DNA of 64,000 nucleotides from Diaphorobacter limosus (lineage in GTDB: Bacteria > Pseudomonadota > Gammaproteobacteria > Burkholderiales > Burkholderiaceae_C): assembly GCF_033100095.1 (NCBI RefSeq), contig NZ_CP136921.1, positions 3,251,001-3,315,000 on the forward strand, in the 5' to 3' direction. Every line of letters begins with the position of its first letter. Within the stretch, counting starts at the first letter, position 1. The notes under the pieces were generated by a model, which was given only the letters and a program-made list of their open reading frames with translations, did not search any database and was not told the DNA's origin. Both the position numbers and the translations under genes were made by a program. Below are positions 1 to 64,000 of the stretch, piece after piece.

Positions 1-1
1 C

Positions 2-289
2 CCTGCCTGCGCCGAGTCCATTTTGGATGATGCCGAATCCCGGCGTGTGATGCGCGAGATGCGCGTCTTTTCCAAACAGATCAACGCAGCCATCGTCGAT
101 CCGGCTTTCATCGTGGACGTGCGCAAGAAGCTCGACCTGGACCAGCGTGAAGCGGCCGAAATTTTTGGCGGCGGCGTCAATGCCTTCTCGCGCTACGAGA
201 CTGGCAAGACCAAACCGCCCCTGGCCTTGGTCAAATTGTTCAGGCTGCTGGATCGCCACCCAGACCTGCTGAGCGAAGTCCGATCCTGA
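2..289 (+). CDS. mqsA: MqsA-type antitoxin, C-terminal part (cut by window edge)
   Basis: Antitoxin of a MqsRA-type type II toxin-antitoxin system. In the known family the C-terminal helix-turn-helix binds the operon promoter and the N-terminal zinc domain binds the MqsR toxin. The frame is open to the left edge, so the zinc domain and any mqsR lie outside the window. A TTG at 23 could be read as a start, but upstream codons continue the family match (a CAESI segment like the end of the MqsA zinc domain), so this is a truncated view of a longer gene. The visible HTH contains VRKKLDLDQREAAEIFGGG followed by NAFSRYETGK and ends with HPDLLSEVR, closely matching E. coli MqsA as I remember it. About 95 codons are visible. 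Confidence 0.88.
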   Translation, partial: PACAESILDDAESRRVMREMRVFSKQINAAIVDPAFIVDVRKKLDLDQREAAEIFGGGVNAFSRYETGKTKPPLALVKLFRLLDRHPDLLSEVRS

Positions 290-293
290 GACG

Positions 294-446
294 GTGGAGC
301 CCTCCAGCTTCGTCGCCTTCAAGCATTGGCTGGCGGCCCAGGCGCCCCACCGCACCGCACCCAAACGCCGCCGCGATCAGCGACAAGCCGAAATCGTGCA
401 GGCCCTGCTCGATGAAAAAATGCTGTTTGCCAAGGACGATGGTTGA
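294..446 (+). CDS. Small ORF downstream of mqsA, unknown
   Basis: A 50-codon frame beginning with GTG four bases after the mqsA stop and ending TGA at 446. The product is basic in the middle (a KRRRDQRQ run) and ends in a helix-like segment with LLDEKMLF. The tight spacing suggests translational coupling to mqsA, but I recognise no family and there is no ATG. It could equally be a decayed remnant of a larger gene. Low confidence. Confidence 0.3.
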   Translation: MEPSSFVAFKHWLAAQAPHRTAPKRRRDQRQAEIVQALLDEKMLFAKDDG

Positions 447-641
447 TGACTTGTCAACGCTCTGCCAAAGAGCCAAGGAGTTGCGAAAAGCAAGCGTGCC
501 GAGCCGAGGGATAACCCGGAAAACCAGGCGGAAAAAATTGCTTACACTCGGGCGACCGTGCGCTTGCCGGGAGGGCTGCGCACCAGCATTGCAAAAAACA
601 ACAAGGCCATGCCGAACTTTTACGCCAATTGCAACCTAACT

Positions 642-685
642 GCCGAGCCGAGCCGAGCCGAGCCGAGCCGAGCCGAGCCGAGCCG
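642..685 (+). repeat. Pentanucleotide tandem repeat (GCCGA)n
   Basis: About 8.8 perfect copies of GCCGA in the gene-free stretch 447-792, just before the terminator and the retroelement. Pentamer arrays are prone to copy-number change by slippage. It is not inside a recognised gene here, so any effect would be on transcription or RNA structure. Apart from this array and the hairpin at 721, I see nothing in 447-792. Confidence 0.9.
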
Positions 686-720
686 CTTTAGCGCCTCTTT
701 TTCTCCATTCGCCTTTTGAA

Positions 721-754
721 GCGCCGTCCAGGCCTGCCTGGACGGCGCTTTTTT
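721..754 (+). terminator. Rho-independent terminator upstream of the DGR
   Basis: A perfect 12-bp GC-rich stem (721-732 with 737-748), a four-base loop and a run of six T. It ends transcription coming from the mqsA side and insulates the retroelement. It lies only 38 bases before the first target start, so it could instead act as a leader attenuator if a promoter sits upstream of it. Confidence 0.85.
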
Positions 755-792
755 GCGTCTTGTTTTCTGACACCCACCCAAGGACACTTGGC

Positions 793-1593
793 ATGATCTC
801 TACCGCAACTCCAGACTTTCGCCCTCTCGCGCTCCTGCCTTGGCTGGCCCTGGCCCTGTGCTCCGCCCCCGCCACGCAGGCGCAAACCCGCCCCCTGAAC
901 GACACCGGCATCACCTGGAGCGGCCACGCCACCAGTGGCAACGCCACCACCTGCGACAGCGGCCACCCCGCCGGGCAAGACTGCCACTACGGGCGTGATA
1001 AGGCCGCAGCCGATGGTGCGCTGACTAAAGTGGGCGCCAGCACCCCGAACAACGGCGTGGCCAATGGTTTTGACTACACCAAGATCGCCAACAACGGCAG
1101 CGTGCTGCCCGCCAATGCCGCCTTGGGCAGCAGCCCCGGCGACTGGGCCTGCACCCGCGACAACGTCACCGGCCTGATCTGGGAGGTCAAGACCACCAGC
1201 GGCCTGCGCAGCCAAGCCCACACCTATTCTTGGTACATGACGGGCAGCCCCGATGGCAACGCCGGAACCGCCAGCGGTGGCACTTGCGAGACCGAAGGCC
1301 GCTGCGACACCGAAAAATACGTGGCCGACGTGAACGCCACCAACCTGTGCGGCCACACCGACTGGCGCATGCCCACCGTCAAGGAGCTCGAAGGCATTGC
1401 CGACCTGGGGCGTAGCAACCCGGCCATCGACCCCACTTATTTCCCGAATACACCGTCTTCGTACGTCTGGTCGGGTTCGCCCAATGCCGGTTATTCGAGC
1501 TACGCGTGGAACGTGAATTTCGGCTATGGCAACGCCAACGACGGCCTCCGCAGCAGCAGCAGCCGCGTTCGCTTGGTGCGCGCGGGACAGTGA
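793..1593 (+). CDS. DGR target protein 1, secreted Lcl/DUF1566-like protein with C-terminal variable region
   Basis: A 266-residue exported protein. The ATG at 793 was chosen over an in-frame codon at 760 because it has AAGGA about 9 bases upstream and begins a signal peptide (charged start, hydrophobic LALLPWLALALCS, cleavage after ATQA). The C-terminal half has the Lcl/DUF1566 pattern (CGHTDWRMPTVKEL), a C-type-lectin-like fold commonly diversified by DGRs. The last about 45 residues are the variable repeat (VWSGSPN to VRLVRAGQ). Its Ser, Tyr, Gly, Leu, Asp and Arg residues lie exactly where the template encodes Asn, Asp or His. It is the first gene of the retroelement, 24 bases before avd. 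The likely role is an exported or surface ligand-binding protein; the ligand is unknown. Confidence 0.93.
   Translation: MISTATPDFRPLALLPWLALALCSAPATQAQTRPLNDTGITWSGHATSGNATTCDSGHPAGQDCHYGRDKAAADGALTKVGASTPNNGVANGFDYTKIANNGSVLPANAALGSSPGDWACTRDNVTGLIWEVKTTSGLRSQAHTYSWYMTGSPDGNAGTASGGTCETEGRCDTEKYVADVNATNLCGHTDWRMPTVKELEGIADLGRSNPAIDPTYFPNTPSSYVWSGSPNAGYSSYAWNVNFGYGNANDGLRSSSSRVRLVRAGQ
1454..1587 (+). other. DGR variable repeat VR1
   Basis: This 134-bp segment at the 3' end of target 1 aligns without gaps to the template repeat at 2166-2299. By hand I count 18 differences, 17 of them at template adenines and one C-to-T. They change 14 codons, nearly all AAC/AAT in the template. The 3' end is an invariant GC-rich stretch (TTCGCTTGGTGCGCGCGGGA), followed by CAG in the VR and GAG in the TR. 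That is the expected position of the IMH/IMH* pair that sets direction of transfer. Confidence 0.95.
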
Positions 1594-1617
1594 TTTTGCT
1601 TTTTCCCCTGTCTGCCC

Positions 1618-2034
1618 ATGAACCACCCCAGTGCACGCGGCCCGCGCTACCGGCAATTGCCGCTGTGGCGCGACGCGCAGCGCCTGCTGCTGCAGGTGGA
1701 GCTGGCCGTGCGCGACTTTGCCCGCTACCACAAATACACCCTGGGCAGCGAGCTGCGCCAGCAGGCCATGGCCATTTGCCGTTTGGTGGCGCGTGCGGCC
1801 CAGCAGGGCGATGTGCAGCGCCGCGTGGTGGTGTTGGAGCGCCTGGTGTGGGGGCTGGAAGACTTCAAGATACGCCTGCAACTGGCCAAAGAGTTGCAGG
1901 CCTTTGCCTCATTCGCCCAGTTTCAAGCCTTGGCAGAACTTGCCGTGGCGCTGGGCAAACAGAGCGGGGGGTGGTGCAAAAAGGCGCGGTCCGTAGCGGC
2001 GCAGGCATCCCGCCAGGGAGCCGGCGCCGCGTGA
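1618..2034 (+). CDS. avd: DGR accessory variability determinant (Avd), four-helix bundle
   Basis: A 138-residue basic helical protein matching the Avd / 23S-rRNA-intervening four-helix-bundle family. Recognisable features are LPLWRDAQRLLLQVELAV, RYHKYTLGSELR and the KIRLQLAKEL helix. In studied DGRs, Avd forms a pentameric barrel, binds the reverse transcriptase and template RNA, and is required for adenine-specific cDNA synthesis. It lies between target 1 and the template repeat, the classical position. No strong Shine-Dalgarno is visible before the ATG. A short Ala/Gly-rich tail follows the last helix. Confidence 0.92.
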   Translation: MNHPSARGPRYRQLPLWRDAQRLLLQVELAVRDFARYHKYTLGSELRQQAMAICRLVARAAQQGDVQRRVVVLERLVWGLEDFKIRLQLAKELQAFASFAQFQALAELAVALGKQSGGWCKKARSVAAQASRQGAGAA

Positions 2035-2165
2035 ACCGACATCACTGTGCGCCCACCCCGCCGTGCCAAGGTAACGAACCCGTGCAGGGCAAGCCTTGGC
2101 CGGCATGGCAGCGTCCACCAGCCTACCTTGGGGATGGCCGGTGGGCAAACAAGTGGGTGGGTCAT

Positions 2166-2299
2166 CGTCTTCGAACGTCTGGTCGGGTTCGCCCAATGCC
2201 AACAATTCGAACAACGCGTGGAACGTGAATTTCAACAATGGCAACGCCAACAACGACAACCGCAGCAACAACAACCACGTTCGCTTGGTGCGCGCGGGA
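2166..2299 (+). other. DGR template repeat (TR)
   Basis: A 134-bp non-coding template between avd and the reverse transcriptase. It holds 38 adenines, most of them in AAC/AAT units, so its virtual translation is Asn-rich. It matches VR1 and VR2 base for base except at adenines (plus one other base each) and ends with the same GC-rich block, followed by GAG rather than CAG. It would be transcribed as the template RNA and reverse-transcribed with adenine infidelity. The stretch 2035-2165 shows no gene of its own and probably belongs to the template transcript. Confidence 0.96.
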
Positions 2300-2315
2300 G
2301 AGTGATGCGCATCCC

Positions 2316-3878
2316 GTGCCCACTGCATTGCCAGTTTTCGGCTTTGCCGCACTGCACCAGGCCTGGCAAGCCTGTCGGCGCGGCAAGCAGGGCACACGCA
2401 AGGCCCAGCGCTATGGTCTGCACTTGTTGGACAACCTGGTGCAGACCAGCGTCGCCTTGCAAACGCACGCCTGGCACCCATCCCCCGCAACCCGTTTCGT
2501 CACCCTGCACCCCAAGCCGCGTGAAATTCTGGCCGCCGACTTTGGCGACCGCGTGGTGCACCACCTGCTGGTGCCCTGGCTGGAGCGCCTGTATGAACCC
2601 GTGTTCATTGCAGACAGCTTTGCCAACCGCAAGGGCAAGGGCACGCACGCCGCCGTGCGGCGCCTGCAGGCGTTTGCCCGCAGCCAGCAGGCGCTGGCCA
2701 GTGGGCAGGGCGCGGGGCATTACCTGCAGCTCGATATTGCCAACTTCTTCAACAGCATCCAGCGCCGCACCTTGTTCGGCTTGTTGCAAGCCCGCGTGCA
2801 GCGCGACCTGCGCCGCCCGACTTCGCACGCCCGCCACTGCCCGCCGGATGAGGCCGCGCACATGCTCTGGCTGGCCCGCCAACTGCTCACCGGCAACCCG
2901 GCACTGGGCGCACGCTACCAGGGCCGGGTGCAAGACCTGCTGCGCGTGCCAGCGCACAAGCAGCTCATCCACGCCGCGCCCGAAATCGGCCTGCCCATAG
3001 GCAACCTCACCAGCCAGTTCTTTGCCAACGTCTATCTCAACGAGTTGGACCAGTTCATCAAGCACCAGCTCAAGGTGCGCCACTATGTGCGCTATGTGGA
3101 TGATTTTGTGCTGCTGCACCACTGCCCGCAGCAACTGGCGCAGTGGCGCAGCGCCATCACGGCCTTCTTGCACCAGCGCCTGGGCCTGGCCCTGCGCGAC
3201 GCCGGGCGGCTGGCCCCGGTGGCCAATGGCATCGACTTTCTGGGCTACATCGTGCGCCCGCATTACCTGCTGGTGCGCCGCCGCGTGCTGGGCCATCTGC
3301 ATGGCAAGCTTGCGCAAATCCGCCAGCACTGGCAGCGCGGCGATGGCAGCCTGCACTGCACGGCGCAGCAGGCCGACCAGTTGCACGCCATGCTGGCGTC
3401 GTACTGGGGCCATATACGACATGCGCACAGCCACCGCACACGCGCCCAGGTGCTGGCCCGCCACCCCTGGCTGGCGCACTGGCTGCGGCAACGCCCCGAC
3501 GGCGCCTTGCAGCGCGTGGATGGCCCCGCCCAGGCCCCCACGCTGGCACGCCAGTGGCGCTGGTTTGCCCGCCGCTACCCTGGCCATGCCCTGTTGGTGC
3601 AGGTAGGCAGCCGGTGGGAGTGCAGCGCCCTGGCGGGCTTGCCGCCCAGCACCCGCCGCCCCGGCCTGCCACCCACCCACAGCCTGCACCCGCGTGATCT
3701 GCCCGCGCTGCAGCGCCGCCTGAGCGCCGCTGGCCAGCCCTGGCTGGCGGTGGCTGAAGCCGGCCACCAGCACAGCGGCCGCAAGCGCCGCCAGTTGTGC
3801 GCCATCGGGCCTGCCAGCGCCCTTGCAGGCACGCATCCCCTCACATCCACCCCCTGCACTCCAGGAGCCATGTCATGA
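2316..3878 (+). CDS. DGR reverse transcriptase with long C-terminal extension
   Basis: RNA-directed DNA polymerase that copies the template RNA with adenine-specific errors. Motifs, numbered from 2316: LQLDIANFFNSI with the first catalytic Asp near residue 140; LPIGNLTSQFFAN near 226-238, the DGR hallmark where retrons and group II introns have QG; and YVDD at 260-263 within RYVDDFVLLH. The length is about 520 residues, longer than a minimal DGR RT. The C-terminal part has RYPGHALLVQVG near 419-430, resembling the start of a MutS domain I. The start is uncertain: the frame is open into the TR (ATG at 2238), but GTG 2316 or TTG 2328 leave the TR untranslated and fit family N-termini better. 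The stop overlaps the start of target 2 by four bases. Confidence 0.93.
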   Translation: MPTALPVFGFAALHQAWQACRRGKQGTRKAQRYGLHLLDNLVQTSVALQTHAWHPSPATRFVTLHPKPREILAADFGDRVVHHLLVPWLERLYEPVFIADSFANRKGKGTHAAVRRLQAFARSQQALASGQGAGHYLQLDIANFFNSIQRRTLFGLLQARVQRDLRRPTSHARHCPPDEAAHMLWLARQLLTGNPALGARYQGRVQDLLRVPAHKQLIHAAPEIGLPIGNLTSQFFANVYLNELDQFIKHQLKVRHYVRYVDDFVLLHHCPQQLAQWRSAITAFLHQRLGLALRDAGRLAPVANGIDFLGYIVRPHYLLVRRRVLGHLHGKLAQIRQHWQRGDGSLHCTAQQADQLHAMLASYWGHIRHAHSHRTRAQVLARHPWLAHWLRQRPDGALQRVDGPAQAPTLARQWRWFARRYPGHALLVQVGSRWECSALAGLPPSTRRPGLPPTHSLHPRDLPALQRRLSAAGQPWLAVAEAGHQHSGRKRRQLCAIGPASALAGTHPLTSTPCTPGAMS

Positions 3879-5266
3879 AATTTCCACCCCTGCTTGCCCT
3901 GTCCCTGGGTCTGTCCGCAGGCGCAGCCCAGGCCGTGACCTGCCAGGACAACATCCCGGCCAGCAACCCCGACAGCGCCTACACCGTGCATGGCGACCAA
4001 ACCGTCACCGACCCCCGCACCGGCCTGATGTGGAAGCAATGCCTGGAGGGGCAAAGCTGGAGCGGCAGCGCCTGCACCGGGACGGTCACGCCCATGAACT
4101 GGGTCACGGCCCTGAGCACGGCTGAAGCGGCCAGCTTTGCCGGTCACAGCGATTGGCGCCTGCCCAACCTGAAGGAGCTGCGCAGCCTGGTGGAGGAATG
4201 CCGCACCGTACCCAGCATCAACGACACGGTTTTCCCGGGAACGCCGTCTTCGGACGTCTGGTCGGGTTCGCCCAATGCCAACGGTTCGAACAGCGCGTGG
4301 TACGTGGATTTCAACGATGGCTACGCCAACAGCTTCAACCGCAGCTACAGCTTCCTCGTTCGCTTGGTGCGCGCGGGACAGTCTTTGGCCCCTTTGCCGG
4401 CGCTGAGCGCCGTGGCGCTTTCGGGCACGCCCACCGGCAACGGCGCGGCCTTTGTGGGTACCAGCGACAAGACCGGCACAGGTTACTGGCTGGTGGTGCC
4501 CAGCGGCAGCCAGGTGCCGACGTCCGCGCAGGTCAAGGCCGGGGTGGCCTACGGCGGCGTGACGCCTGCAGCCCACGGCAGCGGCGCGATGGCGGCGGGC
4601 ACGCCCGCCAGCTTTGCCGCCAGCGGCCTGAGCGCGGCGACCGGCTATGACTTTTATCTGGTGGCCGAGGCTGCGGGGCAGTTGAGCGCGCCCGTGCAGC
4701 GGGTGGCCTTTGCCACCGCCACCGCCGCCACCCTGCCGGAAGGGCCGCAGACAGGCCAGCCGATGCAGGTGGTGGCGCTGCCCTCGGCGGGTGGCTGGCA
4801 TCTGGATGCGGCCACCACGCAAACCCTGGCCAGCCTGGGCGCGCCCCTGCCGCCGGGCCTCGCCGCGCCGCAGGGCGTCGTGACTCTGAGCCTGAGCGGC
4901 GGCACGGCGGGCACGGCAGCCACCGTGGTGCTGACCTACCCGCAGCCCTTGCCTGCGGGTACGGTGTATTACAAGTACGGCAAGACCGCAGTCAATCCCA
5001 CCAACCACTGGTACTCGTTCAGCAGCGGCGCGGCCATCAGCGGCAACACCATCACGCTGACGCTGACCGATGGTGCCGATGGCGATGACGACTTGGCGGC
5101 CAACGGTTCCATCAGCGACCCCGGTGGCCCGGTGGTGCCCTTGGGTGCACCCATGGGGGCGGCGTCGATTCCCACACTCTCCGAATGGGCGCTGTGGCTG
5201 CTTTCGGCCTTGACCGGCCTGCTGGCGCTCGCCTGGCTGCGCGGGCGCAAGGCTGCTGGCGCCTGA
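3875..5266 (+). CDS. DGR target protein 2: DUF1566-like domain, choice-of-anchor-U-like domain, IPTL-CTERM tail
   Basis: A 463-residue exported protein. The ATG at 3875 overlaps the RT stop and has AGGAG at 3863-3867. Domain order: a signal peptide cut after AQA (near residue 20); an Lcl/DUF1566 C-type-lectin-like domain (TGLMWKQC, GHSDWRLPNLKELRSL) ending in VR2 at about residues 124-168; a Gly/Ser/Thr/Ala-rich stretch; a choice-of-anchor-U-like domain (GTVYYKYGK, ITLTLTDGADGDDDL, DPGGP); then IPTLSEW, a hydrophobic helix and the basic end RGRKAAGA. IPTL-CTERM tails are known sorting signals read by an exosortase-type enzyme, which is not in this window. The variable region is therefore internal, with an anchoring module behind it. 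That suits surface display of diversified binders. Confidence 0.93.
   Translation: MKFPPLLALSLGLSAGAAQAVTCQDNIPASNPDSAYTVHGDQTVTDPRTGLMWKQCLEGQSWSGSACTGTVTPMNWVTALSTAEAASFAGHSDWRLPNLKELRSLVEECRTVPSINDTVFPGTPSSDVWSGSPNANGSNSAWYVDFNDGYANSFNRSYSFLVRLVRAGQSLAPLPALSAVALSGTPTGNGAAFVGTSDKTGTGYWLVVPSGSQVPTSAQVKAGVAYGGVTPAAHGSGAMAAGTPASFAASGLSAATGYDFYLVAEAAGQLSAPVQRVAFATATAATLPEGPQTGQPMQVVALPSAGGWHLDAATTQTLASLGAPLPPGLAAPQGVVTLSLSGGTAGTAATVVLTYPQPLPAGTVYYKYGKTAVNPTNHWYSFSSGAAISGNTITLTLTDGADGDDDLAANGSISDPGGPVVPLGAPMGAASIPTLSEWALWLLSALTGLLALAWLRGRKAAGA
4245..4378 (+). other. DGR variable repeat VR2
   Basis: A 134-bp copy of the template inside target 2, gap-free against the TR. By hand there are 16 differences, 15 at template adenines and one G-to-T. 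They change 13 codons. It ends with the same GC block followed by CAG, as in VR1. A small hairpin (CGGCGC, TGA, GCGCCG; 4398-4412) lies 20 bases downstream. Some DGRs need a hairpin near this point, but this one may be chance in GC-rich DNA. Confidence 0.94.
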
Positions 5267-5339
5267 GCCGCGAAGGTCTTTGCACAGTGATTGCGCGTGG
5301 CGTGTTCTCGCTGATTTCAGCATGGAGTAGACTGAAATC

Positions 5340-5579
5340 ATGGAAAACGTTGAAAACTTGATCCTCGAACACCTGAAACGGTTTCAGGCCGGGCAAGACC
5401 GCATCGAGCACAAACTGGATGAAGTCATCGCCAGGGTCGGGCATATCGAGCTGGGCCTGGCAGGCGTGCGCCGGGACCTGGCCCATGCTGACGAGGGATC
5501 GGCCAGCACGGGCGTTCGCGTGGATCGCTTGGCAGAGCGCATCGAACGGATAGAACGGCGCCTTGAAATCGAAGGCTGA
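5340..5579 (+). CDS. Small coiled-coil protein, unknown
   Basis: A 79-residue acidic/basic helical protein with heptad-like spacing throughout (LILEHLKRFQAG, IEHKLDEVIARVGHIELGL, then VDRLAERIERIERRLEIEG). No signal peptide or catalytic motif is visible. It lies 73 bases after target 2 and is followed at once by a terminator, so it could be the last gene of the retroelement transcript or an independent small gene. Proteins of this look are common in mobile regions and mostly uncharacterised. I assign no function. Confidence 0.65.
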   Translation: MENVENLILEHLKRFQAGQDRIEHKLDEVIARVGHIELGLAGVRRDLAHADEGSASTGVRVDRLAERIERIERRLEIEG

Positions 5580-5589
5580 ACGACCCGCA

Positions 5590-5613
5590 AAAAACCGCCG
5601 CAAGGCGGTTTTT
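5590..5613 (+). terminator. Rho-independent terminator after the coiled-coil gene
   Basis: Ten-base arms AAAAACCGCC / GGCGGTTTTT with a GCAA tetraloop, directly after the stop at 5579. It closes the transcript running from the DGR side and works in both directions by its symmetry. Confidence 0.88.
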
Positions 5614-5726
5614 CATTGGGTCTCAGCGCACCGGCACGCTGAAGTAGCGCTCGGGCCAGGGCTCGTTCATCAGCGTGGCATGGCGTGATGAACCTGAAGC
5701 TCATCGACGCGCCGTGGGTACCGGTG

Positions 5727-6070
5727 CCATCGTGGTGCTGACTTGTCTCCAGCTCCTGCCCGCGGGCACGGTGTATTACAAGTACGGCAAGATGGCGGGC
5801 AACCCCACGGCGCATTGGTATCCGTTCGCTGGTGCGACCATCAGCGGCAGCACCATCACGTTGACGCTCACCGACGGTGCCGATGGCGACGACGATTTGC
5901 AGCAGAACAGCGCCATCACCGATCCGGGTGGCCCGGTGATGCCCATGGGCGTACCCGTGGGGGCGGCGTCGATTCCCACGCTGTCCGAATGGGCGCTGCT
6001 GCTGCTCTCGACCTTGACCGGCCTGTTCGCGCTCGCCTGGCTGCGCGGGCGCAAGGTTGCTGGTGCCTGA
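5727..6070 (+). pseudogene. Truncated duplicate of the target 2 C-terminus (anchor-U-like domain + IPTL-CTERM)
   Basis: This stretch repeats 4920-5266 with scattered changes. It keeps LPAGTVYYKYGK, ITLTLTDGADGDDDL, DPGGP and the IPTLSEWALLLLS tail with RGRKVAGA. It has no signal peptide, lectin-like domain or variable repeat, and no proper start. The in-frame codons just upstream come from unrelated DNA (the junction is near 5727). It is most likely the 3' end of a former paralogous target gene. If recombined with target 2 it could exchange tails. Confidence 0.85.
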
Positions 6071-6515
6071 GGGCCGGGCGCCTTCGCGGCATAAGAGCTG
6101 TGAACGCGCCCTCATGGTAATAGCTGGCGGCGCTTTCCCATCAAGCGTTTGTCGGTGATTTGCATTGAAAATTCATGGGTATCTGTCCATCAGCGCGCCC
6201 TTGGTCGGGGCAGCCGCTCACTGCGGTTTTTCCTTCGGCAGTAGACTAGGAGCGTGGGCGTTTCACCAAGGGATCATGATGGTCAGTCTCATGGAAGAAC
6301 TCAGTTCGCAAGCTCGAACGCTGTACGGATAGGAAATTCAACCGCATGAGGCCAAGTATGGCGCGAGTTTTGGGCCTCGAAACACGTTCGGCCAAGGAAG
6401 GTTGAGCGCTCGCTTGCCGCTCAATGGCAAGAGCTTGGGAGGCAGTATGCATTTGGGCCTGGCGCGCGCGCAGCTGCTTCCCCGCAGCGATGGATACCGC
6501 CGCTTCACTGGGTCA
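6071..6515. other. Stretch without a recognisable gene
   Basis: Between the duplicate tail and the transposase I see no convincing gene. It holds one copy of a small dispersed repeat at about 6118-6151 (TAATAGCTGGCGGCGCT, then TCAAGCGTTTG) and a few short open frames without ribosome-binding sites. The right-hand part probably contains one terminus of the IS91-type element, which I could not place. Confidence 0.5.
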
Positions 6516-8059
6516 CTAATTGACGCGCTGGTCTACCTCGTCGGGTTGAGCTGCCAGATCCCAATCCGGCTCGCCTTGCGCACCATCATCCACCGGCGCG
6601 TCGCAGCCCTCCCACAGCGGTGGCCCGCGTGCCGGGGTGATGTGCGGGGGGGCAGACTCCACCCCGATGTGGTTCAGGATGTGGCGGATTTCGGCGCTGT
6701 GGGTGATGAAGGCAATGATGCGCATCTGCCCACCGCACATGGGGCACAGCAGTGGAAATGCCTCGTAGATGCGGGCAATCAGCACCGCCCACAAGTAATG
6801 CGCCGCTCGCTTCGGGCGTGCTTCAGGTTCGGGTGTGGGTGTGGCCGCGTTGCCCGGCGCCGCCACCCCAGGTACGCCCGCGCCAGGTTGTGCAGTCTCC
6901 ACCGTGGCTGGTTGCGACGCAGCAGGCTGAGCCAGCGCCGTTACCGCCGCTCTCAGCGGCGAGTTTGGTGCCAGCACACCAAAGTAGCGGTGCCGGTGGG
7001 TGCGTGGCGGTGGCACCAGCGCGGCGATGCGGTCGATCAGTTCCAGCGGTGTGAGGTGCAGCTCATCTGCCTTGCCACCACGCTTGTCACTGGTGGGCTC
7101 GCTGCGCTGTTTGGCACAGCGGTACACCAGTTTGCTTCCCTCTTTGCGTAGGCGCTCCATGGAAAACGGTGGACGCGCGCAATAGCGCAGCAGCCGCTCC
7201 AGCGCAGCGCGGTCGTGGGCTTCGATGCAGACACCGGCGTCCACCGAGAAGCCGCTGTGTTTGTAGCCCAGCATGTCTTTGGCGTCACAGTTCTCCAGCA
7301 GGCCCCGAGCAACGAAGGCGCGCAGGATGCGTTTTTGCAGGGTGGTCTGCACTGGGGCCACGGTAGCCGCATCGATGCCGGTGGCCGCGTGAAAGATGAC
7401 ACCCGGCGATGAGATTCGAGGGGTCGCATCAGCATCGCCCTCGCCCTCCACTTCCTCAAACACCCCGTCCACCACACAGACGTGGAAGTGGACGTGTTCG
7501 TTCAGGCTGGAGCCGAACCTGTGAATGAAGGCCACTGCGCCGATGTGCAGGTTCGCCTTGTCTGCATTGGCCGCGCCAGGGCAATGGGCTTGCAGGCTTT
7601 GTGCAATGACACGCAGGAAGATGCGCAGCACCATATTGAGCGTGGCACTGTCGCGCTGCATGTAGTACCGCAGCCGTTTGGGCACGGAGAGCACCCACTG
7701 GCGCACCGGCAGGCGGGGAAGACGTGGTCGCTCAGGTGTGCCGCCGTCTCCACCATGCGCCGTGTGGTGCACGAGGGGCAGACACCACGGCCTTTGCAGG
7801 AAAAAGCCACGAAGTAGTTGTGCCCGCAGTCGCCGCAGCGAGCGCGGGCAAAGCCATGGGCAAAGATGCCGCACTCCAGATATTTTGCAAACGCCTTGCA
7901 CACATAGGGCTTGGGTGTGTGGTGATCGCCCTGGCCGTCGAACTGACCCGCGCTGGCCAACTCTAGCCAGGTCTCGTAGTGCTCGGCTACCGTTTGGTAC
8001 AGCAGCGTGCGTTCGGGGTGGCGCGGGCTGTAGAGCTTGGGGTTTGCAGTGGTTTGCAT
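6516..8059 (-). pseudogene. IS91-family transposase, frameshifted
   Basis: A Y2-type rolling-circle transposase split over two frames. The N-terminal part starts at 8059 (MQTTANPKLYSP) and carries a Cys-rich zinc ribbon (CGIFAHGFARARCGDCG, then GVCPSC). It stays in frame to about 7722. The rest, from LPVRQWVLSVPKRLRYY to the stop at 6516, continues one frame over. The join fits loss of one base near 7718-7724. The downstream part keeps HRFGSSLNEHVHFHVCVVDG and a late CPMCGG pair typical of the family. Without recoding it would not make an intact protein; a sequencing error is the other explanation. Element termini were not found. Confidence 0.85.
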
Positions 8060-8062
8060 GAA

Positions 8063-8082
8063 TACTGTACAAATGCACAGTA
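8063..8082. promoter_or_regulatory. LexA-box-like palindrome at the transposase start
   Basis: TACTGTACAAATGCACAGTA contains CTGT, eight bases, then ACAG, the spacing of the LexA operator, flanked by symmetric TA. With the outer bases it reads AATACTGT / ACAGTATT (8061-8068 / 8077-8084). It lies three bases upstream of the likely transposase ATG, a position where a repressor would block expression. No other SOS gene is nearby. Confidence 0.55.
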
Positions 8083-8112
8083 TTCTGCGGCGATTGCTTG
8101 GGCACGCAAAGC

Positions 8113-8146
8113 ACAAGGCCCGAACCGTTGCCGGTTCGGGCCTTGT
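8113..8146. terminator. Stem-loop behind the lpdA remnant
   Basis: A perfect 15-bp stem (8113-8127 with 8132-8146) and a four-base loop. On the minus strand it follows the stop of the lpdA fragment by about 22 bases, so it is probably that gene's old terminator. The U-tract is poor. Confidence 0.65.
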
Positions 8147-8167
8147 CTGGGTAGCTTGAAGGCGGGT

Positions 8168-8293
8168 CTATTTGCGCGCAGGCGGCACATCGGTACAGCT
8201 GCCATGCGCCACCTCTGCGGCCATGCCGATGCTCTCACCCAGCGTGGGGTGCGGGTGGATGGTCTTGCCGATGTCCACCGCATCAGCTCCCAT
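8168..8293 (-). pseudogene. lpdA: 3' fragment of dihydrolipoamide dehydrogenase
   Basis: Read on the minus strand, this gives the last about 41 codons of an E3 dihydrolipoamide dehydrogenase. It contains [18 protein letters not shown], then [18 protein letters not shown] and a stop at 8168-8170. The His-Pro-His-Pro segment is the conserved C-terminal active-site region of the family. The gene breaks off at about 8293, where unrelated plus-strand coding sequence begins. It cannot be functional and marks a rearrangement breakpoint. Confidence 0.8.
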
Positions 8294-8414
8294 CTATCTT
8301 GTCTGGAACGAAATCCCGGTGGTGCTGGGCAATCTGGTGGGTGGCCTGGCCTTCACCGGCCTGACGCTCTACACCACGCATGCGCGTACCGCGCCGCAGC
8401 GGGCGCTGGGCTGA
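8291..8414 (+). pseudogene. 3' fragment of a formate/nitrite transporter (FNT family)
   Basis: About 40 codons in frame to a TGA at 8412. They encode a hydrophobic segment with LVWNEIPVVLGNLVGG and TLYTTHARTAPQRALG. The N-x-(I)PVxLGNxxGG pattern is the last membrane helix of FocA/NirC-type channels. Everything upstream is missing and the fragment abuts the lpdA remnant head to head. It is non-functional. Confidence 0.7.
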
Positions 8415-8518
8415 GCCGCTGGAGGAAAGGCCGGGGGGAAGGCCAGCGCTGTTGCAGCGCCTAAAATGACCGGTTCGCGTGCGCCCGGCCGCACGCCCTT
8501 ACCGAATCGCCCCCAGCC

Positions 8519-9457
8519 ATGCTCACCTTCCAACAAATCATCCTCAAACTGCAAACCTACTGGGCCGACCAGGGTTGCGCGCTTTTGCAGCCCTACGACA
8601 TGGAAGTCGGCGCCGGTACGTCGCATACAGCTACTTTTTTAAGAGCATTGGGGCCAGAGCCCTGGAAAGCCGCCTACGTGCAGCCCAGCCGCCGGCCCAA
8701 GGACGGGCGCTATGGCGACAACCCCAATCGCTTGCAGCACTATTACCAGTACCAGGTGGTGCTTAAGCCCGCGCCGGCCAACATCCTGGAGCTGTACCTG
8801 GGCTCGCTCGAAGCGCTGGGCTTTGACCTGAAGAAGAACGACATCCGCTTCGTCGAGGACGACTGGGAGAACCCCACGCTGGGCGCCTGGGGCCTGGGCT
8901 GGGAGGTGTGGTTGAACGGCATGGAGGTGACGCAGTTCACCTATTTCCAGCAGGTCGCCGGCATCGACTGCAAGCCCGCCACGGGCGAGATCACCTACGG
9001 CCTGGAGCGCCTGGCCATGTACCTGCAGGGCGTGGACAACGTCTACAACCTGACCTGGACGGATGGCCTGACCTATGGCGACGTCTACCACCAGAACGAG
9101 GTCGAGCAGTCCACCTACAACTTCGAGCATTCGGATGCCGAGTTTTTGTTCACCGCCTTTGGCGCGCATGAAAAGCAGGCCCAGCATTTGATGGGCGAGC
9201 AGCTGGCGCTGCCGGCCTACGAGCAGGTGCTTAAGGCCGCGCACACCTTCAATCTGCTGGATGCACGCGGTGCGATCAGCGTTACCGAGCGCGCCGCCTA
9301 CATTGGCCGCATCCGCAACCTGGCGCGCGCCGTGGGCAAGAGTTACCTGGACAGCCGCGCGCGCCTGGGTTTCCCCATGGCGCCCAAGGCGCATGCCGAT
9401 GAGGTGCTGGCGGAGCTGGCCAAGGCGGCCGAGCAGCAGCAGAAAAAAGCGGCTTGA
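8519..9457 (+). CDS. glyQ: Glycyl-tRNA synthetase alpha subunit
   Basis: Catalytic subunit of the bacterial (alpha2beta2) glycyl-tRNA synthetase, charging tRNA-Gly in the cytoplasm. The 312-residue length is typical. The start [15 protein letters not shown], the class II motif region with [14 protein letters not shown], and [20 protein letters not shown] and [15 protein letters not shown] are all standard for the family. It is followed by glyS after 139 bases that hold a palindromic repeat element, so the two genes are probably still one transcript. Confidence 0.98.
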
Positions 9458-9469
9458 GGAGCAACCACA

Positions 9470-9579
9470 CTCCCTCTCCCCCTTGGGGGAGAGGGCAGGG
9501 GTGAGGGGGTGCCAGGGCCCAGCGCCCAGCCCGAGCCCACCCTCACCCCCACCCTCTCCCGCCAGCGGGAGAGGGAGTC
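9470..9579. repeat. REP/BIME-like element, family A, two-hairpin form (glyQ-glyS spacer)
   Basis: Two inverted hairpins of the type CCCTCTCCC…GGGAGAGGG, joined by AGGGGTGAGGG and its complement CCCTCACCCC. It fills the glyQ-glyS spacer. Six further copies or half copies occur in this window (15079, 20158, 34304, 48766, 51455 and 54471), always between genes. In transcripts such paired hairpins may act on mRNA stability. Confidence 0.9.
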
Positions 9580-9596
9580 AGACAAGATCACACACC

Positions 9597-11717
9597 ATGA
9601 CCCATTCAAACCTTCTTGTTGAACTCTTCGTCGAAGAACTGCCTCCGAAGGCCCTGCAAAAGCTCGGCGACGCCTTTGCCGGCGTGCTGCGCGAGCAGCT
9701 TGCCACCCAGGGCCTGTGCGCGGCCGACGCGCCGCTCACCGCCTACGCCTCGCCGCGCCGCCTGGCCGCGCATATCGGCAACGTGCTGCACCAGGCGCCC
9801 GACAAGGCCGTGTCGCAAAAGCTCATGCCCGTGGCCGTGGGTCTGGGCAGCGATGGCTTGCCCACACCGGCGCTGCTCAAGAAACTGGCCGCGCTGGGCG
9901 CCGACGCCTCGGTCGTGGCGGGTCTCAAGCGCGTGCATGACGGTAAGGCCGAGCTGCTGTTCTACGAGAGCCAGGCACGCGGCGCCACGCTGGCCCAGGG
10001 CCTGCAAAAAGCGCTGGACGAAGCCATTGCTAGGCTGCCCATTCCCAAGGTCATGCGCTACCAGCTGCAGGACGGCTGGAGCAGCGTGAACTTCGTGCGC
10101 CCCGCCCATGGCCTGGTGGCGCTGCACGGCAGCGCCGTGGTGCCGGTGACGGTGCTCGGCCTGGCGGTGGGCAACAGCACGCATGGCCACCGCTTCGAGG
10201 CGGCCGTGGACCCGGTGGTGATCCACGATGCCGACAGCTACGCCGCGCAGCTCGCCGAGCAGGGCGCGGTGATCGCCAGCTTTGCCGAGCGCCGCGCCGA
10301 GATCGCGCGCCAGCTGCAGGCGGCGGCCGACAAGATTGGCGGCGGTGTGCGCCCCATAGCGGACGATGCGCTGCTCGATGAGGTGACAGCCCTGGTCGAG
10401 CGCCCCAACGTGCTGGTCTGCCAGTTCGAGACGGAATTCCTCGCCGTGCCGCAGGAATGCCTGATCCTGACCATGAAGGCCAACCAGAAGTACTTTCCGC
10501 TGCTGGACGCCTCGGACAAGCTCACGCACCAGTTTCTCATCGTCAGCAACATCCGGCCGCAGGACGCCAGCGCCGTCATCCAGGGCAACGAGCGCGTGGT
10601 GCGCCCGCGCCTGGCCGACGCCAAGTTCTTCTTCGACCAGGACCGCAAAAAGACCCTGCAAAGCCGCGTCGCGCAGCTGGCCAAGGTGGTCTACCACAAC
10701 CAGCTGGGCACCCAGGGCGAGCGCGTGGAGCGCGTCAGGGCCATCGCCCGGGCGATTGCCGCGCGGCTCGGCGGGGCCCAGCTGGCGCAGCAGGCCGACC
10801 AGGCGGCGCTGCTGGCCAAGACCGACCTGGTCACCGACATGGTGGGCGAGTTCCCCGAGCTGCAGGGCACCATGGGCCGCTACTACGCCCTGAACGACGG
10901 CCTGGACGCGGCGGTGGCCGACGCCATCGAAGACCATTACAAGCCGCGCTTTGCCGGCGATGCGCTGCCGCGCGGCACGGCCGGCGTGGTCGTGGCCCTG
11001 GCCGACAAGCTGGAGACCCTGGTCGGCATGTTCGGCATAGGCAACCTGCCCACCGGCGACCGCGACCCCTTCGCGCTGCGCCGCCACGCGCTGGGCGTGA
11101 TCCGCATGCTGGTCGAGAAGGACTTGCCGCTGGATCTGATCCAACTGGTGGCGCTGGCTCAGGACAAGTTTGGCGACAAACTGAGTGGCGTCGATGCCAT
11201 TCAAGGATCGTTGCAGCTTGTTGACTTTATCTACGACCGCCTGGCCGGCTCCCTGCGCGAGCAGGGCTACAGCGCCCAGGAGGTGGACGCCGTGCTGGCC
11301 CTGCGCCCGCAGCGCCTGGCCCTGGTGCAAAAGCAGCTGGCGGCGGTGCGCGCCTTCTCCGCGCTGCCCGAGGCCCCGGCCCTGGCGGCGGCCAACAAGC
11401 GCATCACCAACATCCTGAAGAAGGCCGAGGCGGTGGATGCCCATGTCAACCCCGAGTTGCTGCAGGAGCAGGCCGAGCAGGATCTGTACGCGGCCCTGCA
11501 GCGCTTCGTGCCCGAGGCCGACGCGCAGTTTGCCGCCGGCGATTACACCGCCAGCCTGCAGACCCTGGCCGTGCTGCGCGCGCCGGTGGATGCCTTCTTC
11601 GATGACGTGATGGTGAATGCCGAGCAGCTGGATCTGCGCCTGAATCGCCAGGGGCTGCTCAAGAGCCTGCACGACGCCATGAACCGCGTCGCCGACCTCT
11701 CGCGCCTGGCCGCCTGA
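9597..11717 (+). CDS. glyS: Glycyl-tRNA synthetase beta subunit
   Basis: The tRNA-binding partner of GlyQ, 706 residues, the usual size. The ATG at 9597 begins MTHSNLLVELFVEELPPKAL, the standard family N-terminus. The frame is open further upstream through the repeat element, but that part has no family match. Internal landmarks are ASPRRLAAHI, MRYQLQDGWSSVNFVRPAHG, HGHRFE, ECLILTMKANQKYFPLLD and GDRDPFALRRHALG. The stop overlaps the start of the next membrane-protein gene. Confidence 0.97.
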   Translation: MTHSNLLVELFVEELPPKALQKLGDAFAGVLREQLATQGLCAADAPLTAYASPRRLAAHIGNVLHQAPDKAVSQKLMPVAVGLGSDGLPTPALLKKLAALGADASVVAGLKRVHDGKAELLFYESQARGATLAQGLQKALDEAIARLPIPKVMRYQLQDGWSSVNFVRPAHGLVALHGSAVVPVTVLGLAVGNSTHGHRFEAAVDPVVIHDADSYAAQLAEQGAVIASFAERRAEIARQLQAAADKIGGGVRPIADDALLDEVTALVERPNVLVCQFETEFLAVPQECLILTMKANQKYFPLLDASDKLTHQFLIVSNIRPQDASAVIQGNERVVRPRLADAKFFFDQDRKKTLQSRVAQLAKVVYHNQLGTQGERVERVRAIARAIAARLGGAQLAQQADQAALLAKTDLVTDMVGEFPELQGTMGRYYALNDGLDAAVADAIEDHYKPRFAGDALPRGTAGVVVALADKLETLVGMFGIGNLPTGDRDPFALRRHALGVIRMLVEKDLPLDLIQLVALAQDKFGDKLSGVDAIQGSLQLVDFIYDRLAGSLREQGYSAQEVDAVLALRPQRLALVQKQLAAVRAFSALPEAPALAAANKRITNILKKAEAVDAHVNPELLQEQAEQDLYAALQRFVPEADAQFAAGDYTASLQTLAVLRAPVDAFFDDVMVNAEQLDLRLNRQGLLKSLHDAMNRVADLSRLAA

Positions 11718-12319
11718 TGGCCATGGCGCAGGCGGCGGCGCCGGGGGCAGGGCAGCGCGGCGCCTGGCTGCTGTTTGCCCCGCTGGCCGCCTGGGTGGGC
11801 CTGCGCTGGGTGCTGCAGTGGCTGCAGGATCGCGCGCCCCAGCCCGCGGCCTGGCCCATCACCCCCTTCGTCGGCACGCAAGATCCCTGGGCCTGGCTGC
11901 GCCCGGCGGGCATGGCCATCGCCGCCCTGGCATTGCTGGCCCTGCTGGCACGCGCCTGGGCGCGCCGCCATGGCTGGCGTGCGCCGCTGCGGCTGCTGAC
12001 GGCCGCCTGGCTGCTGCTGTGGGCGGCGGCCTGCGCGGCGCAGCTGCAATCGTTCTTGAACCTGCGCGCCCTCGTGCCGCAAGCTCCGTTGCAGGCCGAG
12101 CTGCTGGGCGCCCATGCCCAGCCGCCGTCGCAGCGCTCGCTGGGCGGCCAGCTGTGGGTGCTGCGCATCGCTGGCGAGGACGCGCCGCAGCAGGTGCTGG
12201 TGCCGGACGCCGCCGCCGCCCAGGTGCCGCTGCATGCGCGCCTGAACCTGCGCTGGGCGCGTGGGCGCTGGCATGGACGCTACCTGAGCGGCTGGGATAT
12301 GCTGCCCGTCCAACCTTGA
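11717..12319 (+). CDS. Hypothetical membrane protein between glyS and gmhB
   Basis: A 200-residue Ala/Leu/Trp-rich protein with three likely membrane helices (about residues 15-35, 63-82 and 93-110), then a polar C-terminal domain rich in Gln, Pro and Arg. The ATG overlaps the glyS stop (TGATG), so it is translationally coupled. A second in-frame ATG lies two codons on. I recognise no family. Its place in a glyS-gmhB-plsC run suggests an envelope role, which is inference only. Confidence 0.75.
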   Translation: MAMAQAAAPGAGQRGAWLLFAPLAAWVGLRWVLQWLQDRAPQPAAWPITPFVGTQDPWAWLRPAGMAIAALALLALLARAWARRHGWRAPLRLLTAAWLLLWAAACAAQLQSFLNLRALVPQAPLQAELLGAHAQPPSQRSLGGQLWVLRIAGEDAPQQVLVPDAAAAQVPLHARLNLRWARGRWHGRYLSGWDMLPVQP

Positions 12320-12332
12320 GAGTGCTGCGGCC

Positions 12333-12893
12333 ATGAAACTCGCCATCCTCGACCGTGACGGAACCCTGAACGCCCTGGGCGACGGCTTCATCGCCTCGGC
12401 CGCCGACTGGACGCCCCTGCCCGGCGCGCTGGAGGCCGTGGCGCGGCTGAACCATGGCGGCTGGCATGTGGTGCTGGCCACCAACCAGCCGGGCCTGGGC
12501 CGCGGCCTGTTCGACGCCCAGACCCTGGTCGCCATCCACGCCAAGATGCACCGCCAGCTCGCCGCGCTGGGCGGGCGCATAGACGCGGTGTTCTACTGCC
12601 CGCACGCCGAGACCGAGGGCTGCAACTGCCGCAAGCCCGCCCCCGGCCTGATGGAGCAGATCCGCGAGCGCTATGGCGCCGATGGCGACGAGATCCTGGT
12701 TGTCGGCAGCTGCCCGGCGCATCTGCAGGCCGCCAGCGAGCTGGGCGCGCAGCTGCATATGGTGTGCACCGGCCGCTCGGCCCACCTGGACCCGCTCCAG
12801 CCGCTGCCGCCAGGCTGGCCCCCCGGCACTCGCGCCCATGCCAGCCTGGGCGACCTGGTGGACAGCATCGCCACCCAGCCTGCGCCGCCGTGA
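12333..12893 (+). CDS. gmhB: GmhB-type HAD phosphatase (heptose-1,7-bisphosphate 7-phosphatase family), atypical motif IV
   Basis: A HAD-IIIA phosphatase of the GmhB/HisB-N group, 186 residues. In the family it removes the 7-phosphate from D-glycero-D-manno-heptose 1,7-bisphosphate for lipopolysaccharide core. Motif I is present (LDRDGTLN, nucleophile Asp), as are motif II (LATNQPG) and the zinc loop (CPHAETEGCNCRKP). Where the family has a GDS…D motif IV that helps bind magnesium, this protein reads VVGSCPAHLQAA, so both acidic positions are replaced. Activity may be altered. It lies 13 bases after the membrane gene and about 90 before plsC. Confidence 0.85.
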   Translation: MKLAILDRDGTLNALGDGFIASAADWTPLPGALEAVARLNHGGWHVVLATNQPGLGRGLFDAQTLVAIHAKMHRQLAALGGRIDAVFYCPHAETEGCNCRKPAPGLMEQIRERYGADGDEILVVGSCPAHLQAASELGAQLHMVCTGRSAHLDPLQPLPPGWPPGTRAHASLGDLVDSIATQPAPP

Positions 12894-12983
12894 CACATGG
12901 CGATGGTCAACTATTAAATCAATAGCTTCTTGCGCTTGTAAACAGGGCGCTGGAGGCCAAGAACACTCCAAAAATATCCGCCC

Positions 12984-13736
12984 ATGGCATTGATTCGCTC
13001 CCTCATCCACCTGCTGGTGATGATCGTCACCGTCATCCCCTACACCAGTCTCATCCTGCTGGTGCGGCTGTTTGGCGGCAGCCCGGCGGCGCGTTACCGG
13101 GTGGCGCGGGCCTGGCTGGCGCTGTGCGTGGACTCGGCGCGCCCGATTCTCGGCATCCGCACCCGCATCACCGGCATGGAGCACCTGCCGCAAGACCCGG
13201 TCCAGGGCGTGGTGCTGCTGGTCAAGCACCAGTCGGCGTTCGAGACTTTCCTGATGCCGGCCATCATGCCCCGCCCCCTGGCCTATGTGTTCAAGAAGGA
13301 GCTGCTGCGCATCCCCTTCTTCGGCTGGTCCATCGGCAGCCTGGACATGATCCACATCGACCGCAGCCAGAAGGCGCGCGCCTTCGTGCATGTCATCAAG
13401 CGCGGCAAGCAGCTGCTGGGCCAGGGCGTGTGGGTCATCATGTTCCCCGAGGGCACGCGCACGGCGCGCGGCGAAAAGGGCACCTACCAGGCCAGCGGCG
13501 CGCGCCTGGCGATCGAGGCCGGCGTGCCCGTCGTGCCCGTGGCCGTCACGTCGGCGCGCTGCTGGCCGCGCAAGGCTTGGGTGAAGACCCCGGGCGTGGT
13601 CGATGTCTCCATAGGCCGGCCCATGGCCACGGCCGGGCGCAAGTCCGACGAGCTGATGCGCGAGGTCGAGGACTGGATAGAGTCCGAGATGCGCCGCCTG
13701 GACCCCGACGCCTACGCCCCGGCCCGGGACGCCTGA
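12984..13736 (+). CDS. plsC: 1-acyl-sn-glycerol-3-phosphate acyltransferase (PlsC family)
   Basis: Adds the second acyl chain to lysophosphatidic acid at the inner membrane. It has 250 residues and an N-terminal membrane helix (LIHLLVMIVTVIPYTSLILL). The catalytic block is KHQSAFETF (His-x4-Glu form), followed by FKKELLRIPFFGW and FPEGTRTARGEKG. These are the four acyltransferase blocks in order. The upstream gap of about 90 bases holds a copy of a short dispersed repeat (about 12920-12960). The stop is followed two bases later by the next start, so it is coupled to the metallopeptidase gene. Confidence 0.93.
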   Translation: MALIRSLIHLLVMIVTVIPYTSLILLVRLFGGSPAARYRVARAWLALCVDSARPILGIRTRITGMEHLPQDPVQGVVLLVKHQSAFETFLMPAIMPRPLAYVFKKELLRIPFFGWSIGSLDMIHIDRSQKARAFVHVIKRGKQLLGQGVWVIMFPEGTRTARGEKGTYQASGARLAIEAGVPVVPVAVTSARCWPRKAWVKTPGVVDVSIGRPMATAGRKSDELMREVEDWIESEMRRLDPDAYAPARDA

Positions 13737-13738
13737 CG

Positions 13739-14548
13739 ATGCTGCTGCAAGGCCTGCTCGATCTGCTGGGCGGCGCGGGCGATGCGCCGCCCGCCAAAGC
13801 GCCTGCGCCAACCAGGCCAGAGCGGCCGCGCCAGGCGCTGCTGGCCGGGCAGGCGGTGCCCTACAGCCTGCAGCGCGCGCGCCGGCGCTCCATAGGCTTC
13901 AGCGTCGGGCCCGACGGTCTGGCGGTGCGCGCGCCCGCCTGGGTCACGCTGGCGGAGGTCGATGCCGCGTTGCAGTCCAAGGCCGACTGGATTGTGCGCA
14001 AGCTGGCCGAGCAGCGCCTGCGCCGCGAGCAGCAAGAGGCCACGCGCATCGCCTGGGGCCATGGCGCCCGGCTGCCGTATCTGGGCCAGCCGCTCACCGT
14101 GCTGCTGGCCGGCCGCCAGCCGGCGCGCGCCAGCCTGGTGCCGGCACAGGACGGCGCGCATGCGCTGCACCTGCCGCTGGCCCAGGGCACGGCGCCGGCC
14201 GAGGTGCGCGCCGCCGTGCAGACCTGGCTGATGCGCGAGGCGCGCCGACGCTTTACCGAGCGGCTCGACCATTTCGCCCCCCTGCTCGGCGTGCACTGGA
14301 CGCGCCTGCGCCTGTCCAGCGCCGCCACGCGCTGGGGCAGCGCCCGCACCGGCGGCGCCATCAGCCTGAACTGGCGCCTGATGCACTACACGCCGCCCAT
14401 CATCGACTACGTGGTGGCGCATGAGCTGGCGCACCTGCGCGTCATGGACCACAGCCCGCGTTTCTGGAGCGTGGTGCACAGCGTGCTGCCCAACCATGCC
14501 CAGCTGCGGCGCCAGCTGCGCGAGCAGCCGGCGCCGCTGTGGGAATAG
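13739..14548 (+). CDS. YgjP/M48-type metallopeptidase (DUF45)
   Basis: A 269-residue protein of the YgjP/DUF45 family with the zinc motif HELAH followed by LRVMDHSPRFW, where the later His is the third ligand. The core has RLSSAATRWGSA and ISLNWRLMHY, conserved around the active site. The start at 13739 was chosen because it sits two bases after the plsC stop. The open frame upstream is a plsC shadow. Substrates of this family are poorly known. It ends ten bases inside the next open frame, whose better start is just beyond. Confidence 0.9.
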   Translation: MLLQGLLDLLGGAGDAPPAKAPAPTRPERPRQALLAGQAVPYSLQRARRRSIGFSVGPDGLAVRAPAWVTLAEVDAALQSKADWIVRKLAEQRLRREQQEATRIAWGHGARLPYLGQPLTVLLAGRQPARASLVPAQDGAHALHLPLAQGTAPAEVRAAVQTWLMREARRRFTERLDHFAPLLGVHWTRLRLSSAATRWGSARTGGAISLNWRLMHYTPPIIDYVVAHELAHLRVMDHSPRFWSVVHSVLPNHAQLRRQLREQPAPLWE

Positions 14549-14559
14549 GACTGTTGAAC

Positions 14560-14985
14560 ATGAACCAAGCCGCAATCGACCAACCCCGGCCCGCCGATGG
14601 CTACGCCGGCGACATCAGCCCGCAACTGGCCTGGCAATGGGCCAGCAGCGGCCAGGCGGTGTTGGTGGACGTGCGCTCGGACGCCGAGCGCGACTGGGTG
14701 GGCCATGTGCCCGGCGCCCTGGCCGTGGTCTGGAAGCAATGGCCCGGCATGCGCCTGAACATCGACTTCGACGCGCAGCTATGCGCCGCCGTGCCGCCGG
14801 GAACCAAGGTCCTGCTGCTGTGCCGCAGCGGCGTGCGCTCCATCGCGGCGGCGCGCCGCGCCACCGAGCTGGGCCTGCAGGCCTACAACATCCTGGAAGG
14901 CTTCGAGGGCGACCCCGACGCGAATGGCCAGCGCAACCGCCTGGGCGGCTGGCGCTTTCATGGCCTGCCGTGGCGGCAGGGGTGA
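14560..14985 (+). CDS. Rhodanese-like protein
   Basis: A single rhodanese domain of 141 residues with the active-site loop CRSGVRS (cysteine nucleophile) and the CDC25-like start VLVDVRSDAERDWVGHVPGA. It would transfer sulfane sulfur; the acceptor is unknown. The ATG at 14560 is preferred to an in-frame ATG at 14539 that overlaps the previous gene. It is the last gene of the gmhB-plsC run, followed by a repeat element. Confidence 0.9.
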   Translation: MNQAAIDQPRPADGYAGDISPQLAWQWASSGQAVLVDVRSDAERDWVGHVPGALAVVWKQWPGMRLNIDFDAQLCAAVPPGTKVLLLCRSGVRSIAAARRATELGLQAYNILEGFEGDPDANGQRNRLGGWRFHGLPWRQG

Positions 14986-15078
14986 CGATGGCCCACCCTG
15001 CGCCCCCTCTGGCTTTGTGGATGCATACTTTTTTTGATAGCGCACCGCGCAGTGTGATTGCGCCTTGAGGGCTGTTTC

Positions 15079-15185
15079 TCCCTCTCCCGCGTGCGGGAGA
15101 GGGTAGGGGTGAGGGTGCAAAAAACCGGGTGTTGCGCGGCATCACCCCCTCACCCCAACCCTCTCCCCCAAGGGGGCGAGGGGGT
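15079..15185. repeat. REP/BIME-like element, family A, two-hairpin form
   Basis: The first hairpin is CCCTCTCCCGC / GCGGGAGAGGG followed by TAGGGGTGAGGG. The second is its mirror (CCCTCACCCC, then CCCTCTCCCCC / GGGGGCGAGGG). It lies between the convergent rhodanese and LysM genes. Confidence 0.88.
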
Positions 15186-15228
15186 TAAAAACCGCGCTAA
15201 ACAAGCGTTGCTCACCATCAATAAAAAC

Positions 15229-15269
15229 AATAGCTGCCAGCGCTTGATACACAAGCGCTGGCAGCTATT
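15229..15269. terminator. Palindromic family B repeat, probable terminator of the LysM gene
   Basis: A perfect 18-bp inverted repeat (AATAGCTGCCAGCGCTTG at 15229-15246 and its complement at 15252-15269) with a five-base loop. On the minus strand the stem is followed by GTTTTT, so it can terminate the gene ending at 15287. Related, less perfect copies lie at about 6118, 12920, 61878, 62281 and 63499. Confidence 0.8.
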
Positions 15270-15286
15270 TTGATGCGGAATGAAGC

Positions 15287-15775
15287 TTAGCGCGCCAATG
15301 CCGGAATGCGCAGCTTCTGGCCCGGGTAGATCTTGTCCGGGTGGCTCAGCATGGGCTTGTTGGCCTCGAAGATCACCGGGTATTTGTTGGCGTCGCCATA
15401 GAACTTCTTGGCAATCGCGCTCAGCGTGTCGCCGCGCACCACGTCGTGGTACTGGGCCTCGGGCTCGGGGTTGGTGACCGACATCTGGTTGTCCACGCTG
15501 GTCACGCTGGCCACGTTGCCGCAGCACAGGGTCACCTTCTCCTTGACGGCCTGTGTGGGGGCCACGCCAGCCACCGTGACCTTGCCCTCGGCGCCGTCGA
15601 ACGTGACCTGCACATCGCTCACGCCCAGGTTCTGCGCGGCGATGTAGTTGCCAATGGCCTTGCCGGCCTGGGCGTTGAGCTCGGCCGGCGTGGGCGCCGT
15701 GGGGCTGGCTGCATGCGCGTCCTTGCCGCCAAACAGCTTTTCACCGGCTTCCTTGATGAATGTGAACAGGCCCAT
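15287..15775 (-). CDS. BON and LysM domain protein (Kbp/YgaU-like)
   Basis: A 162-residue protein like E. coli Kbp (YgaU), a potassium-binding BON-LysM protein. The N-terminal MGLFTFIKEAGEKLF is typical and lacks a signal peptide. A BON domain covers about residues 35-105 (VTFDGAEGKVTVAGVAP). A LysM domain covers about 108-160 (YHDVVRGDTLSAIAKKFYG, then IYPGQKLRIP). It stands alone on the minus strand with a terminator hairpin behind it. Potassium binding here is by homology only. Confidence 0.9.
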   Translation of the reverse strand: MGLFTFIKEAGEKLFGGKDAHAASPTAPTPAELNAQAGKAIGNYIAAQNLGVSDVQVTFDGAEGKVTVAGVAPTQAVKEKVTLCCGNVASVTSVDNQMSVTNPEPEAQYHDVVRGDTLSAIAKKFYGDANKYPVIFEANKPMLSHPDKIYPGQKLRIPALAR

Positions 15776-15915
15776 GTTTCTCTCCTATTGGTTGCAATCA
15801 AATCAAGACGGATGAATGTAACGGCAGATGGGCGTATAAACCGCGCTTTGACAATTCTTCGCATTCCGCTGCCTGCAGCGCCGTGCGCCGCAAAACTTTT
15901 GGATAATCGCGCCCC

Positions 15916-16692
15916 ATGACATTTCTGGCCATCGACGTGGGCAATTCCCGCCTGAAATGGGCGCTGTACGCGGCGGCGCGGCCCGGCGCCGCGCTGCTCG
16001 CCCATGGCGTGGAGTTTCTCGACCACATCGAGCGCCTGGCCGACGGCCAGTGGGCCGATCTGCCCGCGCCCACGCACATGCTCGGCTGCGTGGTGGCGGG
16101 TGACGCCGTCAAGCGCCGCGTGGCCGAGCAGATGGACCTGTGGGACGTGCCCGCGCGCTGGGTCGTGCCCTCGGCCGAGGAGGCCGGCGTGGTCAACGGC
16201 TACGACCACCCCTCGCGCCTGGGCGCCGATCGCTGGGTGGCCATGATTGGCGCGCGCCACCATCTGCTGGCCCAGGGCCCGGCGCGTCCGCTGGTGCTGG
16301 CCATGGTGGGCACGGCGGTGACGGTGGAGGCGCTGGACGCCGAGGGCCGCTTTCTGGGCGGCCTGATCCTGCCCGGCCACGGCATCATGCTGCGTGCGCT
16401 GGAGACCGGCACCGCCGGCCTGCATGTGCCCACCGGCGAGGTGCGGCCGTTTCCCACCAACACCAGCGACGCGCTCACCAGCGGCGGCACCTACGCCATC
16501 GCCGGCGCCGTGGAGCGCCTGTACCAGCACCTGCGCCAGCATTGCGGCCAGGAGCCCCTGTGCCTGATGACCGGCGGCGCCGGCTGGAAGATGGCGCCCA
16601 GCATGGCGCGCCCCTTCGAGCTGGTGGAAAACCTGATCTTCGACGGCCTGCTGGAGATCGGCGCGCGCCGCTTTGCGCCGGCCGCAGCCTGA
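15916..16692 (+). CDS. coaX: Type III pantothenate kinase
   Basis: First step of coenzyme A synthesis, phosphorylating pantothenate; cytoplasmic. The 258 residues include the ATP-binding start [35 protein letters not shown] and [11 protein letters not shown]. The conserved [15 protein letters not shown] and [13 protein letters not shown] and a late LMTGGAGW also fit. The family's Asp after GTAxTx is Glu here. The ATG directly follows a short promoter-sized gap from the divergent LysM gene. Confidence 0.94.
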
Positions 16693-16693
16693 G

Positions 16694-17386
16694 CTATTCC
16701 CCGTCGTCCAGGGCTGGGGCAGGGTGCGCCGCCGCGCCATAGGCCCCCGCCAGCCGCGCCAGATGCGCGCATTGCGCCGGCTCCAGGTAGGGCAGCAGCA
16801 AGCCCAGCGCATGGCGCGCGCCGCCCAGCAGCGCGGCCTGGGCGCCTTCGGGCTCCAGCGCGCGGCGCGGGTCGTGCACATATTCAAAGCTCAGCCAGTA
16901 GGTGGCCACCAGCACCATGCAGTTGGCCGTGGTCTGCGCCGCGCCGTCCGGTGGCAGGCGCAGCGCGCCGCTGCGGCCCAGGGCGGCCAGCAGCGCGTGC
17001 ATGGCCTGGGTCTTGGCGCGCAGCAGGGCCGGGAACTGCGTCTCCAGCTGGCGGTTGCGCGACAGCAGGTTGTTCAGGTCGCGGTACAGAAAGCGGTATT
17101 GCCAGACCAGCTCGAACAGGCGGTGCGTGAAGAACCAGGCGTCCTCCACATCGGCCACGTCGCCACCGGCCTGCAAGAGCTCGCCCAGCGCCTGTTCGTA
17201 CTGCGCGAACAGCGCGTTGACGATCTCGTCCTTGGCGCGGTAGTGGTAGTACAGGTTGCCCGAGCTGATGCCCAGGTCGGCGGCAATGGCGGCGGTGGAG
17301 ACATGGGGCTCGCCAAAGCGGTTGAACAGCGCCAGGCTGGCTTCGAGGATGCGCTCTGCCGTGCGGCGTGGGGCTTTGCGGGCCAT
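16694..17386 (-). CDS. TetR/AcrR-family transcriptional regulator
   Basis: A 230-residue repressor with an N-terminal TetR helix-turn-helix (RILEASLALFNRFG, STAAIAADLGISSGNLYYHY, KDEIVNALF). The C-terminal ligand domain carries a DUF6-like block (YRDLNNLLSRNRQLETQF) seen in regulators near phasin or fatty-acid genes. It is convergent with coaX, one base between stops. The next gene upstream on the same strand is a phasin, so it may control polyhydroxyalkanoate or lipid genes; this is inference. Confidence 0.9.
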   Translation of the reverse strand: MARKAPRRTAERILEASLALFNRFGEPHVSTAAIAADLGISSGNLYYHYRAKDEIVNALFAQYEQALGELLQAGGDVADVEDAWFFTHRLFELVWQYRFLYRDLNNLLSRNRQLETQFPALLRAKTQAMHALLAALGRSGALRLPPDGAAQTTANCMVLVATYWLSFEYVHDPRRALEPEGAQAALLGGARHALGLLLPYLEPAQCAHLARLAGAYGAAAHPAPALDDGE

Positions 17387-17480
17387 GGCCGTCCTCCGAT
17401 GGTCGTGGAGACCATGGCACTGTACGCCGCAAGTGGGTCAAATCGGTGTCAGCCTGCAGCCCGTTGCGGGCGCGTGGCCG

Positions 17481-17924
17481 TCAATCCCCGGGCTTTTTGT
17501 CGTGCCGCCCGGCCAGGGCGTCATCCAGCGCCTCTTCCAGCGCCGCCACGCGCTCGCGCAGCGCCTGTACTTCCTGCGCCGTGGGCACGCCCAGGCGCTG
17601 CAGAGCCTTGGCGACGCGCTCCTCGAAGATGCCCTCCAGCCTGTCCCACTGGCCGGCCGCGCGCTCGCCCAGGCCCGATGCCAGGTGGCCCATGCGCTGG
17701 GCGGCCTCGCTCAGCTGCTCGCCGGCGGCGTCCTGGGTCTTGCGCTGCAGCGCCTGGCCCTCGCGCACCAGGGCCTCGAAGACCTTGCCGCCCTCCTGCT
17801 GCGCCTTGGCAAACGCGCCCAGCCCGGCCAGCCAGACCTGCTGCGCCGACTCGCGCGCCATGCGCGGCAGGTCATGGGCGGGGTTGGGGTTGGAGGTGTC
17901 GTCGTCTTCAGGTGCGCGGGCCAT
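17481..17924 (-). CDS. Phasin-family (PHA granule-associated) protein
   Basis: A 147-residue amphipathic helical protein of the PhaI/phasin type. It has VWLAGLGAFAKAQQEGGKVF, then long helices with VREGQALQRKTQD, and a C-terminal coiled coil (LRERVAALEEALDDAL). Phasins coat polyhydroxybutyrate granules. The ATG at 17924 has AAGGAAG just upstream and was preferred to 17972. It sits 94 bases upstream of the TetR gene on the same strand and is divergent from rfbB. Confidence 0.85.
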   Translation of the reverse strand: MARAPEDDDTSNPNPAHDLPRMARESAQQVWLAGLGAFAKAQQEGGKVFEALVREGQALQRKTQDAAGEQLSEAAQRMGHLASGLGERAAGQWDRLEGIFEERVAKALQRLGVPTAQEVQALRERVAALEEALDDALAGRHDKKPGD

Positions 17925-18092
17925 GCTGCTTCCTTGGTGTGATGCGGCCATTGTGGATAACTGCCGCGGCATGGGTATAGGCAGATGGCCCTAATCCATA
18001 CATGACGGCTGGTTACGTCAGTCAACGGGTCAATGGGATAATCCCTGGCTTTGCCCCTGCGGCGCTTACCTTTTGCGCGAGAGATTTTCCCC

Positions 18093-19148
18093 ATGATCCT
18101 GGTCACCGGCGGCGCCGGCTTCATTGGCGCCAACTTCGTACTCGACTGGCTTGGCGGCTGTGACGAGCCCGTGCTCAACCTGGATAAGCTGACCTACGCC
18201 GGCAACCTGCACAACCTGACCAGCCTGGAAGGCGACGCGCGCCATGTCTTCGTGCAGGGCGACATCGGCGACCGGGCCCTGGTGGAAAGCCTGCTGGCCC
18301 GCCACCAGCCGCGCGCCATTGTCAACTTTGCCGCCGAAAGCCATGTGGACCGCTCCATCCACGGCCCCGAGGACTTCATCCAGACCAACGTGGTCGGCAC
18401 CTTCAGGCTTTTGGAGGCTGTAAGGCACTACTGGAAAGCGCTGCCAGCTACAGAAAAAGAAGCGTTTCGCTTTCTGCATGTGAGCACCGACGAGGTCTAC
18501 GGCAGCCTGGCCCCCAGCGCCCCGGCCTTCACCGAAGAACACAACTACGAGCCCAACAGCCCGTACAGCGCCAGCAAGGCCGCCAGCGACCACCTGGTGC
18601 GCGCCTGGCACCACACCTACGGCCTGCCGGTGCTCACGACGAATTGCAGCAACAACTATGGCCCGCTGCACTTCCCGGAAAAGCTCATCCCGCTGATGAT
18701 CGTCAACGCCCTGGCAGGCAAAAACCTGCCCGTCTACGGCGACGGCATGCAGGTGCGCGACTGGCTCTACGTGCGCGACCACTGCAGCGCCATCCGCCGC
18801 GTACTGGAGGCCGGCAAGGTGGGCGAGACCTACAACGTCGGCGGCTGGAACGAAAAGCCTAACATCGAGATCGTGAAAACCGTCTGCGCCCTGCTCGACG
18901 AACTGCGCCCGCGCGCCGATGGCCAGAGCTATAGCGCGCAGATCAGCTACGTGACAGACCGCCCCGGCCACGACCGCCGCTACGCCATAGACGCGCGCAA
19001 GCTCGAGCGCGAATTGGCCTGGAAGCCCGCCGAGACCTTCGACACCGGCATCCGCAAGACCGTTGAGTGGTACCTGGCCAACCCGGACTGGGTGGCCCAG
19101 GTGCAAAGCGGCGCCTACCGCGAATGGGTGGCCAAGCAGTACGCTTAA
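18093..19148 (+). CDS. rfbB: dTDP-glucose 4,6-dehydratase
   Basis: Second step of dTDP-L-rhamnose synthesis, an extended SDR enzyme of 351 residues. It has the NAD motif [25 protein letters not shown], the catalytic [15 protein letters not shown] (Tyr-x3-Lys) and a [13 protein letters not shown] end. The ATG at 18093 begins the Rossmann fold; the longer open frame has no match. A segment at about 18405-18465 (encoding [15 protein letters not shown]) resembles a dispersed repeat at the DNA level. First gene of the rhamnose run. Confidence 0.97.
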
Positions 19149-19151
19149 TCT

Positions 19152-19227
19152 GGTAAGTCGTGAATGGTGAGTGGTAAATGGTGAAAACCAGCGCGCCACT
19201 TACCATTTACCACTCACTACTTACCAT
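19152..19227. repeat. Inverted repeat of GTGAGTGGTAAATGGT units (family C)
   Basis: Fills the rfbB-rfbD gap. A perfect 16-bp inverted repeat (19167-19182 with 19202-19217) lies inside longer, imperfect arms built from TGGTAAGT / TGGTGAGT-like heptamers. A related direct array stands at 49600-49638. A structural or mRNA role is possible. Confidence 0.85.
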
Positions 19228-19235
19228 CTGCCCCC

Positions 19236-20126
19236 ATGAACATCCTGCTCTTTGGCAAGAACGGCCAGCTCGGCTGGGAGCTGCAGCGCAGCCTGTCCGT
19301 GCTGGGCCAGGTGACCGCGCTGAGCCATGACAGCACCCAGCTGTGCGGCGACTTTGCCCAGCCCGATGCCGTGGCCGACACCGTGCGCGCCCTGTGTCCC
19401 GACGTCATCGTCAACGCCGCAGCACATACCGCCGTAGACAAGGCCGAGAGCGAGCCCGCGCGCGCGCGCCTGCTCAACGCCACCACCCCCGGCGTGCTGG
19501 CCGAGGAGGCCGCGCGCCTGGGCGCCTGGCTGGTGCACTACAGCACCGACTATGTGTTTGACGGCAGCGGCGACCGGCCCTGGACCGAGGACGACGCCAC
19601 CGGTCCGCTCTCGGTCTACGGCGCCACCAAGCTGGAGGGTGAGCAGCTCATCCAGCAAGCGGGCTGCCAGCACCTGATATTGCGCACCAGCTGGGTCTAC
19701 GCCGCGCGCGGCGGCAACTTCGCCAAGACCATGCTGCGCCTGGCCCAGGAGCGTGAACATCTCACGGTGATCAACGACCAATGGGGCGCGCCCACCGGCG
19801 CCGATCTGCTGGCCGACGTCACGGCCCACGCCCTGCGCCAGCTGCAGGCACGCCCGCAGGACGGCGGCCTGTACCACTGCGCCGCCGCCGGCGAGACCAC
19901 CTGGCATTCCTATGCAAAATACGTCATAGACCAAGCCAGTCAAGCGCAAAAAGCTATACAAATAAGAGCAAAAAAGATCAGCCCCGTGCCTACCAGTGCC
20001 TTTCCCACCCCCGCCTGGCGCCCGCTCAACTCGCGCCTGAACACATCCAGACTGCAAGCCACCTTCGGCCTGACCCTGCCGCCCTGGCAGCAGGGCGTGG
20101 CGCGCATGCTGACTGAAATTTTGTGA
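19236..20126 (+). CDS. rfbD: dTDP-4-dehydrorhamnose reductase
   Basis: Last step of dTDP-L-rhamnose synthesis, 296 residues. The SDR start is ILLFGKNGQLGWELQRSL. It also has NAAAHTAVDKAE, YSTDYVFDGSGDRPW, the catalytic YGATKLEGE and LRTSWVYAARGGNF, and a PTPAWRPLNSRLNT end. Between residues about 230 and 250 an AT-rich stretch (19931-19980, encoding QASQAQKAIQIRAKK) differs from its neighbours and looks like an in-frame repeat insertion. Confidence 0.96.
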   Translation: MNILLFGKNGQLGWELQRSLSVLGQVTALSHDSTQLCGDFAQPDAVADTVRALCPDVIVNAAAHTAVDKAESEPARARLLNATTPGVLAEEAARLGAWLVHYSTDYVFDGSGDRPWTEDDATGPLSVYGATKLEGEQLIQQAGCQHLILRTSWVYAARGGNFAKTMLRLAQEREHLTVINDQWGAPTGADLLADVTAHALRQLQARPQDGGLYHCAAAGETTWHSYAKYVIDQASQAQKAIQIRAKKISPVPTSAFPTPAWRPLNSRLNTSRLQATFGLTLPPWQQGVARMLTEIL

Positions 20127-20157
20127 GCTGCATGAAGTGCCGCGCATCCCTGACATT

Positions 20158-20274
20158 CCACCTTCTTCCCCTCTGGGGGAGGGCAGGGGTGGGGGCCAGC
20201 GACCTTCAATCCGATGGCCGGCAAGCTGCCGGCGCTCCAGCCCCCATTCCCACCTTCCCCCAGAGGGGGAAGGC
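20158..20274. repeat. REP/BIME-like element, family A, diverged
   Basis: TTCCCCTCTGGGGGAGGGCAGGGGTGGG-type arm, a middle, and the mirrored arm CCCACCTTCCCCCAGAGGGGGAAGG, between rfbD and rfbA. It is more diverged than the other copies but has the same plan. Confidence 0.75.
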
Positions 20275-20294
20275 GTAATACCGACCACCAAGCC

Positions 20295-21191
20295 ATGACC
20301 ACCACCGCAACGTCCCGAAAAGGCATCATCCTCGCCGGCGGCTCCGGCACGCGCCTGCACCCGGCCACGCTGGCCATCAGCAAGCAACTGCTGCCGGTGT
20401 ACGACAAGCCCATGATCTACTACCCGCTGTCCACCCTGATGCTGGCGGGCATACGCGAGATTCTCATCATCAGCACGCCGCAGGACACGCCGCGCTTCGA
20501 GCAGCTGCTGGGCGACGGCAGCCAGTGGGGATTGAACCTGCAGTACGCCGTGCAGCCCAGCCCCGACGGCCTGGCCCAGGCCTTCCTGATTGGAGAGCAG
20601 TTCCTGGCGGGCGCCCCCAGCGCCCTGGTGCTGGGCGACAACATCTTCTACGGCCACGACTTCCACGAGCTGCTGGCCAACGCCATGGGCCGTGATGCCG
20701 GCGCCAGCGTCTTTGCCTACCACGTGCAAGACCCCGAGCGCTACGGCGTGGCCGAGTTCGACGTCACCGGCAGGGTGCTGTCGCTGGAAGAAAAGCCCAA
20801 GACGCCCAAGAGCAACTACGCCGTCACCGGCCTGTACTTCTACGACGCCCAGGTGGTCGATCTGGCCAAAAGCCTCCAACCCAGTCCGCGCGGCGAGCTG
20901 GAGATCACCGACCTGAACCGCCTGTACCTGGAGCAGGGGCAACTCAACGTCGAAATTATGGGCCGCGGCTACGCCTGGCTGGACACCGGCACGCACGAGA
21001 GCCTGTTGGAAGCGGGCCAGTTCATCGCCACGCTGGAGCACCGCCAGGGCCTGAAGATCGCCTGCCCCGAAGAAATCGCCTGGCGCCATGGCTGGATAGA
21101 CGCCGCCCGGCTGGAACAACTGGCCCAGCCCCTGGCCAAGAACGGCTACGGCCAGTACCTGCAGCGCCTCTTGAGAGAAAAGGTCTACTGA
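20295..21191 (+). CDS. rfbA: Glucose-1-phosphate thymidylyltransferase
   Basis: First step of dTDP-L-rhamnose synthesis, 298 residues. The nucleotidyl motif is [14 protein letters not shown], followed by [51 protein letters not shown] and [17 protein letters not shown]. The ATG at 20295 follows a REP-like element. Its last base pairs into the rfbC start (TGATG), so rfbA and rfbC are coupled. Confidence 0.97.
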
Positions 21192-21736
21192 TGAAGGCCA
21201 CCCGCCTGACCATCCCCGACGTCGTGCTGATCGAGCCCAAGGTCTTCGGCGACGCGCGCGGCTTCTTCTTCGAGAGCTTCAACCAGAAGGCCTTCAACGA
21301 GGCCACCGGTACCAGCCACCAGTTTGTGCAGGACAACCACAGCCGCTCGGCCAAGGGCGTGCTGCGCGGCCTGCACTACCAGGTCGAGCAGCCCCAGGGC
21401 AAGCTGGTGCGCGTGGCGCGCGGCCGCGTCTGGGACGTGGCGGTGGATATCCGCCAGGGCTCGCCCACCTTCGGCCAATGGGTGGGCACCGAGCTGTCCG
21501 AGGACAACCAGCACCAGCTGTGGGTGCCGCCCGGTTTCGCCCATGGTTTCGTGGTGCTCAGCGACAGCGCCGACTTCCTCTACAAGACCACCGACTACTA
21601 CGCGCCGCAGCACGAGCGCTGCATTGCCTGGAACGACCCGCGGCTGGCGATTGCCTGGCCGTATGCGGGCGAGCCGCAGCTGTCGGCCAAGGATCAGGCG
21701 GGCAAGTCCCTGGCAGAGGCGCAGCTTTGTCCCTGA
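21191..21736 (+). CDS. rfbC: dTDP-4-dehydrorhamnose 3,5-epimerase
   Basis: Third step of the pathway, a cupin-fold epimerase of 181 residues. It has FGDARGFFFESFNQKAF, QDNHSRSAKGVLRGLHYQ (catalytic His), VDIRQGSPTFGQWVG, WVPPGFAHGFVVLSD and YKTTDYYAPQHERCI. With rfbB, rfbD and rfbA the full route from glucose-1-phosphate to dTDP-L-rhamnose is present. The following glycosyltransferase overlaps its end. Confidence 0.97.
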   Translation: MKATRLTIPDVVLIEPKVFGDARGFFFESFNQKAFNEATGTSHQFVQDNHSRSAKGVLRGLHYQVEQPQGKLVRVARGRVWDVAVDIRQGSPTFGQWVGTELSEDNQHQLWVPPGFAHGFVVLSDSADFLYKTTDYYAPQHERCIAWNDPRLAIAWPYAGEPQLSAKDQAGKSLAEAQLCP

Positions 21737-22938
21737 ACGTTTCGCTGCCAGCCAACCCCGTGCAGGGCCGGGCGCTGAAGCTGGCGCTGCTGGGCACGCG
21801 CGGCATTCCCGCCGGCTATGGCGGCTTCGAAACCTTCGCGCAGCAACTGGCCGTGCGTCTGGCGCGGCGCGGCCACCAGGTCACCGTGTACGCCGAGGCC
21901 GATAGGGCGGGGCTGCCCGACAGCTGGTACGAGGGCGTGCGCATACGCCACATTCAACGCCCGCGCTGGGGCGCGACCTCGGTCATTGCTTACGACTGCG
22001 GTTGCCTGCGCGATGCGCGCCGCGGTTACGACCTGCTGTACATGCTGGGCTATGGCGCGGCCTGGGCCTGCTGGTGGAACCGCAAAATCCTGGGTCAGAA
22101 AGTCTGGTTGAACGTCGATGGCCTGGAATGGGCGCGCAGCAAATGGGGGCGCGTGGCGCGTGGCTATCTGCGCGCCATGGAGTGGGTGTCCTCCTGGGCG
22201 CCCACGCGGGTGCTGGCCGACGCCCAGGCCATCGCCGACCGCTATCGCGCCCTGTATCCGCGGGGCGTGCCCTGCAGCTTCATCGCCTACGGCGCCGACC
22301 TGCCCGCAGCGCCATCGCAAGCGCTGCCGGATCTTTCACCCTGGGGCCTGCATGCCGGCGAATACGTGCTGGTCGTGGCGCGGCCCGAACCCGAGAACCA
22401 TGTGCTGGAGATCGTGCAGGGCCATGCCCTGTGGGGCGGTGACTGGCCGCTGGTGGTGGTGGGCGACGTGCGCCCCGTCACGCCCTACCAGAGGCGCCTG
22501 CTGGCCCTGGCCGGCGACAGGGTGCGCTTCATCGGCGGGGTGTATGACGCCGACCAGTTGACGGCCCTGCGCCTGGGCGCGGCCTGCCATGTGCATGGCC
22601 ATTCCGTCGGAGGCACCAACCCTTCGCTGCTGGAGGCTCTGGCCTGCGGCAACCTGGTGATCGCCCATGACAACCCCTTCAACCGGGAGGTTGCGCGCGA
22701 CGCGGCCCGGTATTTCCAGACCGACCAGCAGCTCGCCGATGCCCTGGCCCAGGTGCGTGCCTTGGCGCCCGCCGCGCGCGCGGCGCTGGCCGTGCGCGCG
22801 CGCGACATCGTTGCCCGGCACTACGCCTGGGAGCAGATCACCGACCAGTACGAGTCCCTCATGCGCGCCGAATGCGCCGAACACGCCCAATGCACCGGCA
22901 CCGCAGCCGGAGCCGGAGCCGGAGCCGAACAGCCATGA
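21727..22938 (+). CDS. Rhamnosyltransferase-like glycosyltransferase (DUF1972 + GT4)
   Basis: About 403 residues. The N-terminal DUF1972 domain reads LALLGTRGIPAGYGGFETFA, typical of rhamnosyltransferases of the WchF/Cps2T kind. The GT4 C-terminal part has HGHSVGGTNPSLLEALACG. There is no ATG. TTG at 21727, inside the end of rfbC, or GTG at 21760 are the candidate starts. The C-terminus has a short hexanucleotide array (AGCCGG, 22905-22927) giving alternating Gly-Ala. It probably adds rhamnose to a cell-surface glycan. Confidence 0.87.
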   Translation: MSLNVSLPANPVQGRALKLALLGTRGIPAGYGGFETFAQQLAVRLARRGHQVTVYAEADRAGLPDSWYEGVRIRHIQRPRWGATSVIAYDCGCLRDARRGYDLLYMLGYGAAWACWWNRKILGQKVWLNVDGLEWARSKWGRVARGYLRAMEWVSSWAPTRVLADAQAIADRYRALYPRGVPCSFIAYGADLPAAPSQALPDLSPWGLHAGEYVLVVARPEPENHVLEIVQGHALWGGDWPLVVVGDVRPVTPYQRRLLALAGDRVRFIGGVYDADQLTALRLGAACHVHGHSVGGTNPSLLEALACGNLVIAHDNPFNREVARDAARYFQTDQQLADALAQVRALAPAARAALAVRARDIVARHYAWEQITDQYESLMRAECAEHAQCTGTAAGAGAGAEQP

Positions 22939-23846
22939 GCGAGAGCGCTCGCGTCCATGCCGTGGTCGTGTCCTACCGCAGCGACCCCGAGCGCCTGGCC
23001 CGGCAGTTCGAACGCCTGTTGCAGCAGGTGAGCGCCATCGTCTGGGTGGACAACGCGTCCGGGGACGGCCTGCGTACGCTGGATGGCCGCTGGCCTGCCG
23101 AGCGTCTGCACCCTATCTGGCTGGACGACAACCTGGGCATAGGCACTGCACAGAACCGAGGCATGGAGCATGCGCTGGCGCTGGGCGCCACCCATGTGCT
23201 GCTGATGGATGACGACAGCCTGCCGGCGCCCGACATGGTGGCGCAGTTGCTGGCGGCGCTGGCCACCTGCCCCCAGGCCGCCGCCGTGGGCGCCTGCCAT
23301 GTCGATCCGCGGCGCCAGGCCGAGCGCACGCCGTTCAGCATGGTCAGCGGCGCCCGCCTGCGCTGGCTGCCCTGCACCGACGCCAGCCAGGTCTGGGAGG
23401 TGGATCATGTCATCGCCTCCGGCTGCCTGATTCCCGCACCCGCGCTGCGGGCCGTGGGCCGCATGCGCGAAGATTTTTTCATCGACTGGGTGGACACCGA
23501 ATGGTGTCTGCGCGCCCGCGGTCGCGGCTGGCGCATTTACGGCGTGTGCGCGGCCCTGCTCGAGCACACCCTGGGTGACCAGGTGGTGCGCGTTCTGGGG
23601 CGCGAAATCCCCCGTCATGCGCCCTGGCGGCATTACTATCAGGCGCGCAATTTCGTGCTCATGCTGCGCTCCAGCCAGACAGGGCAGGTGTCCACAATCC
23701 ATATGGCCTATCGCCAGCTCAAGCGCTTCCTGGTGTTCTCCACTCTGGTGCCAGGGCGCTGGCAGTACTTCCGGATGTGGCTGCGCGGGCTCTGGCATGG
23801 TTGCCTGGGGCGCTCCGGGCCTCTGGTGCGCCCCGGCGCTAGATGA
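22935..23846 (+). CDS. Family 2 glycosyltransferase (rhamnosyltransferase-like)
   Basis: A 303-residue GT-A fold enzyme. It has VHAVVVSYRSDPERLARQF, WVDNASGDG, NLGIGTAQNRGMEHAL, then LLMDDDSLP (the DxD metal site) and EDFFIDWVDTEWCLRARG. The pattern matches WbbL-like rhamnosyltransferases. The start overlaps the stop of the previous gene, and its own stop overlaps gspE (ATGA), so translation appears coupled through to the secretion operon. Confidence 0.9.
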   Translation: MSESARVHAVVVSYRSDPERLARQFERLLQQVSAIVWVDNASGDGLRTLDGRWPAERLHPIWLDDNLGIGTAQNRGMEHALALGATHVLLMDDDSLPAPDMVAQLLAALATCPQAAAVGACHVDPRRQAERTPFSMVSGARLRWLPCTDASQVWEVDHVIASGCLIPAPALRAVGRMREDFFIDWVDTEWCLRARGRGWRIYGVCAALLEHTLGDQVVRVLGREIPRHAPWRHYYQARNFVLMLRSSQTGQVSTIHMAYRQLKRFLVFSTLVPGRWQYFRMWLRGLWHGCLGRSGPLVRPGAR

Positions 23847-25558
23847 TTATTTCCATGAACAATGACCACATGAATGCGCAGGAACCCCGGCAAAGGCTGG
23901 GCGAGCTCCTGCTTGCCGTACAAAAGCTCTCCAGAAGCGACCTGGAGCGCGCACTTGAGGTGCAGCGCTCCATGGGCGGGCGCCTGGGGGGCTTGCTCAT
24001 CAGCCTGGGCCTGGTGTCCGAGGCCGATGTTTATGCCGCCCTGGCGCGCCAGGCCGGTCTGCCCCTGGTGCGTCAGGACGCTTTCCCCCAGGACAGGCCC
24101 GAGACCGAGTGCCTGAACACCAGTTTCCTGTTGGCCAACCACCTTCTCCCTCTGGGCGATGTCGCGCGAGAGGGCGGGGTGCCCGACTTCGTTTCGTCTG
24201 ACCCACACAGCCCATCCTTGCAGGCGGCATTGCGCCTGACGTTTGGCACGCTGCCCGGCCTGTGCTTTGGCCTGGAGTCTGAAATAGCGAACCGCCTGAG
24301 CGATTGGTATCTGCAGGATGAGGGGCAGGACGAGACCGGCACGGGCGAGGGCTTCGAGGCCTCCGAGTTCATCGAGCACTTGCGTGACATGGCCTCCGAG
24401 GCGCCCATCATCCAGCGCGTTAATCAGATCCTGGCGCAGGCCGTCGCCGCCAAGGCCTCCGACATCCACATCGAGTCCTACGAGGACAAATCCGTGGTGC
24501 GCATACGCGTCGATGGCGAGATCTTCCCCATTGACGATATCGACAACAAGGACGCGCCGGCCGTGGTCTCGCGCATCAAGATCCTGTCGCAACTCGATAT
24601 CGCCGAGCGCCGCCTGCCGCAGGACGGCCGCACCAAGATCCGCGTGCATGGCAAGGAGATGGACGTGCGCGTCTCCACCGTGCCCACGGCCTTCGGTGAA
24701 TCGGTGGTGCTGCGCCTGTTGGAAAAGAATTTCGACCTGCTGTCCCTTGAGAGCCTGCATTTCACACCGCCCACCCTGGCCGCCATGCGCAGCCTGCTGG
24801 CCGTGCCGCATGGCATCTTTTTGGTGACCGGGCCCACGGGCTCGGGCAAGTCCACCACGCTGTATGCGTCCATGCAGGAGCTCGAAGGCCAAAACCTCAA
24901 GATCCTCACCGTGGAAGACCCGGTGGAATACCGCCTGCAATGGCTCAACCAGGTGCAGGTGCAGCCGCAGATCGGCCTGACCTTCGCCAAGGTGCTGCGC
25001 TCCTTCCTGCGCCAGGACCCGGACGTCATCATGATCGGCGAAATGCGCGATGGCGAAACCGCCGAGATCGCCGTGCAGGCCGCGCTCACCGGTCACCTGG
25101 TGCTCTCCACGCTGCACACCAACAGCGCGATGGGCGCCATCGTGCGCCTGATCAACATGGGGGTGGAGCCCTATCTCATCACCGCCTCCGTCGTCGGCGT
25201 GCTGGCCCAGCGCCTGGTGCGCCAGCTGTGCCGCGAATGCAAGGCCCCCATGGCGCCAGACCAGGCGCGCCTGGCCGCAGCCTCGCTGGGCGCTGCACCG
25301 GATGCGGGTTACACGCTTTACAAACCGGTAGGCTGCGCGCATTGCCGCAATACCGGCTACCAGGGGCGCGTGGCAATCCACGAGCTGCTCATGCTCACCG
25401 ACGAAGTGAAAAAGGCCGTGCTGGAAAAGGGTACGGCCGTGGCCAGTACCAGTGATGCCTATGTGGGCGGGAACTTGCTGCACGATGGCGCAACCAAGGT
25501 CTTTCAAGGCCTGACCACGGCAGAGGAAATACTGCGCGTGGCCCGTCAAAATGACTGA
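23843..25558 (+). CDS. gspE: Type II secretion ATPase GspE
   Basis: The cytoplasmic ATPase that drives pseudopilus assembly, 571 residues. The N-terminal T2SSE_N-like region (about 10-120) is followed by the ATPase core. Landmarks are SDIHIESYEDKSVVRIRVDG, Walker A GPTGSGKSTTLYA near residue 330, Asp box VEDPVEYRL, Walker B DVIMIGEMRDGETAEIA, His box GHLVLSTLHTN and a CRECK / CAHC tetracysteine zinc site. The ATG at 23843 lies inside the end of the glycosyltransferase gene; an alternative is 23855. Confidence 0.96.
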   Translation: MIISMNNDHMNAQEPRQRLGELLLAVQKLSRSDLERALEVQRSMGGRLGGLLISLGLVSEADVYAALARQAGLPLVRQDAFPQDRPETECLNTSFLLANHLLPLGDVAREGGVPDFVSSDPHSPSLQAALRLTFGTLPGLCFGLESEIANRLSDWYLQDEGQDETGTGEGFEASEFIEHLRDMASEAPIIQRVNQILAQAVAAKASDIHIESYEDKSVVRIRVDGEIFPIDDIDNKDAPAVVSRIKILSQLDIAERRLPQDGRTKIRVHGKEMDVRVSTVPTAFGESVVLRLLEKNFDLLSLESLHFTPPTLAAMRSLLAVPHGIFLVTGPTGSGKSTTLYASMQELEGQNLKILTVEDPVEYRLQWLNQVQVQPQIGLTFAKVLRSFLRQDPDVIMIGEMRDGETAEIAVQAALTGHLVLSTLHTNSAMGAIVRLINMGVEPYLITASVVGVLAQRLVRQLCRECKAPMAPDQARLAAASLGAAPDAGYTLYKPVGCAHCRNTGYQGRVAIHELLMLTDEVKKAVLEKGTAVASTSDAYVGGNLLHDGATKVFQGLTTAEEILRVARQND

Positions 25559-26759
25559 ATTTCAATACGCCGGCACCACGCCCGACGGCAAACCATGCCA
25601 GGGCAGCATCCGCGCGCCCGACGAGCAGGCGGCGCGCCTGCGCCTGCTCGGCCAGGGCATCACGCCGGTGCGCATTGCCGGGGGAGACAGCGCTCTGCGG
25701 CAGGCCCAGGTAACGACCAAGGCACTCAAGCTCAAGCGCAGCGACGTGCTGCTGTTCAGTCGTGAGATGGCGCACCTCAAGCAGGGCAACATGCCGCTGG
25801 ACAAGGCCTTGTCCATGCTCAAGGAAACCGCCAATACCGACCGTCTCAAGGCCTTCATCGCCAAGGTGGAGGAGGGGGTGCGCGGCGGCAAGTCGCTGTA
25901 CCAGTCGCTGCAACCCTTCGAGCGCGACCTCGGGCGCCAATACCTGGTGCTGATCCGCGCCGGCGAGACCTCTGGCTCTCTGCACATCATCCTCAAAGAA
26001 CTCACCACCCAGCTCGAGGCCGAAGACAAGCTGCGCAACTACATCATCTCCTCCATGACCTATCCGGTCATCCTGCTGGTGGTGGCCGTGCTGTCCGTGG
26101 TGCTGCTGCTGGCCTTCGTGGTGCCACAGTTCCGCGAAATCTTCGACTCCATGGGCGACGCTCTGCCGTATTCGACCCAGCTCGTCATACAGACCAGCGA
26201 CTTCTTGCGCGGCAACTGGATGGCCCTGCTTGCCGCGCTGGCGGCCTTGACGCTGGCTCTGTCGCGCTGGGCGGCGACCGATGGCGGGCGCAGGCGGCTC
26301 GACGCAGCGGTGCTGGGCATACCCCTGATGGGCAAGGTGCTCACCCAGCTGCAGTTTGCGATTTACTTTCGCACCTTTGGCGTGCTGCTGCAGCGCGGCG
26401 TGCCCATGCTCGATGCCCTGCGCATCTCGGTGGACACCCTGACCAACACCGCCCTGCGCCACGACATGGAGTCCCTGGTGGCGGTGGTGAAAACCGGCAA
26501 ACGGCTGTCCTCGGGCTTCACTTCACAATACTTCGCCAAGACCAGTACGCCGCAGCTCATCCGCGTGGCTGAAGAAACCGGCCAGCTCGACGCCACCCTG
26601 CTCGGCCTGGCCGATCGCTATGAGGACGAGGGGCGCCGCACCATGGGGCGTGTGCTCGCCACCATGGAGCCGCTCATCATCATCGTGCTGGGCGTTCTGG
26701 TCGCTTTTATCATCGTCGCCATTTTGGGCGGCGTGCTGTCCATCAACGACACCATTTGA
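25551..26759 (+). CDS. gspF: Type II secretion inner-membrane platform protein GspF
   Basis: A 402-residue polytopic protein with two T2SSF domains. The first carries LFSREMAHLKQGNMPLDKAL and LVLIRAGETSGSLH. The second carries RTFGVLLQRGVPMLDALRIS and LIRVAEETGQLD. Membrane helices lie near residues 166-186, 220-240 and 375-398. It links GspE to the pseudopilus. The start overlaps gspE by eight bases. Confidence 0.96.
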   Translation: MTEFQYAGTTPDGKPCQGSIRAPDEQAARLRLLGQGITPVRIAGGDSALRQAQVTTKALKLKRSDVLLFSREMAHLKQGNMPLDKALSMLKETANTDRLKAFIAKVEEGVRGGKSLYQSLQPFERDLGRQYLVLIRAGETSGSLHIILKELTTQLEAEDKLRNYIISSMTYPVILLVVAVLSVVLLLAFVVPQFREIFDSMGDALPYSTQLVIQTSDFLRGNWMALLAALAALTLALSRWAATDGGRRRLDAAVLGIPLMGKVLTQLQFAIYFRTFGVLLQRGVPMLDALRISVDTLTNTALRHDMESLVAVVKTGKRLSSGFTSQYFAKTSTPQLIRVAEETGQLDATLLGLADRYEDEGRRTMGRVLATMEPLIIIVLGVLVAFIIVAILGGVLSINDTI

Positions 26760-26785
26760 CAACCCCGGTTTCAAGAAAGATACCT

Positions 26786-27235
26786 ATGCATTCCATGCAA
26801 ATGCCCCGCTTTGCCACTTCGGCACCCAAGGCGCGCCGTGCGCGCGGCTTCACCCTCATCGAACTGCTGGTGGTGCTGGTCATCCTGACCCTGCTGGCCG
26901 GCTTGGTCGGCCCCAAGGTGCTCGATCAGCTCGGTGGCGCCAAGGCCAAGACGGCACGCGTGCAGATCGGTGAGGTCGAACAAAGCCTGGACTTGTTCAA
27001 GCTTGACGTGGGCCGCTATCCCAACGATGCAGAGGGTCTACGCGCCCTGGTAGAACGCCCTGCCACCGCCCCGGGCTGGAGCGGCCCCTACCTCAAGAAG
27101 GGCCTGCCCGTCGATCCTTGGGGTGGCGCCTATCAATACAAGAGCCAGGGCCGCCACGGCTCGCCCGATGTCTTCTCCCTGGGGGCCGATGGCAAACCAG
27201 GCGGCGACAGTGACAACGCTGACATTTTCAACTGA
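26786..27235 (+). CDS. gspG: Major pseudopilin GspG
   Basis: The main pseudopilus subunit, 149 residues. The prepilin cleavage site is RARGFTLIELLVVLVILTLL (cut after Gly, Phe+1, Glu+5). It has GPKVLDQLGGAKAKTARVQI, YPNDAEGLRALV, then DPWGGAYQYKSQG and the calcium-site end FSLGADGKPGGDSDNADI. The ATG at 26786 lies 27 bases after gspF. The prepilin peptidase is not in the window. Confidence 0.97.
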   Translation: MHSMQMPRFATSAPKARRARGFTLIELLVVLVILTLLAGLVGPKVLDQLGGAKAKTARVQIGEVEQSLDLFKLDVGRYPNDAEGLRALVERPATAPGWSGPYLKKGLPVDPWGGAYQYKSQGRHGSPDVFSLGADGKPGGDSDNADIFN

Positions 27236-27349
27236 GCTCACGCGCGTCATTTCGCTGCTAGCCGGAAGCAAGGCACTTTGGTCGCGCCACCGGATCCCGG
27301 CTCGCACCGGGATGGTGGCGTACGCTTGAACGTGCCGCCGCAGTCACCC

Positions 27350-27835
27350 ATGTCCGTCCGTTCCATGAACCGTGGCTTGCGCAGTACTCGCGCCGGCGCA
27401 TCAGGCTTCACCTTGCTTGAGCTGCTGGTGGTGCTGGCGCTGGCCGCCGTTGCCGTCACCATCGTCGGTGGCAGCGCGCAATCGTTCATGGCGCGCGCCC
27501 AATACCACCAGGCAGTGCGTGAGGTTGCCAGCCAGCTCGGCCAGGCGCGCTCACTGTGCGTGCAGGAAGGGCGCAGCGTCGTCGTCAGTTACGAGCCGCA
27601 AGCGCGCCAGCTGACCGTAGACGGCCAGCACCCAGTGCATGTGCCAGATGCGGTGGGCGTCAGCTGGAATGCTGTGGAGCAGCAACAGCCGGGACAGACC
27701 GGGCAAATCATCTTTGTCTTCAATGCCGATGGCGGCGCGCGTGGTGGGCTGTTGACCATTTCGCGCGCAGGACAGGGGACCACTTTTCGCGTCAACTGGT
27801 TGCTCGGCACGGTGGAACAGGCCCCGGCATCATGA
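27350..27835 (+). CDS. gspH: Minor pseudopilin GspH
   Basis: 161 residues with prepilin site ASGFTLLELLVVLALAAVAV and a GspH-like beta domain (QARSLCVQEGRSVVVSYEPQ, FNADGGARGGLLTISR). The start at 27350 is one of three in-frame choices (27278, 27350, 27365). The leader before the cleavage Gly is shortest and basic with the later ones. The 114-base gap from gspG is the longest inside this part of the operon. Confidence 0.9.
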   Translation: MSVRSMNRGLRSTRAGASGFTLLELLVVLALAAVAVTIVGGSAQSFMARAQYHQAVREVASQLGQARSLCVQEGRSVVVSYEPQARQLTVDGQHPVHVPDAVGVSWNAVEQQQPGQTGQIIFVFNADGGARGGLLTISRAGQGTTFRVNWLLGTVEQAPAS

Positions 27836-28236
27836 CGAAAGCACGGACTCCCTCCCGCCGCGTGCGCGGCTTCAGCCTACTGGAAGCCCTGGTGGCCATG
27901 GCCATCGCCTCCATCGCCTTTGCTGCGCTGTATAAAACCGTGGGCCAAAGCAGCAAAACGGCCGTCGAGGTGGACTCCCGCGTGCAGGCCGCGCTGGTGG
28001 CCCGCTCCGTGCTGGCATCCGCCACCTTTGCCGAAGACCTGCTGAAGCAACCCACGGGCGAGGTGGACGGCTGGCGTTGGTCGGTGCAGGCTGCGCCCAT
28101 ACAGATTCCGGTCGAAGAACCGGGGCGCGACCCCGTGCTCGCCCTGCGCTCTGCCGCAGTGCAGGTAGAGATTGCCCGCGACGGCCGCAGCGTGCTCACC
28201 TGGAGCACCTGGAAACCCTACCGGAGCGCGCCATGA
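27832..28236 (+). CDS. gspI: Minor pseudopilin GspI
   Basis: 134 residues with prepilin site VRGFSLLEALVAMAIASIAF and the GspI-type DSRVQAALVARSVLA region. It forms part of the pseudopilus tip with GspJ and GspK in studied systems. The start overlaps the gspH stop by four bases. Confidence 0.92.
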   Translation: MTKARTPSRRVRGFSLLEALVAMAIASIAFAALYKTVGQSSKTAVEVDSRVQAALVARSVLASATFAEDLLKQPTGEVDGWRWSVQAAPIQIPVEEPGRDPVLALRSAAVQVEIARDGRSVLTWSTWKPYRSAP

Positions 28237-28856
28237 AACGCGCCATGGCACGCCGGCGCCGCGCCAGTCAGGCCGGTTTCACCCTGCTGGAGCTGCTCAT
28301 CGCACTGGCCATCACCACCGCCGTGGTGGCACTGGTATTCGCCGGGTTTGGCGTCATGGGCCGCGCCGAAGAGCGCAACCAGCGCCTCATCGACCGGGCC
28401 GAGCGCATGCTCGTCACCAGCCAGTGGCTGGGTCGCAAAATGGACACGCTGCGCCAGCTGAGCCTGCAGGTCAACGGCACCTTTGTCTCCTTTTTCAGCG
28501 GCAATGCGGCCGGCGCCATGTGGGTGGCGCCGCTGCCCGAGCGCGGTGATGCCGGCGGCCTGTACGTGTTCCGCGCCACGCCATTGCGGCATGACGATGG
28601 AAGGGTTGACCTGTCCCTGGAAGTCCTGCCCTACACCGGTGCACTGATGGCGCTCGACTGGAACCAGGCAGAAAAGGCCGTGCTGCTGGACGACCTGCGC
28701 ACCCTGCAATGGCATTACCAGGACGGCAGGACTGGCCAATGGACGCAGCAATGGGACAGCGCCACAAAGCAATATCCGGCGCGCGTCAAGCTCGAGCTGG
28801 CCGACGCACAGGGTGCCTGGCCCCCCTTGGTCTTTGCCTTGACGAGGGCGCGATGA
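28233..28856 (+). CDS. gspJ: Minor pseudopilin GspJ
   Basis: 207 residues with prepilin site QAGFTLLELLIALAITTAVV, then GRAEERNQRLIDRAERML and a GspJ-like C-terminal beta domain. Four-base overlaps join it to gspI and gspK. Confidence 0.92.
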   Translation: MKRAMARRRRASQAGFTLLELLIALAITTAVVALVFAGFGVMGRAEERNQRLIDRAERMLVTSQWLGRKMDTLRQLSLQVNGTFVSFFSGNAAGAMWVAPLPERGDAGGLYVFRATPLRHDDGRVDLSLEVLPYTGALMALDWNQAEKAVLLDDLRTLQWHYQDGRTGQWTQQWDSATKQYPARVKLELADAQGAWPPLVFALTRAR

Positions 28857-29764
28857 GGCGTGCATCCCAACGCAGCCGCGGCGCTGCCCTGGTACTCGTG
28901 CTATGGCTGGTGGCGGCGCTGTCCCTGGTGGTGTTGACCAGCGCCCAGGGCATGCGCCTGCAAACCCGGCGTATCGGGGTCGAGCTCGACCGCATGCGCT
29001 CCGAGCAACTGCTCGACGCGGTGGTGCAGCTTGGCGCGCAGCGCCTGATGAGCGAGCGCAACACCCCCGGGCGCTATCGCGAATGGCACATGCAACTGGG
29101 CGATGCCGCAGCGCGGCTGGAGATCGTCCCCGCTGAAGGCCTGGTGGACGTCAACGTCGCCACCGAGCCGCTGCTCGAAGCGGTGCTGGAGAAAATCGGC
29201 GGCCTGCCCCAGGGCGAGGCCAACATCATGGCATCACGCATCAAGGACTTTATTGATCCCGACGACGCCCCGCGCGGCGCCGGTGGGGCCGAAGCCCCGC
29301 AATACCGCGCCGCGGGCAGAGCCGTCATGCCGCGCAATGCCCCCGTTGACGACCTGTCCGAGCTGCAAATGGTGCTCGGAATGACGCCCCAGCTCTATGG
29401 GATAATTTCGCCCCATTTGGGCGTCAACGGACAGGCCAGCATCTCGGTAGATGCGGCGCCGCCCGCGCTGATAGACCAGCTCACCGGCCAACCGGGACTG
29501 GGTGCACGCATCCATTCCACCCCCCTGGAAGGGCGAGCAGACCTCTTGACTGGGGTCGCCGCCGAGTTCTTCTCCGCCAACGCCAGCCGCGCAGGGGGTG
29601 CACTCAAGCTGCGCGCATTGGTGCGCACGCCGGAAGGGCGCTGGTGGCAGCGCGAGGCCTGGGTGGACCTGAGCGAGCGCCCCGACACGCTGACCCCCTG
29701 GACAACCCTCTCACTCGATCCCACACGCCGTATGCCAAGCCCGCAACAGGAATTGAATCCATGA
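28853..29764 (+). CDS. gspK: Minor pseudopilin GspK
   Basis: 303 residues, the largest minor pseudopilin, capping the tip. The N-terminus RSRGAALVLVLWLVAALSLV lacks Glu+5, as is normal for GspK. Two SAM-like helical regions follow, with VPAEGLVDVNVATEPLLEAV, KDFIDPDDAPRGAGG and APVDDLSELQMVLGM. It starts in the gspJ stop and ends in the gspL start. Confidence 0.93.
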   Translation: MRRASQRSRGAALVLVLWLVAALSLVVLTSAQGMRLQTRRIGVELDRMRSEQLLDAVVQLGAQRLMSERNTPGRYREWHMQLGDAAARLEIVPAEGLVDVNVATEPLLEAVLEKIGGLPQGEANIMASRIKDFIDPDDAPRGAGGAEAPQYRAAGRAVMPRNAPVDDLSELQMVLGMTPQLYGIISPHLGVNGQASISVDAAPPALIDQLTGQPGLGARIHSTPLEGRADLLTGVAAEFFSANASRAGGALKLRALVRTPEGRWWQREAWVDLSERPDTLTPWTTLSLDPTRRMPSPQQELNP

Positions 29765-30762
29765 CAGACAAGGCGCAGCTACAACGCAGCCTGCACCTCT
29801 GGTGGGACAGGATTGCCTGGGGTTTTGGCGACCTCCGCCGCCTGCTCGTCGAGCGCGGCGCCTGGCCCGCGCCGGGCCTGACCCTGGCCGGCGCGCAGGG
29901 CGGCCACTGGGCGCTTGCCGGCACCCGCCTGCGCCCCGTGGCGCGTCCTGGCAAGTCAGCCGGCCTGCTGGTGCCCGAGGCCGACTGCCTGTGGGGTACG
30001 CTGCAACTGCCCGCCATGCCGCGCACCGACCTGGGCCAGGCCGTGCAGGAGGCCATGTGGCGCGTCTCGCCCCTGCCCGTGCAGGACATCCTGACCGCAT
30101 GGCAGGCCACGGCCCTGGCCGGCGGCAACTGGGCCGTGGACTGGGGCATCTGCCGCGCCAGTACCCAGCATCAGGCCCGCGAACGCCAAGGCCTTGCGGA
30201 GAACGCCCCCATTTACCTGGAGCACGCCGGCCGCGCCCACCCCGTGGCCGGCCCCGGTCTGAGCAGCATGCAGAGGCGCCAGCGCTGGATAGACGGCGCA
30301 GCCATCGCCGGCCTGTTGCTCATGCTTGCCGCACTGGCCACGCCCGCGCTCATGCCCCTGGTGCTCAAGCGCCAAGCGGTCATCAGCGCGCTGCAGCATG
30401 TCAACACCATCGAACCCCAGGCCGCACCCCTGCGCGTACAGCTCGACGAGCTGCGCACCCGTGCGGCCGTGGCGCAAAGCCTGGGCCAAGGCCAGGCAAG
30501 CAGCCTGCCCCTGGCCGCCGTGATCGAAGGCCTGAGCGCACAACTGCCCGACGACGCTTCGCTCGACCGCATAGAAATCAGCGGCGCCGACATCCGCATC
30601 ACCGGCGTCGCTAACAACGCCGCCGAGCTCATCACCCAACTCGCGCGTCTGCCCAGCTTTGCCGACGTGCGTGCCAGCGGCCCCAGCGTGCGCGACACCT
30701 CGGTCAACAAAGAGCGCTTCACCATAGACCTGCGCTGGCGCGCAGAAGGGGGCAAATCGTGA
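29761..30762 (+). CDS. gspL: Type II secretion inner-membrane protein GspL-like (PilN-like C-terminus)
   Basis: 333 residues. The N-terminal cytoplasmic part is short and poorly conserved. One membrane helix lies near residues 180-200 (AAIAGLLLMLAALATPALM), followed by a PilN/GspL-like ferredoxin-fold region (SAQLPDDASLDRIEISGADI, then ITGVANNAAELITQLARL). GspL normally holds GspE to the membrane with GspM. Assigned mainly by position and topology. Confidence 0.85.
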   Translation: MTDKAQLQRSLHLWWDRIAWGFGDLRRLLVERGAWPAPGLTLAGAQGGHWALAGTRLRPVARPGKSAGLLVPEADCLWGTLQLPAMPRTDLGQAVQEAMWRVSPLPVQDILTAWQATALAGGNWAVDWGICRASTQHQARERQGLAENAPIYLEHAGRAHPVAGPGLSSMQRRQRWIDGAAIAGLLLMLAALATPALMPLVLKRQAVISALQHVNTIEPQAAPLRVQLDELRTRAAVAQSLGQGQASSLPLAAVIEGLSAQLPDDASLDRIEISGADIRITGVANNAAELITQLARLPSFADVRASGPSVRDTSVNKERFTIDLRWRAEGGKS

Positions 30763-31307
30763 ACCTCTGGACCCAACGCGCCCTGCTCACCCTGCTCATC
30801 TGCCTGCTGGCGGCCGCCGGCGGCGCGGCCTGGGGCTACCGCAGCCTCTGGAGCCGTTATGACAACACCCAGAACCAGCTGCAGTCGCGCAGCGAGCGCC
30901 TCGACGGCGTCATCAGCGTCGGCCCGCAAATCGAAGCCACCCTGCAGTCCCTGCGCGACAACCTTCAGCCCTGGCTGCGCGCGGGCGGCGAGGCTGCCCA
31001 AAACGACACCCAGCAACGCCTGCGCGAACTCATCTTGGCGTCGGGCAGTACCCTGATCTCTTCGCAAGTCGCGCTGGAACCCGCCGCCGAAGGCAAACTC
31101 GCCGCCGTGCGCCTCACCGCCACGGTGGCAGGCGACTGGACGGCGCTGGCGCGCTTCATGCAAACCCTGCACGCCACCATGCCCCCCCTGTGGGTGCGCT
31201 CCGCCAGCTTCCAGCGCGATGGCGCCAACACCGGCGCCCAAGGGCAAAAGGCCCGCATCACCCTGCAGCTGGAGGCGCCCCTGACGCCAGAAAAGGCACA
31301 GCCATGA
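30759..31307 (+). CDS. gspM: Type II secretion protein GspM
   Basis: 182 residues: a short cytoplasmic start, one N-terminal helix (LLTLLICLLAAAGGAAWGY), a coiled stretch and a GspM/PilO-like ferredoxin fold. The GTG start overlaps the gspL stop. It partners GspL in the inner-membrane platform. Confidence 0.87.
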   Translation: MNLWTQRALLTLLICLLAAAGGAAWGYRSLWSRYDNTQNQLQSRSERLDGVISVGPQIEATLQSLRDNLQPWLRAGGEAAQNDTQQRLRELILASGSTLISSQVALEPAAEGKLAAVRLTATVAGDWTALARFMQTLHATMPPLWVRSASFQRDGANTGAQGQKARITLQLEAPLTPEKAQP

Positions 31308-31774
31308 TCAAACCCTGGCACCTGGGGCCGGTACTGGCCGCTGCCGCGTTGGGCGCCAGCGCCTACTGGTGGCATATCCACAAGAACGACTGGAGCGCGC
31401 CCGCTGCGCGCAAACCCGACCTGCCCCAATACAGCCCCATCGAGCAGCCCACCGCCCCGGCCACGGCCCAAACCCTGGCCCGGCCCGTCCTGTGGACCAC
31501 ACGTCGCCCGATCGAGCTCAAGGCCCAAAGTCAGAAGAACCAGCTCGAACAAGAGCTCGCCCAGTCACGCCTGCTGGCCGTGCTGGAGTCGGGCGGCAGC
31601 CGTATCGCGCTGCTGCGGCGCGCCAACGGCACGCCCATGAAGCTCACCTCCGACACCCAGCCCTGGCGCCTGCAATCCTTTGACGGCCGCCGCGCCCAAT
31701 TCCTGTCCGACGACAACCAGCGCGTGGATCTGCCACTCGAATATGGCCCCGCAGCCCAGCCGCCCAAGCGCTGA
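31304..31774 (+). CDS. Small periplasmic protein in GspN/GspC position
   Basis: 156 residues: an N-terminal membrane anchor (LGPVLAAAALGASAYWW), a Pro-rich linker with ARPVLWTTRRPIEL, and a small beta domain (RLLAVLESGGSRIALLRRAN, then RRAQFLSDDNQRVDLPLEY). This looks like the homology region of GspC/PilP-type proteins that contact the secretin. No canonical gspC is present at the operon front, so this gene may fill that role, as in XpsN-type systems. This is an inference from position and shape. Confidence 0.65.
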   Translation: MIKPWHLGPVLAAAALGASAYWWHIHKNDWSAPAARKPDLPQYSPIEQPTAPATAQTLARPVLWTTRRPIELKAQSQKNQLEQELAQSRLLAVLESGGSRIALLRRANGTPMKLTSDTQPWRLQSFDGRRAQFLSDDNQRVDLPLEYGPAAQPPKR

Positions 31775-31813
31775 CAGCGCGCACACCAGACACCCACACG
31801 GAGTTTTCCCCTT

Positions 31814-34252
31814 ATGAACATTCGGCCATCCATCCTCCTGCTGGCCATGCTGGCCGCAGGTTGTGCCAGCGTGAATGACCGGCCCGCCAGCGTCGAACCA
31901 GCCACAGCAGCCCCGTTGCCAGCAGAATCGGGCGGCTCGGCCCCGGCCGTTGCCACGGCCCCGCCAGCCGAGCAGGCCCAGCCCCAACCCGCTGCAGCCC
32001 CAGCCCCCGCCACCGCGCAGGACAAAGCCCCCGAAGCCAAGGCCGCCGCCAGCAACACCAAGCTCTTTCCCGGCACCGGCCAGCTTGTCAAGCAGGGCGT
32101 GGCCCCCAAGGCCGACCCGGTGCTGGCCACCGGCGACCGTGTCTCGCTCAACTTTGAAAACGTCACCATCGGCAACCTGGCCGCGGCCCTGCTGGGCGAC
32201 CTGCTCAAGCTCAACTACACCATAGACGCCGGCGGCGAAACGGTGGTCAGCCTGCGCACGCGCCAGCCGCTGCTGCGCGCCCAGGTGCTGGACGTGCTCG
32301 ACGCCGTCCTGCTGCCGCACGACCTGGCCATCGTGCGCGACAACGCCGGCGTCTATCACGTCACCAAGCGCGCCGCCACGGCCGGCTCGCGCCCGCTGGT
32401 CAGCGCCTCCAAGTTCAAGGACCTCACCGGCAGCGGCACCGTCATCGTGCCGCTGAACCATATCGCCGCCGCCGAAATGGCCAAGATCCTGGCCCCGCTG
32501 GCGCCGCGCGAATCCATTGTTTACGTGGACACCATCCGCAACCTGCTGGTGCTGCAAGGCAGCAAGGCCCAGCTCGGCGGCTGGCTGGAAATGGTGGACA
32601 CCTTCGACGTGGACTTTCTCTCCGGCATGTCGCTGGGCGTTTTCGTGCTGGAGAACGCCAGCGTCAACGTGGTGCGCGACGCGCTCCAGGTCGTGCTCGG
32701 CGGTGGCGGTGGAGCTGGCGCTGCCTCGGCAGGCGGCGCCAGCGCTGCGTTTGCCTCGGCCGGCGCCGCCGCTCGGCCGGGCGCGGCACCCGCGGCATCC
32801 AGCCCCGCCGGCGCCGCCACGGCCAATGCCGCCGAAGTGGCAGAGGCCGCCGTCGGCGCGCCGCTGTTTGGCCTGATCCGCCTGTTTCCGGTCGAGCGCC
32901 TGAACGCCCTGGTCGTCGTCACCCCGCGCCCGCACCTGCTGCCCCAGGTCGAGACCTGGATCCGCCGCCTCGATCGCCCCACCGACGCGCTGGAGCAGCA
33001 ACTCTTCGTTTACCCCGTGCAAAACGGCTCCGCCGTGCACCTGGCCGAAATGCTCAACGGCCTGTTCACCGGTGGCCAGGCGGCCTCGGGCGCCGCTCGC
33101 CCGGGCGTGGCCGCGGGTGCAGCTCCCACGCAATTTGGCGCCGCCGCCGGTCTGGGCAGCAGCGCCAATCGGCCCGTGGCCAGCACCAGCGGTGCCATGG
33201 GCACGGGCGCCAGCGGCACGGGCAACTTTGGTGCCCTGGGCACAAGCACCGGCGCGGCCGGCCAGCAGGGCCAGCTCAGCTCGGTCTCGCAGCTCGAAGG
33301 CGGTGTGCGCGTCGTCGCCGACGACAAGCGCAACGCTCTGCTCATTCGTGCCACGCGCGTCGAATACCGTCGTATAGAGCAAGCCCTGCGCGAGCTCGAC
33401 AAGGCCCCCACCCAGGTGCTCATCGAAGCCAGCATCGTCGAGGTCAGCCTCACCGGCAACCTGAGGTATGGCGTCGAATGGTTCATAGAAAACAGCATGA
33501 GCCGCGACCGCACCGGCCAGGCCGGGCTCAACCTCAACGCATCCGGCCCCATAGGGGCGCAGCAGCCGGGTTTTTCGTACACCATCAGCAAGGCCGGCGT
33601 GGTGCGCGCCACGCTCAACGCCCTGGCCGCCAGCTCGCAACTGCGCGTGCTGTCCAACCCCTCGGTGCTGGTGCTCGACAACCACAGCGCCACCATCCTG
33701 GTGGGCAGGCAGCAGCCCATCAAGCAGTCCACCACCGTCACCACGGGCAACCTGGTCACCGAAGCCATTGTCTATAAAGACACCGGCGTCATGCTCAGCG
33801 TCACGCCCTCGGTCAACGCCGGCGGCCTGGTCACGCTGGACATCAACCAGCAGGTCACCGACGTGGGCGACGTGGACGCCGCCACCGGCCAGCGCAACTT
33901 CCTCACGCGCCAGATCCAGAGCCGCGTGGCCGTGCGTTCGGGCGACCCCATCGTGCTCGGCGGCGTAATGACCGACAACGAAAACGGCGGCAACAGCGGC
34001 GTGCCCGGCCTGCGCAACATCCCGCTGCTGGGCGCCCTGTTCTCCACCACCAACAACACCCGCGCCCGTACCGAGCTGTTGGTCATGCTCACCCCGCGCG
34101 TGCTGACCGACGACTCCACCCTGCGCGAAGTCAGCGCCGAGCTGCGCGACCGCATGCGCAACCTGACCACGCAGACCTCGCTCAGCCCGCTGCCCGCGCT
34201 GGAGCCTGGTCACCAAAGCGCCCCCGCGCCTGCGCTGGTTGCGCCTCGGTAG
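31814..34252 (+). CDS. gspD: Type II secretion outer-membrane secretin GspD (lipoprotein)
   Basis: 812 residues. The lipobox is MLAAGC with the acyl-cysteine near residue 17, then a long Ala/Pro/Glu-rich linker. N-domains start near residue 112 (VSLNFENVTIGNLAAALLGD), with several KH-like repeats interrupted by Gly/Ala/Ser-rich loops at about 295-345 and 420-490. The secretin domain is in the last third (LIEASIVEVSLTGNLRYGVE, LSNPSVLVLDNHSATILVG and LLGALFSTTNNTRARTELLV). It is the outer-membrane gate, with its own lipid anchor. It is placed last in the operon rather than first. Confidence 0.95.
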   Translation: MNIRPSILLLAMLAAGCASVNDRPASVEPATAAPLPAESGGSAPAVATAPPAEQAQPQPAAAPAPATAQDKAPEAKAAASNTKLFPGTGQLVKQGVAPKADPVLATGDRVSLNFENVTIGNLAAALLGDLLKLNYTIDAGGETVVSLRTRQPLLRAQVLDVLDAVLLPHDLAIVRDNAGVYHVTKRAATAGSRPLVSASKFKDLTGSGTVIVPLNHIAAAEMAKILAPLAPRESIVYVDTIRNLLVLQGSKAQLGGWLEMVDTFDVDFLSGMSLGVFVLENASVNVVRDALQVVLGGGGGAGAASAGGASAAFASAGAAARPGAAPAASSPAGAATANAAEVAEAAVGAPLFGLIRLFPVERLNALVVVTPRPHLLPQVETWIRRLDRPTDALEQQLFVYPVQNGSAVHLAEMLNGLFTGGQAASGAARPGVAAGAAPTQFGAAAGLGSSANRPVASTSGAMGTGASGTGNFGALGTSTGAAGQQGQLSSVSQLEGGVRVVADDKRNALLIRATRVEYRRIEQALRELDKAPTQVLIEASIVEVSLTGNLRYGVEWFIENSMSRDRTGQAGLNLNASGPIGAQQPGFSYTISKAGVVRATLNALAASSQLRVLSNPSVLVLDNHSATILVGRQQPIKQSTTVTTGNLVTEAIVYKDTGVMLSVTPSVNAGGLVTLDINQQVTDVGDVDAATGQRNFLTRQIQSRVAVRSGDPIVLGGVMTDNENGGNSGVPGLRNIPLLGALFSTTNNTRARTELLVMLTPRVLTDDSTLREVSAELRDRMRNLTTQTSLSPLPALEPGHQSAPAPALVAPR

Positions 34253-34303
34253 CTACATATTTTATAGCATGCAAGGCAGTATCAACGCTGGTTTATGGCT
34301 GTT

Positions 34304-34410
34304 TCTCCCTCTCCCGCTGGCGGGAGAGGGCAGGGGTGAGGGCGGTAAAGGCGGGCGCCGATCCCGATACCCCCTCACCCCCACCCTCTCCCCCAAGGGG
34401 GCGAGGGAGT
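34304..34410. repeat. REP/BIME-like element, family A, two-hairpin form
   Basis: CCCTCTCCCGC / GCGGGAGAGGG with CAGGGGTGAGGG, then the mirror CCCCCTCACCCC and CCCTCTCCCCC / GGGGGCGAGGG. It lies between gspD and the following lipoprotein gene and is nearly the same as the copy at 15079. Confidence 0.9.
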
Positions 34411-34453
34411 AAAAGCCTGCACCAATCCAAGCCTCCCATCTACGGATACCTAT

Positions 34454-34939
34454 ATGAAGACCCATCACATGACAGCCACCGCCTACCCCCGCCGCCGCCT
34501 GCTGCAGGCCCTGGCGCTACCCTTCGCCGCAGCCCTCGCCCTGGGCGGCTGCGCCAGTGGCCTGGGCCCAAGCAGCGAACAAGCCCTGCTGCAACGCGCG
34601 CGCGAATACTGGGCGCTGGTGCAGCAAAACGACAAGCTCCGGGCCTGGCCCTACGAGGCCGCATCCAAAGACCCGAAGGCCAACCTGGAGGCCTACGTCA
34701 AGCGTGGCGGCATCACCTTCGATGCCATCGAGGTCCAGGGCATCCAAAGCATGGACAACGGCAAGGCCGTGGTCAGCGTTCGGCAGCGCTACAGCCTGCC
34801 CCTGCTGCGCCTGCCCAACCAGCAAGCCACGCTGCAGGATCAATGGCGACTGATCGACGGCCAGTGGTACCACTACCAACCGTTGAGCGTGGCGTTCCCC
34901 GATGCCCTGCCTCGTGAGGGCAGTCAACAGTCCCCATAA
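34454..34939 (+). CDS. Putative lipoprotein, unknown
   Basis: 161 residues with an Arg-rich start (YPRRRLLQALALP) and a lipobox ALGGC near residue 34; a second start at 34469 would shorten the leader. The mature part has a nuclear-transport-factor-like pattern (ALLQRAREYWALVQQNDKLRAW, then a tail with WRLIDGQWYHYQP), which is a guess at fold only. It lies just behind the secretion operon. I assign no function. Confidence 0.78.
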   Translation: MKTHHMTATAYPRRRLLQALALPFAAALALGGCASGLGPSSEQALLQRAREYWALVQQNDKLRAWPYEAASKDPKANLEAYVKRGGITFDAIEVQGIQSMDNGKAVVSVRQRYSLPLLRLPNQQATLQDQWRLIDGQWYHYQPLSVAFPDALPREGSQQSP

Positions 34940-34996
34940 CGGTTGTTGTTTTTTTGTTCAAAACATTACGTATGGTTTTTTTTTGGGTAGTTACGA

Positions 34997-35025
34997 TTGA
35001 AAGCGCAATGTTCCCGGGCTAAGAT
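34997..35025 (+). promoter_or_regulatory. Sigma-70-type promoter for the secreted protein gene
   Basis: TTGAAA at 34997-35002, a 17-base spacer and TAAGAT at 35020-35025: a near-consensus pair in the AT-rich gap 34940-35106. The leader from about 35032 to the ATG at 35107 is some 75 bases and contains a clear AAGGA. I saw no known riboswitch in it. Confidence 0.7.
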
Positions 35026-35106
35026 CGCTCCAACCCAAACGAAGTGGCGGATGGGTTGCACGCCCCGTTAGGGGGAGGCTTCCTTCAATTTTTTAAGGAC
35101 TGAAAC

Positions 35107-36039
35107 ATGAAGAAATTTGCAATGGCGGCAGTTGCCGTCGCAGCAATGATGGCTGGTGGGGCACAGGCTTACACCGCCGGTACGTTTAGCAATGGCGCCG
35201 TGGTTCCCAACGTCATTCACAACGGCAGCACCCAGTTCACCGCCGTGGGTGTGGTGAACCAGACTGGTCGTACGGTTCCCGTGTTCTGGACGTTTTTTGA
35301 CCAGAACTCCGGCCACATTACCGACGGTTGCTTCGTGGTGACCGACAAGGGCTATCGCAGCTTCAACTGGATGGCTGAGTCCGGCAATGGTCTGGAAAAC
35401 AGGCGTGGCTACCTGGTGTTTGCCGCAGGTGGTAGCACGGTGTCGAACCCGGTGGCGGGCCCGACCTGCGCCGATACCGGCCATGACGTCACCGCGCAGA
35501 TTGGCGTGCACGCCTTCCAGGTGGATACCACCGCCCAGGATGTGGCTTACACGCCTGTAATCGACGGTCCCTTGGGCACTAATACCCTCGGCGTTGGTAT
35601 CGAGGGTGATCTGACCACCATGGATAACGCTTCGATTGGTGTTGTGGCGGGTGCTGCGCAGTCTGGCATTAACGCTGCTACTGGGAATGCAAGGTTCTCC
35701 ATGCGTTATTACCTGGAGAATGGTTCTTCGACCAACATCGTCGTCTGGTCCACCGGCCGTCAGAACCGTTCGCACACCGTGAACATTTTTGACAACGCCC
35801 AGAACCGCAAGTCGGTCAACTTTGACCTGACGCAGCAGGAACTGGACTGGTTCAATCCCGCCACGATCGCCGGCCGTCCCGCCAACTTCGTGGATGGTTT
35901 CATTGAGTGGAATGCCAATGGCGCACTGCGCAATGCCGCTACACCTCCGGCGCCAGTCGCCGGTAGCATCTTCACGTACAGCGTGATGGTGGCTCCCGCT
36001 TTCAACGCCACGCAGACGGTTCTGGGCATGCACCGTTAA
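35107..36039 (+). CDS. Abundant-looking secreted protein, unknown family
   Basis: 310 residues. A clean signal peptide (MKKFAMAAVAVAAMMAGGAQA) is cut before YTAG. The mature protein is rich in Asn, Gly, Thr, Val and aromatic residues, beta-like, with only two Cys (ITDGCFV and GPTCADT). Segments include VGVVNQTGRTVPVFWTFFDQ, FNWMAESGNGLENRRGYLVF and NIVVWSTGRQNRSHTVNI. It has its own strong promoter, a good ribosome-binding site and a terminator behind it, suggesting high expression. It lies beside the type II secretion operon, so it may be a secreted substrate or surface-layer protein. I do not recognise the family. Confidence 0.85.
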   Translation: MKKFAMAAVAVAAMMAGGAQAYTAGTFSNGAVVPNVIHNGSTQFTAVGVVNQTGRTVPVFWTFFDQNSGHITDGCFVVTDKGYRSFNWMAESGNGLENRRGYLVFAAGGSTVSNPVAGPTCADTGHDVTAQIGVHAFQVDTTAQDVAYTPVIDGPLGTNTLGVGIEGDLTTMDNASIGVVAGAAQSGINAATGNARFSMRYYLENGSSTNIVVWSTGRQNRSHTVNIFDNAQNRKSVNFDLTQQELDWFNPATIAGRPANFVDGFIEWNANGALRNAATPPAPVAGSIFTYSVMVAPAFNATQTVLGMHR

Positions 36040-36045
36040 TGGTTG

Positions 36046-36110
36046 AATTCGGCCGGTCTGCCTGACCGGCTGAATTTGATTGCCTACATATAGCGCCGCA
36101 AGGCGCTATA
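36046..36110 (+). terminator. Two successive hairpins after the secreted protein gene
   Basis: First an AATTCGGCCGGTC / GACCGGCTGAATT stem (36046-36076, slightly imperfect). Then a perfect TATAGCGCC / GGCGCTATA stem with a GCAA loop (36089-36110), followed by TTCATTT. Together they would end most transcripts from the strong promoter. Confidence 0.75.
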
Positions 36111-36125
36111 TTCATTTCAAGCGAT

Positions 36126-37214
36126 ATGAAAAGTCTTTCCGGTTTCTCGCGATGGCTACCATCGCTGGCCCTCAGTCTTCTATTGGCGGCCTGCGCAGCA
36201 AACACAGATCAGCGTGCTGCTGCCATCAAGCCCGACCCCGGTAAGAATGCCGACCCCACCCGTATCAGCTTTCAACTGCCGCAAGCCTGGGGCGGTGCGG
36301 TGCAGTGTCTTGAGGGGCAAAATTGTTACTTGATTGCGGTGGAGCACGAACTCAGTCAACTCGTATTGATGGAGTTTGACAACGGCAAGGCCGTGGTTCG
36401 CGACAAGCAGCCGCTGGGCTACCACCCAGATTCCGCCATTTGGCTCGCCCCCAACCTCGTAGTGGCTGCGGTAGAGACCGGCGGCACCCTGGATTTTTTT
36501 ACGGTCGATAACCATCAATTAAGAAAAATCGATGCCCAGGGCGTCGGTTTTTCTCCCAGGGATGTGGTGTTAGCCGCCAATGCTGGCAGCAGCTACACCC
36601 TGCTGGCCACCCCATACAGCGGCAAGCATGTGTCCTGGCTGACCTGGGATCAGAAAAACCCCGGGCAGTCCACACTGAATCGTACCTTCTGGTGTGAGGC
36701 ACCCTGGCACCCGGTGCATGTCAAGCAGTTGCCCCCAAACCGGGGCCCGGGGATTGCGGTAGCCTGTCTTGACGACAAGAAGGTCATTGCGGTGCCGGCC
36801 ACCAATTTGCAAACCACGCCCGCGGTATTGGCCACGTTTGACGTCATTCCACGCCAGGCCAAGCCCAGCCCCAGCGGACGCTGGCTGTATGTGGCGCTGG
36901 AAACCGGGGGTAAGAATGCGCGCATTGACATGCATACCGGGGAACTCCAGTTTATTCAGGGCGATCCCAGGGGCGCCAGCTCGGTGCTGGCGCTGGCCGA
37001 TGACCTGGTGATTTGGGGTGACAGCCAACGCCTGACGCTGCAAAAACTCGACACGCAGGGGCAGGTGCTGGACACCAGAGAAATCAAGACTTCGGGCTAT
37101 TCCACCGAGTTGCAGCTCCACGATATCAATCGCGATGGAATTCAGGATATTCTCGTGTTGAACTCTACGGGTGAGACCTCTGATGTGATATTTGGCCCGA
37201 TTTGGAAAGATTGA
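36126..37214 (+). CDS. Beta-propeller-like lipoprotein, unknown
   Basis: 362 residues with signal peptide and lipobox LLAAC near residue 23. The rest is a run of beta-strand repeats of a propeller kind (LVLMEFDNGKAVVRD, DFFTVDNHQLRKIDAQG, KPSPSGRWLYVALETGG). It ends with an FG-GAP-like calcium loop (DINRDGIQDILVLNS). It starts 16 bases after the terminator and 12 bases before the next gene. It may be a scaffold for the secreted protein upstream; function unknown. Confidence 0.8.
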   Translation: MKSLSGFSRWLPSLALSLLLAACAANTDQRAAAIKPDPGKNADPTRISFQLPQAWGGAVQCLEGQNCYLIAVEHELSQLVLMEFDNGKAVVRDKQPLGYHPDSAIWLAPNLVVAAVETGGTLDFFTVDNHQLRKIDAQGVGFSPRDVVLAANAGSSYTLLATPYSGKHVSWLTWDQKNPGQSTLNRTFWCEAPWHPVHVKQLPPNRGPGIAVACLDDKKVIAVPATNLQTTPAVLATFDVIPRQAKPSPSGRWLYVALETGGKNARIDMHTGELQFIQGDPRGASSVLALADDLVIWGDSQRLTLQKLDTQGQVLDTREIKTSGYSTELQLHDINRDGIQDILVLNSTGETSDVIFGPIWKD

Positions 37215-37226
37215 TACCTAGTTCCC

Positions 37227-38108
37227 ATGAAATTCAATATGAAAATTTTCGCCGCGATTGCGGGGTCGCTGTTGCTGCTGCATTCGGCCATGGCCCAGAA
37301 CGCCGGTAGTGATTTGTTGGCGTCATTCTCGAATGGAGAAAAGATAACCACTGCTGATTTTGGTGCCTATGTGGAAAGGCGCATTGACCTGAAGCCCACG
37401 GTTCGGAACTTCGCCGGTGCCAAAGCTGCCCTGGAAGAAATGGCCGTGACGCGTGTGCTGACCCTCGAAGGCGGGGAGTTGCATATATCCAGGGCCGCAG
37501 AGCGCAAGGATCAGAAGTTTGATGATGTGTATGCGCACGCGGTATATCAGAAGCTGGTGCCGCAGTGCCAGGCCCCGAAAGGCGAGGAAGAACGCCGCGC
37601 ATACTATGACAAGAACCCTGCAGCATTTACATTGCCGACCAGTGTCCGATTGAGCAGAATTATTCTGCCCAAGGATGTGAAGATAGAAAATGAAGCTCCC
37701 GGTTTGTGGCTGTTTAATAAGGTTCAACTCCTGGGTGCCGGAAAAATAAACTTTTCTGATATTGCCAAAGAAGCCGACAAGGTATATCAAATAGACCCCC
37801 AGGGCGATCTTGGTTGGGTGGCGCTGGACGGAGATAACAGAATATTGAAGGCCCTGGCGAGTGCCAACGACGGGGATCTTGTCGGGCCATTGCCGGAAGG
37901 TGATTTTGTTTATCTATTCCAAATCAATGGAAAAAGGCCTTCTGCAGTGCTGCCATGGGAGCAGGCGGCCACGTTTGTTGACAGCCGCGCGGTGAGTTAC
38001 TGCCGGCAGCAAGAACATAATAAATTGCGCGACAGGCTTTTTCAGAAATATGGCGTGAAGATCATTGACGAAAATATCCAGAAAATGTTCGATCTGCGCC
38101 ATAATTGA
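37227..38108 (+). CDS. SurA/PpiC-like periplasmic chaperone or parvulin
   Basis: 293 residues with signal peptide (cut after AMAQ). A helical SurA_N-like region precedes a divergent parvulin domain. The hallmarks are YYDKNPAAFTLPTSVRLSRI, INFSDIAKEADKVYQ, GDLGWVALDGDNRILKALA and DLVGPLPEGDFVYLFQINGK. Such proteins help outer-membrane or secreted proteins fold. In this four-gene exported group it may serve the secreted protein at 35107. Base composition is visibly less GC-rich than the surrounding genes. Confidence 0.82.
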   Translation: MKFNMKIFAAIAGSLLLLHSAMAQNAGSDLLASFSNGEKITTADFGAYVERRIDLKPTVRNFAGAKAALEEMAVTRVLTLEGGELHISRAAERKDQKFDDVYAHAVYQKLVPQCQAPKGEEERRAYYDKNPAAFTLPTSVRLSRIILPKDVKIENEAPGLWLFNKVQLLGAGKINFSDIAKEADKVYQIDPQGDLGWVALDGDNRILKALASANDGDLVGPLPEGDFVYLFQINGKRPSAVLPWEQAATFVDSRAVSYCRQQEHNKLRDRLFQKYGVKIIDENIQKMFDLRHN

Positions 38109-38132
38109 GTCGATTCAAGGACGAGCTTCACG

Positions 38133-38810
38133 ATGCATCCAAGTGCAATGGACAATGGGCGACTTTTCTTTGACGCCTACGCCGCGAAAATAGACAGTGG
38201 TATTGTTGTTGATATAGGTTCGCAGGACGTGAATGGCTCTTTGCGGGAGGTGTGCCCACCGCATTTGCAGTATATCGGCGTTGACTTTGCGGATGCCAAG
38301 GGTGTGGATGTGGTTTTGCAAGACCCCTATCGGCTGCCTTTCGCCGATGATTCGGTTGACGTAGTTGTCAGTAGCTCATGCTTCGAGCATTCCGAATTTT
38401 TCTGGGTGCTCTTTCTTGAAATACTCCGGGTGCTGAAAAAACCCGGGCTGTTCTATTTGAATGCGCCGTCGAATGGCACATTCCATCGCTACCCGGTCGA
38501 TTGCTGGCGCTTTTTCCCCGATAGTGGTGCGGCCCTGGTCAACTGGGGGCTGCATAACAAGGTAGATGTTTGCCTGCTGGAGACATATATCAGAAAACAG
38601 AATGAAGCGGTGTGGAGCGATTGCGTTTCCATTTTTCTCAAGGGGCGGGAATATGTGGGGAAGTTCCCGACGCGCATCACCCAGGGTATTACGGATTTCT
38701 ATAACGCCAAAACCATAGAACACCTTGAATTCATGAATTTTGAGGAATTTCCAGAGGATCTCCAGAGAATACATCAGCTGGAAGTCCAAAAGGCAAATAA
38801 TGCAACCTAA
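38133..38810 (+). CDS. Class I SAM-dependent methyltransferase
   Basis: 225 residues. The SAM motif is VVDIGSQDVNGSLRE, with IGVDFADAKGVDVVLQD and the Methyltransf_11 block FADDSVDVVVSSSCFEHSEF. NAPSNGTFHRYPVDCWRF is typical of glycan-locus methyltransferases. The end overlaps the next glycosyltransferase start by eleven bases. It probably methylates a sugar or chain end of the polysaccharide. Confidence 0.87.
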   Translation: MHPSAMDNGRLFFDAYAAKIDSGIVVDIGSQDVNGSLREVCPPHLQYIGVDFADAKGVDVVLQDPYRLPFADDSVDVVVSSSCFEHSEFFWVLFLEILRVLKKPGLFYLNAPSNGTFHRYPVDCWRFFPDSGAALVNWGLHNKVDVCLLETYIRKQNEAVWSDCVSIFLKGREYVGKFPTRITQGITDFYNAKTIEHLEFMNFEEFPEDLQRIHQLEVQKANNAT

Positions 38811-39774
38811 GGCGTCGGTGTTGATACCGGTAAAAAACGGAGGTGCGTTGTTGGCACAGGTACTGGACGCCGTGCTGGCCCAGCAGGCGCCTTGGCCGTT
38901 CGAGGTTTTGGTGGTGGATTCCGGTTCGAGTGACGGTTCTGTAGCGCTGGCTCAGGGCAAAGGCGTGCGCACGCTGAGCATTGCGCCCGCCGATTTTGGC
39001 CATGGCCGTACGCGCAATTATTTGGCGAGTCTGTCTAGCGGCGAGTTTCTGGTGTTTATCACGCAAGATGCGAGGCCGGCCGACGCGCATTGGTTGCGCC
39101 GTCTGGTTGAGGGCTGTGATAGCGCCCCCGATGTGGCCGGCGCGTTCGGCCCGCACCGCGCCCACCCCGGCGCCAGGCTGGTCACGCAGCGCGAGCTGGC
39201 AGAGCATTTCGCCGGCTTTGGCGGCGAACTCTCGCGTGTGCGCATGGAGGATGCCGATCGTTTCGAGCGCGAGCCCGGCTACCGCCAGTGGCTGCATTTC
39301 TTTTCGAACAACAATTCCTGCCTGCGCCGCACGGTGTGGGAGAAGTTGCCGTTTCCTGACGTGATGTTTGCCGAGGATCAGACCTGGATGTTGGCCGCCA
39401 TCAAGGCCGGTCACGCCAAGGCCTTCGTGCCCGAGGCGGCGGTGTACCACTCGCACGACTTTGGCGTCTGGGAGACGTTGCAGCGCAATTTCGACGAGGC
39501 TAGCTCGTTCCAGCGCGACTTTGGCTATCGGGTGCAGCCCAGCCTGGCGCGCGCGCTGGCCAGCTCCGTGCTGTTGGCGCGACGCGATGCGCGCTGGATG
39601 CGCCAGGCGGGAGATCGCGGTGCCTCGTGGCTGAAACATTGTGTTTATATGGGCGGCATCGAGTTGGCGCGCACCCTGGGGCAGTTTCTGGGCACCAGGC
39701 ACCGGCAGTTGCCACTCTGGCTGGTGGGCGTGATTTCGCGCGACCAGTCGCTGCAGCGGGGCCGTGCGGCTTAG
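38800..39774 (+). CDS. Family 2 glycosyltransferase
   Basis: 324 residues, GT-A fold. It has ASVLIPVKNGGALLAQVLDA, VVDSGSSDGSVALA, FGHGRTRNYLASLSSGEFLV, FITQDARPAD (metal site region) and an acidic MFAEDQTWMLAAIKAG. It resembles rhamnosyltransferases of O-antigen loci. The ATG at 38800 lies inside the methyltransferase gene; the earlier in-frame ATG at 38740 has no ribosome-binding site. Confidence 0.9.
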   Translation: MQPKASVLIPVKNGGALLAQVLDAVLAQQAPWPFEVLVVDSGSSDGSVALAQGKGVRTLSIAPADFGHGRTRNYLASLSSGEFLVFITQDARPADAHWLRRLVEGCDSAPDVAGAFGPHRAHPGARLVTQRELAEHFAGFGGELSRVRMEDADRFEREPGYRQWLHFFSNNNSCLRRTVWEKLPFPDVMFAEDQTWMLAAIKAGHAKAFVPEAAVYHSHDFGVWETLQRNFDEASSFQRDFGYRVQPSLARALASSVLLARRDARWMRQAGDRGASWLKHCVYMGGIELARTLGQFLGTRHRQLPLWLVGVISRDQSLQRGRAA

Positions 39775-39873
39775 GTTTTTCTTGGTTTTGGCTTGACATG
39801 CACCGCATGCCGCGCTCTCAGGGGCCTGCGGTGCTCTTCAGGCGTGCAACCAGTCAATTTTTTTGAGGTTTTT

Positions 39874-41124
39874 ATGCTGGGATCAATCAGGCTGCGGGTG
39901 CGCAGGGTGTTGGATTTGACGCGGCGCCACGGCGTGCGGCGCACCTTGTCCATGGTCAGGCAGCGGCTCAAGCATGGGCCTGGTGCGCCGATGAAGAGCC
40001 GTAACGTTTTCACGCACTACGATTTCGTGCGCACGGATCGCATAGCGCTGGCGCCGGGCGCAGCCCGGCCTGGTACGCTGCTGTGGTTCATTCCGGACTT
40101 CAATATCGGTTCGGGCGGGCACCAGACTATTTTTCGCACCATCTGGCACCTGGAGCGCATGGGTTGGGAGTCGAACATCGTCATCGTGAGTCCCACGGAA
40201 CATGCCACGGCGGAGCTTGCGCGCCACGATATCTGTACGCATTTCTTTGCCTTGCAGGCCAAGGTTTTCATCGGTTTCGATCACCTGCCGAACAGTGAGT
40301 TCGTCATCGCGACTGGCTGGCAGACGGCCTATCCGGTGCGTGCGGTGACCGGGCCGGTGAAGAAGCTGTACTTCGTGCAGGATTTCGAACCCAGCTTCTA
40401 CCCCACGGGAACCGAGTCTATCCTGGCGGACAATACCTATCACTTCGGTTTCTTTGGCATCACCGCCGGTGGCTGGCTGGCACGCAAGCTCAAGGCCGAA
40501 TACGGCATGCAGACGCACCCCATCAGTTTTGGCGTGGATCACGAGCTGTATTGCCAGCGCCCGCGCCGCGAGCCGCATATCCAGCGCGTGTTCTTCTATG
40601 CTCGCCCACCCACGCCCCGGCGCGCCTTCGAGTTCGGCCTGTTGGTGCTGGAGGCTGTGTCTCGCCGCCTGCCGCAGGTGCAGTTCATTCTGGCTGGGTG
40701 GGATGTGAGCGACTATCACATTCCATTTCCGCATTTGGCGGCGGGCGTGATCTCGCCCGGCGAGCTGGCCGATGTGTTCAGCCAGTGCGACGCGGCCCTG
40801 GTGCTGTCGCTGACGAATTTGTCGCTGATGCCACTGGAGGTGATGGCCGCGGGCTGTGCCGTGGTGTCTAACCGAGGCGAATGCGTGGAATGGCTGCTCA
40901 ACGATGACCTGGCGCTGCTGACCGACCCCACGCTGGAGGCGCTGACGGACGCGCTGTGCCGCGTGCTGCAGGACGAGCCAGCGCGACAGGCCATGTGCCA
41001 ACGGGCGCAGGCCTTTGCGCGCCGGCAGCATTGGCATGATTCGGCCCAGGCCTTCGAGCAGGGCTTGCTGGAGGCGCGCAGGGTGCTTGGCCCGGCGACA
41101 GCGGATGTGGCCCCAGGGGCTTGA
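39874..41124 (+). CDS. WsaF-like rhamnosyltransferase
   Basis: 416 residues, GT-B fold. The middle is close to WsaF-type rhamnosyltransferases as I recall them: LLWFIPDFNIGSGGHQTIFR, FVIATGWQTAYPVRA, KLYFVQDFEPSFYPTG and HFGFFGITAGGWLARKL. The late acidic block is LSLMPLEVMAAGCAVVSNRG. The ATG at 39874 has GAGG eight bases before it. It probably uses the dTDP-rhamnose made at 18-22 kb. Confidence 0.88.
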   Translation: MLGSIRLRVRRVLDLTRRHGVRRTLSMVRQRLKHGPGAPMKSRNVFTHYDFVRTDRIALAPGAARPGTLLWFIPDFNIGSGGHQTIFRTIWHLERMGWESNIVIVSPTEHATAELARHDICTHFFALQAKVFIGFDHLPNSEFVIATGWQTAYPVRAVTGPVKKLYFVQDFEPSFYPTGTESILADNTYHFGFFGITAGGWLARKLKAEYGMQTHPISFGVDHELYCQRPRREPHIQRVFFYARPPTPRRAFEFGLLVLEAVSRRLPQVQFILAGWDVSDYHIPFPHLAAGVISPGELADVFSQCDAALVLSLTNLSLMPLEVMAAGCAVVSNRGECVEWLLNDDLALLTDPTLEALTDALCRVLQDEPARQAMCQRAQAFARRQHWHDSAQAFEQGLLEARRVLGPATADVAPGA

Positions 41125-41157
41125 GGTGCACAGCGTGTCTGCGCAAGCGGGGTGGCA

Positions 41158-41967
41158 ATGGATGTGAGTCGCAATCAGCCCGGGGCCTCGGGGGGCATGC
41201 AGCATGCCTGGGTGCTGTGGCGCTACTGGATGCTGCGCGAGTTCAAGACGCGCTACGCCGGCTCGGTGCTGGGCCTGGCCTGGGCCTTCGTGCAGCCGCT
41301 GGCGTCGCTGGCGATCTTCTATGTGCTGTTCGGCCTGGTGCTGGCCGTGCGCGTGCCGGGGCTGGATTTGGCCAACGGATATCTGTTGCATCTGTTGGCG
41401 GGTCTGGCGGTGTGGCTACCGTTTACCGACGCCATTGGTCGCGGCGTGGCTTGCCTGACGGCGTACGAGGATTTTCTGCGCAAGCAGCCGATGCCGGCCG
41501 AAATTTTGCCTGCGGTGGCTGTGGGTGGTAGCCTGCTGGTGATGGCAATCGGCTATGGCTTGCTGTTGGTGCTGAGCCTGACGCAGGGGGCGCCGCTGCG
41601 CCTGACCTGGGCCTGGTTGCCGGTGTTGCTGCTGGCGCAGCTGGCGCTGACCCTCGGCCTCACGCTGATGCTCAGCATGGCGCATTTTCTGTGGCGCGAC
41701 GTGGGATCGATGGTGGGTTTTGCGTTGCAGCTATGGTTTTATCTGACGCCGGTGGTCTATCCGCTGGCCCAGGTGCCCGAGCGCTTTCATGCCTGGTACC
41801 TGCTTAACCCAGTGGCCTGTCTGGTGTTGGCCGTGCAGTGGGCGGTGTTGGGCATGGCCATGCCGGTGGGCACGCTGTGGGCGCTGCTGGCCTGGGTGCT
41901 GCTGCTGGGCGGCGGCGGCTGGTGGTTCTTCCGCACCATGAAACCGGCCCTGGGTGAGGCGCTCTAA
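41158..41967 (+). CDS. wzm: O-antigen/polysaccharide ABC transporter permease
   Basis: 269 residues, six membrane helices, ABC-2 type. It has REFKTRYAGSVLGLAWAFVQ, typical at the first helix, then GRGVACLTAYEDFLRKQPMP and LWFYLTPVVYPLAQVPERF. A GTG at 41152 precedes the chosen ATG by two codons. The stop overlaps the start of the ATPase gene. It exports a lipid-linked glycan across the inner membrane. Confidence 0.93.
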   Translation: MDVSRNQPGASGGMQHAWVLWRYWMLREFKTRYAGSVLGLAWAFVQPLASLAIFYVLFGLVLAVRVPGLDLANGYLLHLLAGLAVWLPFTDAIGRGVACLTAYEDFLRKQPMPAEILPAVAVGGSLLVMAIGYGLLLVLSLTQGAPLRLTWAWLPVLLLAQLALTLGLTLMLSMAHFLWRDVGSMVGFALQLWFYLTPVVYPLAQVPERFHAWYLLNPVACLVLAVQWAVLGMAMPVGTLWALLAWVLLLGGGGWWFFRTMKPALGEAL

Positions 41968-43190
41968 TGGCCATTGCATTCAAGAACATCGAAAAGCATT
42001 ACGCGGTCTATGCCCGCCCGCAGGATCGGCTGTGGGAGTGGGTGTCCGGGCGCCAGCGCCACCGTGTGCATGTGGCGCTTTCGGGCATAAGTTTTGAGGT
42101 GCGCTCGGGCGAGACTTTTGGCCTGATCGGCGAGAACGGTGCGGGCAAGAGCACGCTGCTGAAGATTGCGGCTGGCACCATACGCCCCACGTGCGGCGAG
42201 GTCACGCGCCAGGGGCGGGTGGCGGCGTTGCTGGAACTGGGCGCGGGCTTTCATCCCGAGGAGTCGGGCCAGGACAATATCCGCTTCATGGCGGCGCTGC
42301 ATGGTCTGGAGGGGGCGGCTCTGGAGGACTTTGCGGCGCGGGCGACGGCGTTTTCCGAGCTGTCGGAAGAAACGTTGCAGCGGCCCGTGAAGACCTATTC
42401 CTCGGGCATGTTCATGCGCCTGGCGTTCGCGGCGGCCACGGCCATAGACCCTGAGGTGCTGATCGTGGACGAGGCGTTGTCGGTGGGCGACCTGCATTTC
42501 CAGAAGAAGAGCCTGAACCGCATTCTGGAACTGCGCGAGCGTGGTGCAACGGTGCTGTTTTGCTCGCACAACCTGTACCAGGTGCGCAGCCTGTGCCAGC
42601 GCGCAGCCTGGATCCATGGCGGACGCATAGCGGCCATCGGCAGCACCGAGGACGTCGTCACGGCCTACGAGGCGCATGAGCGCAGGCGCTATGCCCATCT
42701 GCGCACCGATGCGCCGCCGGCTGAGTTGTCGAATACCCAGTCGGTGGCTCCCGCCCCGACCGCTCACACCTCGGTGCCGGTGAAGATCATGCGCGTGGGC
42801 ACCGAAACGGCAGATGGCATCAACCCGGCGCAGGTGGATTCCTTTCAGGATCTGACCTTGGAGATTGAGCTGGAGTCCTATGGCGATACGCCCTTCCACG
42901 TGGGGTTTTCCATCGTCCGGCCGGACAAGGACAATGTGTTTGGCACGAGCACGCATTTTCTGCCCTCCAGGCAGGCCATGCGTGGCCTCGGGCAGCACCT
43001 GCTGCGAGTAAAGTTCCCGCGCCTGCCGCTGCTGTCGGGGCAATACCTGTGGAACGTATATACGCTGGACGATACCGGCCTGCAGGTGCTGGACATGGCT
43101 GAGTTGATCCAGCCTTTCACGGTGCTCAATCAGAAGCACCGTGAGGTTGGCTTGGTCTGGCTGGAGCATGAATGGCTGCACATCGAATGA
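41967..43190 (+). CDS. wzt: O-antigen ABC transporter ATPase with glycan-binding C-terminus
   Basis: 407 residues. The ABC domain (1-245) has Walker A GLIGENGAGKSTLLK, the signature TYSSGMFMRLAFA and Walker B PEVLIVDEALSVGD. A C-terminal beta-sandwich (about 265-405, with FHVGFSIVRPDKDNVFGTST) is of the Wzt carbohydrate-binding type, which reads the modified chain end in known systems. The neighbouring methyltransferases may make that end group. Confidence 0.94.
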   Translation: MAIAFKNIEKHYAVYARPQDRLWEWVSGRQRHRVHVALSGISFEVRSGETFGLIGENGAGKSTLLKIAAGTIRPTCGEVTRQGRVAALLELGAGFHPEESGQDNIRFMAALHGLEGAALEDFAARATAFSELSEETLQRPVKTYSSGMFMRLAFAAATAIDPEVLIVDEALSVGDLHFQKKSLNRILELRERGATVLFCSHNLYQVRSLCQRAAWIHGGRIAAIGSTEDVVTAYEAHERRRYAHLRTDAPPAELSNTQSVAPAPTAHTSVPVKIMRVGTETADGINPAQVDSFQDLTLEIELESYGDTPFHVGFSIVRPDKDNVFGTSTHFLPSRQAMRGLGQHLLRVKFPRLPLLSGQYLWNVYTLDDTGLQVLDMAELIQPFTVLNQKHREVGLVWLEHEWLHIE

Positions 43191-44086
43191 ACGGCGATTG
43201 GCGCCTGGATTGGGCCTTTCCTGCCTTGGGTCGTCTTCCCACGACATTACCCTGGAGGCTGGTGCGCTGGCTGGGCCGTGACGCTCCTGTCGTGCGGCGC
43301 GAGACCGAGGGGTTTTTGCAGCGGCGCTTTGGTCAAGTTTTCCCCAGGGCAACGCCCGTGCAACACCGGCAGTGGGCGCGGGCGCACCTGGACATGCTGG
43401 CGACCGAAATGCTGGATGCGGCAGCCTTGCACCGGATGGGCAGGCCTGGCGGCCCACGGATCGAGTTGACTGGCTGGGAGCATGTGCAGGCCTTGCAGCA
43501 AACGGGGCAGGGGTTCATTCTCGTGCTCAATCACTATGATCGCTTGCTTGCGGCGGCGATTGCTCTGGCGCTCAGGGGCTTGAAGCTGCACATCATGACC
43601 ATGCCTGTGGTGGACAATCCGGGCCTCACAACGGCGCAGCGCGATTTCATTCTGAGAAAAATTGCGGCCCTTACGAAAATCACGGGGGGGCAATGGCGCC
43701 TATCCAATGAATCTTTGCGGCCGTTGCACGAGGGGTTGCGCAAGGGGCAGGCATGGGTGATTTTGGCCGATGCCTGGAGCCCAGACTTCGCACGTATGCG
43801 CAGACATGCTTTCCTGGGCGGATACCTGAGCCTGCCGACGGGCATTGAGCGCCTGGCACGTTCGACCGGCGCGGCCTTGCTGCATGGGCGCACGCGCAGC
43901 CTGGCGCCGGACAGGCTGGCTGTGCTGGTGGAGGCTTTGCCAAGTGACCCTGAGATGGCCATCGACAGCGTGATTCAGCGTCTGGACAGTGATGTACGCG
44001 AGCGTCCCTGGGCCTGGTGGCACTGGGGGATGTGGGAGCAGATGTGGCAACCTGCCACTGGAAAGGTGACGGGGAGCAATGTCTGA
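43187..44086 (+). CDS. LpxL/HtrB-like acyltransferase
   Basis: 299 residues resembling lipid A-type late acyltransferases. LVLNHYDRLLAAAIAL holds the catalytic His-Asp region in a shortened form, with TMPVVDNPGLTTAQRDFI and WVILADAWSPDFARMRRHAF further on. There is no obvious N-terminal membrane helix. The ATG overlaps the wzt stop, and the end overlaps the next methyltransferase. Placed inside a glycan locus, it may acylate the glycan carrier or a sugar rather than lipid A; inference. Confidence 0.78.
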   Translation: MNGDWRLDWAFPALGRLPTTLPWRLVRWLGRDAPVVRRETEGFLQRRFGQVFPRATPVQHRQWARAHLDMLATEMLDAAALHRMGRPGGPRIELTGWEHVQALQQTGQGFILVLNHYDRLLAAAIALALRGLKLHIMTMPVVDNPGLTTAQRDFILRKIAALTKITGGQWRLSNESLRPLHEGLRKGQAWVILADAWSPDFARMRRHAFLGGYLSLPTGIERLARSTGAALLHGRTRSLAPDRLAVLVEALPSDPEMAIDSVIQRLDSDVRERPWAWWHWGMWEQMWQPATGKVTGSNV

Positions 44087-45080
44087 CATAGAGCGCTACG
44101 ACTACGCCTTCGATCCCGAGGGGGATGCCTGGGCTGCGCGCCTGTTGCGCCGTGTGCCGCATGGCGCCTCGGTGCTGGAACTGGGTCCCGGCCCGGGCGC
44201 CATGACGCAGGTGCTGCGCGCACGCGGGCAGGCGGTCACGGTGGTGGAGAACGACCCGGCGGCGCTGCAGGCGCTGCAGGCGCTGGGGGTAGAGGTCGTG
44301 CAGGCCGACCTGGATGGTGCGGCCTGGCTGGACGCCCTGCAGGGCCAGCGTTTTGGCGCCATCCTGGCCTGCGACGTGCTGGAGCATCTGCGCCAGCCGG
44401 AGCAGGTGCTGAAGATGCTGGCCGGACAGCTGGAGCCCATGGGCAGCCTGGTCATCTCGCTGCCGAATATTGCCTACGCCGGCGTGGTGGCGGCGCTGCG
44501 CGCCGGCTTGTTCGAATACGCGGACAAGGGGCTGCTGGATCGCACCCATGTGCGTTTTTTCACGCGGCGCAGCATTGAGCAGCTGTTGATGGACTGTGGC
44601 TGGGTACCGCTGGCCTGGGAGGCCAACCGTGTGCCCGTGGCGCACAGCGAATTTGCCAGGTACTTCGAGGCTATTCCCGATGCCTGGCGCCAGCATCTGC
44701 TGACGGGCTGGGTGGATTTCGATGTGTACCAGTGGATGGTGGTGGCAGCACCCGCCCGCGATTCGCGCGACTGGGAGGCGGTGCGAGTGCGCACCGAGGT
44801 CAGTCAGCTGCGCGCACAGCTACAGGCGCTGCAAGTGACGCACGCGGCGGAACATGCCTCGTTGCTGGAGCACCAAAAGGCTTTTTCCGAGGCCAGGCAG
44901 CTGATCGCAGAATTTGAGCAAAAGCGGGACTCGCTGAATCAGCAGGTACAGCAACTGGAAGCGGACAAGGCAGCGCTGGCCCAGTCCTGCCAGAACGCTC
45001 AAGAAACCTTGGCTCTGGAGCGTGCCGCCATGACCAATCGTCCTTGGCTCGAGCGCCTGGCTCGGCGGTTGGGTTTTTGA
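44079..45080 (+). CDS. SAM methyltransferase with C-terminal coiled coil
   Basis: 333 residues. The methyltransferase domain covers 1-220 (VLELGPGPGAMTQVLRARG, ILACDVLEHLRQPEQVLKML, VISLPNIAYAGVVAALRAGL). A coiled coil of about 85 residues follows (QLRAQLQALQVTHAAEH to the QQLEADKAALAQ region). Methyltransferase plus coiled coil recalls chain-length-setting terminators such as WbdD, though no kinase domain is present. It overlaps the acyltransferase gene. Confidence 0.88.
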   Translation: MSDIERYDYAFDPEGDAWAARLLRRVPHGASVLELGPGPGAMTQVLRARGQAVTVVENDPAALQALQALGVEVVQADLDGAAWLDALQGQRFGAILACDVLEHLRQPEQVLKMLAGQLEPMGSLVISLPNIAYAGVVAALRAGLFEYADKGLLDRTHVRFFTRRSIEQLLMDCGWVPLAWEANRVPVAHSEFARYFEAIPDAWRQHLLTGWVDFDVYQWMVVAAPARDSRDWEAVRVRTEVSQLRAQLQALQVTHAAEHASLLEHQKAFSEARQLIAEFEQKRDSLNQQVQQLEADKAALAQSCQNAQETLALERAAMTNRPWLERLARRLGF

Positions 45081-45081
45081 G

Positions 45082-45741
45082 ATGATGCAAGGGCTTAGGT
45101 GGGTGGTGCGCGCGCTCTGCATGCCGATGTTGCTGGCGGGGGCATGGATGCCCACAGCGCAGGCGCAGGCCGTTTGGCAGTTCGTGGATCGTGATGGCGT
45201 CACGCACATGGGCAATGTGCCGCCGTCGGCGTCGCGTGGCGTGATCTGGCTCGAAGGTGTGGGCTCTGCCGCGCCTGCGGGTCGATCCGGGACGGGTAGC
45301 ACGAATGCCGCCAAACTACCCGGCTATGCGGCCGCGCAGCCGCTGCTTGAGGAAGCAGCGCGCGCACAGGCCCTGGAGCCCGAGTTGGTCATCGCCGTGG
45401 CGGCAGCGGAGTCGGGTTTTAACGCCGATGCGGTATCACGCAAAGGGGCCCTGGGCTTGATGCAAATCATGCCGGCCACAGCGGAGCGCTATGGTGTGGC
45501 GGGGCGCTCCGCTACGGGCGGATCGCACGCGGTGATGGATCCCAAGGTCAATGTGCAGGTCGGCAGCCGCTACCTGGCTGACTTGCTGCGCATGTTCGAC
45601 GGCGACAAGGAGTTGGCCCTGGCTGCCTACAACGCTGGAGAGGGCGCGGTCGTCAAGTACGGCCGGCGCATCCCGCCCTATCCGGAGACGCAGCAGTATG
45701 TGGACAAGGTCATGCGCCTGTACCGCACCTTGATGCGGTAG
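45082..45741 (+). CDS. Lytic transglycosylase (SLT) with DUF4124-like N-terminus
   Basis: 219 residues with signal peptide (cut after AQAQA) and a short DUF4124-like motif (VWQFVDRDGVTHMGNVP). The SLT domain has the catalytic Glu in AVAAAESGFNADAVSRKGA, GLMQIMPATAERYG and LALAAYNAGEGAV. It cuts peptidoglycan glycan strands, perhaps to make room for envelope export complexes. One base after the previous stop. Confidence 0.92.
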   Translation: MMQGLRWVVRALCMPMLLAGAWMPTAQAQAVWQFVDRDGVTHMGNVPPSASRGVIWLEGVGSAAPAGRSGTGSTNAAKLPGYAAAQPLLEEAARAQALEPELVIAVAAAESGFNADAVSRKGALGLMQIMPATAERYGVAGRSATGGSHAVMDPKVNVQVGSRYLADLLRMFDGDKELALAAYNAGEGAVVKYGRRIPPYPETQQYVDKVMRLYRTLMR

Positions 45742-45765
45742 CTACAGTACTCCGATCGGGCTTTC

Positions 45766-46866
45766 ATGATCTGGCTTTCCGTTGTCGCTTTTCTGGGCTC
45801 GCTGCTGACCGCTGCTGGCGTATTGCGCTGGGCGCAGGATCATGCCGGCAACTATGGACACGGGATGCCGCAGCGTTTTCATCACGGTGATGTGCCGCGC
45901 CTGGGCGGGCTGGCCATGTTGGTGGGCATTGCGCTGAGCTGGGGGTTGGGGCGCCTGACGAGTGGGCTGGGTGATCCGTCGTCGCTGCATATGGGCCCGT
46001 GGGTGCTTTGGTGGCTGTTGGCACTGCTCCCGGCCGTGGTGGGCGGCATGGTGGAGGACGTGACCCAGCGCCTGGCGCCACGCTATAGACTGCTGCTGTC
46101 CGCACTGACGGCGCTGATGGCGGTGGGTTTGCTGGGCCTGCAGCTGCCGCGGCTGGATTTGCCCTGGCTGGATGGGCTGCTGGCGGCAGCGCCCTGGTTG
46201 GGGGTATTCATCGCGCTGCTGGCGGTGACGGGGCTACCCCATGCGTTCAACATCATTGATGGCTATAACGGGCTGGCTGGCATGGTGGCCATCATCGTCT
46301 GCTTGGCGCTGGCACATGTGGCGCTGCAGGTGGGCGACCGGGGGCTGGCGGCGGTGCTGGTGTCCACGGCGGCAGCGACGGGGGGGTTTTTGGTTTGGAA
46401 TTACCCGCGCGGCATGTTGTTTGCTGGTGATGGCGGGGCCTATATCTGGGGAGTGGTGATTGCACTGGGCAGCCTCGCCCTGGTGCAGCGCAACCCTCAG
46501 GTCTCGCCCTGGTTTCCCATGCTGCTGCTGATCTACCCGGTCTGGGAGACGGTGTTTTCCATGTACCGCAAGCTGGTGCGCGGGGTGTCGCCTGGCATGG
46601 CCGATGCCCTGCATTTCCATCAGCTGATTTACCGGCGCATCGTGCGCCGTGTATTGCACGGTGATGCAGCCCGGCGCATGCTCAAACGCAACAACCGTAC
46701 ATCCCCCTATTTGTGGGCGTTCACGCTGCTGACGGTGGTGCCGGCTGTGTTGTTCTGGAGCTATACGCCGGTATTGATCGCGTTCTGCCTGTTATTCATG
46801 GTGTCCTACGTCGTGGCGTACCTTGCCATCATCCGCTTCAAGGTGCCGGGCTGGCTGCAGCCGTGA
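45766..46866 (+). CDS. WecA/MraY-family undecaprenyl-phosphate sugar-1-phosphate transferase
   Basis: 366 residues, about ten membrane helices. It has the family motifs VPRLGGLAMLVG and AFNIIDGYNGLAG (Asp/Asn of the catalytic loop), the YPRGMLFAGDGGAYIWG loop and a cytoplasmic HFHQLIYRR loop. It would start glycan synthesis by loading a sugar phosphate on undecaprenyl phosphate, fitting its place at the end of the polysaccharide locus. Confidence 0.92.
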   Translation: MIWLSVVAFLGSLLTAAGVLRWAQDHAGNYGHGMPQRFHHGDVPRLGGLAMLVGIALSWGLGRLTSGLGDPSSLHMGPWVLWWLLALLPAVVGGMVEDVTQRLAPRYRLLLSALTALMAVGLLGLQLPRLDLPWLDGLLAAAPWLGVFIALLAVTGLPHAFNIIDGYNGLAGMVAIIVCLALAHVALQVGDRGLAAVLVSTAAATGGFLVWNYPRGMLFAGDGGAYIWGVVIALGSLALVQRNPQVSPWFPMLLLIYPVWETVFSMYRKLVRGVSPGMADALHFHQLIYRRIVRRVLHGDAARRMLKRNNRTSPYLWAFTLLTVVPAVLFWSYTPVLIAFCLLFMVSYVVAYLAIIRFKVPGWLQP

Positions 46867-46918
46867 TGGTTCGGTGCGGCACAATTCTCACACCTGTTTT
46901 ATTGCTTGATCCATTGCC

Positions 46919-47809
46919 ATGACCGATCTCTCCACCATCGCCCCGCGCGACAAGGCCGAAATCCTGGCCCAGGCGCTACCCTATATCCGCAAGTTCCATG
47001 GCAAGACCATGGTCATCAAATATGGCGGCAACGCCATGACCGACCCGGAGCTGCAGCAGGACTTTGCCGAGGACGTGGTGCTGCTCAAGCTGGTGGGCAT
47101 CAACCCGGTGGTGGTGCATGGCGGCGGGCCGCAGATCGAGCAGGCGCTGAACCGCCTGGGCAAGAAGGGCCAGTTCATCCAGGGCATGCGCGTGACCGAT
47201 GCCGAGACCATGGAGGTGGTCGAATGGGTGCTGGCCGGCGAGGTGCAGCAGGACATCGTGGGCCTGATACACCACGCCGGCGGCAAGGCCGTGGGCCTGA
47301 CGGGGCGCGACGGCGGGCTGATACGCGCCAGGAAGCTGAAGATGCTGGACCACAAGGATCCGAGCATCGAGCACGACGTGGGCCAGGTGGGCGACATCGT
47401 GGCCATTGACCCCAGCGTGGTGAAGGCGCTGCAGGACGATGCCTTCATTCCGGTCATCAGCCCGATCGGCTTTGGCGAGAACAACGAGAGCTACAACATC
47501 AACGCCGACGTGGTTGCCAGCCGGCTGGCAACGGTGCTGCAGGCCGAGAAGCTGGTGATGCTGACCAACATCCCTGGTGTACTGGACAAGGCTGGCCAGC
47601 TGCTGCCGGAGCTGACACCGCAGCAGATCGACGCGCTGATTGCCGACGGCACCATCTCCGGCGGCATGCTGCCCAAGCTGGCCGGCGCCATTGACGCCGC
47701 CAAGGCCGGCGTGAACGCGGTGCATGTGGTGGATGGGCGTGTGCCGCACTCCATGCTGCTCGAAATTCTGACCGACCAGGCCTACGGCACGATGATCCGC
47801 AGCAGCTGA
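46919..47809 (+). CDS. argB: Acetylglutamate kinase
   Basis: Second step of arginine synthesis, 296 residues. It has [75 protein letters not shown] and [21 protein letters not shown] single gene with a short upstream gap. A perfect 54-bp palindrome follows 40 bases after the stop and may act as its terminator. Confidence 0.97.
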
Positions 47810-47849
47810 TAGGGCTGCCAGCGGTTGATCCGGCTTGGTTATTGGCTTT

Positions 47850-47903
47850 GTAGGAGCGGCTTCAGCCGCGAATGGCGCCATTCGCGGCTGAAGCCGCTCC
47901 TAC
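47850..47903. repeat. 54-bp perfect palindrome (REP-like, family D)
   Basis: Two 27-base arms with no loop: GTAGGAGCGGCTTCAGCCGC, then GAATGGC, and their exact complement. The GTAGGAGCGGCTTCAGCCGC core is of a REP type I know from Pseudomonas and Xanthomonas. It stands alone here between argB and slmA. Confidence 0.92.
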
Positions 47904-48057
47904 GCACAGATGGCATCGGCTGCTGTCAGATCAGTATTGTGCAGATGGTGAAGGTTGCAGATTTGGAACAAAAGTTGCAACTTAGCCACGTACGCATATC
48001 CACCCATGGGCATTTCGACGGGCTGTGCGAGAATCAATTGCACACATTTGTTTCGAT

Positions 48058-48696
48058 ATGTCTGAATTCACGCCTACCTATCCCGAGTCCTCCAAGCCCG
48101 ACGAGGCGCGCGTCACGCGCCGTCGCCTGCAGCCCGGTGAGAGGCGCGAGCAGATTTTGCAGGCCCTGGCGGCCATGCTGCAGCAGCCGGGGGCCGAGCG
48201 TGTCACCACGGCCGCCCTGGCGCGCCAGCTGGGGGTGAGCGAGGCGGCGCTGTACCGCCATTTCGCCAGCAAGGCGCAGATGTTCGAAGGGCTGATCGAC
48301 TTCATAGAGCACAGCGTATTCACCCTGGTGCGCCAGATCGAGGAGCAGGGTGACCAGGCCAATGGGGCCTTGCGCGCCGCGCGCATCGCGGCCATGGTGC
48401 TGCAGTTTGGCGAGCACAACCCGGGCATGGTGCGCGTCATGGTGGGCGATGCACTGGTGTTCGAGAACGAGCGCCTGCAGCAGCGCATGAACCTGTTCTT
48501 CGACAAGATCGAGGCCCAGCTGCGCCAGTGCCTGCGCCCGGCCGGAGAGGCCGTGGCCGCGCCCACGCTGCAGGCGCAGGTGCGCGCAGCGGCGCTGTGC
48601 GACCTGATCCGCGGGCGGCTGCAACGTTACGCGCGTACGGGCTTTCGCCGACTGCCGAGCGAGCAGTTGGACGCTACATTGGCGCTGTTGCTGTAG
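48058..48696 (+). CDS. slmA: Nucleoid occlusion factor SlmA
   Basis: 212 residues. A TetR-fold DNA-binding protein that blocks FtsZ assembly over the chromosome in studied bacteria. It has RRLQPGERREQILQALAAML, TTAALARQLGVSEAALYRHF, ASKAQMFEGLIDFIE and VLQFGEHNPGMVRVMVGDAL with ENERLQQRMN after it. The ATG at 48058 is preferred to 48025. It often follows argB in this group. Confidence 0.94.
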   Translation: MSEFTPTYPESSKPDEARVTRRRLQPGERREQILQALAAMLQQPGAERVTTAALARQLGVSEAALYRHFASKAQMFEGLIDFIEHSVFTLVRQIEEQGDQANGALRAARIAAMVLQFGEHNPGMVRVMVGDALVFENERLQQRMNLFFDKIEAQLRQCLRPAGEAVAAPTLQAQVRAAALCDLIRGRLQRYARTGFRRLPSEQLDATLALLL

Positions 48697-48765
48697 GGAC
48701 TTGCATATTCCCGCCTGGCTGGCCATATCGACTAGATAGCGTGCGGTCTCTGGCTGGGCCGCAAG

Positions 48766-48801
48766 CCCTCACCCCCACCCTCTCCCAGAGGCAGAGGGGG
48801 T
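48766..48801. repeat. REP-like element, family A, half copy
   Basis: CCCTCACCCCCACCCTCTCCC followed by a degenerate return arm (CAGAGGCAGAGGGGGT). It represents one hairpin of the two-hairpin form. Confidence 0.75.
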
Positions 48802-48914
48802 AATGTCGGGGCAACCGGCAGCCCTCGCACCTCGCGGGTGACTAGTGGTTTACCCGTAAATACACTGCTCAACCAACCGAGGACTGGCACAAGTCCGCAG
48901 TTTTGTGCAAAATA

Positions 48915-48926
48915 GAACGATCGTTC
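48915..48926. promoter_or_regulatory. Palindromic operator before the TetR gene
   Basis: GAACGATCGTTC, a perfect 12-base palindrome within AATAGAACGATCGTTCG, ending 14 bases before the TetR-family start. TetR proteins often repress themselves at such sites, so this is the natural candidate operator. Confidence 0.65.
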
Positions 48927-48940
48927 GTTTTATTTTTCCC

Positions 48941-49588
48941 ATGACCCTACCCATCACCCCACGCAAGACTGCCGCCGCGCCCAGGCGCGAAGGGCGGGCC
49001 ATGCACAAAGGCCAGCAGACCAAGGCGGCCATCGTTGATGCCGCGCTGGGCCTGGCCACGCATATCGGGCTGGAGGGGTTGTCCATAGGCGCGCTGGCCG
49101 ATGTGACGGGCATGAGCAAGTCGGGCGTGTTTGCCCATTTCGGCTCGCGCGAGGAGCTGCAGATCTCGGTGATCCGCGAATACCACCAGCGTTTTGAGCA
49201 AGAGGTGTTCTTTCCAGCCATGGACGCACCGCGTGGCATTGGCCGACTGCGCGCCATGTTCGACAACTGGATGCAGCGCACCTCGATAGAGATCGATTCG
49301 GGCTGCATCTACATCAGCGGCGCCGTGGAGTTTGACGACCGCGACGGCCCGGTGCGCGATGCGCTGGCCCATTCGGTGCTGACCTGGCAGGCCGCCATGA
49401 AGCGCGCCATCATGCAGTGCAAGGACAGCGGCGAGATCCGCCGGGACGTGGCGGAAGACCAGATGCTGTTCGAGATCCATGGCCTGATCCTGGCGCTGCA
49501 CTACGAGGCGCGCTTTCTGCACACCCCCGGCTCGATAGACCGCGCCAACAAGGGCTTCGACAATATCCTGGCGCGCTACGCCGCCTGA
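48941..49588 (+). CDS. TetR-family regulator of the fatty-acid cluster
   Basis: 215 residues. The HTH reads QTKAAIVDAALGLATHIG, GALADVTGMSKSGVFAHF and SREELQISVI. The C-terminal domain has SGCIYISGAVEFDDRDGPVR. The ATG at 48941 follows the palindrome by 14 bases; an in-frame ATG at 48905 would put the operator in the coding region. It heads a run of beta-oxidation genes and probably responds to an acyl-CoA; this last is inference. Confidence 0.88.
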   Translation: MTLPITPRKTAAAPRREGRAMHKGQQTKAAIVDAALGLATHIGLEGLSIGALADVTGMSKSGVFAHFGSREELQISVIREYHQRFEQEVFFPAMDAPRGIGRLRAMFDNWMQRTSIEIDSGCIYISGAVEFDDRDGPVRDALAHSVLTWQAAMKRAIMQCKDSGEIRRDVAEDQMLFEIHGLILALHYEARFLHTPGSIDRANKGFDNILARYAA

Positions 49589-49599
49589 TGCCGTCGCCC

Positions 49600-49638
49600 A
49601 CTCACCACTTACCACTCACCACTCACCACTTACCACCC
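49600..49638. repeat. Direct array of ACTCACC / ACTTACC heptamers (family C)
   Basis: Five to six heptamer units between the TetR gene and the acyl-CoA dehydrogenase. It uses the same words as the inverted repeat at 19152-19227. A clear ribosome-binding site (CAGGAG) follows for the next gene. Confidence 0.85.
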
Positions 49639-49650
49639 CAGGAGCCAACC

Positions 49651-51447
49651 ATGCCCATCTACAACCCGCCGCTGCGCGACATGCAATTCGTGCTGCACGA
49701 AGTCTTCCAGGTCACCGACGCCTTCAAGGCCATGCCGCGCCACGCGGAGGTGGACGTGGACACCGTCAACGCCATCCTGGAGGAGGCCGGCAAGTTCGCC
49801 TCCGGCGTGACGTTTCCGCTGAACATCAGCGGCGACGAGGAGGGCTGCACGCTCAACCGCGACACCCATGAGGTGACCACCCCCCAGGGCTTCAAGCAGG
49901 CCTACCAGCAGTATGTGGAGGGCGGCTGGGCGGCGCTGTCGTGCGAGCCCGAGTTTGGCGGCCAGGGCCTGCCGCATGTGATGAACCAGTGCCTGTACGA
50001 GATGCTCAACAGTGCCAACCAGGCCTGGACCATGTACCCCGGCCTGTCGCACGGCGCCTACGAAGCCCTGCTGGCCCACGGCACGCCCGAGCAAAAGCAG
50101 ACCTACCTGCCAAAATTAGTCAGCGGCGAATGGACCGGCACCATGTGCCTGACCGAGCCGCACTGCGGCACCGATCTGGGCCTGCTGCGCACCAAGGCCG
50201 AGCCGCAGGCGGACGGAACGTACAAGATCACCGGCGCCAAGATCTTCATCAGCGCTGGCGAGCACGACATGGCGGCCAACATCGTGCACCTGGTCCTGGC
50301 CCGCCTGCCGGATGCGCCCAAGGGCAGCAAGGGCATCAGCCTGTTTGTGGTGCCCAAGTACCACGTCAACGCCGATGGCAGCCTGGGCGCGCGCAACCCG
50401 GTGTTCTGCACGGGGCTGGAGCACAAGATGGGCATACACGGCAACGCCACGGCGCAGATCAGCCTGGATGGCGCGGTGGGCACCCTGGTGGGCGAGCCGC
50501 ACAAGGGCCTGGCGGCGATGTTCGTGATGATGAACGCCGCCCGCCTTGGCGTGGGCAACCAGTCGCTGGGGCTGACCGAGGTGGCCTACCAGAACGCGCT
50601 GGCCTACGCCAAGGATCGCCTGCAGATGCGCAGCCTGTCTGGCACCAAGGCCAAGGACAAGGAGGCCGACCCCATCATCGTGCACCCCGACGTGCGCAAG
50701 ATGCTGCTCACCGCCAAGGCCTACGCCGAAGGTGCGCGCGCCCTGCAGATCTACTGCACGCTGCTGCTGGACCAGTCGCACCACCACCCCGACGAAAAAG
50801 TGCGCAAGGACAGCGACGAGCTGGTGGCGCTGCTGACTCCCATCGTGAAGGCCTTTATCACCGATAACGGCCACACCGCCACCAACGCCTGCATGCAGGT
50901 CTTCGGCGGCCATGGCTTCATCAAGGAATGGGGCATGGAGCAGCACGTGCGCGACAACCGCATCAACATGATCTACGAGGGCACGAACACCGTGCAGTCG
51001 CTGGATCTGCTGGGCCGCAAGGTGCTGGGCAACCAGGGCGCGACGCTGAAAAAATTCGGCAAGCTGGTCGCCGCGTTGGTGGCTGAAGAAGGTGTGAACG
51101 AGAAGATGGCCGAGTTCATCAACCCCATCGCCATGCTGGGCGAGCAGATGACGAAGTTCACCACCGAGATCGGCTTCAAGGGCATGCAAAACCCCGACGA
51201 GGTGGGCGCCGCCGCCGTGGACTACCTGCGCGTGGCCGGCCACCTGGTGTTTGGCTACATGTTCGCGCGCATGGCACAGGTGGCGCTGCGTGCGATTGCC
51301 GCGGGCAATGCCGACCCGTTCTACGTCGCCAAGCTGCAAACGGCACGCTTCTACTTCGCCAAGCTGTTCCCCGAGACCGTGATGCTGATGCGCACGGCGC
51401 GCGCGGGTAGCAAGGTGTTGATGGACACGGACGCGGCGCTGGCCTAA
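49651..51447 (+). CDS. Acyl-CoA dehydrogenase
   Basis: 598 residues, an FAD enzyme making the trans-2-enoyl-CoA in beta-oxidation. It starts MPIYNPPLRDMQFVLHEV, typical of the long form with a C-terminal extension. It has MCLTEPHCGTDLGLLRTKA, ITGAKIFISAGEHDMA, FGGHGFIKEWGMEQHVRDNR and MIYEGTNTVQSLDLLGRKVL. The region after about residue 465 is the family's extra helical domain. Next in line are a DUF2147 gene and the multifunctional enzyme. Confidence 0.95.
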   Translation: MPIYNPPLRDMQFVLHEVFQVTDAFKAMPRHAEVDVDTVNAILEEAGKFASGVTFPLNISGDEEGCTLNRDTHEVTTPQGFKQAYQQYVEGGWAALSCEPEFGGQGLPHVMNQCLYEMLNSANQAWTMYPGLSHGAYEALLAHGTPEQKQTYLPKLVSGEWTGTMCLTEPHCGTDLGLLRTKAEPQADGTYKITGAKIFISAGEHDMAANIVHLVLARLPDAPKGSKGISLFVVPKYHVNADGSLGARNPVFCTGLEHKMGIHGNATAQISLDGAVGTLVGEPHKGLAAMFVMMNAARLGVGNQSLGLTEVAYQNALAYAKDRLQMRSLSGTKAKDKEADPIIVHPDVRKMLLTAKAYAEGARALQIYCTLLLDQSHHHPDEKVRKDSDELVALLTPIVKAFITDNGHTATNACMQVFGGHGFIKEWGMEQHVRDNRINMIYEGTNTVQSLDLLGRKVLGNQGATLKKFGKLVAALVAEEGVNEKMAEFINPIAMLGEQMTKFTTEIGFKGMQNPDEVGAAAVDYLRVAGHLVFGYMFARMAQVALRAIAAGNADPFYVAKLQTARFYFAKLFPETVMLMRTARAGSKVLMDTDAALA

Positions 51448-51454
51448 AGGTCTC

Positions 51455-51562
51455 CCACCCTCACCCCAGCCCTCTCCCCCCTTGCGGGAGAGGGAGCCAA
51501 ACCGCGGTGCCGAATTTGGGTGCTCCCTCTCCCCCTTGGGGGAGAGGGCAGGGGTGAGGGGG
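51455..51562. repeat. REP/BIME-like element, family A, two-hairpin form
   Basis: Here the order is inverted compared with the 15079 copy: CCCTCACCCCAGCCCTCTCCC and its return come first, then CCCTCTCCCCC / GGGGGAGAGGG with CAGGGGTGAGGG. Confidence 0.88.
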
Positions 51563-51601
51563 TAAATACTCGAATTAGCTATCTATTGCCACGGAGTCCT
51601 T

Positions 51602-52030
51602 ATGAAACAAGCGTTAACAGCTATCGTTTTAATGGCAATCGCCGCCCCCGCCCTGGCCCAGATAAGCCCGCTGGGCCTGTGGCGCAGCATTGACGACAAG
51701 ACCGGTGAGCCCAAGGCCGAGATCCGCGTCACGGACAACGCCGGCGCCCTGAGCGGGCGCATAGAAAAGACCCTGCGCAAGGACGCCAAGCCCACCTGCA
51801 CCGAATGCCAGGACGACCGCAAGGGCCAGCCCATCGTCGGCCTGGAGATCATCCGCGGCGGCAAGCAGGCCGAGGGCAAGGATGTCTGGGAGGGCGGCAA
51901 GATTCTCGACCCCGAGAACGGCAAGGACTACCGCGCCAGCCTCACGCCCGTGGACGGCGGCAAGAAGCTGGAGGTGCGCGGCTACCTGGGCCCGTTCTGG
52001 CGCACCCAGACCTGGCAGCGCGTGGAATAA
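51602..52030 (+). CDS. DUF2147-family exported protein
   Basis: 142 residues with signal peptide (cut after ALAQ). The DUF2147 pattern is LGLWRSIDDKTGEPKAEIRV, then KPTCTECQDDRKGQPIVGLE, WEGGKILDPENGKDYRA and LEVRGYLGPFWRTQTW. Two Cys pairs are in CTEC. Members of this family are periplasmic with unclear roles, and it often sits near fatty-acid genes in this bacterial group. The first codons overlap a weak family B repeat. Confidence 0.9.
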   Translation: MKQALTAIVLMAIAAPALAQISPLGLWRSIDDKTGEPKAEIRVTDNAGALSGRIEKTLRKDAKPTCTECQDDRKGQPIVGLEIIRGGKQAEGKDVWEGGKILDPENGKDYRASLTPVDGGKKLEVRGYLGPFWRTQTWQRVE

Positions 52031-52045
52031 ATTGGAAAGAAAACC

Positions 52046-54448
52046 ATGACCCGATTCAATGTGAAAAAAGTCGCCGTGCTCGGCGCGGGCGTGATGGGCG
52101 CGCAGATTGCCGCCCACCTCGTCAACGTGAAGGTGCCGGTGGTGCTGTTCGACCTTCCCGCCAAGGAGGGCAGCAAGAGCGCCATCGCCGAAAAGGCCAT
52201 CGCCAACCTGAAGAAGCTCAAGCCCTCGCCCCTGGGTGTGGCCGATGATGCCGAGCTGATCCAGCCCGCCAACTACGAAGAGCATCTGAAGCTGCTCAAG
52301 GACTGCGACCTGGTGATCGAGGCCATTGCCGAGCGCATGGACTGGAAGCTGGACCTGTACACGAAGATCGCCCCCCATGTGGCCAGGCACGCGCTGCTGG
52401 CGTCCAACACCTCGGGCCTGTCCATCACCAAACTGAGCGAGGCGCTGCCCGAGGCCCTGCGCCACCGCTTCTGCGGCATCCACTTCTTCAACCCGCCGCG
52501 CTACATGCCGCTGGTGGAGCTGATCGCCACGCCCACCACCGAGGCGCGCGTGATCGACCAGCTGGAGGCCTTTGTCACCAGCGGCCTGGGCAAGGGTGTG
52601 GTGCGGGCCAAAGACACGCCCAACTTCATCGCCAACCGCATCGGCATCGCCGGCATGCTGTCCACGATGCAGGAGGCGGACAACTTTGGCCTGACGTTTG
52701 ACGTGGTGGACGACCTCACGGGCAAGAAGCTGGGCCGCGCCAGCAGCGGCACGTTCCGCACCGCCGACGTGGTGGGCCTGGACACCATGGCCCATGTCAT
52801 CAAGACGCTGCAGGACAACCTGAGCCTGGACACCGACCCCTTCTACGGCAGCTTTGGCACGCCGGCCGTGCTCAGCAAGCTCATAGCAATGGGCAACCTG
52901 GGGCAGAAGTCCAAGGCCGGCTTCTTCAAGAAGCAGGGGCGTGACATCCTGCGCTTCGAGCTCGACAGCGAGGACTATGTGCCCGCCGGCCAGAAGGCCG
53001 ACGAGGTCTACGCCCGCATGCTGAAAAAACCCGCCGCCGAGCGCCTGAAACTGCTGCGCAATGCCGAGGGCGCGCCGGGCCAGTTTTTGTGGGCCATTTT
53101 GCGCAACGGCTTTCACTACGCGGCCATCCACCTGGAGCACATTGCCGAGTCCGCGCGCGACCTGGATCAGGCCATGCGCTGGGGCTTTGGCATGAAGCAG
53201 GGCCCGTTCGAGCTGTGGCAGGAGGCCGGCTGGCTGGAGGTGGCCAGGATGGTGCAGGAGGACATCGATGCCGGCAAGGCGCTGTGCAGCGCGCCGCTGC
53301 CGAAATGGGTCTTCGAAGGCCCGGTGGCCCAGGCCGGCGGCGTGCATACGGCCGATGGATCGTGGAGCCCGGCACTGAAAAAGTTTGTAGCGCGCCGCGT
53401 ACTGCCCGTCTACGAAAGACAGCTTTTCCCTGAAAAATTGCTGGGCGAGGCCAGTCTGCCCGACTGGCAGACGGCCGGCACCACCCTGTCGGAATCCAAG
53501 GCGCTGCGCACCTGGACGCTCGATGGCCAGGTCTTGATCGCCAGCATCAAGAACAAGATGCACGCCATCAGCCCCGAGGTCATGGAGGGCCTGATGGAGG
53601 CCGTGGATCTGGCCGAGGCCGAGTACCAGGGCATGGTGATCTGGTCGGGTGATGCGCCGTTCTCGGTCGGTGCGGATCTGGAAGCCACCATGCCGGCCTT
53701 CGTCGTCGGCGGGGCGGATGCCATCGACAGCATCGAGCATGAGCTGCAAAACCTGATGCTGCGCCTGCGCTACGCCCAGGTGCCGGTGGTGGCCGCCATC
53801 CATGGCATGGCGCTGGGCGGGGGCTGCGAGCTGTCGGTGTACAGCGCGCGCCGCGTGGCCCACATGGAAAGCTATATGGGCCTGGTGGAAGTGGGCGTGG
53901 GCCTGGTGCCCGGCGCCGGCGGCCTGACCTACATCGCCCGCCGCGCGGCCGAGAACGCCGCCGCCAGCACCGGCAAGGACATCCTGCCCTTCCTGAGCGA
54001 GGGCTTCACCGCCGCCGCCATGGCCAAGGTGGGCATGAGCGCGCTGGAGTCGAAGAAGCTGGGCTACCTGCTCGATAGCGACATCATCGTGCCGCACAAG
54101 GACGAGCTGCTGTTCGTCGCCATCAACGAGGCCAAGGCGATGGCCGCGGGTGGCTGGCGCGCGCCCTTGAAGCGCCTGTTCCCGGTGGCCGGGCGCAGCG
54201 CCATCGCCACCATCAAGGCGCAGCTGGTGAACATGCGCGATGGCGGCTTCATCAGCGCCTACGACTTCAAGATCGCCGCGATGATTGCCGAGGTGGTGTG
54301 CGGCGGCGACGTGGACGCGGGCAGCCTGGTGAGCGAGGAATACCTGATGCAGCTAGAGCGCAAGGTGTTCTGCCACCTGATCGGCCAGCCCAAGACGCAC
54401 GAGCGCATCCTGGGCATGCTGAATACGGGTAAGCCGGTGCGCAATTGA
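52046..54448 (+). CDS. 3-hydroxyacyl-CoA dehydrogenase / enoyl-CoA hydratase (fused)
   Basis: 800 residues. The dehydrogenase comes first (NAD motif AVLGAGVMGAQIAAHLVNV, catalytic region FCGIHFFNPPRYMPLVELI), then its C-terminal helical part. The hydratase is last (about 490-780, with GMALGGGCELSVYSARRVAH and GLVEVGVGLVPGAGGLTYIA). The order is the reverse of FadB and matches the FadN/HbdA type. It performs the middle two steps of beta-oxidation. Ribosome-binding site GGAAAG just before. Confidence 0.95.
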   Translation: MTRFNVKKVAVLGAGVMGAQIAAHLVNVKVPVVLFDLPAKEGSKSAIAEKAIANLKKLKPSPLGVADDAELIQPANYEEHLKLLKDCDLVIEAIAERMDWKLDLYTKIAPHVARHALLASNTSGLSITKLSEALPEALRHRFCGIHFFNPPRYMPLVELIATPTTEARVIDQLEAFVTSGLGKGVVRAKDTPNFIANRIGIAGMLSTMQEADNFGLTFDVVDDLTGKKLGRASSGTFRTADVVGLDTMAHVIKTLQDNLSLDTDPFYGSFGTPAVLSKLIAMGNLGQKSKAGFFKKQGRDILRFELDSEDYVPAGQKADEVYARMLKKPAAERLKLLRNAEGAPGQFLWAILRNGFHYAAIHLEHIAESARDLDQAMRWGFGMKQGPFELWQEAGWLEVARMVQEDIDAGKALCSAPLPKWVFEGPVAQAGGVHTADGSWSPALKKFVARRVLPVYERQLFPEKLLGEASLPDWQTAGTTLSESKALRTWTLDGQVLIASIKNKMHAISPEVMEGLMEAVDLAEAEYQGMVIWSGDAPFSVGADLEATMPAFVVGGADAIDSIEHELQNLMLRLRYAQVPVVAAIHGMALGGGCELSVYSARRVAHMESYMGLVEVGVGLVPGAGGLTYIARRAAENAAASTGKDILPFLSEGFTAAAMAKVGMSALESKKLGYLLDSDIIVPHKDELLFVAINEAKAMAAGGWRAPLKRLFPVAGRSAIATIKAQLVNMRDGGFISAYDFKIAAMIAEVVCGGDVDAGSLVSEEYLMQLERKVFCHLIGQPKTHERILGMLNTGKPVRN

Positions 54449-54470
54449 TGTATCAGCCATGGCACTGAGT

Positions 54471-54511
54471 CACCCTCACCCCCACCCTCTCCCGCCAGCG
54501 GGAGAGGGAGT
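54471..54511. repeat. REP-like element, family A, half copy
   Basis: CCCTCACCCCCACCCTCTCCC and its return GCGGGAGAGGGAG, filling the gap before the thiolase. Confidence 0.85.
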
Positions 54512-54532
54512 GAAACCATAAGGACATCTGTC

Positions 54533-55726
54533 ATGAAACAAGTACAAGACGCCTACATCGTCGCCGCCACGCGCACGCCCATCGGGCGTTCGGGCCGCGG
54601 TTACTTCAAGAACACGCGCCCGGACGACCTGCTGGTCGCCGCCATCCGCGGCGCCATGGCGCAGGTGCCCACGCTGGACCCGAAGGCCATCGAGGACAGC
54701 ATCATCGGCTGCTCCTTCCCCGAGGGTGAGCAGGGCATGAACATGGCGCGCATCGCCATGGGCCTGGCCTTTAACCACCCGGTGGGTGGCGTCACGGTGA
54801 ACCGCTTTTGCGCCTCCGGCGTGACCGCCATACAGATGGCGGCCGACCGCATCCGCGTGGGCGAGGCAGACGTGCTGATTGCCGGCGGCGCCGAGTCCAT
54901 GAGCATGGTGCCTATGGGCGGCAACAAGCCATCCTTCAACCCGGAGGTGTTTGCCAAAGACGAGAACGTGGGCATTGCCTACGGCATGGGCCTGACCGCC
55001 GAGAAGGTGGCGCAGCAGTGGAAGGTCTCGCGCGAGGCGCAGGACGCTTTTGCGCTGGAATCGCACCTGCGCGCCATCCGCGCCCAGCAGGCGGGCGAGT
55101 TTGCGGACGAGATCACGCCCTTCGAGATCGTTGAGCGCAGCCCCAACCTTGCCACCGGCGAGGTCGTGACCAAGACGCGCACGGTGAACCTGGACGAGGG
55201 CCCGCGCCCCGACACCTCGCTGGAAGGCCTGGCCAAGCTCAAGACCGTGTTCGCCGCGCGCGGCTCGGTCACGGCGGGCAACAGCAGCCAGACCAGCGAC
55301 GGCGCCGGCGCGCTGATCCTGGCGAGCGAAAAGGCGGTGAAGCAGTTTGGCCTGACGCCCCTGGCGCGCTTTGTCAGCTACGCCGCGCGTGGCGTGCCGC
55401 CCGAGATCATGGGCATCGGCCCCATCGAGGCCATTCCCGCCGCGCTGCGCTACGCCGGCCTGCAGTCCTCGGACATTGGCTGGTACGAGCTCAATGAGGC
55501 CTTCGCTGCCCAGTCCCTCGCCGTGATGAACACGCTGGGGCTGGATCCGGCCAAGGTCAACCCCATGGGCGGCGCCATCGCCCTGGGCCACCCGCTGGGC
55601 GCCACCGGGGCGATACGCGCCGCCACCGTGGTGCATGCGCTGCGCCGCCACAAGCTGAAGTACGGCATGGTGACCATGTGCGTGGGCACGGGCCAGGGCG
55701 CGGCCGGCATCTTCGAAAGCCTTTGA
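54533..55726 (+). CDS. Acetyl-CoA acyltransferase (thiolase)
   Basis: 397 residues, the last step of beta-oxidation. The acylated Cys lies in VNRFCASGVTAIQMAADRI. The catalytic His is in NPMGGAIALGHPLGATGAI and the second Cys in TMCVGTGQGAAGIFESL. It starts QDAYIVAATRTPIGRSGRG. With the two genes before it a full degradative spiral is present. Confidence 0.96.
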   Translation: MKQVQDAYIVAATRTPIGRSGRGYFKNTRPDDLLVAAIRGAMAQVPTLDPKAIEDSIIGCSFPEGEQGMNMARIAMGLAFNHPVGGVTVNRFCASGVTAIQMAADRIRVGEADVLIAGGAESMSMVPMGGNKPSFNPEVFAKDENVGIAYGMGLTAEKVAQQWKVSREAQDAFALESHLRAIRAQQAGEFADEITPFEIVERSPNLATGEVVTKTRTVNLDEGPRPDTSLEGLAKLKTVFAARGSVTAGNSSQTSDGAGALILASEKAVKQFGLTPLARFVSYAARGVPPEIMGIGPIEAIPAALRYAGLQSSDIGWYELNEAFAAQSLAVMNTLGLDPAKVNPMGGAIALGHPLGATGAIRAATVVHALRRHKLKYGMVTMCVGTGQGAAGIFESL

Positions 55727-55783
55727 GGCCAGGGTCGCCCGCATGACGCGGGCCCCGCCCCAAACCGTGCACACTTGGGTGCC

Positions 55784-56611
55784 ATGACTCACGCCACACA
55801 TCCTTTCGACGACGCGCTGGCCCTTGACCCCGGCGTGCCCGACCATTTCAGCGGCCGCACCACGCCCGGCTACTGGAACATGGTCGGGCCCTATGGCGGC
55901 ATCACAGCGGCCACGCTGCTGCAGGCGGTGCTGCGCCACCCGCTGCTGCTGGGCGAGCCGCTGTCGCTCACCGTGAACTACGCCGCCGCCGTGGCCGAGG
56001 GGCCATTTACCGTGCAGGCCACGCCGGTGCGCACCAACCGCTCCACCCAGCACTGGATGGTGACGGTGCAGCAGGCCAATGCCGGCGGCGAGCAGATGGT
56101 GACCACCACCGCCACCGTGGTCACCGCCGCACGGCGCGAGACCTGGGGCGTGAGCGACCAGCCCATGCCCGCCGTGCCCGCCCCCGCGCAATGCCAGCGC
56201 ACACCGCCGATGTTCCGCGTGGAATGGCTGAACCGCTATGAAATGCGCCCCGTCACGGGCGAGCTGCCCACGCAGTGGGACGACAGCGGCCACACCAGCC
56301 TGACGCAGCTGTGGCTGCGCGACGCGCCTGAGCGCGCGCTGGACTTTGCGGCGCTGGCCGCCATGTGCGACGTGTTCTACCCGCGCGTCTGGCTGCGCCG
56401 CGCGCGCCATGTGCCGGCGGGCACGGTGTCGATCACCGTGTACTTTCATGCCGGCAGTGCGCTGCTGGCCCAGACCGGCGACGGCTATCTGCTGGCCCAG
56501 GCGCGTGCGCAGGAGTTTCGCAACGGCTTCTTCGACCAGTCGGCCCAGCTGTGGAACCAGGCCGGCAGCCTGCTGGCCACCAGCCACCAGATCGTTTACT
56601 ACAAGGAATGA
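55784..56611 (+). CDS. TesB-like acyl-CoA thioesterase
   Basis: 275 residues, double hotdog fold. It has SGRTTPGYWNMVGPYGGITA, where the family has GGxxxA at the first hotdog, then WLNRYEMRPVTGELP, MCDVFYPRVWLRRARHVPAG and FFDQSAQLWNQAGSLLATS. It releases fatty acids from CoA. The start at 55784 follows an ATG-less in-frame extension. Its stop is six bases before the hydratase start. Confidence 0.9.
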   Translation: MTHATHPFDDALALDPGVPDHFSGRTTPGYWNMVGPYGGITAATLLQAVLRHPLLLGEPLSLTVNYAAAVAEGPFTVQATPVRTNRSTQHWMVTVQQANAGGEQMVTTTATVVTAARRETWGVSDQPMPAVPAPAQCQRTPPMFRVEWLNRYEMRPVTGELPTQWDDSGHTSLTQLWLRDAPERALDFAALAAMCDVFYPRVWLRRARHVPAGTVSITVYFHAGSALLAQTGDGYLLAQARAQEFRNGFFDQSAQLWNQAGSLLATSHQIVYYKE

Positions 56612-56616
56612 ACGCC

Positions 56617-57408
56617 ATGAGCAGCACGCAAGACATGCTGGTGCACACCGAGGCTGGTGTGACCACGCTGACCTTCAACCGCGCCGACAAGAAAAACTCC
56701 ATCACCGAGGCCATGTACGCCGCCATGGCCGATGCGCTGGAGCAGGCCGCGCAGGACGCCGCCGTGCGCTGCGTCGTGTTCCAGGGCGACCTGGCCATCT
56801 TCAGCGCCGGCAACGACATTGCCGACTTTCTGCAGCAGTCCTCGAAAGGCGCCGCGCCCGAGCTTGCGGGCGAGCGCCCGGTGTGGCGCTTTCTGCGCCT
56901 GCTGGCGGGCTTCCCCAAGCCGCTGGTGGCGGCCGTCTGCGGCCCGGCCGTGGGCATTGGCACCACGCTGCTGCTGCATTGCGACCTGGTCTACGCGGGC
57001 GACAACGCCGCGTTCTCGCTGCCCTTCGTGAACCTGGGCCTGTGCCCCGAGGCGGCCTCCAGCCTGCTGTTGCCGCAGATGCTGGGCTACCACCGGGCAG
57101 CCGAGGCCCTGCTCCTGGGCGAGCCCTTCATGGCCGAGGCGGCGCTCGAGGTGGGCCTGGTGAACCGCGTCGTGCCCCCCAGTGAATGCAACGCCCTGGC
57201 CCAGGCCCAGGCGCGCAAGCTGGCGGCCAAGCCCCTGTCCGCGCTGATCGAGACCAAGCGCCTGATGAAGGCCGGCCAGGCCAGCGAGGTGCAGGCGCGC
57301 ATGCAGGAAGAGGGCGCGAGCTTTGCCCGCCTGATGGCCGGCCCCGCCGCCAAGGAGGCCTTCACCGCCTTCATGCAGAAACGCAAGCCGGACTTCAGCA
57401 GTTGCTGA
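56617..57408 (+). CDS. Enoyl-CoA hydratase/isomerase family protein
   Basis: 263 residues, crotonase fold. It has LTFNRADKKNSITEAMYAAM, AIFSAGNDIADFLQ (oxyanion region), PKPLVAAVCGPAVGIGTTLL and FSLPFVNLGLCPEAASSLLL. The ATG at 56617 has AAGGAA at good distance; an overlapping ATG at 56608 is too close to it. It probably works with the neighbouring fatty-acid genes. The 197 bases behind it hold no gene. Confidence 0.92.
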   Translation: MSSTQDMLVHTEAGVTTLTFNRADKKNSITEAMYAAMADALEQAAQDAAVRCVVFQGDLAIFSAGNDIADFLQQSSKGAAPELAGERPVWRFLRLLAGFPKPLVAAVCGPAVGIGTTLLLHCDLVYAGDNAAFSLPFVNLGLCPEAASSLLLPQMLGYHRAAEALLLGEPFMAEAALEVGLVNRVVPPSECNALAQAQARKLAAKPLSALIETKRLMKAGQASEVQARMQEEGASFARLMAGPAAKEAFTAFMQKRKPDFSSC

Positions 57409-57605
57409 GGCCCTTGCCGCTGCAGGTGCCGGCTGCGGGTGATGCAAAATTTGTAGCATTCGCAGCGCTTGCTGTGTGATGCTGCAAGCCATGAAAGCGC
57501 ATGCAACGAACGAGCGGTTTGGTTACCGTTCTTGCGCAATCAGGGCGGTTTTGCTGCGCTGCAACTTCTACGATCCGTGGTGTTTTTATCAGGAGATCCG
57601 AACCC

Positions 57606-58190
57606 ATGGCCGTGCAAAACCCCTTCTTTGGCAAACGTGACAACGATGCGTTCCAGGCCCGTCAACCCTCGCCCGTGCTCGGCGGCAGCAACGTGACCGG
57701 TCAGACCAGCACCAGCACCACCAACCCCAGCACCGCCAGCAGCATGAACACCAGCAAGCCCGCAGCGTCCAGCACCACCGAGAGCGGCGGCAGCAAGCTC
57801 ACCGTGGGCCCCAACATCAAGCTCAAGGGCGTGGAGATCACCGATTGCGACACCCTGGTGGTGGAGGGCACGGTGGAGGCGACCATGGACTCGCGCGTGA
57901 TCCAGATCACCGAGCAGGGCGCGTTTCGCGGCACGGCCGAGATCGACATTGCCGAGATCCATGGCGAGTTCGACGGCTCGCTCACCGTGCGCGAGAAGCT
58001 GGTGATCTTCAGCACCGGCAAGGTGACGGGCAAGATCCGCTACGGCAAGGTGGTGATCGAGGAGGGCGGCCAGTTGTCGGGCGAGATTTCGGTCGGCGTG
58101 GGCGGCGCCCGCGCGCCAGCGGCATCCACCTCTGCTGTGACCAGCAGCACCAGCAGCGCGGCATCCTCGTCCACCCTGGCGGCGGCCTGA
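57606..58190 (+). CDS. Bactofilin
   Basis: 194 residues. The central bactofilin beta-helix spans about 65-165 (LTVGPNIKLKGVEITDCDTL, VEGTVEATMDSRVIQI, FRGTAEIDIAEIHGEFDGSL, FSTGKVTGKIRYGKVVIEEG). It is flanked by disordered Ser/Thr/Ala tails. Bactofilins form membrane-linked filaments that shape the envelope. The ATG at 57606 has AGGAG nine bases before. Upstream codons are not part of the family. Confidence 0.94.
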   Translation: MAVQNPFFGKRDNDAFQARQPSPVLGGSNVTGQTSTSTTNPSTASSMNTSKPAASSTTESGGSKLTVGPNIKLKGVEITDCDTLVVEGTVEATMDSRVIQITEQGAFRGTAEIDIAEIHGEFDGSLTVREKLVIFSTGKVTGKIRYGKVVIEEGGQLSGEISVGVGGARAPAASTSAVTSSTSSAASSSTLAAA

Positions 58191-58216
58191 CCTGCCACCG
58201 GCGATCGGCTTGGCTA

Positions 58217-58443
58217 TCAGGTGCGCAGCAGCAGCGCGTACACGGCCACGCCGCCGTAGCCCAGCCCCAGGGCGGCGCACACCAGGTACAGCGCCACGCT
58301 GAACCAGTACCTCAGCGGCTCATCGTCGCGTTCAAAAGTACGCCAGCCGCGCGGCTGGCGCACCTCGCCGCTGTGCAGCGCCTGCCGCTCCAGGTGCAGG
58401 CACCAACCCCGGCGCCCAGCAGCAGCAGGGCCCAGAGCATCAT
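58217..58443 (-). pseudogene. Small membrane protein, frameshifted
   Basis: Starting from ATG at 58443, inside the thioesterase stop, the frame reads a helix (MMLWALLLLGAGVG) and then goes wrong near 58400-58410. One frame over it continues sensibly with CLHLERQALHSGEV, GWRTFERDDEPLRYWF and a second helix to the stop at 58217. A single base appears lost. The product would be about 75 residues with two membrane helices. A base-call error is possible. Confidence 0.6.
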
Positions 58444-58862
58444 GCGGGCAGCTGCGCGGGCGCTATCGGGCGCGGCCGGCCCTGGTCGTCAATGGCCACA
58501 TAGGTCAGGCGCGCCTCGGTCACCTTCACATGCTGGCCCTGGGCGCGAATATGCTCGGCGTACACCTCCACCTGCACCGTGATCGAGGTGTTCCCCAGGC
58601 GGGTCACGCTGGAGAAGAACGACAGCAGGTCGCCCACGCGCACCGGCTGTTTGAAGATGAACTCGTTCACCGCCACGGTGGCCATGCGCCCCTGGATCAG
58701 GCGCGCCGGCAGCACCGAGCCGGCCAGATCGACCTGCGCCATCACCCAACCGCCGAAGATGTCGCCGTTGCCGTTGGTGTCCGCCGGCATGGGTATGACC
58801 TTGAGCACCAGCTCCTTGTCGGTGGGCAGTTGCGTGGCGGCGCTGAGGCGATCCTGGGACAT
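58440..58862 (-). CDS. Acyl-CoA thioesterase (YciA/hotdog type)
   Basis: 140 residues, single hotdog domain. It starts MSQDRLSAATQLPTDKELVL. The motif NGNGDIFGGWVMAQVDLAGS holds the catalytic Asp. It also has VAVNEFIFKQPVRVGDLLSF and TEARLTYVAIDDQGRPR. Hydrolyses acyl-CoA esters. Longer in-frame starts (58907, 58958) run into the divergent transporter gene and have no family match. Confidence 0.92.
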   Translation of the reverse strand: MSQDRLSAATQLPTDKELVLKVIPMPADTNGNGDIFGGWVMAQVDLAGSVLPARLIQGRMATVAVNEFIFKQPVRVGDLLSFFSSVTRLGNTSITVQVEVYAEHIRAQGQHVKVTEARLTYVAIDDQGRPRPIAPAQLPA

Positions 58863-58905
58863 GGGCACAATCTCGGGCTTGTTTTGACTCCTTTGATTGT
58901 CCTCC

Positions 58906-60747
58906 ATGCGCCGCCACGGCGATTCCTCGCCCCCCATGTCCGCGGCCGCAGAGCCCAAAACCCGAGCCGACGCCGCTACGCTGGCGCGGCTGCTGCCCTA
59001 CCTGTGGGAATACAAATGGCGCGTGGCCGCGGCCATTGCCTTGATGCTGGGCGCAAAAATGGCCAATGTGGGCGTGCCGCTGCTGCTCAAGCAGCTGGTG
59101 GACGCCATGACCATCGCGCCAGGGGCGCCGGCGGCGCTGCTGGTCGTGCCCGTGGGCCTGCTGCTGGCCTATGGGGCGCTGCGCTTCACCAATTCGCTGT
59201 TCACCGAACTGCGCGAGCTGGTGTTTGCCAAGGCCACGCAGGGTGCGGCGCGCTCGATTGCGCTGCAGACCTTCCAGCACCTGCATGCGCTCAGTCTGCG
59301 CTTTCACCTCGAGCGTCAGACCGGCGGCATGACGCGCGACATCGAGCGCGGCGTGCGCGGCATCGAGTCGCTGATCTCCTTCTCGCTGTTCAACGTGTTT
59401 GCCACGCTCATCGAGGTGGTGCTGGTGCTCAGCGTGCTGGCCGTCAAGTTCGATGCCTGGTTTGCCTGGATCACGCTGGCGGCCATGGTGCTGTACATCA
59501 TCTACACCGTGCTGGTGACCGAGTGGCGCACCAAGTTCCGCCGCGAGGCCAACGAATTTGACTCGGCCGCGCACACCAAGGCCGTGGATTCGCTGCTCAA
59601 CTACGAAACCGTCAAGTACTTCAACAACGAAGGCTTCGAGGCGCAGCGCTACGACGAGAGCCTGGAGCGCCTGCGCCGCGCCCGCCTGAAAAGCCAGACC
59701 ACGCTGTCCATGCTCAACACCGGCCAGCAGCTCATCATTGCCGTGGGCCTGGTGGCCATGCTCTGGCGCGCCACGCAGGGCGTGGTCGATGGCCGCATGA
59801 CGCTGGGCGATCTGGTCATGGTCAACGCGTTCATGATCCAGCTCTACATCCCGCTCAACTTCCTGGGCGTGATCTACCGCGAGATCAAGCAGAGCCTCAC
59901 GGACCTGGACAAGATGTTCACCCTGATGGACAAGGAGCGCGAGGTGGCCGATGCCCCCGGCGCCCAGCCGCTGACGGGCCTCAGCCAGCCCGCGGTGCGT
60001 TTTGAAGACGTGCATTTTTCGTACGAAACCCGCAAGGGCAACGACCTGAGTACGGGCCGCCCCATCCTCCAGGGCATCAGCTTCGAGATCCCCGCGGGCA
60101 AGACAGTGGCGGTGGTGGGCCCTTCGGGCTCGGGAAAATCCACGCTGGCGCGCTTGCTGTTCCGCTTCTACGACATCCAGCAGGGCCGCATCACCATCGC
60201 GGGGCAGGAGATCCGCAGCGTGACCCAGGCCAGCGTGCGCCAGGCGATCGGCATCGTGCCGCAGGACACGGTACTGTTCAATGACACCGTGGCCTACAAC
60301 ATTGCCTACGGCCGCCCGGGCGCCACGCAGGAAGAGATCGAATCCGCGGCCCGCGCCGCGCGCATCCACGACTTCATTGCGTCCACGCCCAAAGGCTACG
60401 CCACCATGGTCGGCGAGCGCGGGCTCAAGCTCTCGGGCGGTGAAAAGCAGCGCGTGGCGATTGCGCGCACGTTGCTCAAGAACCCGCCCATTCTGATCTT
60501 TGACGAGGCCACCAGCGCGCTCGACTCGGCCAACGAACGCGCCATCCAGGCCGAACTGCAGGGCGTGGCGCAGAACAAGACCACGCTGGTGATCGCGCAC
60601 CGCCTGTCCACGGTGGTGGACGCGCACGAGATCCTGGTCATGGACGCGGGCCGCATCATCGAACGCGGCACGCACGCGCAGCTGCTGGCCCAAGGGGGCC
60701 GATACGCCAGCATGTGGGCGCTGCAACAAAGCGACCCGTCCGCTTGA
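58906..60747 (+). CDS. ABC exporter of the ATM1/HMT1 type
   Basis: 613 residues, a half transporter with six helices. It has FTNSLFTELRELVFAKATQG, LHALSLRFHLERQTGGMTRD, VDSLLNYETVKYFNNEGFE and YIPLNFLGVIYREIKQSL. The ATPase has Walker A VVGPSGSGKSTLARLLFRFY, signature LSGGEKQRVAIART and Walker B LIFDEATSALDSANE. The family moves glutathione-sulfur or metal conjugates. The start is uncertain: TTG 58897, ATG 58906 or ATG 58936. It is divergent from the thioesterase. Confidence 0.93.
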   Translation: MRRHGDSSPPMSAAAEPKTRADAATLARLLPYLWEYKWRVAAAIALMLGAKMANVGVPLLLKQLVDAMTIAPGAPAALLVVPVGLLLAYGALRFTNSLFTELRELVFAKATQGAARSIALQTFQHLHALSLRFHLERQTGGMTRDIERGVRGIESLISFSLFNVFATLIEVVLVLSVLAVKFDAWFAWITLAAMVLYIIYTVLVTEWRTKFRREANEFDSAAHTKAVDSLLNYETVKYFNNEGFEAQRYDESLERLRRARLKSQTTLSMLNTGQQLIIAVGLVAMLWRATQGVVDGRMTLGDLVMVNAFMIQLYIPLNFLGVIYREIKQSLTDLDKMFTLMDKEREVADAPGAQPLTGLSQPAVRFEDVHFSYETRKGNDLSTGRPILQGISFEIPAGKTVAVVGPSGSGKSTLARLLFRFYDIQQGRITIAGQEIRSVTQASVRQAIGIVPQDTVLFNDTVAYNIAYGRPGATQEEIESAARAARIHDFIASTPKGYATMVGERGLKLSGGEKQRVAIARTLLKNPPILIFDEATSALDSANERAIQAELQGVAQNKTTLVIAHRLSTVVDAHEILVMDAGRIIERGTHAQLLAQGGRYASMWALQQSDPSA

Positions 60748-60790
60748 GTAGCGCCTTGCCTGTGTGAAGTCATCCTGCACCGACCCCCAT

Positions 60791-60849
60791 CCGTTCACGC
60801 TGAGCCTGCCGAAGCGCCGCACAACGCTTCAACGGGTTCAGCCGAGCGG
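60791..60849. repeat. Imperfect inverted repeat (CCGTTCACGCTGAGCCTGCC type)
   Basis: CCGTTCACGCTGAGCCTGCC, then GAAGCG, faces CGCTTCAACGGGTTCAGCCG in the gap between the ABC exporter and the dehydrogenase. The words are those of a widespread GTTCACCCTGAGC / GAAGGG repeat class. The rest of 60748-60937 shows nothing else. Confidence 0.65.
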
Positions 60850-60937
60850 TCTGGGCCAAGGGGCAATGAAATGCGTGGCTGTCGTGGCGTGCCGCAAACG
60901 CCCCGTCTGAACAACCTGTCGTACGAAACCTGATCCC

Positions 60938-61870
60938 ATGAAACCCGTCCTGCTTGCCCTGTCGTTCCTGTCTGAAGAACACCGCGCCCAGATGGCGCAG
61001 GCCTTCGAAGTCCTCTACGCCCCCGACGCCGCGCAGGCCGCTGCGGCCATTGCGCAGCACGGCAGCCGCGTGCGTGTGGTGCTGACCATCGGGGCCACGG
61101 GCTTGTCGCCCGCGCAGATCGACGCGCTGCCCGCGCTCACGCTGATCTGCGTGCTCGGCGCGGGCTACGAGAACGTGGCCGTTCAGCATGCGAAGGCGCG
61201 CGGCATCGTGGTGGCCACCGGTGCCGGAACCAACGACGACTGCGTGGCCGACCACACCTGGGGCCTGCTGATTGCGGCGCAGCGCCGCATCCTGCCGCTG
61301 GACAAGGCCACGCGTGCCGGCATCTGGCGCACGGCCCTGCCGCTGCCACCCAACGTGTCGCACAAGCGGCTGGGCATCATCGGCCTGGGCACCATCGGCA
61401 AGAAGATTGCGCAGCGCGCCCTGGGCTTCGAGATCGAGGTGGGCTACCACAACCGCAGCGCCCGCACCGATGTGCCTTACCGCTACTTTGCCGATGTGGC
61501 AGCGCTGGCCGCGTGGGCGGACTTCCTCGTCATCGCCACGCCCGGCGGCGCGGGCACACAACACCTGGTCAACGCGGAGGTGCTGAAGGCGCTGGGCCCA
61601 CGCGGCGTGGTGGTCAACATCGCCCGCGGCAGCGTGATCGACACCGCCGCGCTGGCTGCCGCGCTGCGCGAAGGCCGCATTGCGGCAGCCGGCCTGGATG
61701 TGTACGAGAGCGAGCCCGCACCCCCCGCCGAGCTGCTGGACCTGGACAACGTGGTGCTCACGCCCCATGTGGCGGGCTGGTCGCCCGAAGCCGTGCAGAA
61801 CTCGGTGGACCGCTTCATGGAAAACGCCCGCCGCCATCTGGCGGGTGAGGTGCCGGTGTCGCCCCTTTGA
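60938..61870 (+). CDS. D-isomer-specific 2-hydroxyacid dehydrogenase
   Basis: 310 residues. The NAD fold is LGIIGLGTIGKKIAQRAL. The catalytic Arg is in VVVNIARGSVIDTAAL, Glu in LDVYESEPAPP and His in NVVLTPHVAGWSPE. Substrate-side LICVLGAGYENVAVQHAKA resembles glyoxylate/hydroxypyruvate reductases. A single gene; the substrate is not determined. Confidence 0.93.
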   Translation: MKPVLLALSFLSEEHRAQMAQAFEVLYAPDAAQAAAAIAQHGSRVRVVLTIGATGLSPAQIDALPALTLICVLGAGYENVAVQHAKARGIVVATGAGTNDDCVADHTWGLLIAAQRRILPLDKATRAGIWRTALPLPPNVSHKRLGIIGLGTIGKKIAQRALGFEIEVGYHNRSARTDVPYRYFADVAALAAWADFLVIATPGGAGTQHLVNAEVLKALGPRGVVVNIARGSVIDTAALAAALREGRIAAAGLDVYESEPAPPAELLDLDNVVLTPHVAGWSPEAVQNSVDRFMENARRHLAGEVPVSPL

Positions 61871-61877
61871 AGTTTCA

Positions 61878-61930
61878 ATAAAAAAGGCCTCTGGCGCTTT
61901 CTGGGTAAGCGCTGACAGCTATGAAAAAAG
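61878..61930. repeat. Dispersed family B repeat
   Basis: AATAAAAAAGGCCTCTGGCGCTTTC, then GGTAAGCGCTGACAGCTATG. It carries the AAGCGCT and AGCTAT words of the perfect copy at 15229. It runs into the ribosome-binding site of the next gene. Another copy is at 62281-62335. Confidence 0.7.
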
Positions 61931-61941
61931 GAGTAACTGCC

Positions 61942-62280
61942 ATGCCGCTGGATGTGGACGCCTTGCAGGCGCGGTTGCGGGCATTTGCCGCCGAGCGCCA
62001 GTGGCAGCCGTTTCATACGCCCAAGAATCTTTCGACGGCGCTGATGGTGGAGGCGGCCGAACTGGCCGAGATCTTCCAGTGGATGACCCCCGAGCAATCG
62101 CTGGCAGTGCGCGGCGATCCGGCGCTCAGGGAACCCATTGCTGACGAAGTGGCCGATGTGCTGCTCTACCTGCTGCAACTGGCCGACCACGCGGGCGTGG
62201 ACCTGGCGGCAGCGGTGGAGCACAAGCTGGCGAAGAACGCGCTCAAGTACCCCGCGCCAGGCACCGGGTCTGCAATGTGA
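61942..62280 (+). CDS. MazG-like nucleotide pyrophosphohydrolase
   Basis: 112 residues, a short MazG/RS21-C6 helical fold. It has FAAERQWQPFHTPKNLSTAL, VEAAELAEIFQWMTPEQS (the ExxE metal site) and IADEVADVLLYLLQLADHAG (ExxD). It would hydrolyse nucleoside triphosphates, probably damaged ones. The ATG at 61942 has AAGGAG eleven bases before; the earlier ATG at 61921 lies in the repeat. Confidence 0.92.
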   Translation: MPLDVDALQARLRAFAAERQWQPFHTPKNLSTALMVEAAELAEIFQWMTPEQSLAVRGDPALREPIADEVADVLLYLLQLADHAGVDLAAAVEHKLAKNALKYPAPGTGSAM

Positions 62281-62385
62281 GCAAAAAATACCTCTGGCGC
62301 TTGTCTGGATTGCGCGAGTAGCTATCGATAGTGAAGCAATAGCCTAGTGAAGCAATAGCCAGTAGCGTTTGCCGCAATGCACCGC

Positions 62386-62412
62386 AAAAAAAGCCCCGCT
62401 TGCGCGGGGCTC
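62386..62412 (-). terminator. Terminator of the TRAP binding protein gene
   Basis: AGCCCCGC / GCGGGGCT with a four-base loop, followed on the minus strand by seven T. It lies 34 bases after the stop at 62447. Confidence 0.85.
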
Positions 62413-62446
62413 TCGAGCAGGGCGGTACGCCCGCCTGCGCTGGCTC

Positions 62447-63484
62447 TTACTGCTTGCGCGCCGCTATCGCCTTTTCTGCCATGTTCACCAGGTCGGTGCC
62501 GATCTGGCTCTTCCACTTGTCGTACACGGGGCGCGTGGCTTTCACGAAGGCCTCGCGCTCGGCCGGGGTGAGCTGGGTGACCGTGACGCCCAGGGCGCCG
62601 ATGTCCTTGAGCAGCGGCTTGTCGGCCTCGATCACGCCCTTGCGGGCAATGGCGATTTCTTCCTTGCCCGCCTCGATGGCGGCCTGTTTGACGATCTCGC
62701 GGTCGGCCGGTGTCCAGCTGTTCCACACTTCCTTGTTGACCACAAAGATCAGCGGATCATTCACGTAGCCCCACAGCGTGATGTGCTTTTGCGCCACGCT
62801 GTGCAGCTTGGCGGCGGTGAAGATGGAAAGCGGGTTTTCCTGCCCGTCCACGGCGCCGCTGGCAAAGGCGGGCTGGGCGTCGGCCCAGCTCATCTGCGTG
62901 GGGTTGGCGCCCAGGGCGGTGAAGGTATCGAGGAACAGGGGCGAGCCCACCACGCGGATCTTCAGGCCCTTGAGGTCGGCGGGGCTCTTGATGGCCAGCT
63001 TGGAGTTGGAGATTTCGCGGTAGCCGTTTTCCCCCCAGGCCAGGGGCACCACACCGGCCTTGTCCAGCGTGGCGAAGATGCTCTTGCCCACGTCGCCCTG
63101 CGTCACGGCATCCACGGCCGCGTAGTCAGGGAACAGGAAGGGCAGCGAGAACAGGTTGAGCTGCTTGACCTGGGGCGACCAGTTGATGGTGGAGCCCACG
63201 GCCATGTCGATCACGCCCTGGCGGAGCGCGCTGAACTCGCGTGTCTGGTCGCCCTGGATCAGCGACACGCCGGGGTAGAGCTTGATGTTGATGCGGCCAT
63301 TGGTGCGCTCGCGCACCTTGTTGGCCCACAGCTCGCCGCCCTTGCCCCAGGGGAACGCGGGGCCCAGCACCAGCGACATGCGGTACTCGCTCTTGTAGGC
63401 CGTCTGGGCCAGGGCCGCAGGGGCCGTGAAGGCGAGGGCGGCGGCAGTGGCCAGGGCGGTGGTGAGAAAGGTGCGCAGTTTCAT
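62447..63484 (-). CDS. dctP: TRAP transporter substrate-binding protein (DctP family)
   Basis: 345 residues with signal peptide (cut after ALAQ). The DctP pattern is YRMSLVLGPAFPWGKGGELW, LYPGVSLIQGDQTREFSALR, DLKGLKIRVVGSPLFLDTFT and the ligand-carboxylate Arg in that block. SGAVDGQENPLSIFTAAKLH also fits. It binds small carboxylates in the periplasm. The membrane subunits (DctQ/DctM) are not next to it here. Ribosome-binding site AGGAGACC. Confidence 0.94.
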   Translation of the reverse strand: MKLRTFLTTALATAAALAFTAPAALAQTAYKSEYRMSLVLGPAFPWGKGGELWANKVRERTNGRINIKLYPGVSLIQGDQTREFSALRQGVIDMAVGSTINWSPQVKQLNLFSLPFLFPDYAAVDAVTQGDVGKSIFATLDKAGVVPLAWGENGYREISNSKLAIKSPADLKGLKIRVVGSPLFLDTFTALGANPTQMSWADAQPAFASGAVDGQENPLSIFTAAKLHSVAQKHITLWGYVNDPLIFVVNKEVWNSWTPADREIVKQAAIEAGKEEIAIARKGVIEADKPLLKDIGALGVTVTQLTPAEREAFVKATRPVYDKWKSQIGTDLVNMAEKAIAARKQ

Positions 63485-63498
63485 GGGGTCTCCTTACT

Positions 63499-63536
63499 AT
63501 GAAATGAATAGCTGGTGGCGCTTTTTGGGCAAGCGT
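63499..63536. repeat. Dispersed family B repeat
   Basis: CTATGAAATGAATAGCTGGT, then GGCGCTTTTTGGGCAAGCG, directly upstream of dctP. A further member of the family seen at 6118, 12920 and 15229. Confidence 0.65.
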
Positions 63537-63626
63537 TGGGGCCACTTTTTACCATCAAAGAGGGGCGTTGCTGGCGGCTGGCCAGCACGTCCGGCTCTGC
63601 ATGCCAGCGGTGTCCATTGTGCGGCG

Positions 63627-64000
63627 CTACGCATTTTTGTCCCGCGCTGCGCCAAGGCCGAACGCCAGCGCACCCGCGCCGCCCTGCGCCAGCCCGTACA
63701 GGCCATACACCAGGGCCGCCCCCACGGCGCCGGCGGCATCCACACCAAACGGCGCGAGTGCCAGCACGGCGGCGGCCTCGCGCGTGCCCCAGCCCCCCAC
63801 GCTGACCGGCAGCGCAGCCAGCAAAAAGATGGGGGCCATGGCAAAGGCCCAGGCGGGCCAGGCCGCCTGCACCCCCAGGGCCCACGCGCCCGCTGCCAGT
63901 GCGGCCGCCGACAGCACCTGCACGGCCATGGACGCCAGCGCCTGGTGCAGCAGCCGCGGCCCTGTATCGGGCTGGTTGGCCAGCGTGTGCAGTGCTGCGA
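63627..64000 (-). CDS. Lysylphosphatidylglycerol synthase/YbhN-type membrane protein, C-terminal part
   Basis: A polytopic protein whose N-terminus lies beyond the window; the frame stays open to 64000. The visible 123 codons have at least three helices and the family signature LPVSVGGWGTREAAAVL (the conserved P-x-x-GG-x-G-x-RE of YbhN/UPF0104 proteins). The family includes flippases and transporters for lipids or sugars. The last residues are AARDKNA. Incomplete, so only the family can be named. Confidence 0.8.
   Translation of the reverse strand, partial: AALHTLANQPDTGPRLLHQALASMAVQVLSAAALAAGAWALGVQAAWPAWAFAMAPIFLLAALPVSVGGWGTREAAAVLALAPFGVDAAGAVGAALVYGLYGLAQGGAGALAFGLGAARDKNA

Follow-up and report, generated by a model that had tools for sequence, protein, structure and literature searches.

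We describe a diversity-generating retroelement (DGR) on the chromosome of Diaphorobacter limosus in which, very probably, one template repeat (TR) rewrites the variable repeats (VR1 and VR2) of two exported proteins. Two-target DGRs are known in kind, and this one is set apart by the fusion of its reverse transcriptase (RT) to MutS domain I and by a putative linear target element 3′ of its VRs. The cassette occupies positions 793–5266 of the window, the 64,000-nucleotide stretch analysed here (bases 3251001–3315000 of a 4.10-Mb single-contig genome), and is ordered on the + strand as target gene 1 (793–1593), avd (accessory variability determinant, 1618–2034), TR (2166–2303), RT (2316–3878) and target gene 2 (3875–5266), with the ATG of target 2 overlapping the RT stop codon (ATGA, 3875–3878). 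In a preliminary description of this DNA, the locus had been read as a complete DGR whose single template serves two targets, packed as close or overlapping genes into 4.5 kb; every element that it named is present, and the sequence supports the two-target arrangement. Its claim that the system is intact is borne out for open reading frames and recognizable signals only. To these elements we add a MutS domain I in the RT, a conserved element just 3′ of each VR and a pair of 3.7-kb direct repeats flanking the cassette, none of which that description mentions.

One template and two variable repeats

VR1 (1454–1591), TR and VR2 (4245–4382), all on the + strand, were located by repeat search, by a genome search with the TR and by TR/VR alignment, and they form one repeat family in a repeat search that has no adenine bias. 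The VR starts agree with those proposed previously (1454–1587 and 4245–4378), but each repeat extends four bases further at its end. A genome-wide search with the TR as query returned only TR, VR1 and VR2 and no further VR; an additional Lcl_C protein encoded elsewhere in the genome (C1:981546–981986), considered as a VR carrier, has no similarity to the TR.

VR1 differs from the TR at 19 positions, 17 of them TR adenines, and VR2 at 17 positions, 15 of them TR adenines (binomial P = 4e-8 and 4e-7, respectively, given 39 A in the 138 bases of the TR), and in neither VR of the window does an A stand opposite a TR base other than A. Of the 39 TR adenines, 25 differ in one VR or the other, seven of them in both. 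Outside the TR adenines, VR1 has one C/T and one G/C mismatch and VR2 has one G/T and one G/C, the G/C mismatch being the same in both. At their 3′ ends, VR1 and VR2 both have C where the TR has G, which is the IMH/IMH* difference, and a shared VR change at the IMH site is found in 15 of 16 loci (L009 was not resolved by our script). The TR contains 17 AAY codons. Both VRs lie in frame and free of stops within the Lcl_C reading frames of the target proteins, with codons altered but none converted to a stop.

Membership of VR1, TR and VR2 in one repeat family could also be read as ordinary drift of duplicated genes, without any reverse transcription. The probability of this is negligible, as the direction of the TR/VR changes already refutes it: 32 of the 36 mismatches fall at TR adenines and none runs in reverse, and the same holds in relatives.

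Natural variation in related loci

A scan of GTDB genomes yielded 29 relative loci. Fifteen of them have target 1, avd, TR, RT and target 2, and in each the two VRs pair with the TR; the others are cut by contig ends, are without one part or are of a Xanthomonadales type. Across 49 TR/VR pairs (from 25 of the 29 loci plus the window; no pair could be used from L013, L029 or L032, and weaker places in L023 were omitted), TR adenines account for 773 of 870 mismatches, and the opposite pattern, an A in the VR facing a TR base other than A, for 29. Segment scoring was mild to A mismatches on either side and thus favours the adenine share, so that the direction of change is the fair measure.

Natural variation of both targets is seen in a close pair of loci, L005 from Paenacidovorax caeni and L006 from a Giesbergeria metagenome-assembled genome, whose TRs are identical over 108 bases and which are 98.5% identical from the TR end through the RT. 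Their VR1 sequences differ at 16 sites, 15 of which are TR adenines, and their VR2 sequences at 21 sites, all at TR adenines (36 of 37 for the two targets together). Such VR divergence despite identical TRs indicates that both targets have been rewritten independently, and on a short time scale, within this subfamily.

In Halorhodospira abdelmalekii (L013:3453–3877), an Asn-rich, TR-like repeat closes target 1 immediately ahead of the RT and avd was not found, which looks like a deletion through recombination between VR1 and TR.

Reverse transcriptase and Avd

The RT frame ends at 3878 and carries the IGNLTSQ and YVDD motifs. Its start is uncertain, with candidates at ATG 2238 (within the TR), GTG 2316 and TTG 2328, and the coordinates used here assume the GTG. 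The frame is open back into the TR (2238–2304), where it includes the ATG, and it also runs into the TR in several relatives. An RT grouping outside the DGR clade had been named in the preliminary description as an observation that would count against a DGR, but the best PDB match is the RT of the BPP-1 DGR (1.2e-36), followed by a group II intron protein (2.1e-10), and a fold search agrees with a DGR RT. PADLOC placed the protein under its defence-system RT families (71 families), which we take as general RT similarity. With regard to a phage or plasmid origin, matches to the RT were found in 79 plasmid records and 111 phage records, but their coverage of the RT stays below 80% throughout; among the best 15 plasmid and best 15 phage matches it reaches at most 73%, so that the RT tail is not seen there.

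The presence of avd, also previously proposed, is borne out by a match to the PHROG family ‘Avd protein of DGR’ (9.9e-17), although the matches to NCBIfam Avd (2.3e-7) and Pfam bAvd (4.3e-9) are below the curated cut-offs. Most DGRs, though not all, carry Avd or another accessory gene.

The RT ends in MutS domain I

Both profile and fold identify the C-terminus of the RT (3525–3833, + strand) as MutS domain I. The Pfam MutS_I model (PF01624) is reached at an E-value of 0.01 or better by 8 of 64 RTs, the window's own RT alone having no match to it. Profile–profile alignment with hhalign gave 77.9% with four MutS and 80% with 28 of 28 MutS, and 26 of 28 in the reverse search were true MutS. Since a fold search with the full-length RT was silent on the tail, the tail was folded alone; MutS domain I is confidently folded in the predicted structure, and the best Foldseek E-value is 4.5e-3, with none below 0.001. 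The domain is found in 21 of the 29 loci, and its carriers, from Beta- and Gammaproteobacteria and Thermodesulfobacteriota, make up one side of a well-supported branch in a tree drawn without L027, L028, L029, L031 and L032. Gln 413 and Gly 431 are invariant across the 64 RTs.

MutS reads mismatches through an F-x-E motif, the Phe of which wedges into the mismatch. In the RT tails this Phe is present in 0 of 64 and the Glu in 39 of 64; the window has R-W-E, and Arg takes the Phe position in about half of the RT family. The absence of the wedging residue from all 64 RTs argues against plain MutS-like mismatch reading. The domain may instead hold the mismatched cDNA/target duplex, or keep host MutS off it, a role that we propose with low confidence. 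Alternatively, MutS domain I may be vestigial, or may simply cap the RT structurally, and take no part in mismatch handling, and we regard this as quite plausible, if somewhat short of an even chance. The loss of the Phe and the partial retention of the Glu are in keeping with a relic, as are seven related Xanthomonadales-type RTs that are without the domain and whose VRs show the same adenine bias. Against it stand the retention of the domain on one side of the well-supported branch, its two invariant residues and its confidently predicted fold. The presence of such a domain raises the question of whether these cassettes handle their own mismatches. DGR mismatches number up to tens per stretch, and the RT–MutS fusion makes their escape from mismatch repair directly testable.

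A conserved element 3′ of the variable repeats

Both VRs end in GGACAGT, where the TR has GGAGAGT in the window and mostly GGAGAGT or GGAGCGT in relatives. The VR ends are followed by two TTT blocks, spanning +6 to +8 and +14 to +16 when counted from the C, giving a conserved element CAGT-N2-TTT-N5-TTT that is found 3′ of both VRs and is absent from TRs. In the window, the copy 3′ of VR1 (1588–1604, + strand) lies mostly past the stop codon of target 1 and has all six motif T residues, and that 3′ of VR2 (4379–4395, + strand) lies inside the coding sequence of target 2 and has five of six. Its position past a stop codon in one target and within coding sequence in the other suggests that the element is read as a signal at the level of DNA or cDNA.

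Out of six T positions, the mean number of matches is 5.38 for VR1 (n = 16) and 5.47 for VR2 (n = 17), compared with 4.15 for VRs of the Xanthomonadales type (n = 13), 1.25 for TR flanks (n = 16) and 1.06–1.44 for the same comb placed further downstream of VR1. The strict motif pattern occurs at 24 of 36 VR ends but in none of 20 TRs and none of 13 VRs of the Xanthomonadales type. The mean T matches above, and the hairpin counts below, were obtained without L006 (a near copy of L005), L024 and L032. The motif positions were picked, after the profile had been seen, from the same sequences that were then scored, and these sequences are related, so that the T-element is a strong lead rather than proof.

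According to the accessible portion of the BPP-1 work, the BPP-1 DGR requires a hairpin directly downstream of its VR (PMC3240598), and the available part of a further report restricts this requirement to a subset of DGRs (PMC3521204), so that a missing GC-rich hairpin does not by itself exclude membership. Our hairpin detector recovers the BPP-1 hairpin (8-bp stem, GAAA loop). GC-rich stems of at least 7 bp were found at 0 of 33 VR ends of relatives with the RT tail and at 1 of 13 of the Xanthomonadales type; at a threshold of at least 6 bp the counts are 1 of 33, namely VR2 of the window (4398–4412, 6-bp stem and 3-nt loop), and 3 of 13. Stems without the GC demand were found at 1 of 33 ends, and in 25 of 1650 shuffles.

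It is possible, though on the improbable side, that the T-element reflects only ancestry or protein constraint and that a hairpin located further away or of another kind takes over the function that it has in BPP-1. The non-independence of the sequences and the choice of motif positions after inspection would fit this, as would the short GC hairpin after VR2 and the stems of at least 6 bp in the Xanthomonadales type. However, the element of target 1 is non-coding and yet as conserved as that of target 2, the downstream comb and the TR flanks score far lower, and GC-rich stems of at least 7 bp are missing from the relatives with the RT tail although the detector recovers the known hairpin. If the linear element is indeed a target signal, it would constitute a second targeting mode beside the hairpin, and one easier to place in a new gene.

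Proposed mechanism

It is well established that in DGRs the TR transcript is copied by the RT and Avd with errors at adenines and that the product replaces the VR. In the present cassette, the TR would be transcribed and its RNA copied by the RT and Avd into cDNA with errors at adenines, and this cDNA would replace the VR of each target, because VR1 and VR2 share the same GGACAGT end and the same T-rich element. In either target, the T-element may guide priming to the vicinity of the GGACAGT, and the MutS domain may grip the resulting mismatched duplex. Randomisation would then fall on the 17 AAY codons, within the Lcl_C domain of both exported proteins, of which target 1 ends at its VR and target 2 would be held at the surface by exosortase H.

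A tentative joint reading, which we consider possible but unlikely to hold in every part, is that the RT took in domain I of MutS, which contacts DNA, reshaped its mismatch site and now uses it to bind the cDNA/VR heteroduplex or shield it from host mismatch repair, and that a linear signal read as DNA, GGACAGT-N2-TTT-N5-TTT, has replaced the hairpin and serves a terminal and an internal VR alike.

Target proteins and surface sorting

Both target proteins look exported and contain an Lcl_C (DUF1566) domain (E = 1.8e-32 for target 1 and 1.1e-33 for target 2). They had been described as structurally different, which is true outside Lcl_C but not of the Lcl_C domain itself, which both share. As also proposed, target 1 ends in its VR (VR1 ends at 1591 and the gene at 1593) and target 2 carries a surface sorting tail: its Lcl_C domain with the internal VR2 is followed by a choice-of-anchor U domain (4850–5137, + strand; NF041766, 3.1e-29) and an IPTL-CTERM signal (5162–5248, + strand; TIGR04174, 29 bits against a cut-off of 20.5), and the genome has two exosortase H (XrtH) genes, both over cut-off.

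In loci with the RT tail, 16 of 18 target 1 proteins end 0–1 residues past the matched end (L024 ends 2 past it), and 8 of 20 target 2 proteins extend more than 100 residues past it; the frames of target 1 of L018 and target 2 of L009, L014 and L018 were not properly recovered, and the counts do not include target 1 of L007 or L011. IPTL-CTERM was found in two (L005 and L008) of seven long target 2 proteins searched. A VR-terminal target paired with an anchored one is thus a recurring but not universal arrangement. The cassette most likely serves variable binding by two Lcl_C proteins that are secreted or located at the surface, and it links exosortase-sorted surface proteins to DGR diversification. 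A search of the accessible literature found no paper combining ‘diversity-generating retroelement’ and ‘IPTL-CTERM’.

Downstream of the cassette, a second target 2-like fragment (5675–6070) contains choice-of-anchor U and IPTL-CTERM sequences with 83% identity to the end of target 2. It is without Lcl_C or a VR and is perhaps a relic of a third target.

Comparison with known systems

The DGR of Bordetella phage BPP-1 consists of avd, brt, TR and mtd, whereas the cassette described here is chromosomal and has two targets, its RT carries MutS domain I past the end of the BPP-1 RT, and it is without a GC-rich 8-bp hairpin of the BPP-1 kind. The closest parallel in target type is Vibrio cholerae 1311-69, for which the available part of the report describes one TR and two VRs in two DUF1566/Lcl_C proteins, with both VRs C-terminal (PMC6642488); VR2 of the window is instead internal and is followed by the anchor domain and sorting tail. 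In phage DGRs nd4 and nd12, one TR likewise serves two targets of different topology, but these are phage-borne and one VR lies near the 5′ end of its gene; MutS is not mentioned in the accessible sections of that report (PMC10743442).

An association of MutS domain I with DGRs has a precedent in the accessory factor MSL (PF01624), which the sections available describe as accessory proteins (PMC10053308), whereas the domain in the window is fused to the RT. Among the papers accessible to us, which do not include the original MSL description (Wu et al. 2018), we found none reporting that the RT of a DGR is fused to a MutS domain. In a study of a reconstituted BPP-1 DGR, mutS was deleted in one assay to preserve DGR substitutions, as stated in the portion available (PMC12875486).

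The Xanthomonadales-type DGRs (L019–L023, L025 and L026) resemble the cassette in RT, a target 1-like gene, avd and adenine bias, but differ in their weaker T-element, in having no MutS domain and in the absence of a target 2 gene after the RT from all 7 loci, with less than 0.4 kb of downstream sequence available for L019.

Upstream region and flanks

Upstream of target 1 lie a GCCGA pentamer in 8.8 copies (642–685, + strand; TRF, 100% matches) and, 43 bases before the gene, a 15-bp perfect inverted repeat followed by a T-run (719–750, + strand) that resembles an intrinsic terminator; the pattern scanner reported five terminator-like sites where 6.4 are expected by chance. The whole of 642–750 is possibly a length-variable leader or attenuator, and the pentamer might conceivably mediate phase variation. 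A scan of window positions 1–6500 found no sigma-70-like promoter. Promoters of such hosts are often of another type than the one scanned.

These observations bear on whether the DGR, although it looks intact, is silent or recently dead, its VR differences being old and no diversification taking place in this strain, which we consider rather unlikely. The lack of a promoter-like site and the terminator-like repeat before target 1 would fit such a state, together with the decayed C-terminal copy of target 2 downstream and the finding of no RT in six other genomes of the genus searched, except for one 48-residue weak match. On the other hand, all four frames are open, no catalytic or template part is missing, the codon changes in the VRs introduce no stops, and the promoter scan is tempered by the promoter types of these hosts.

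A gene for an MqsA-type antitoxin lies directly upstream of the cassette (window 23–289, L043:9885–10289). The mqsRA–DGR stretch sits between two copies of a 3.7-kb segment, one at 6319–10026 and the other, a direct repeat of it, to the left of the window (L043:4499–8204), which are 99.6% identical and contain an IS91-like element, the whole of glyQ and the 5′ part of glyS. Recombination between these repeats would delete the cassette together with the MqsA antitoxin gene. The IS91-like element (6319–8293) has 94.8% identity to ISPps1 copies on plasmids, and glyQ is single in each of the five further genomes of the genus in which it was located. One-ended IS91 transposition carrying glyQ would explain the 3.7-kb repeats.
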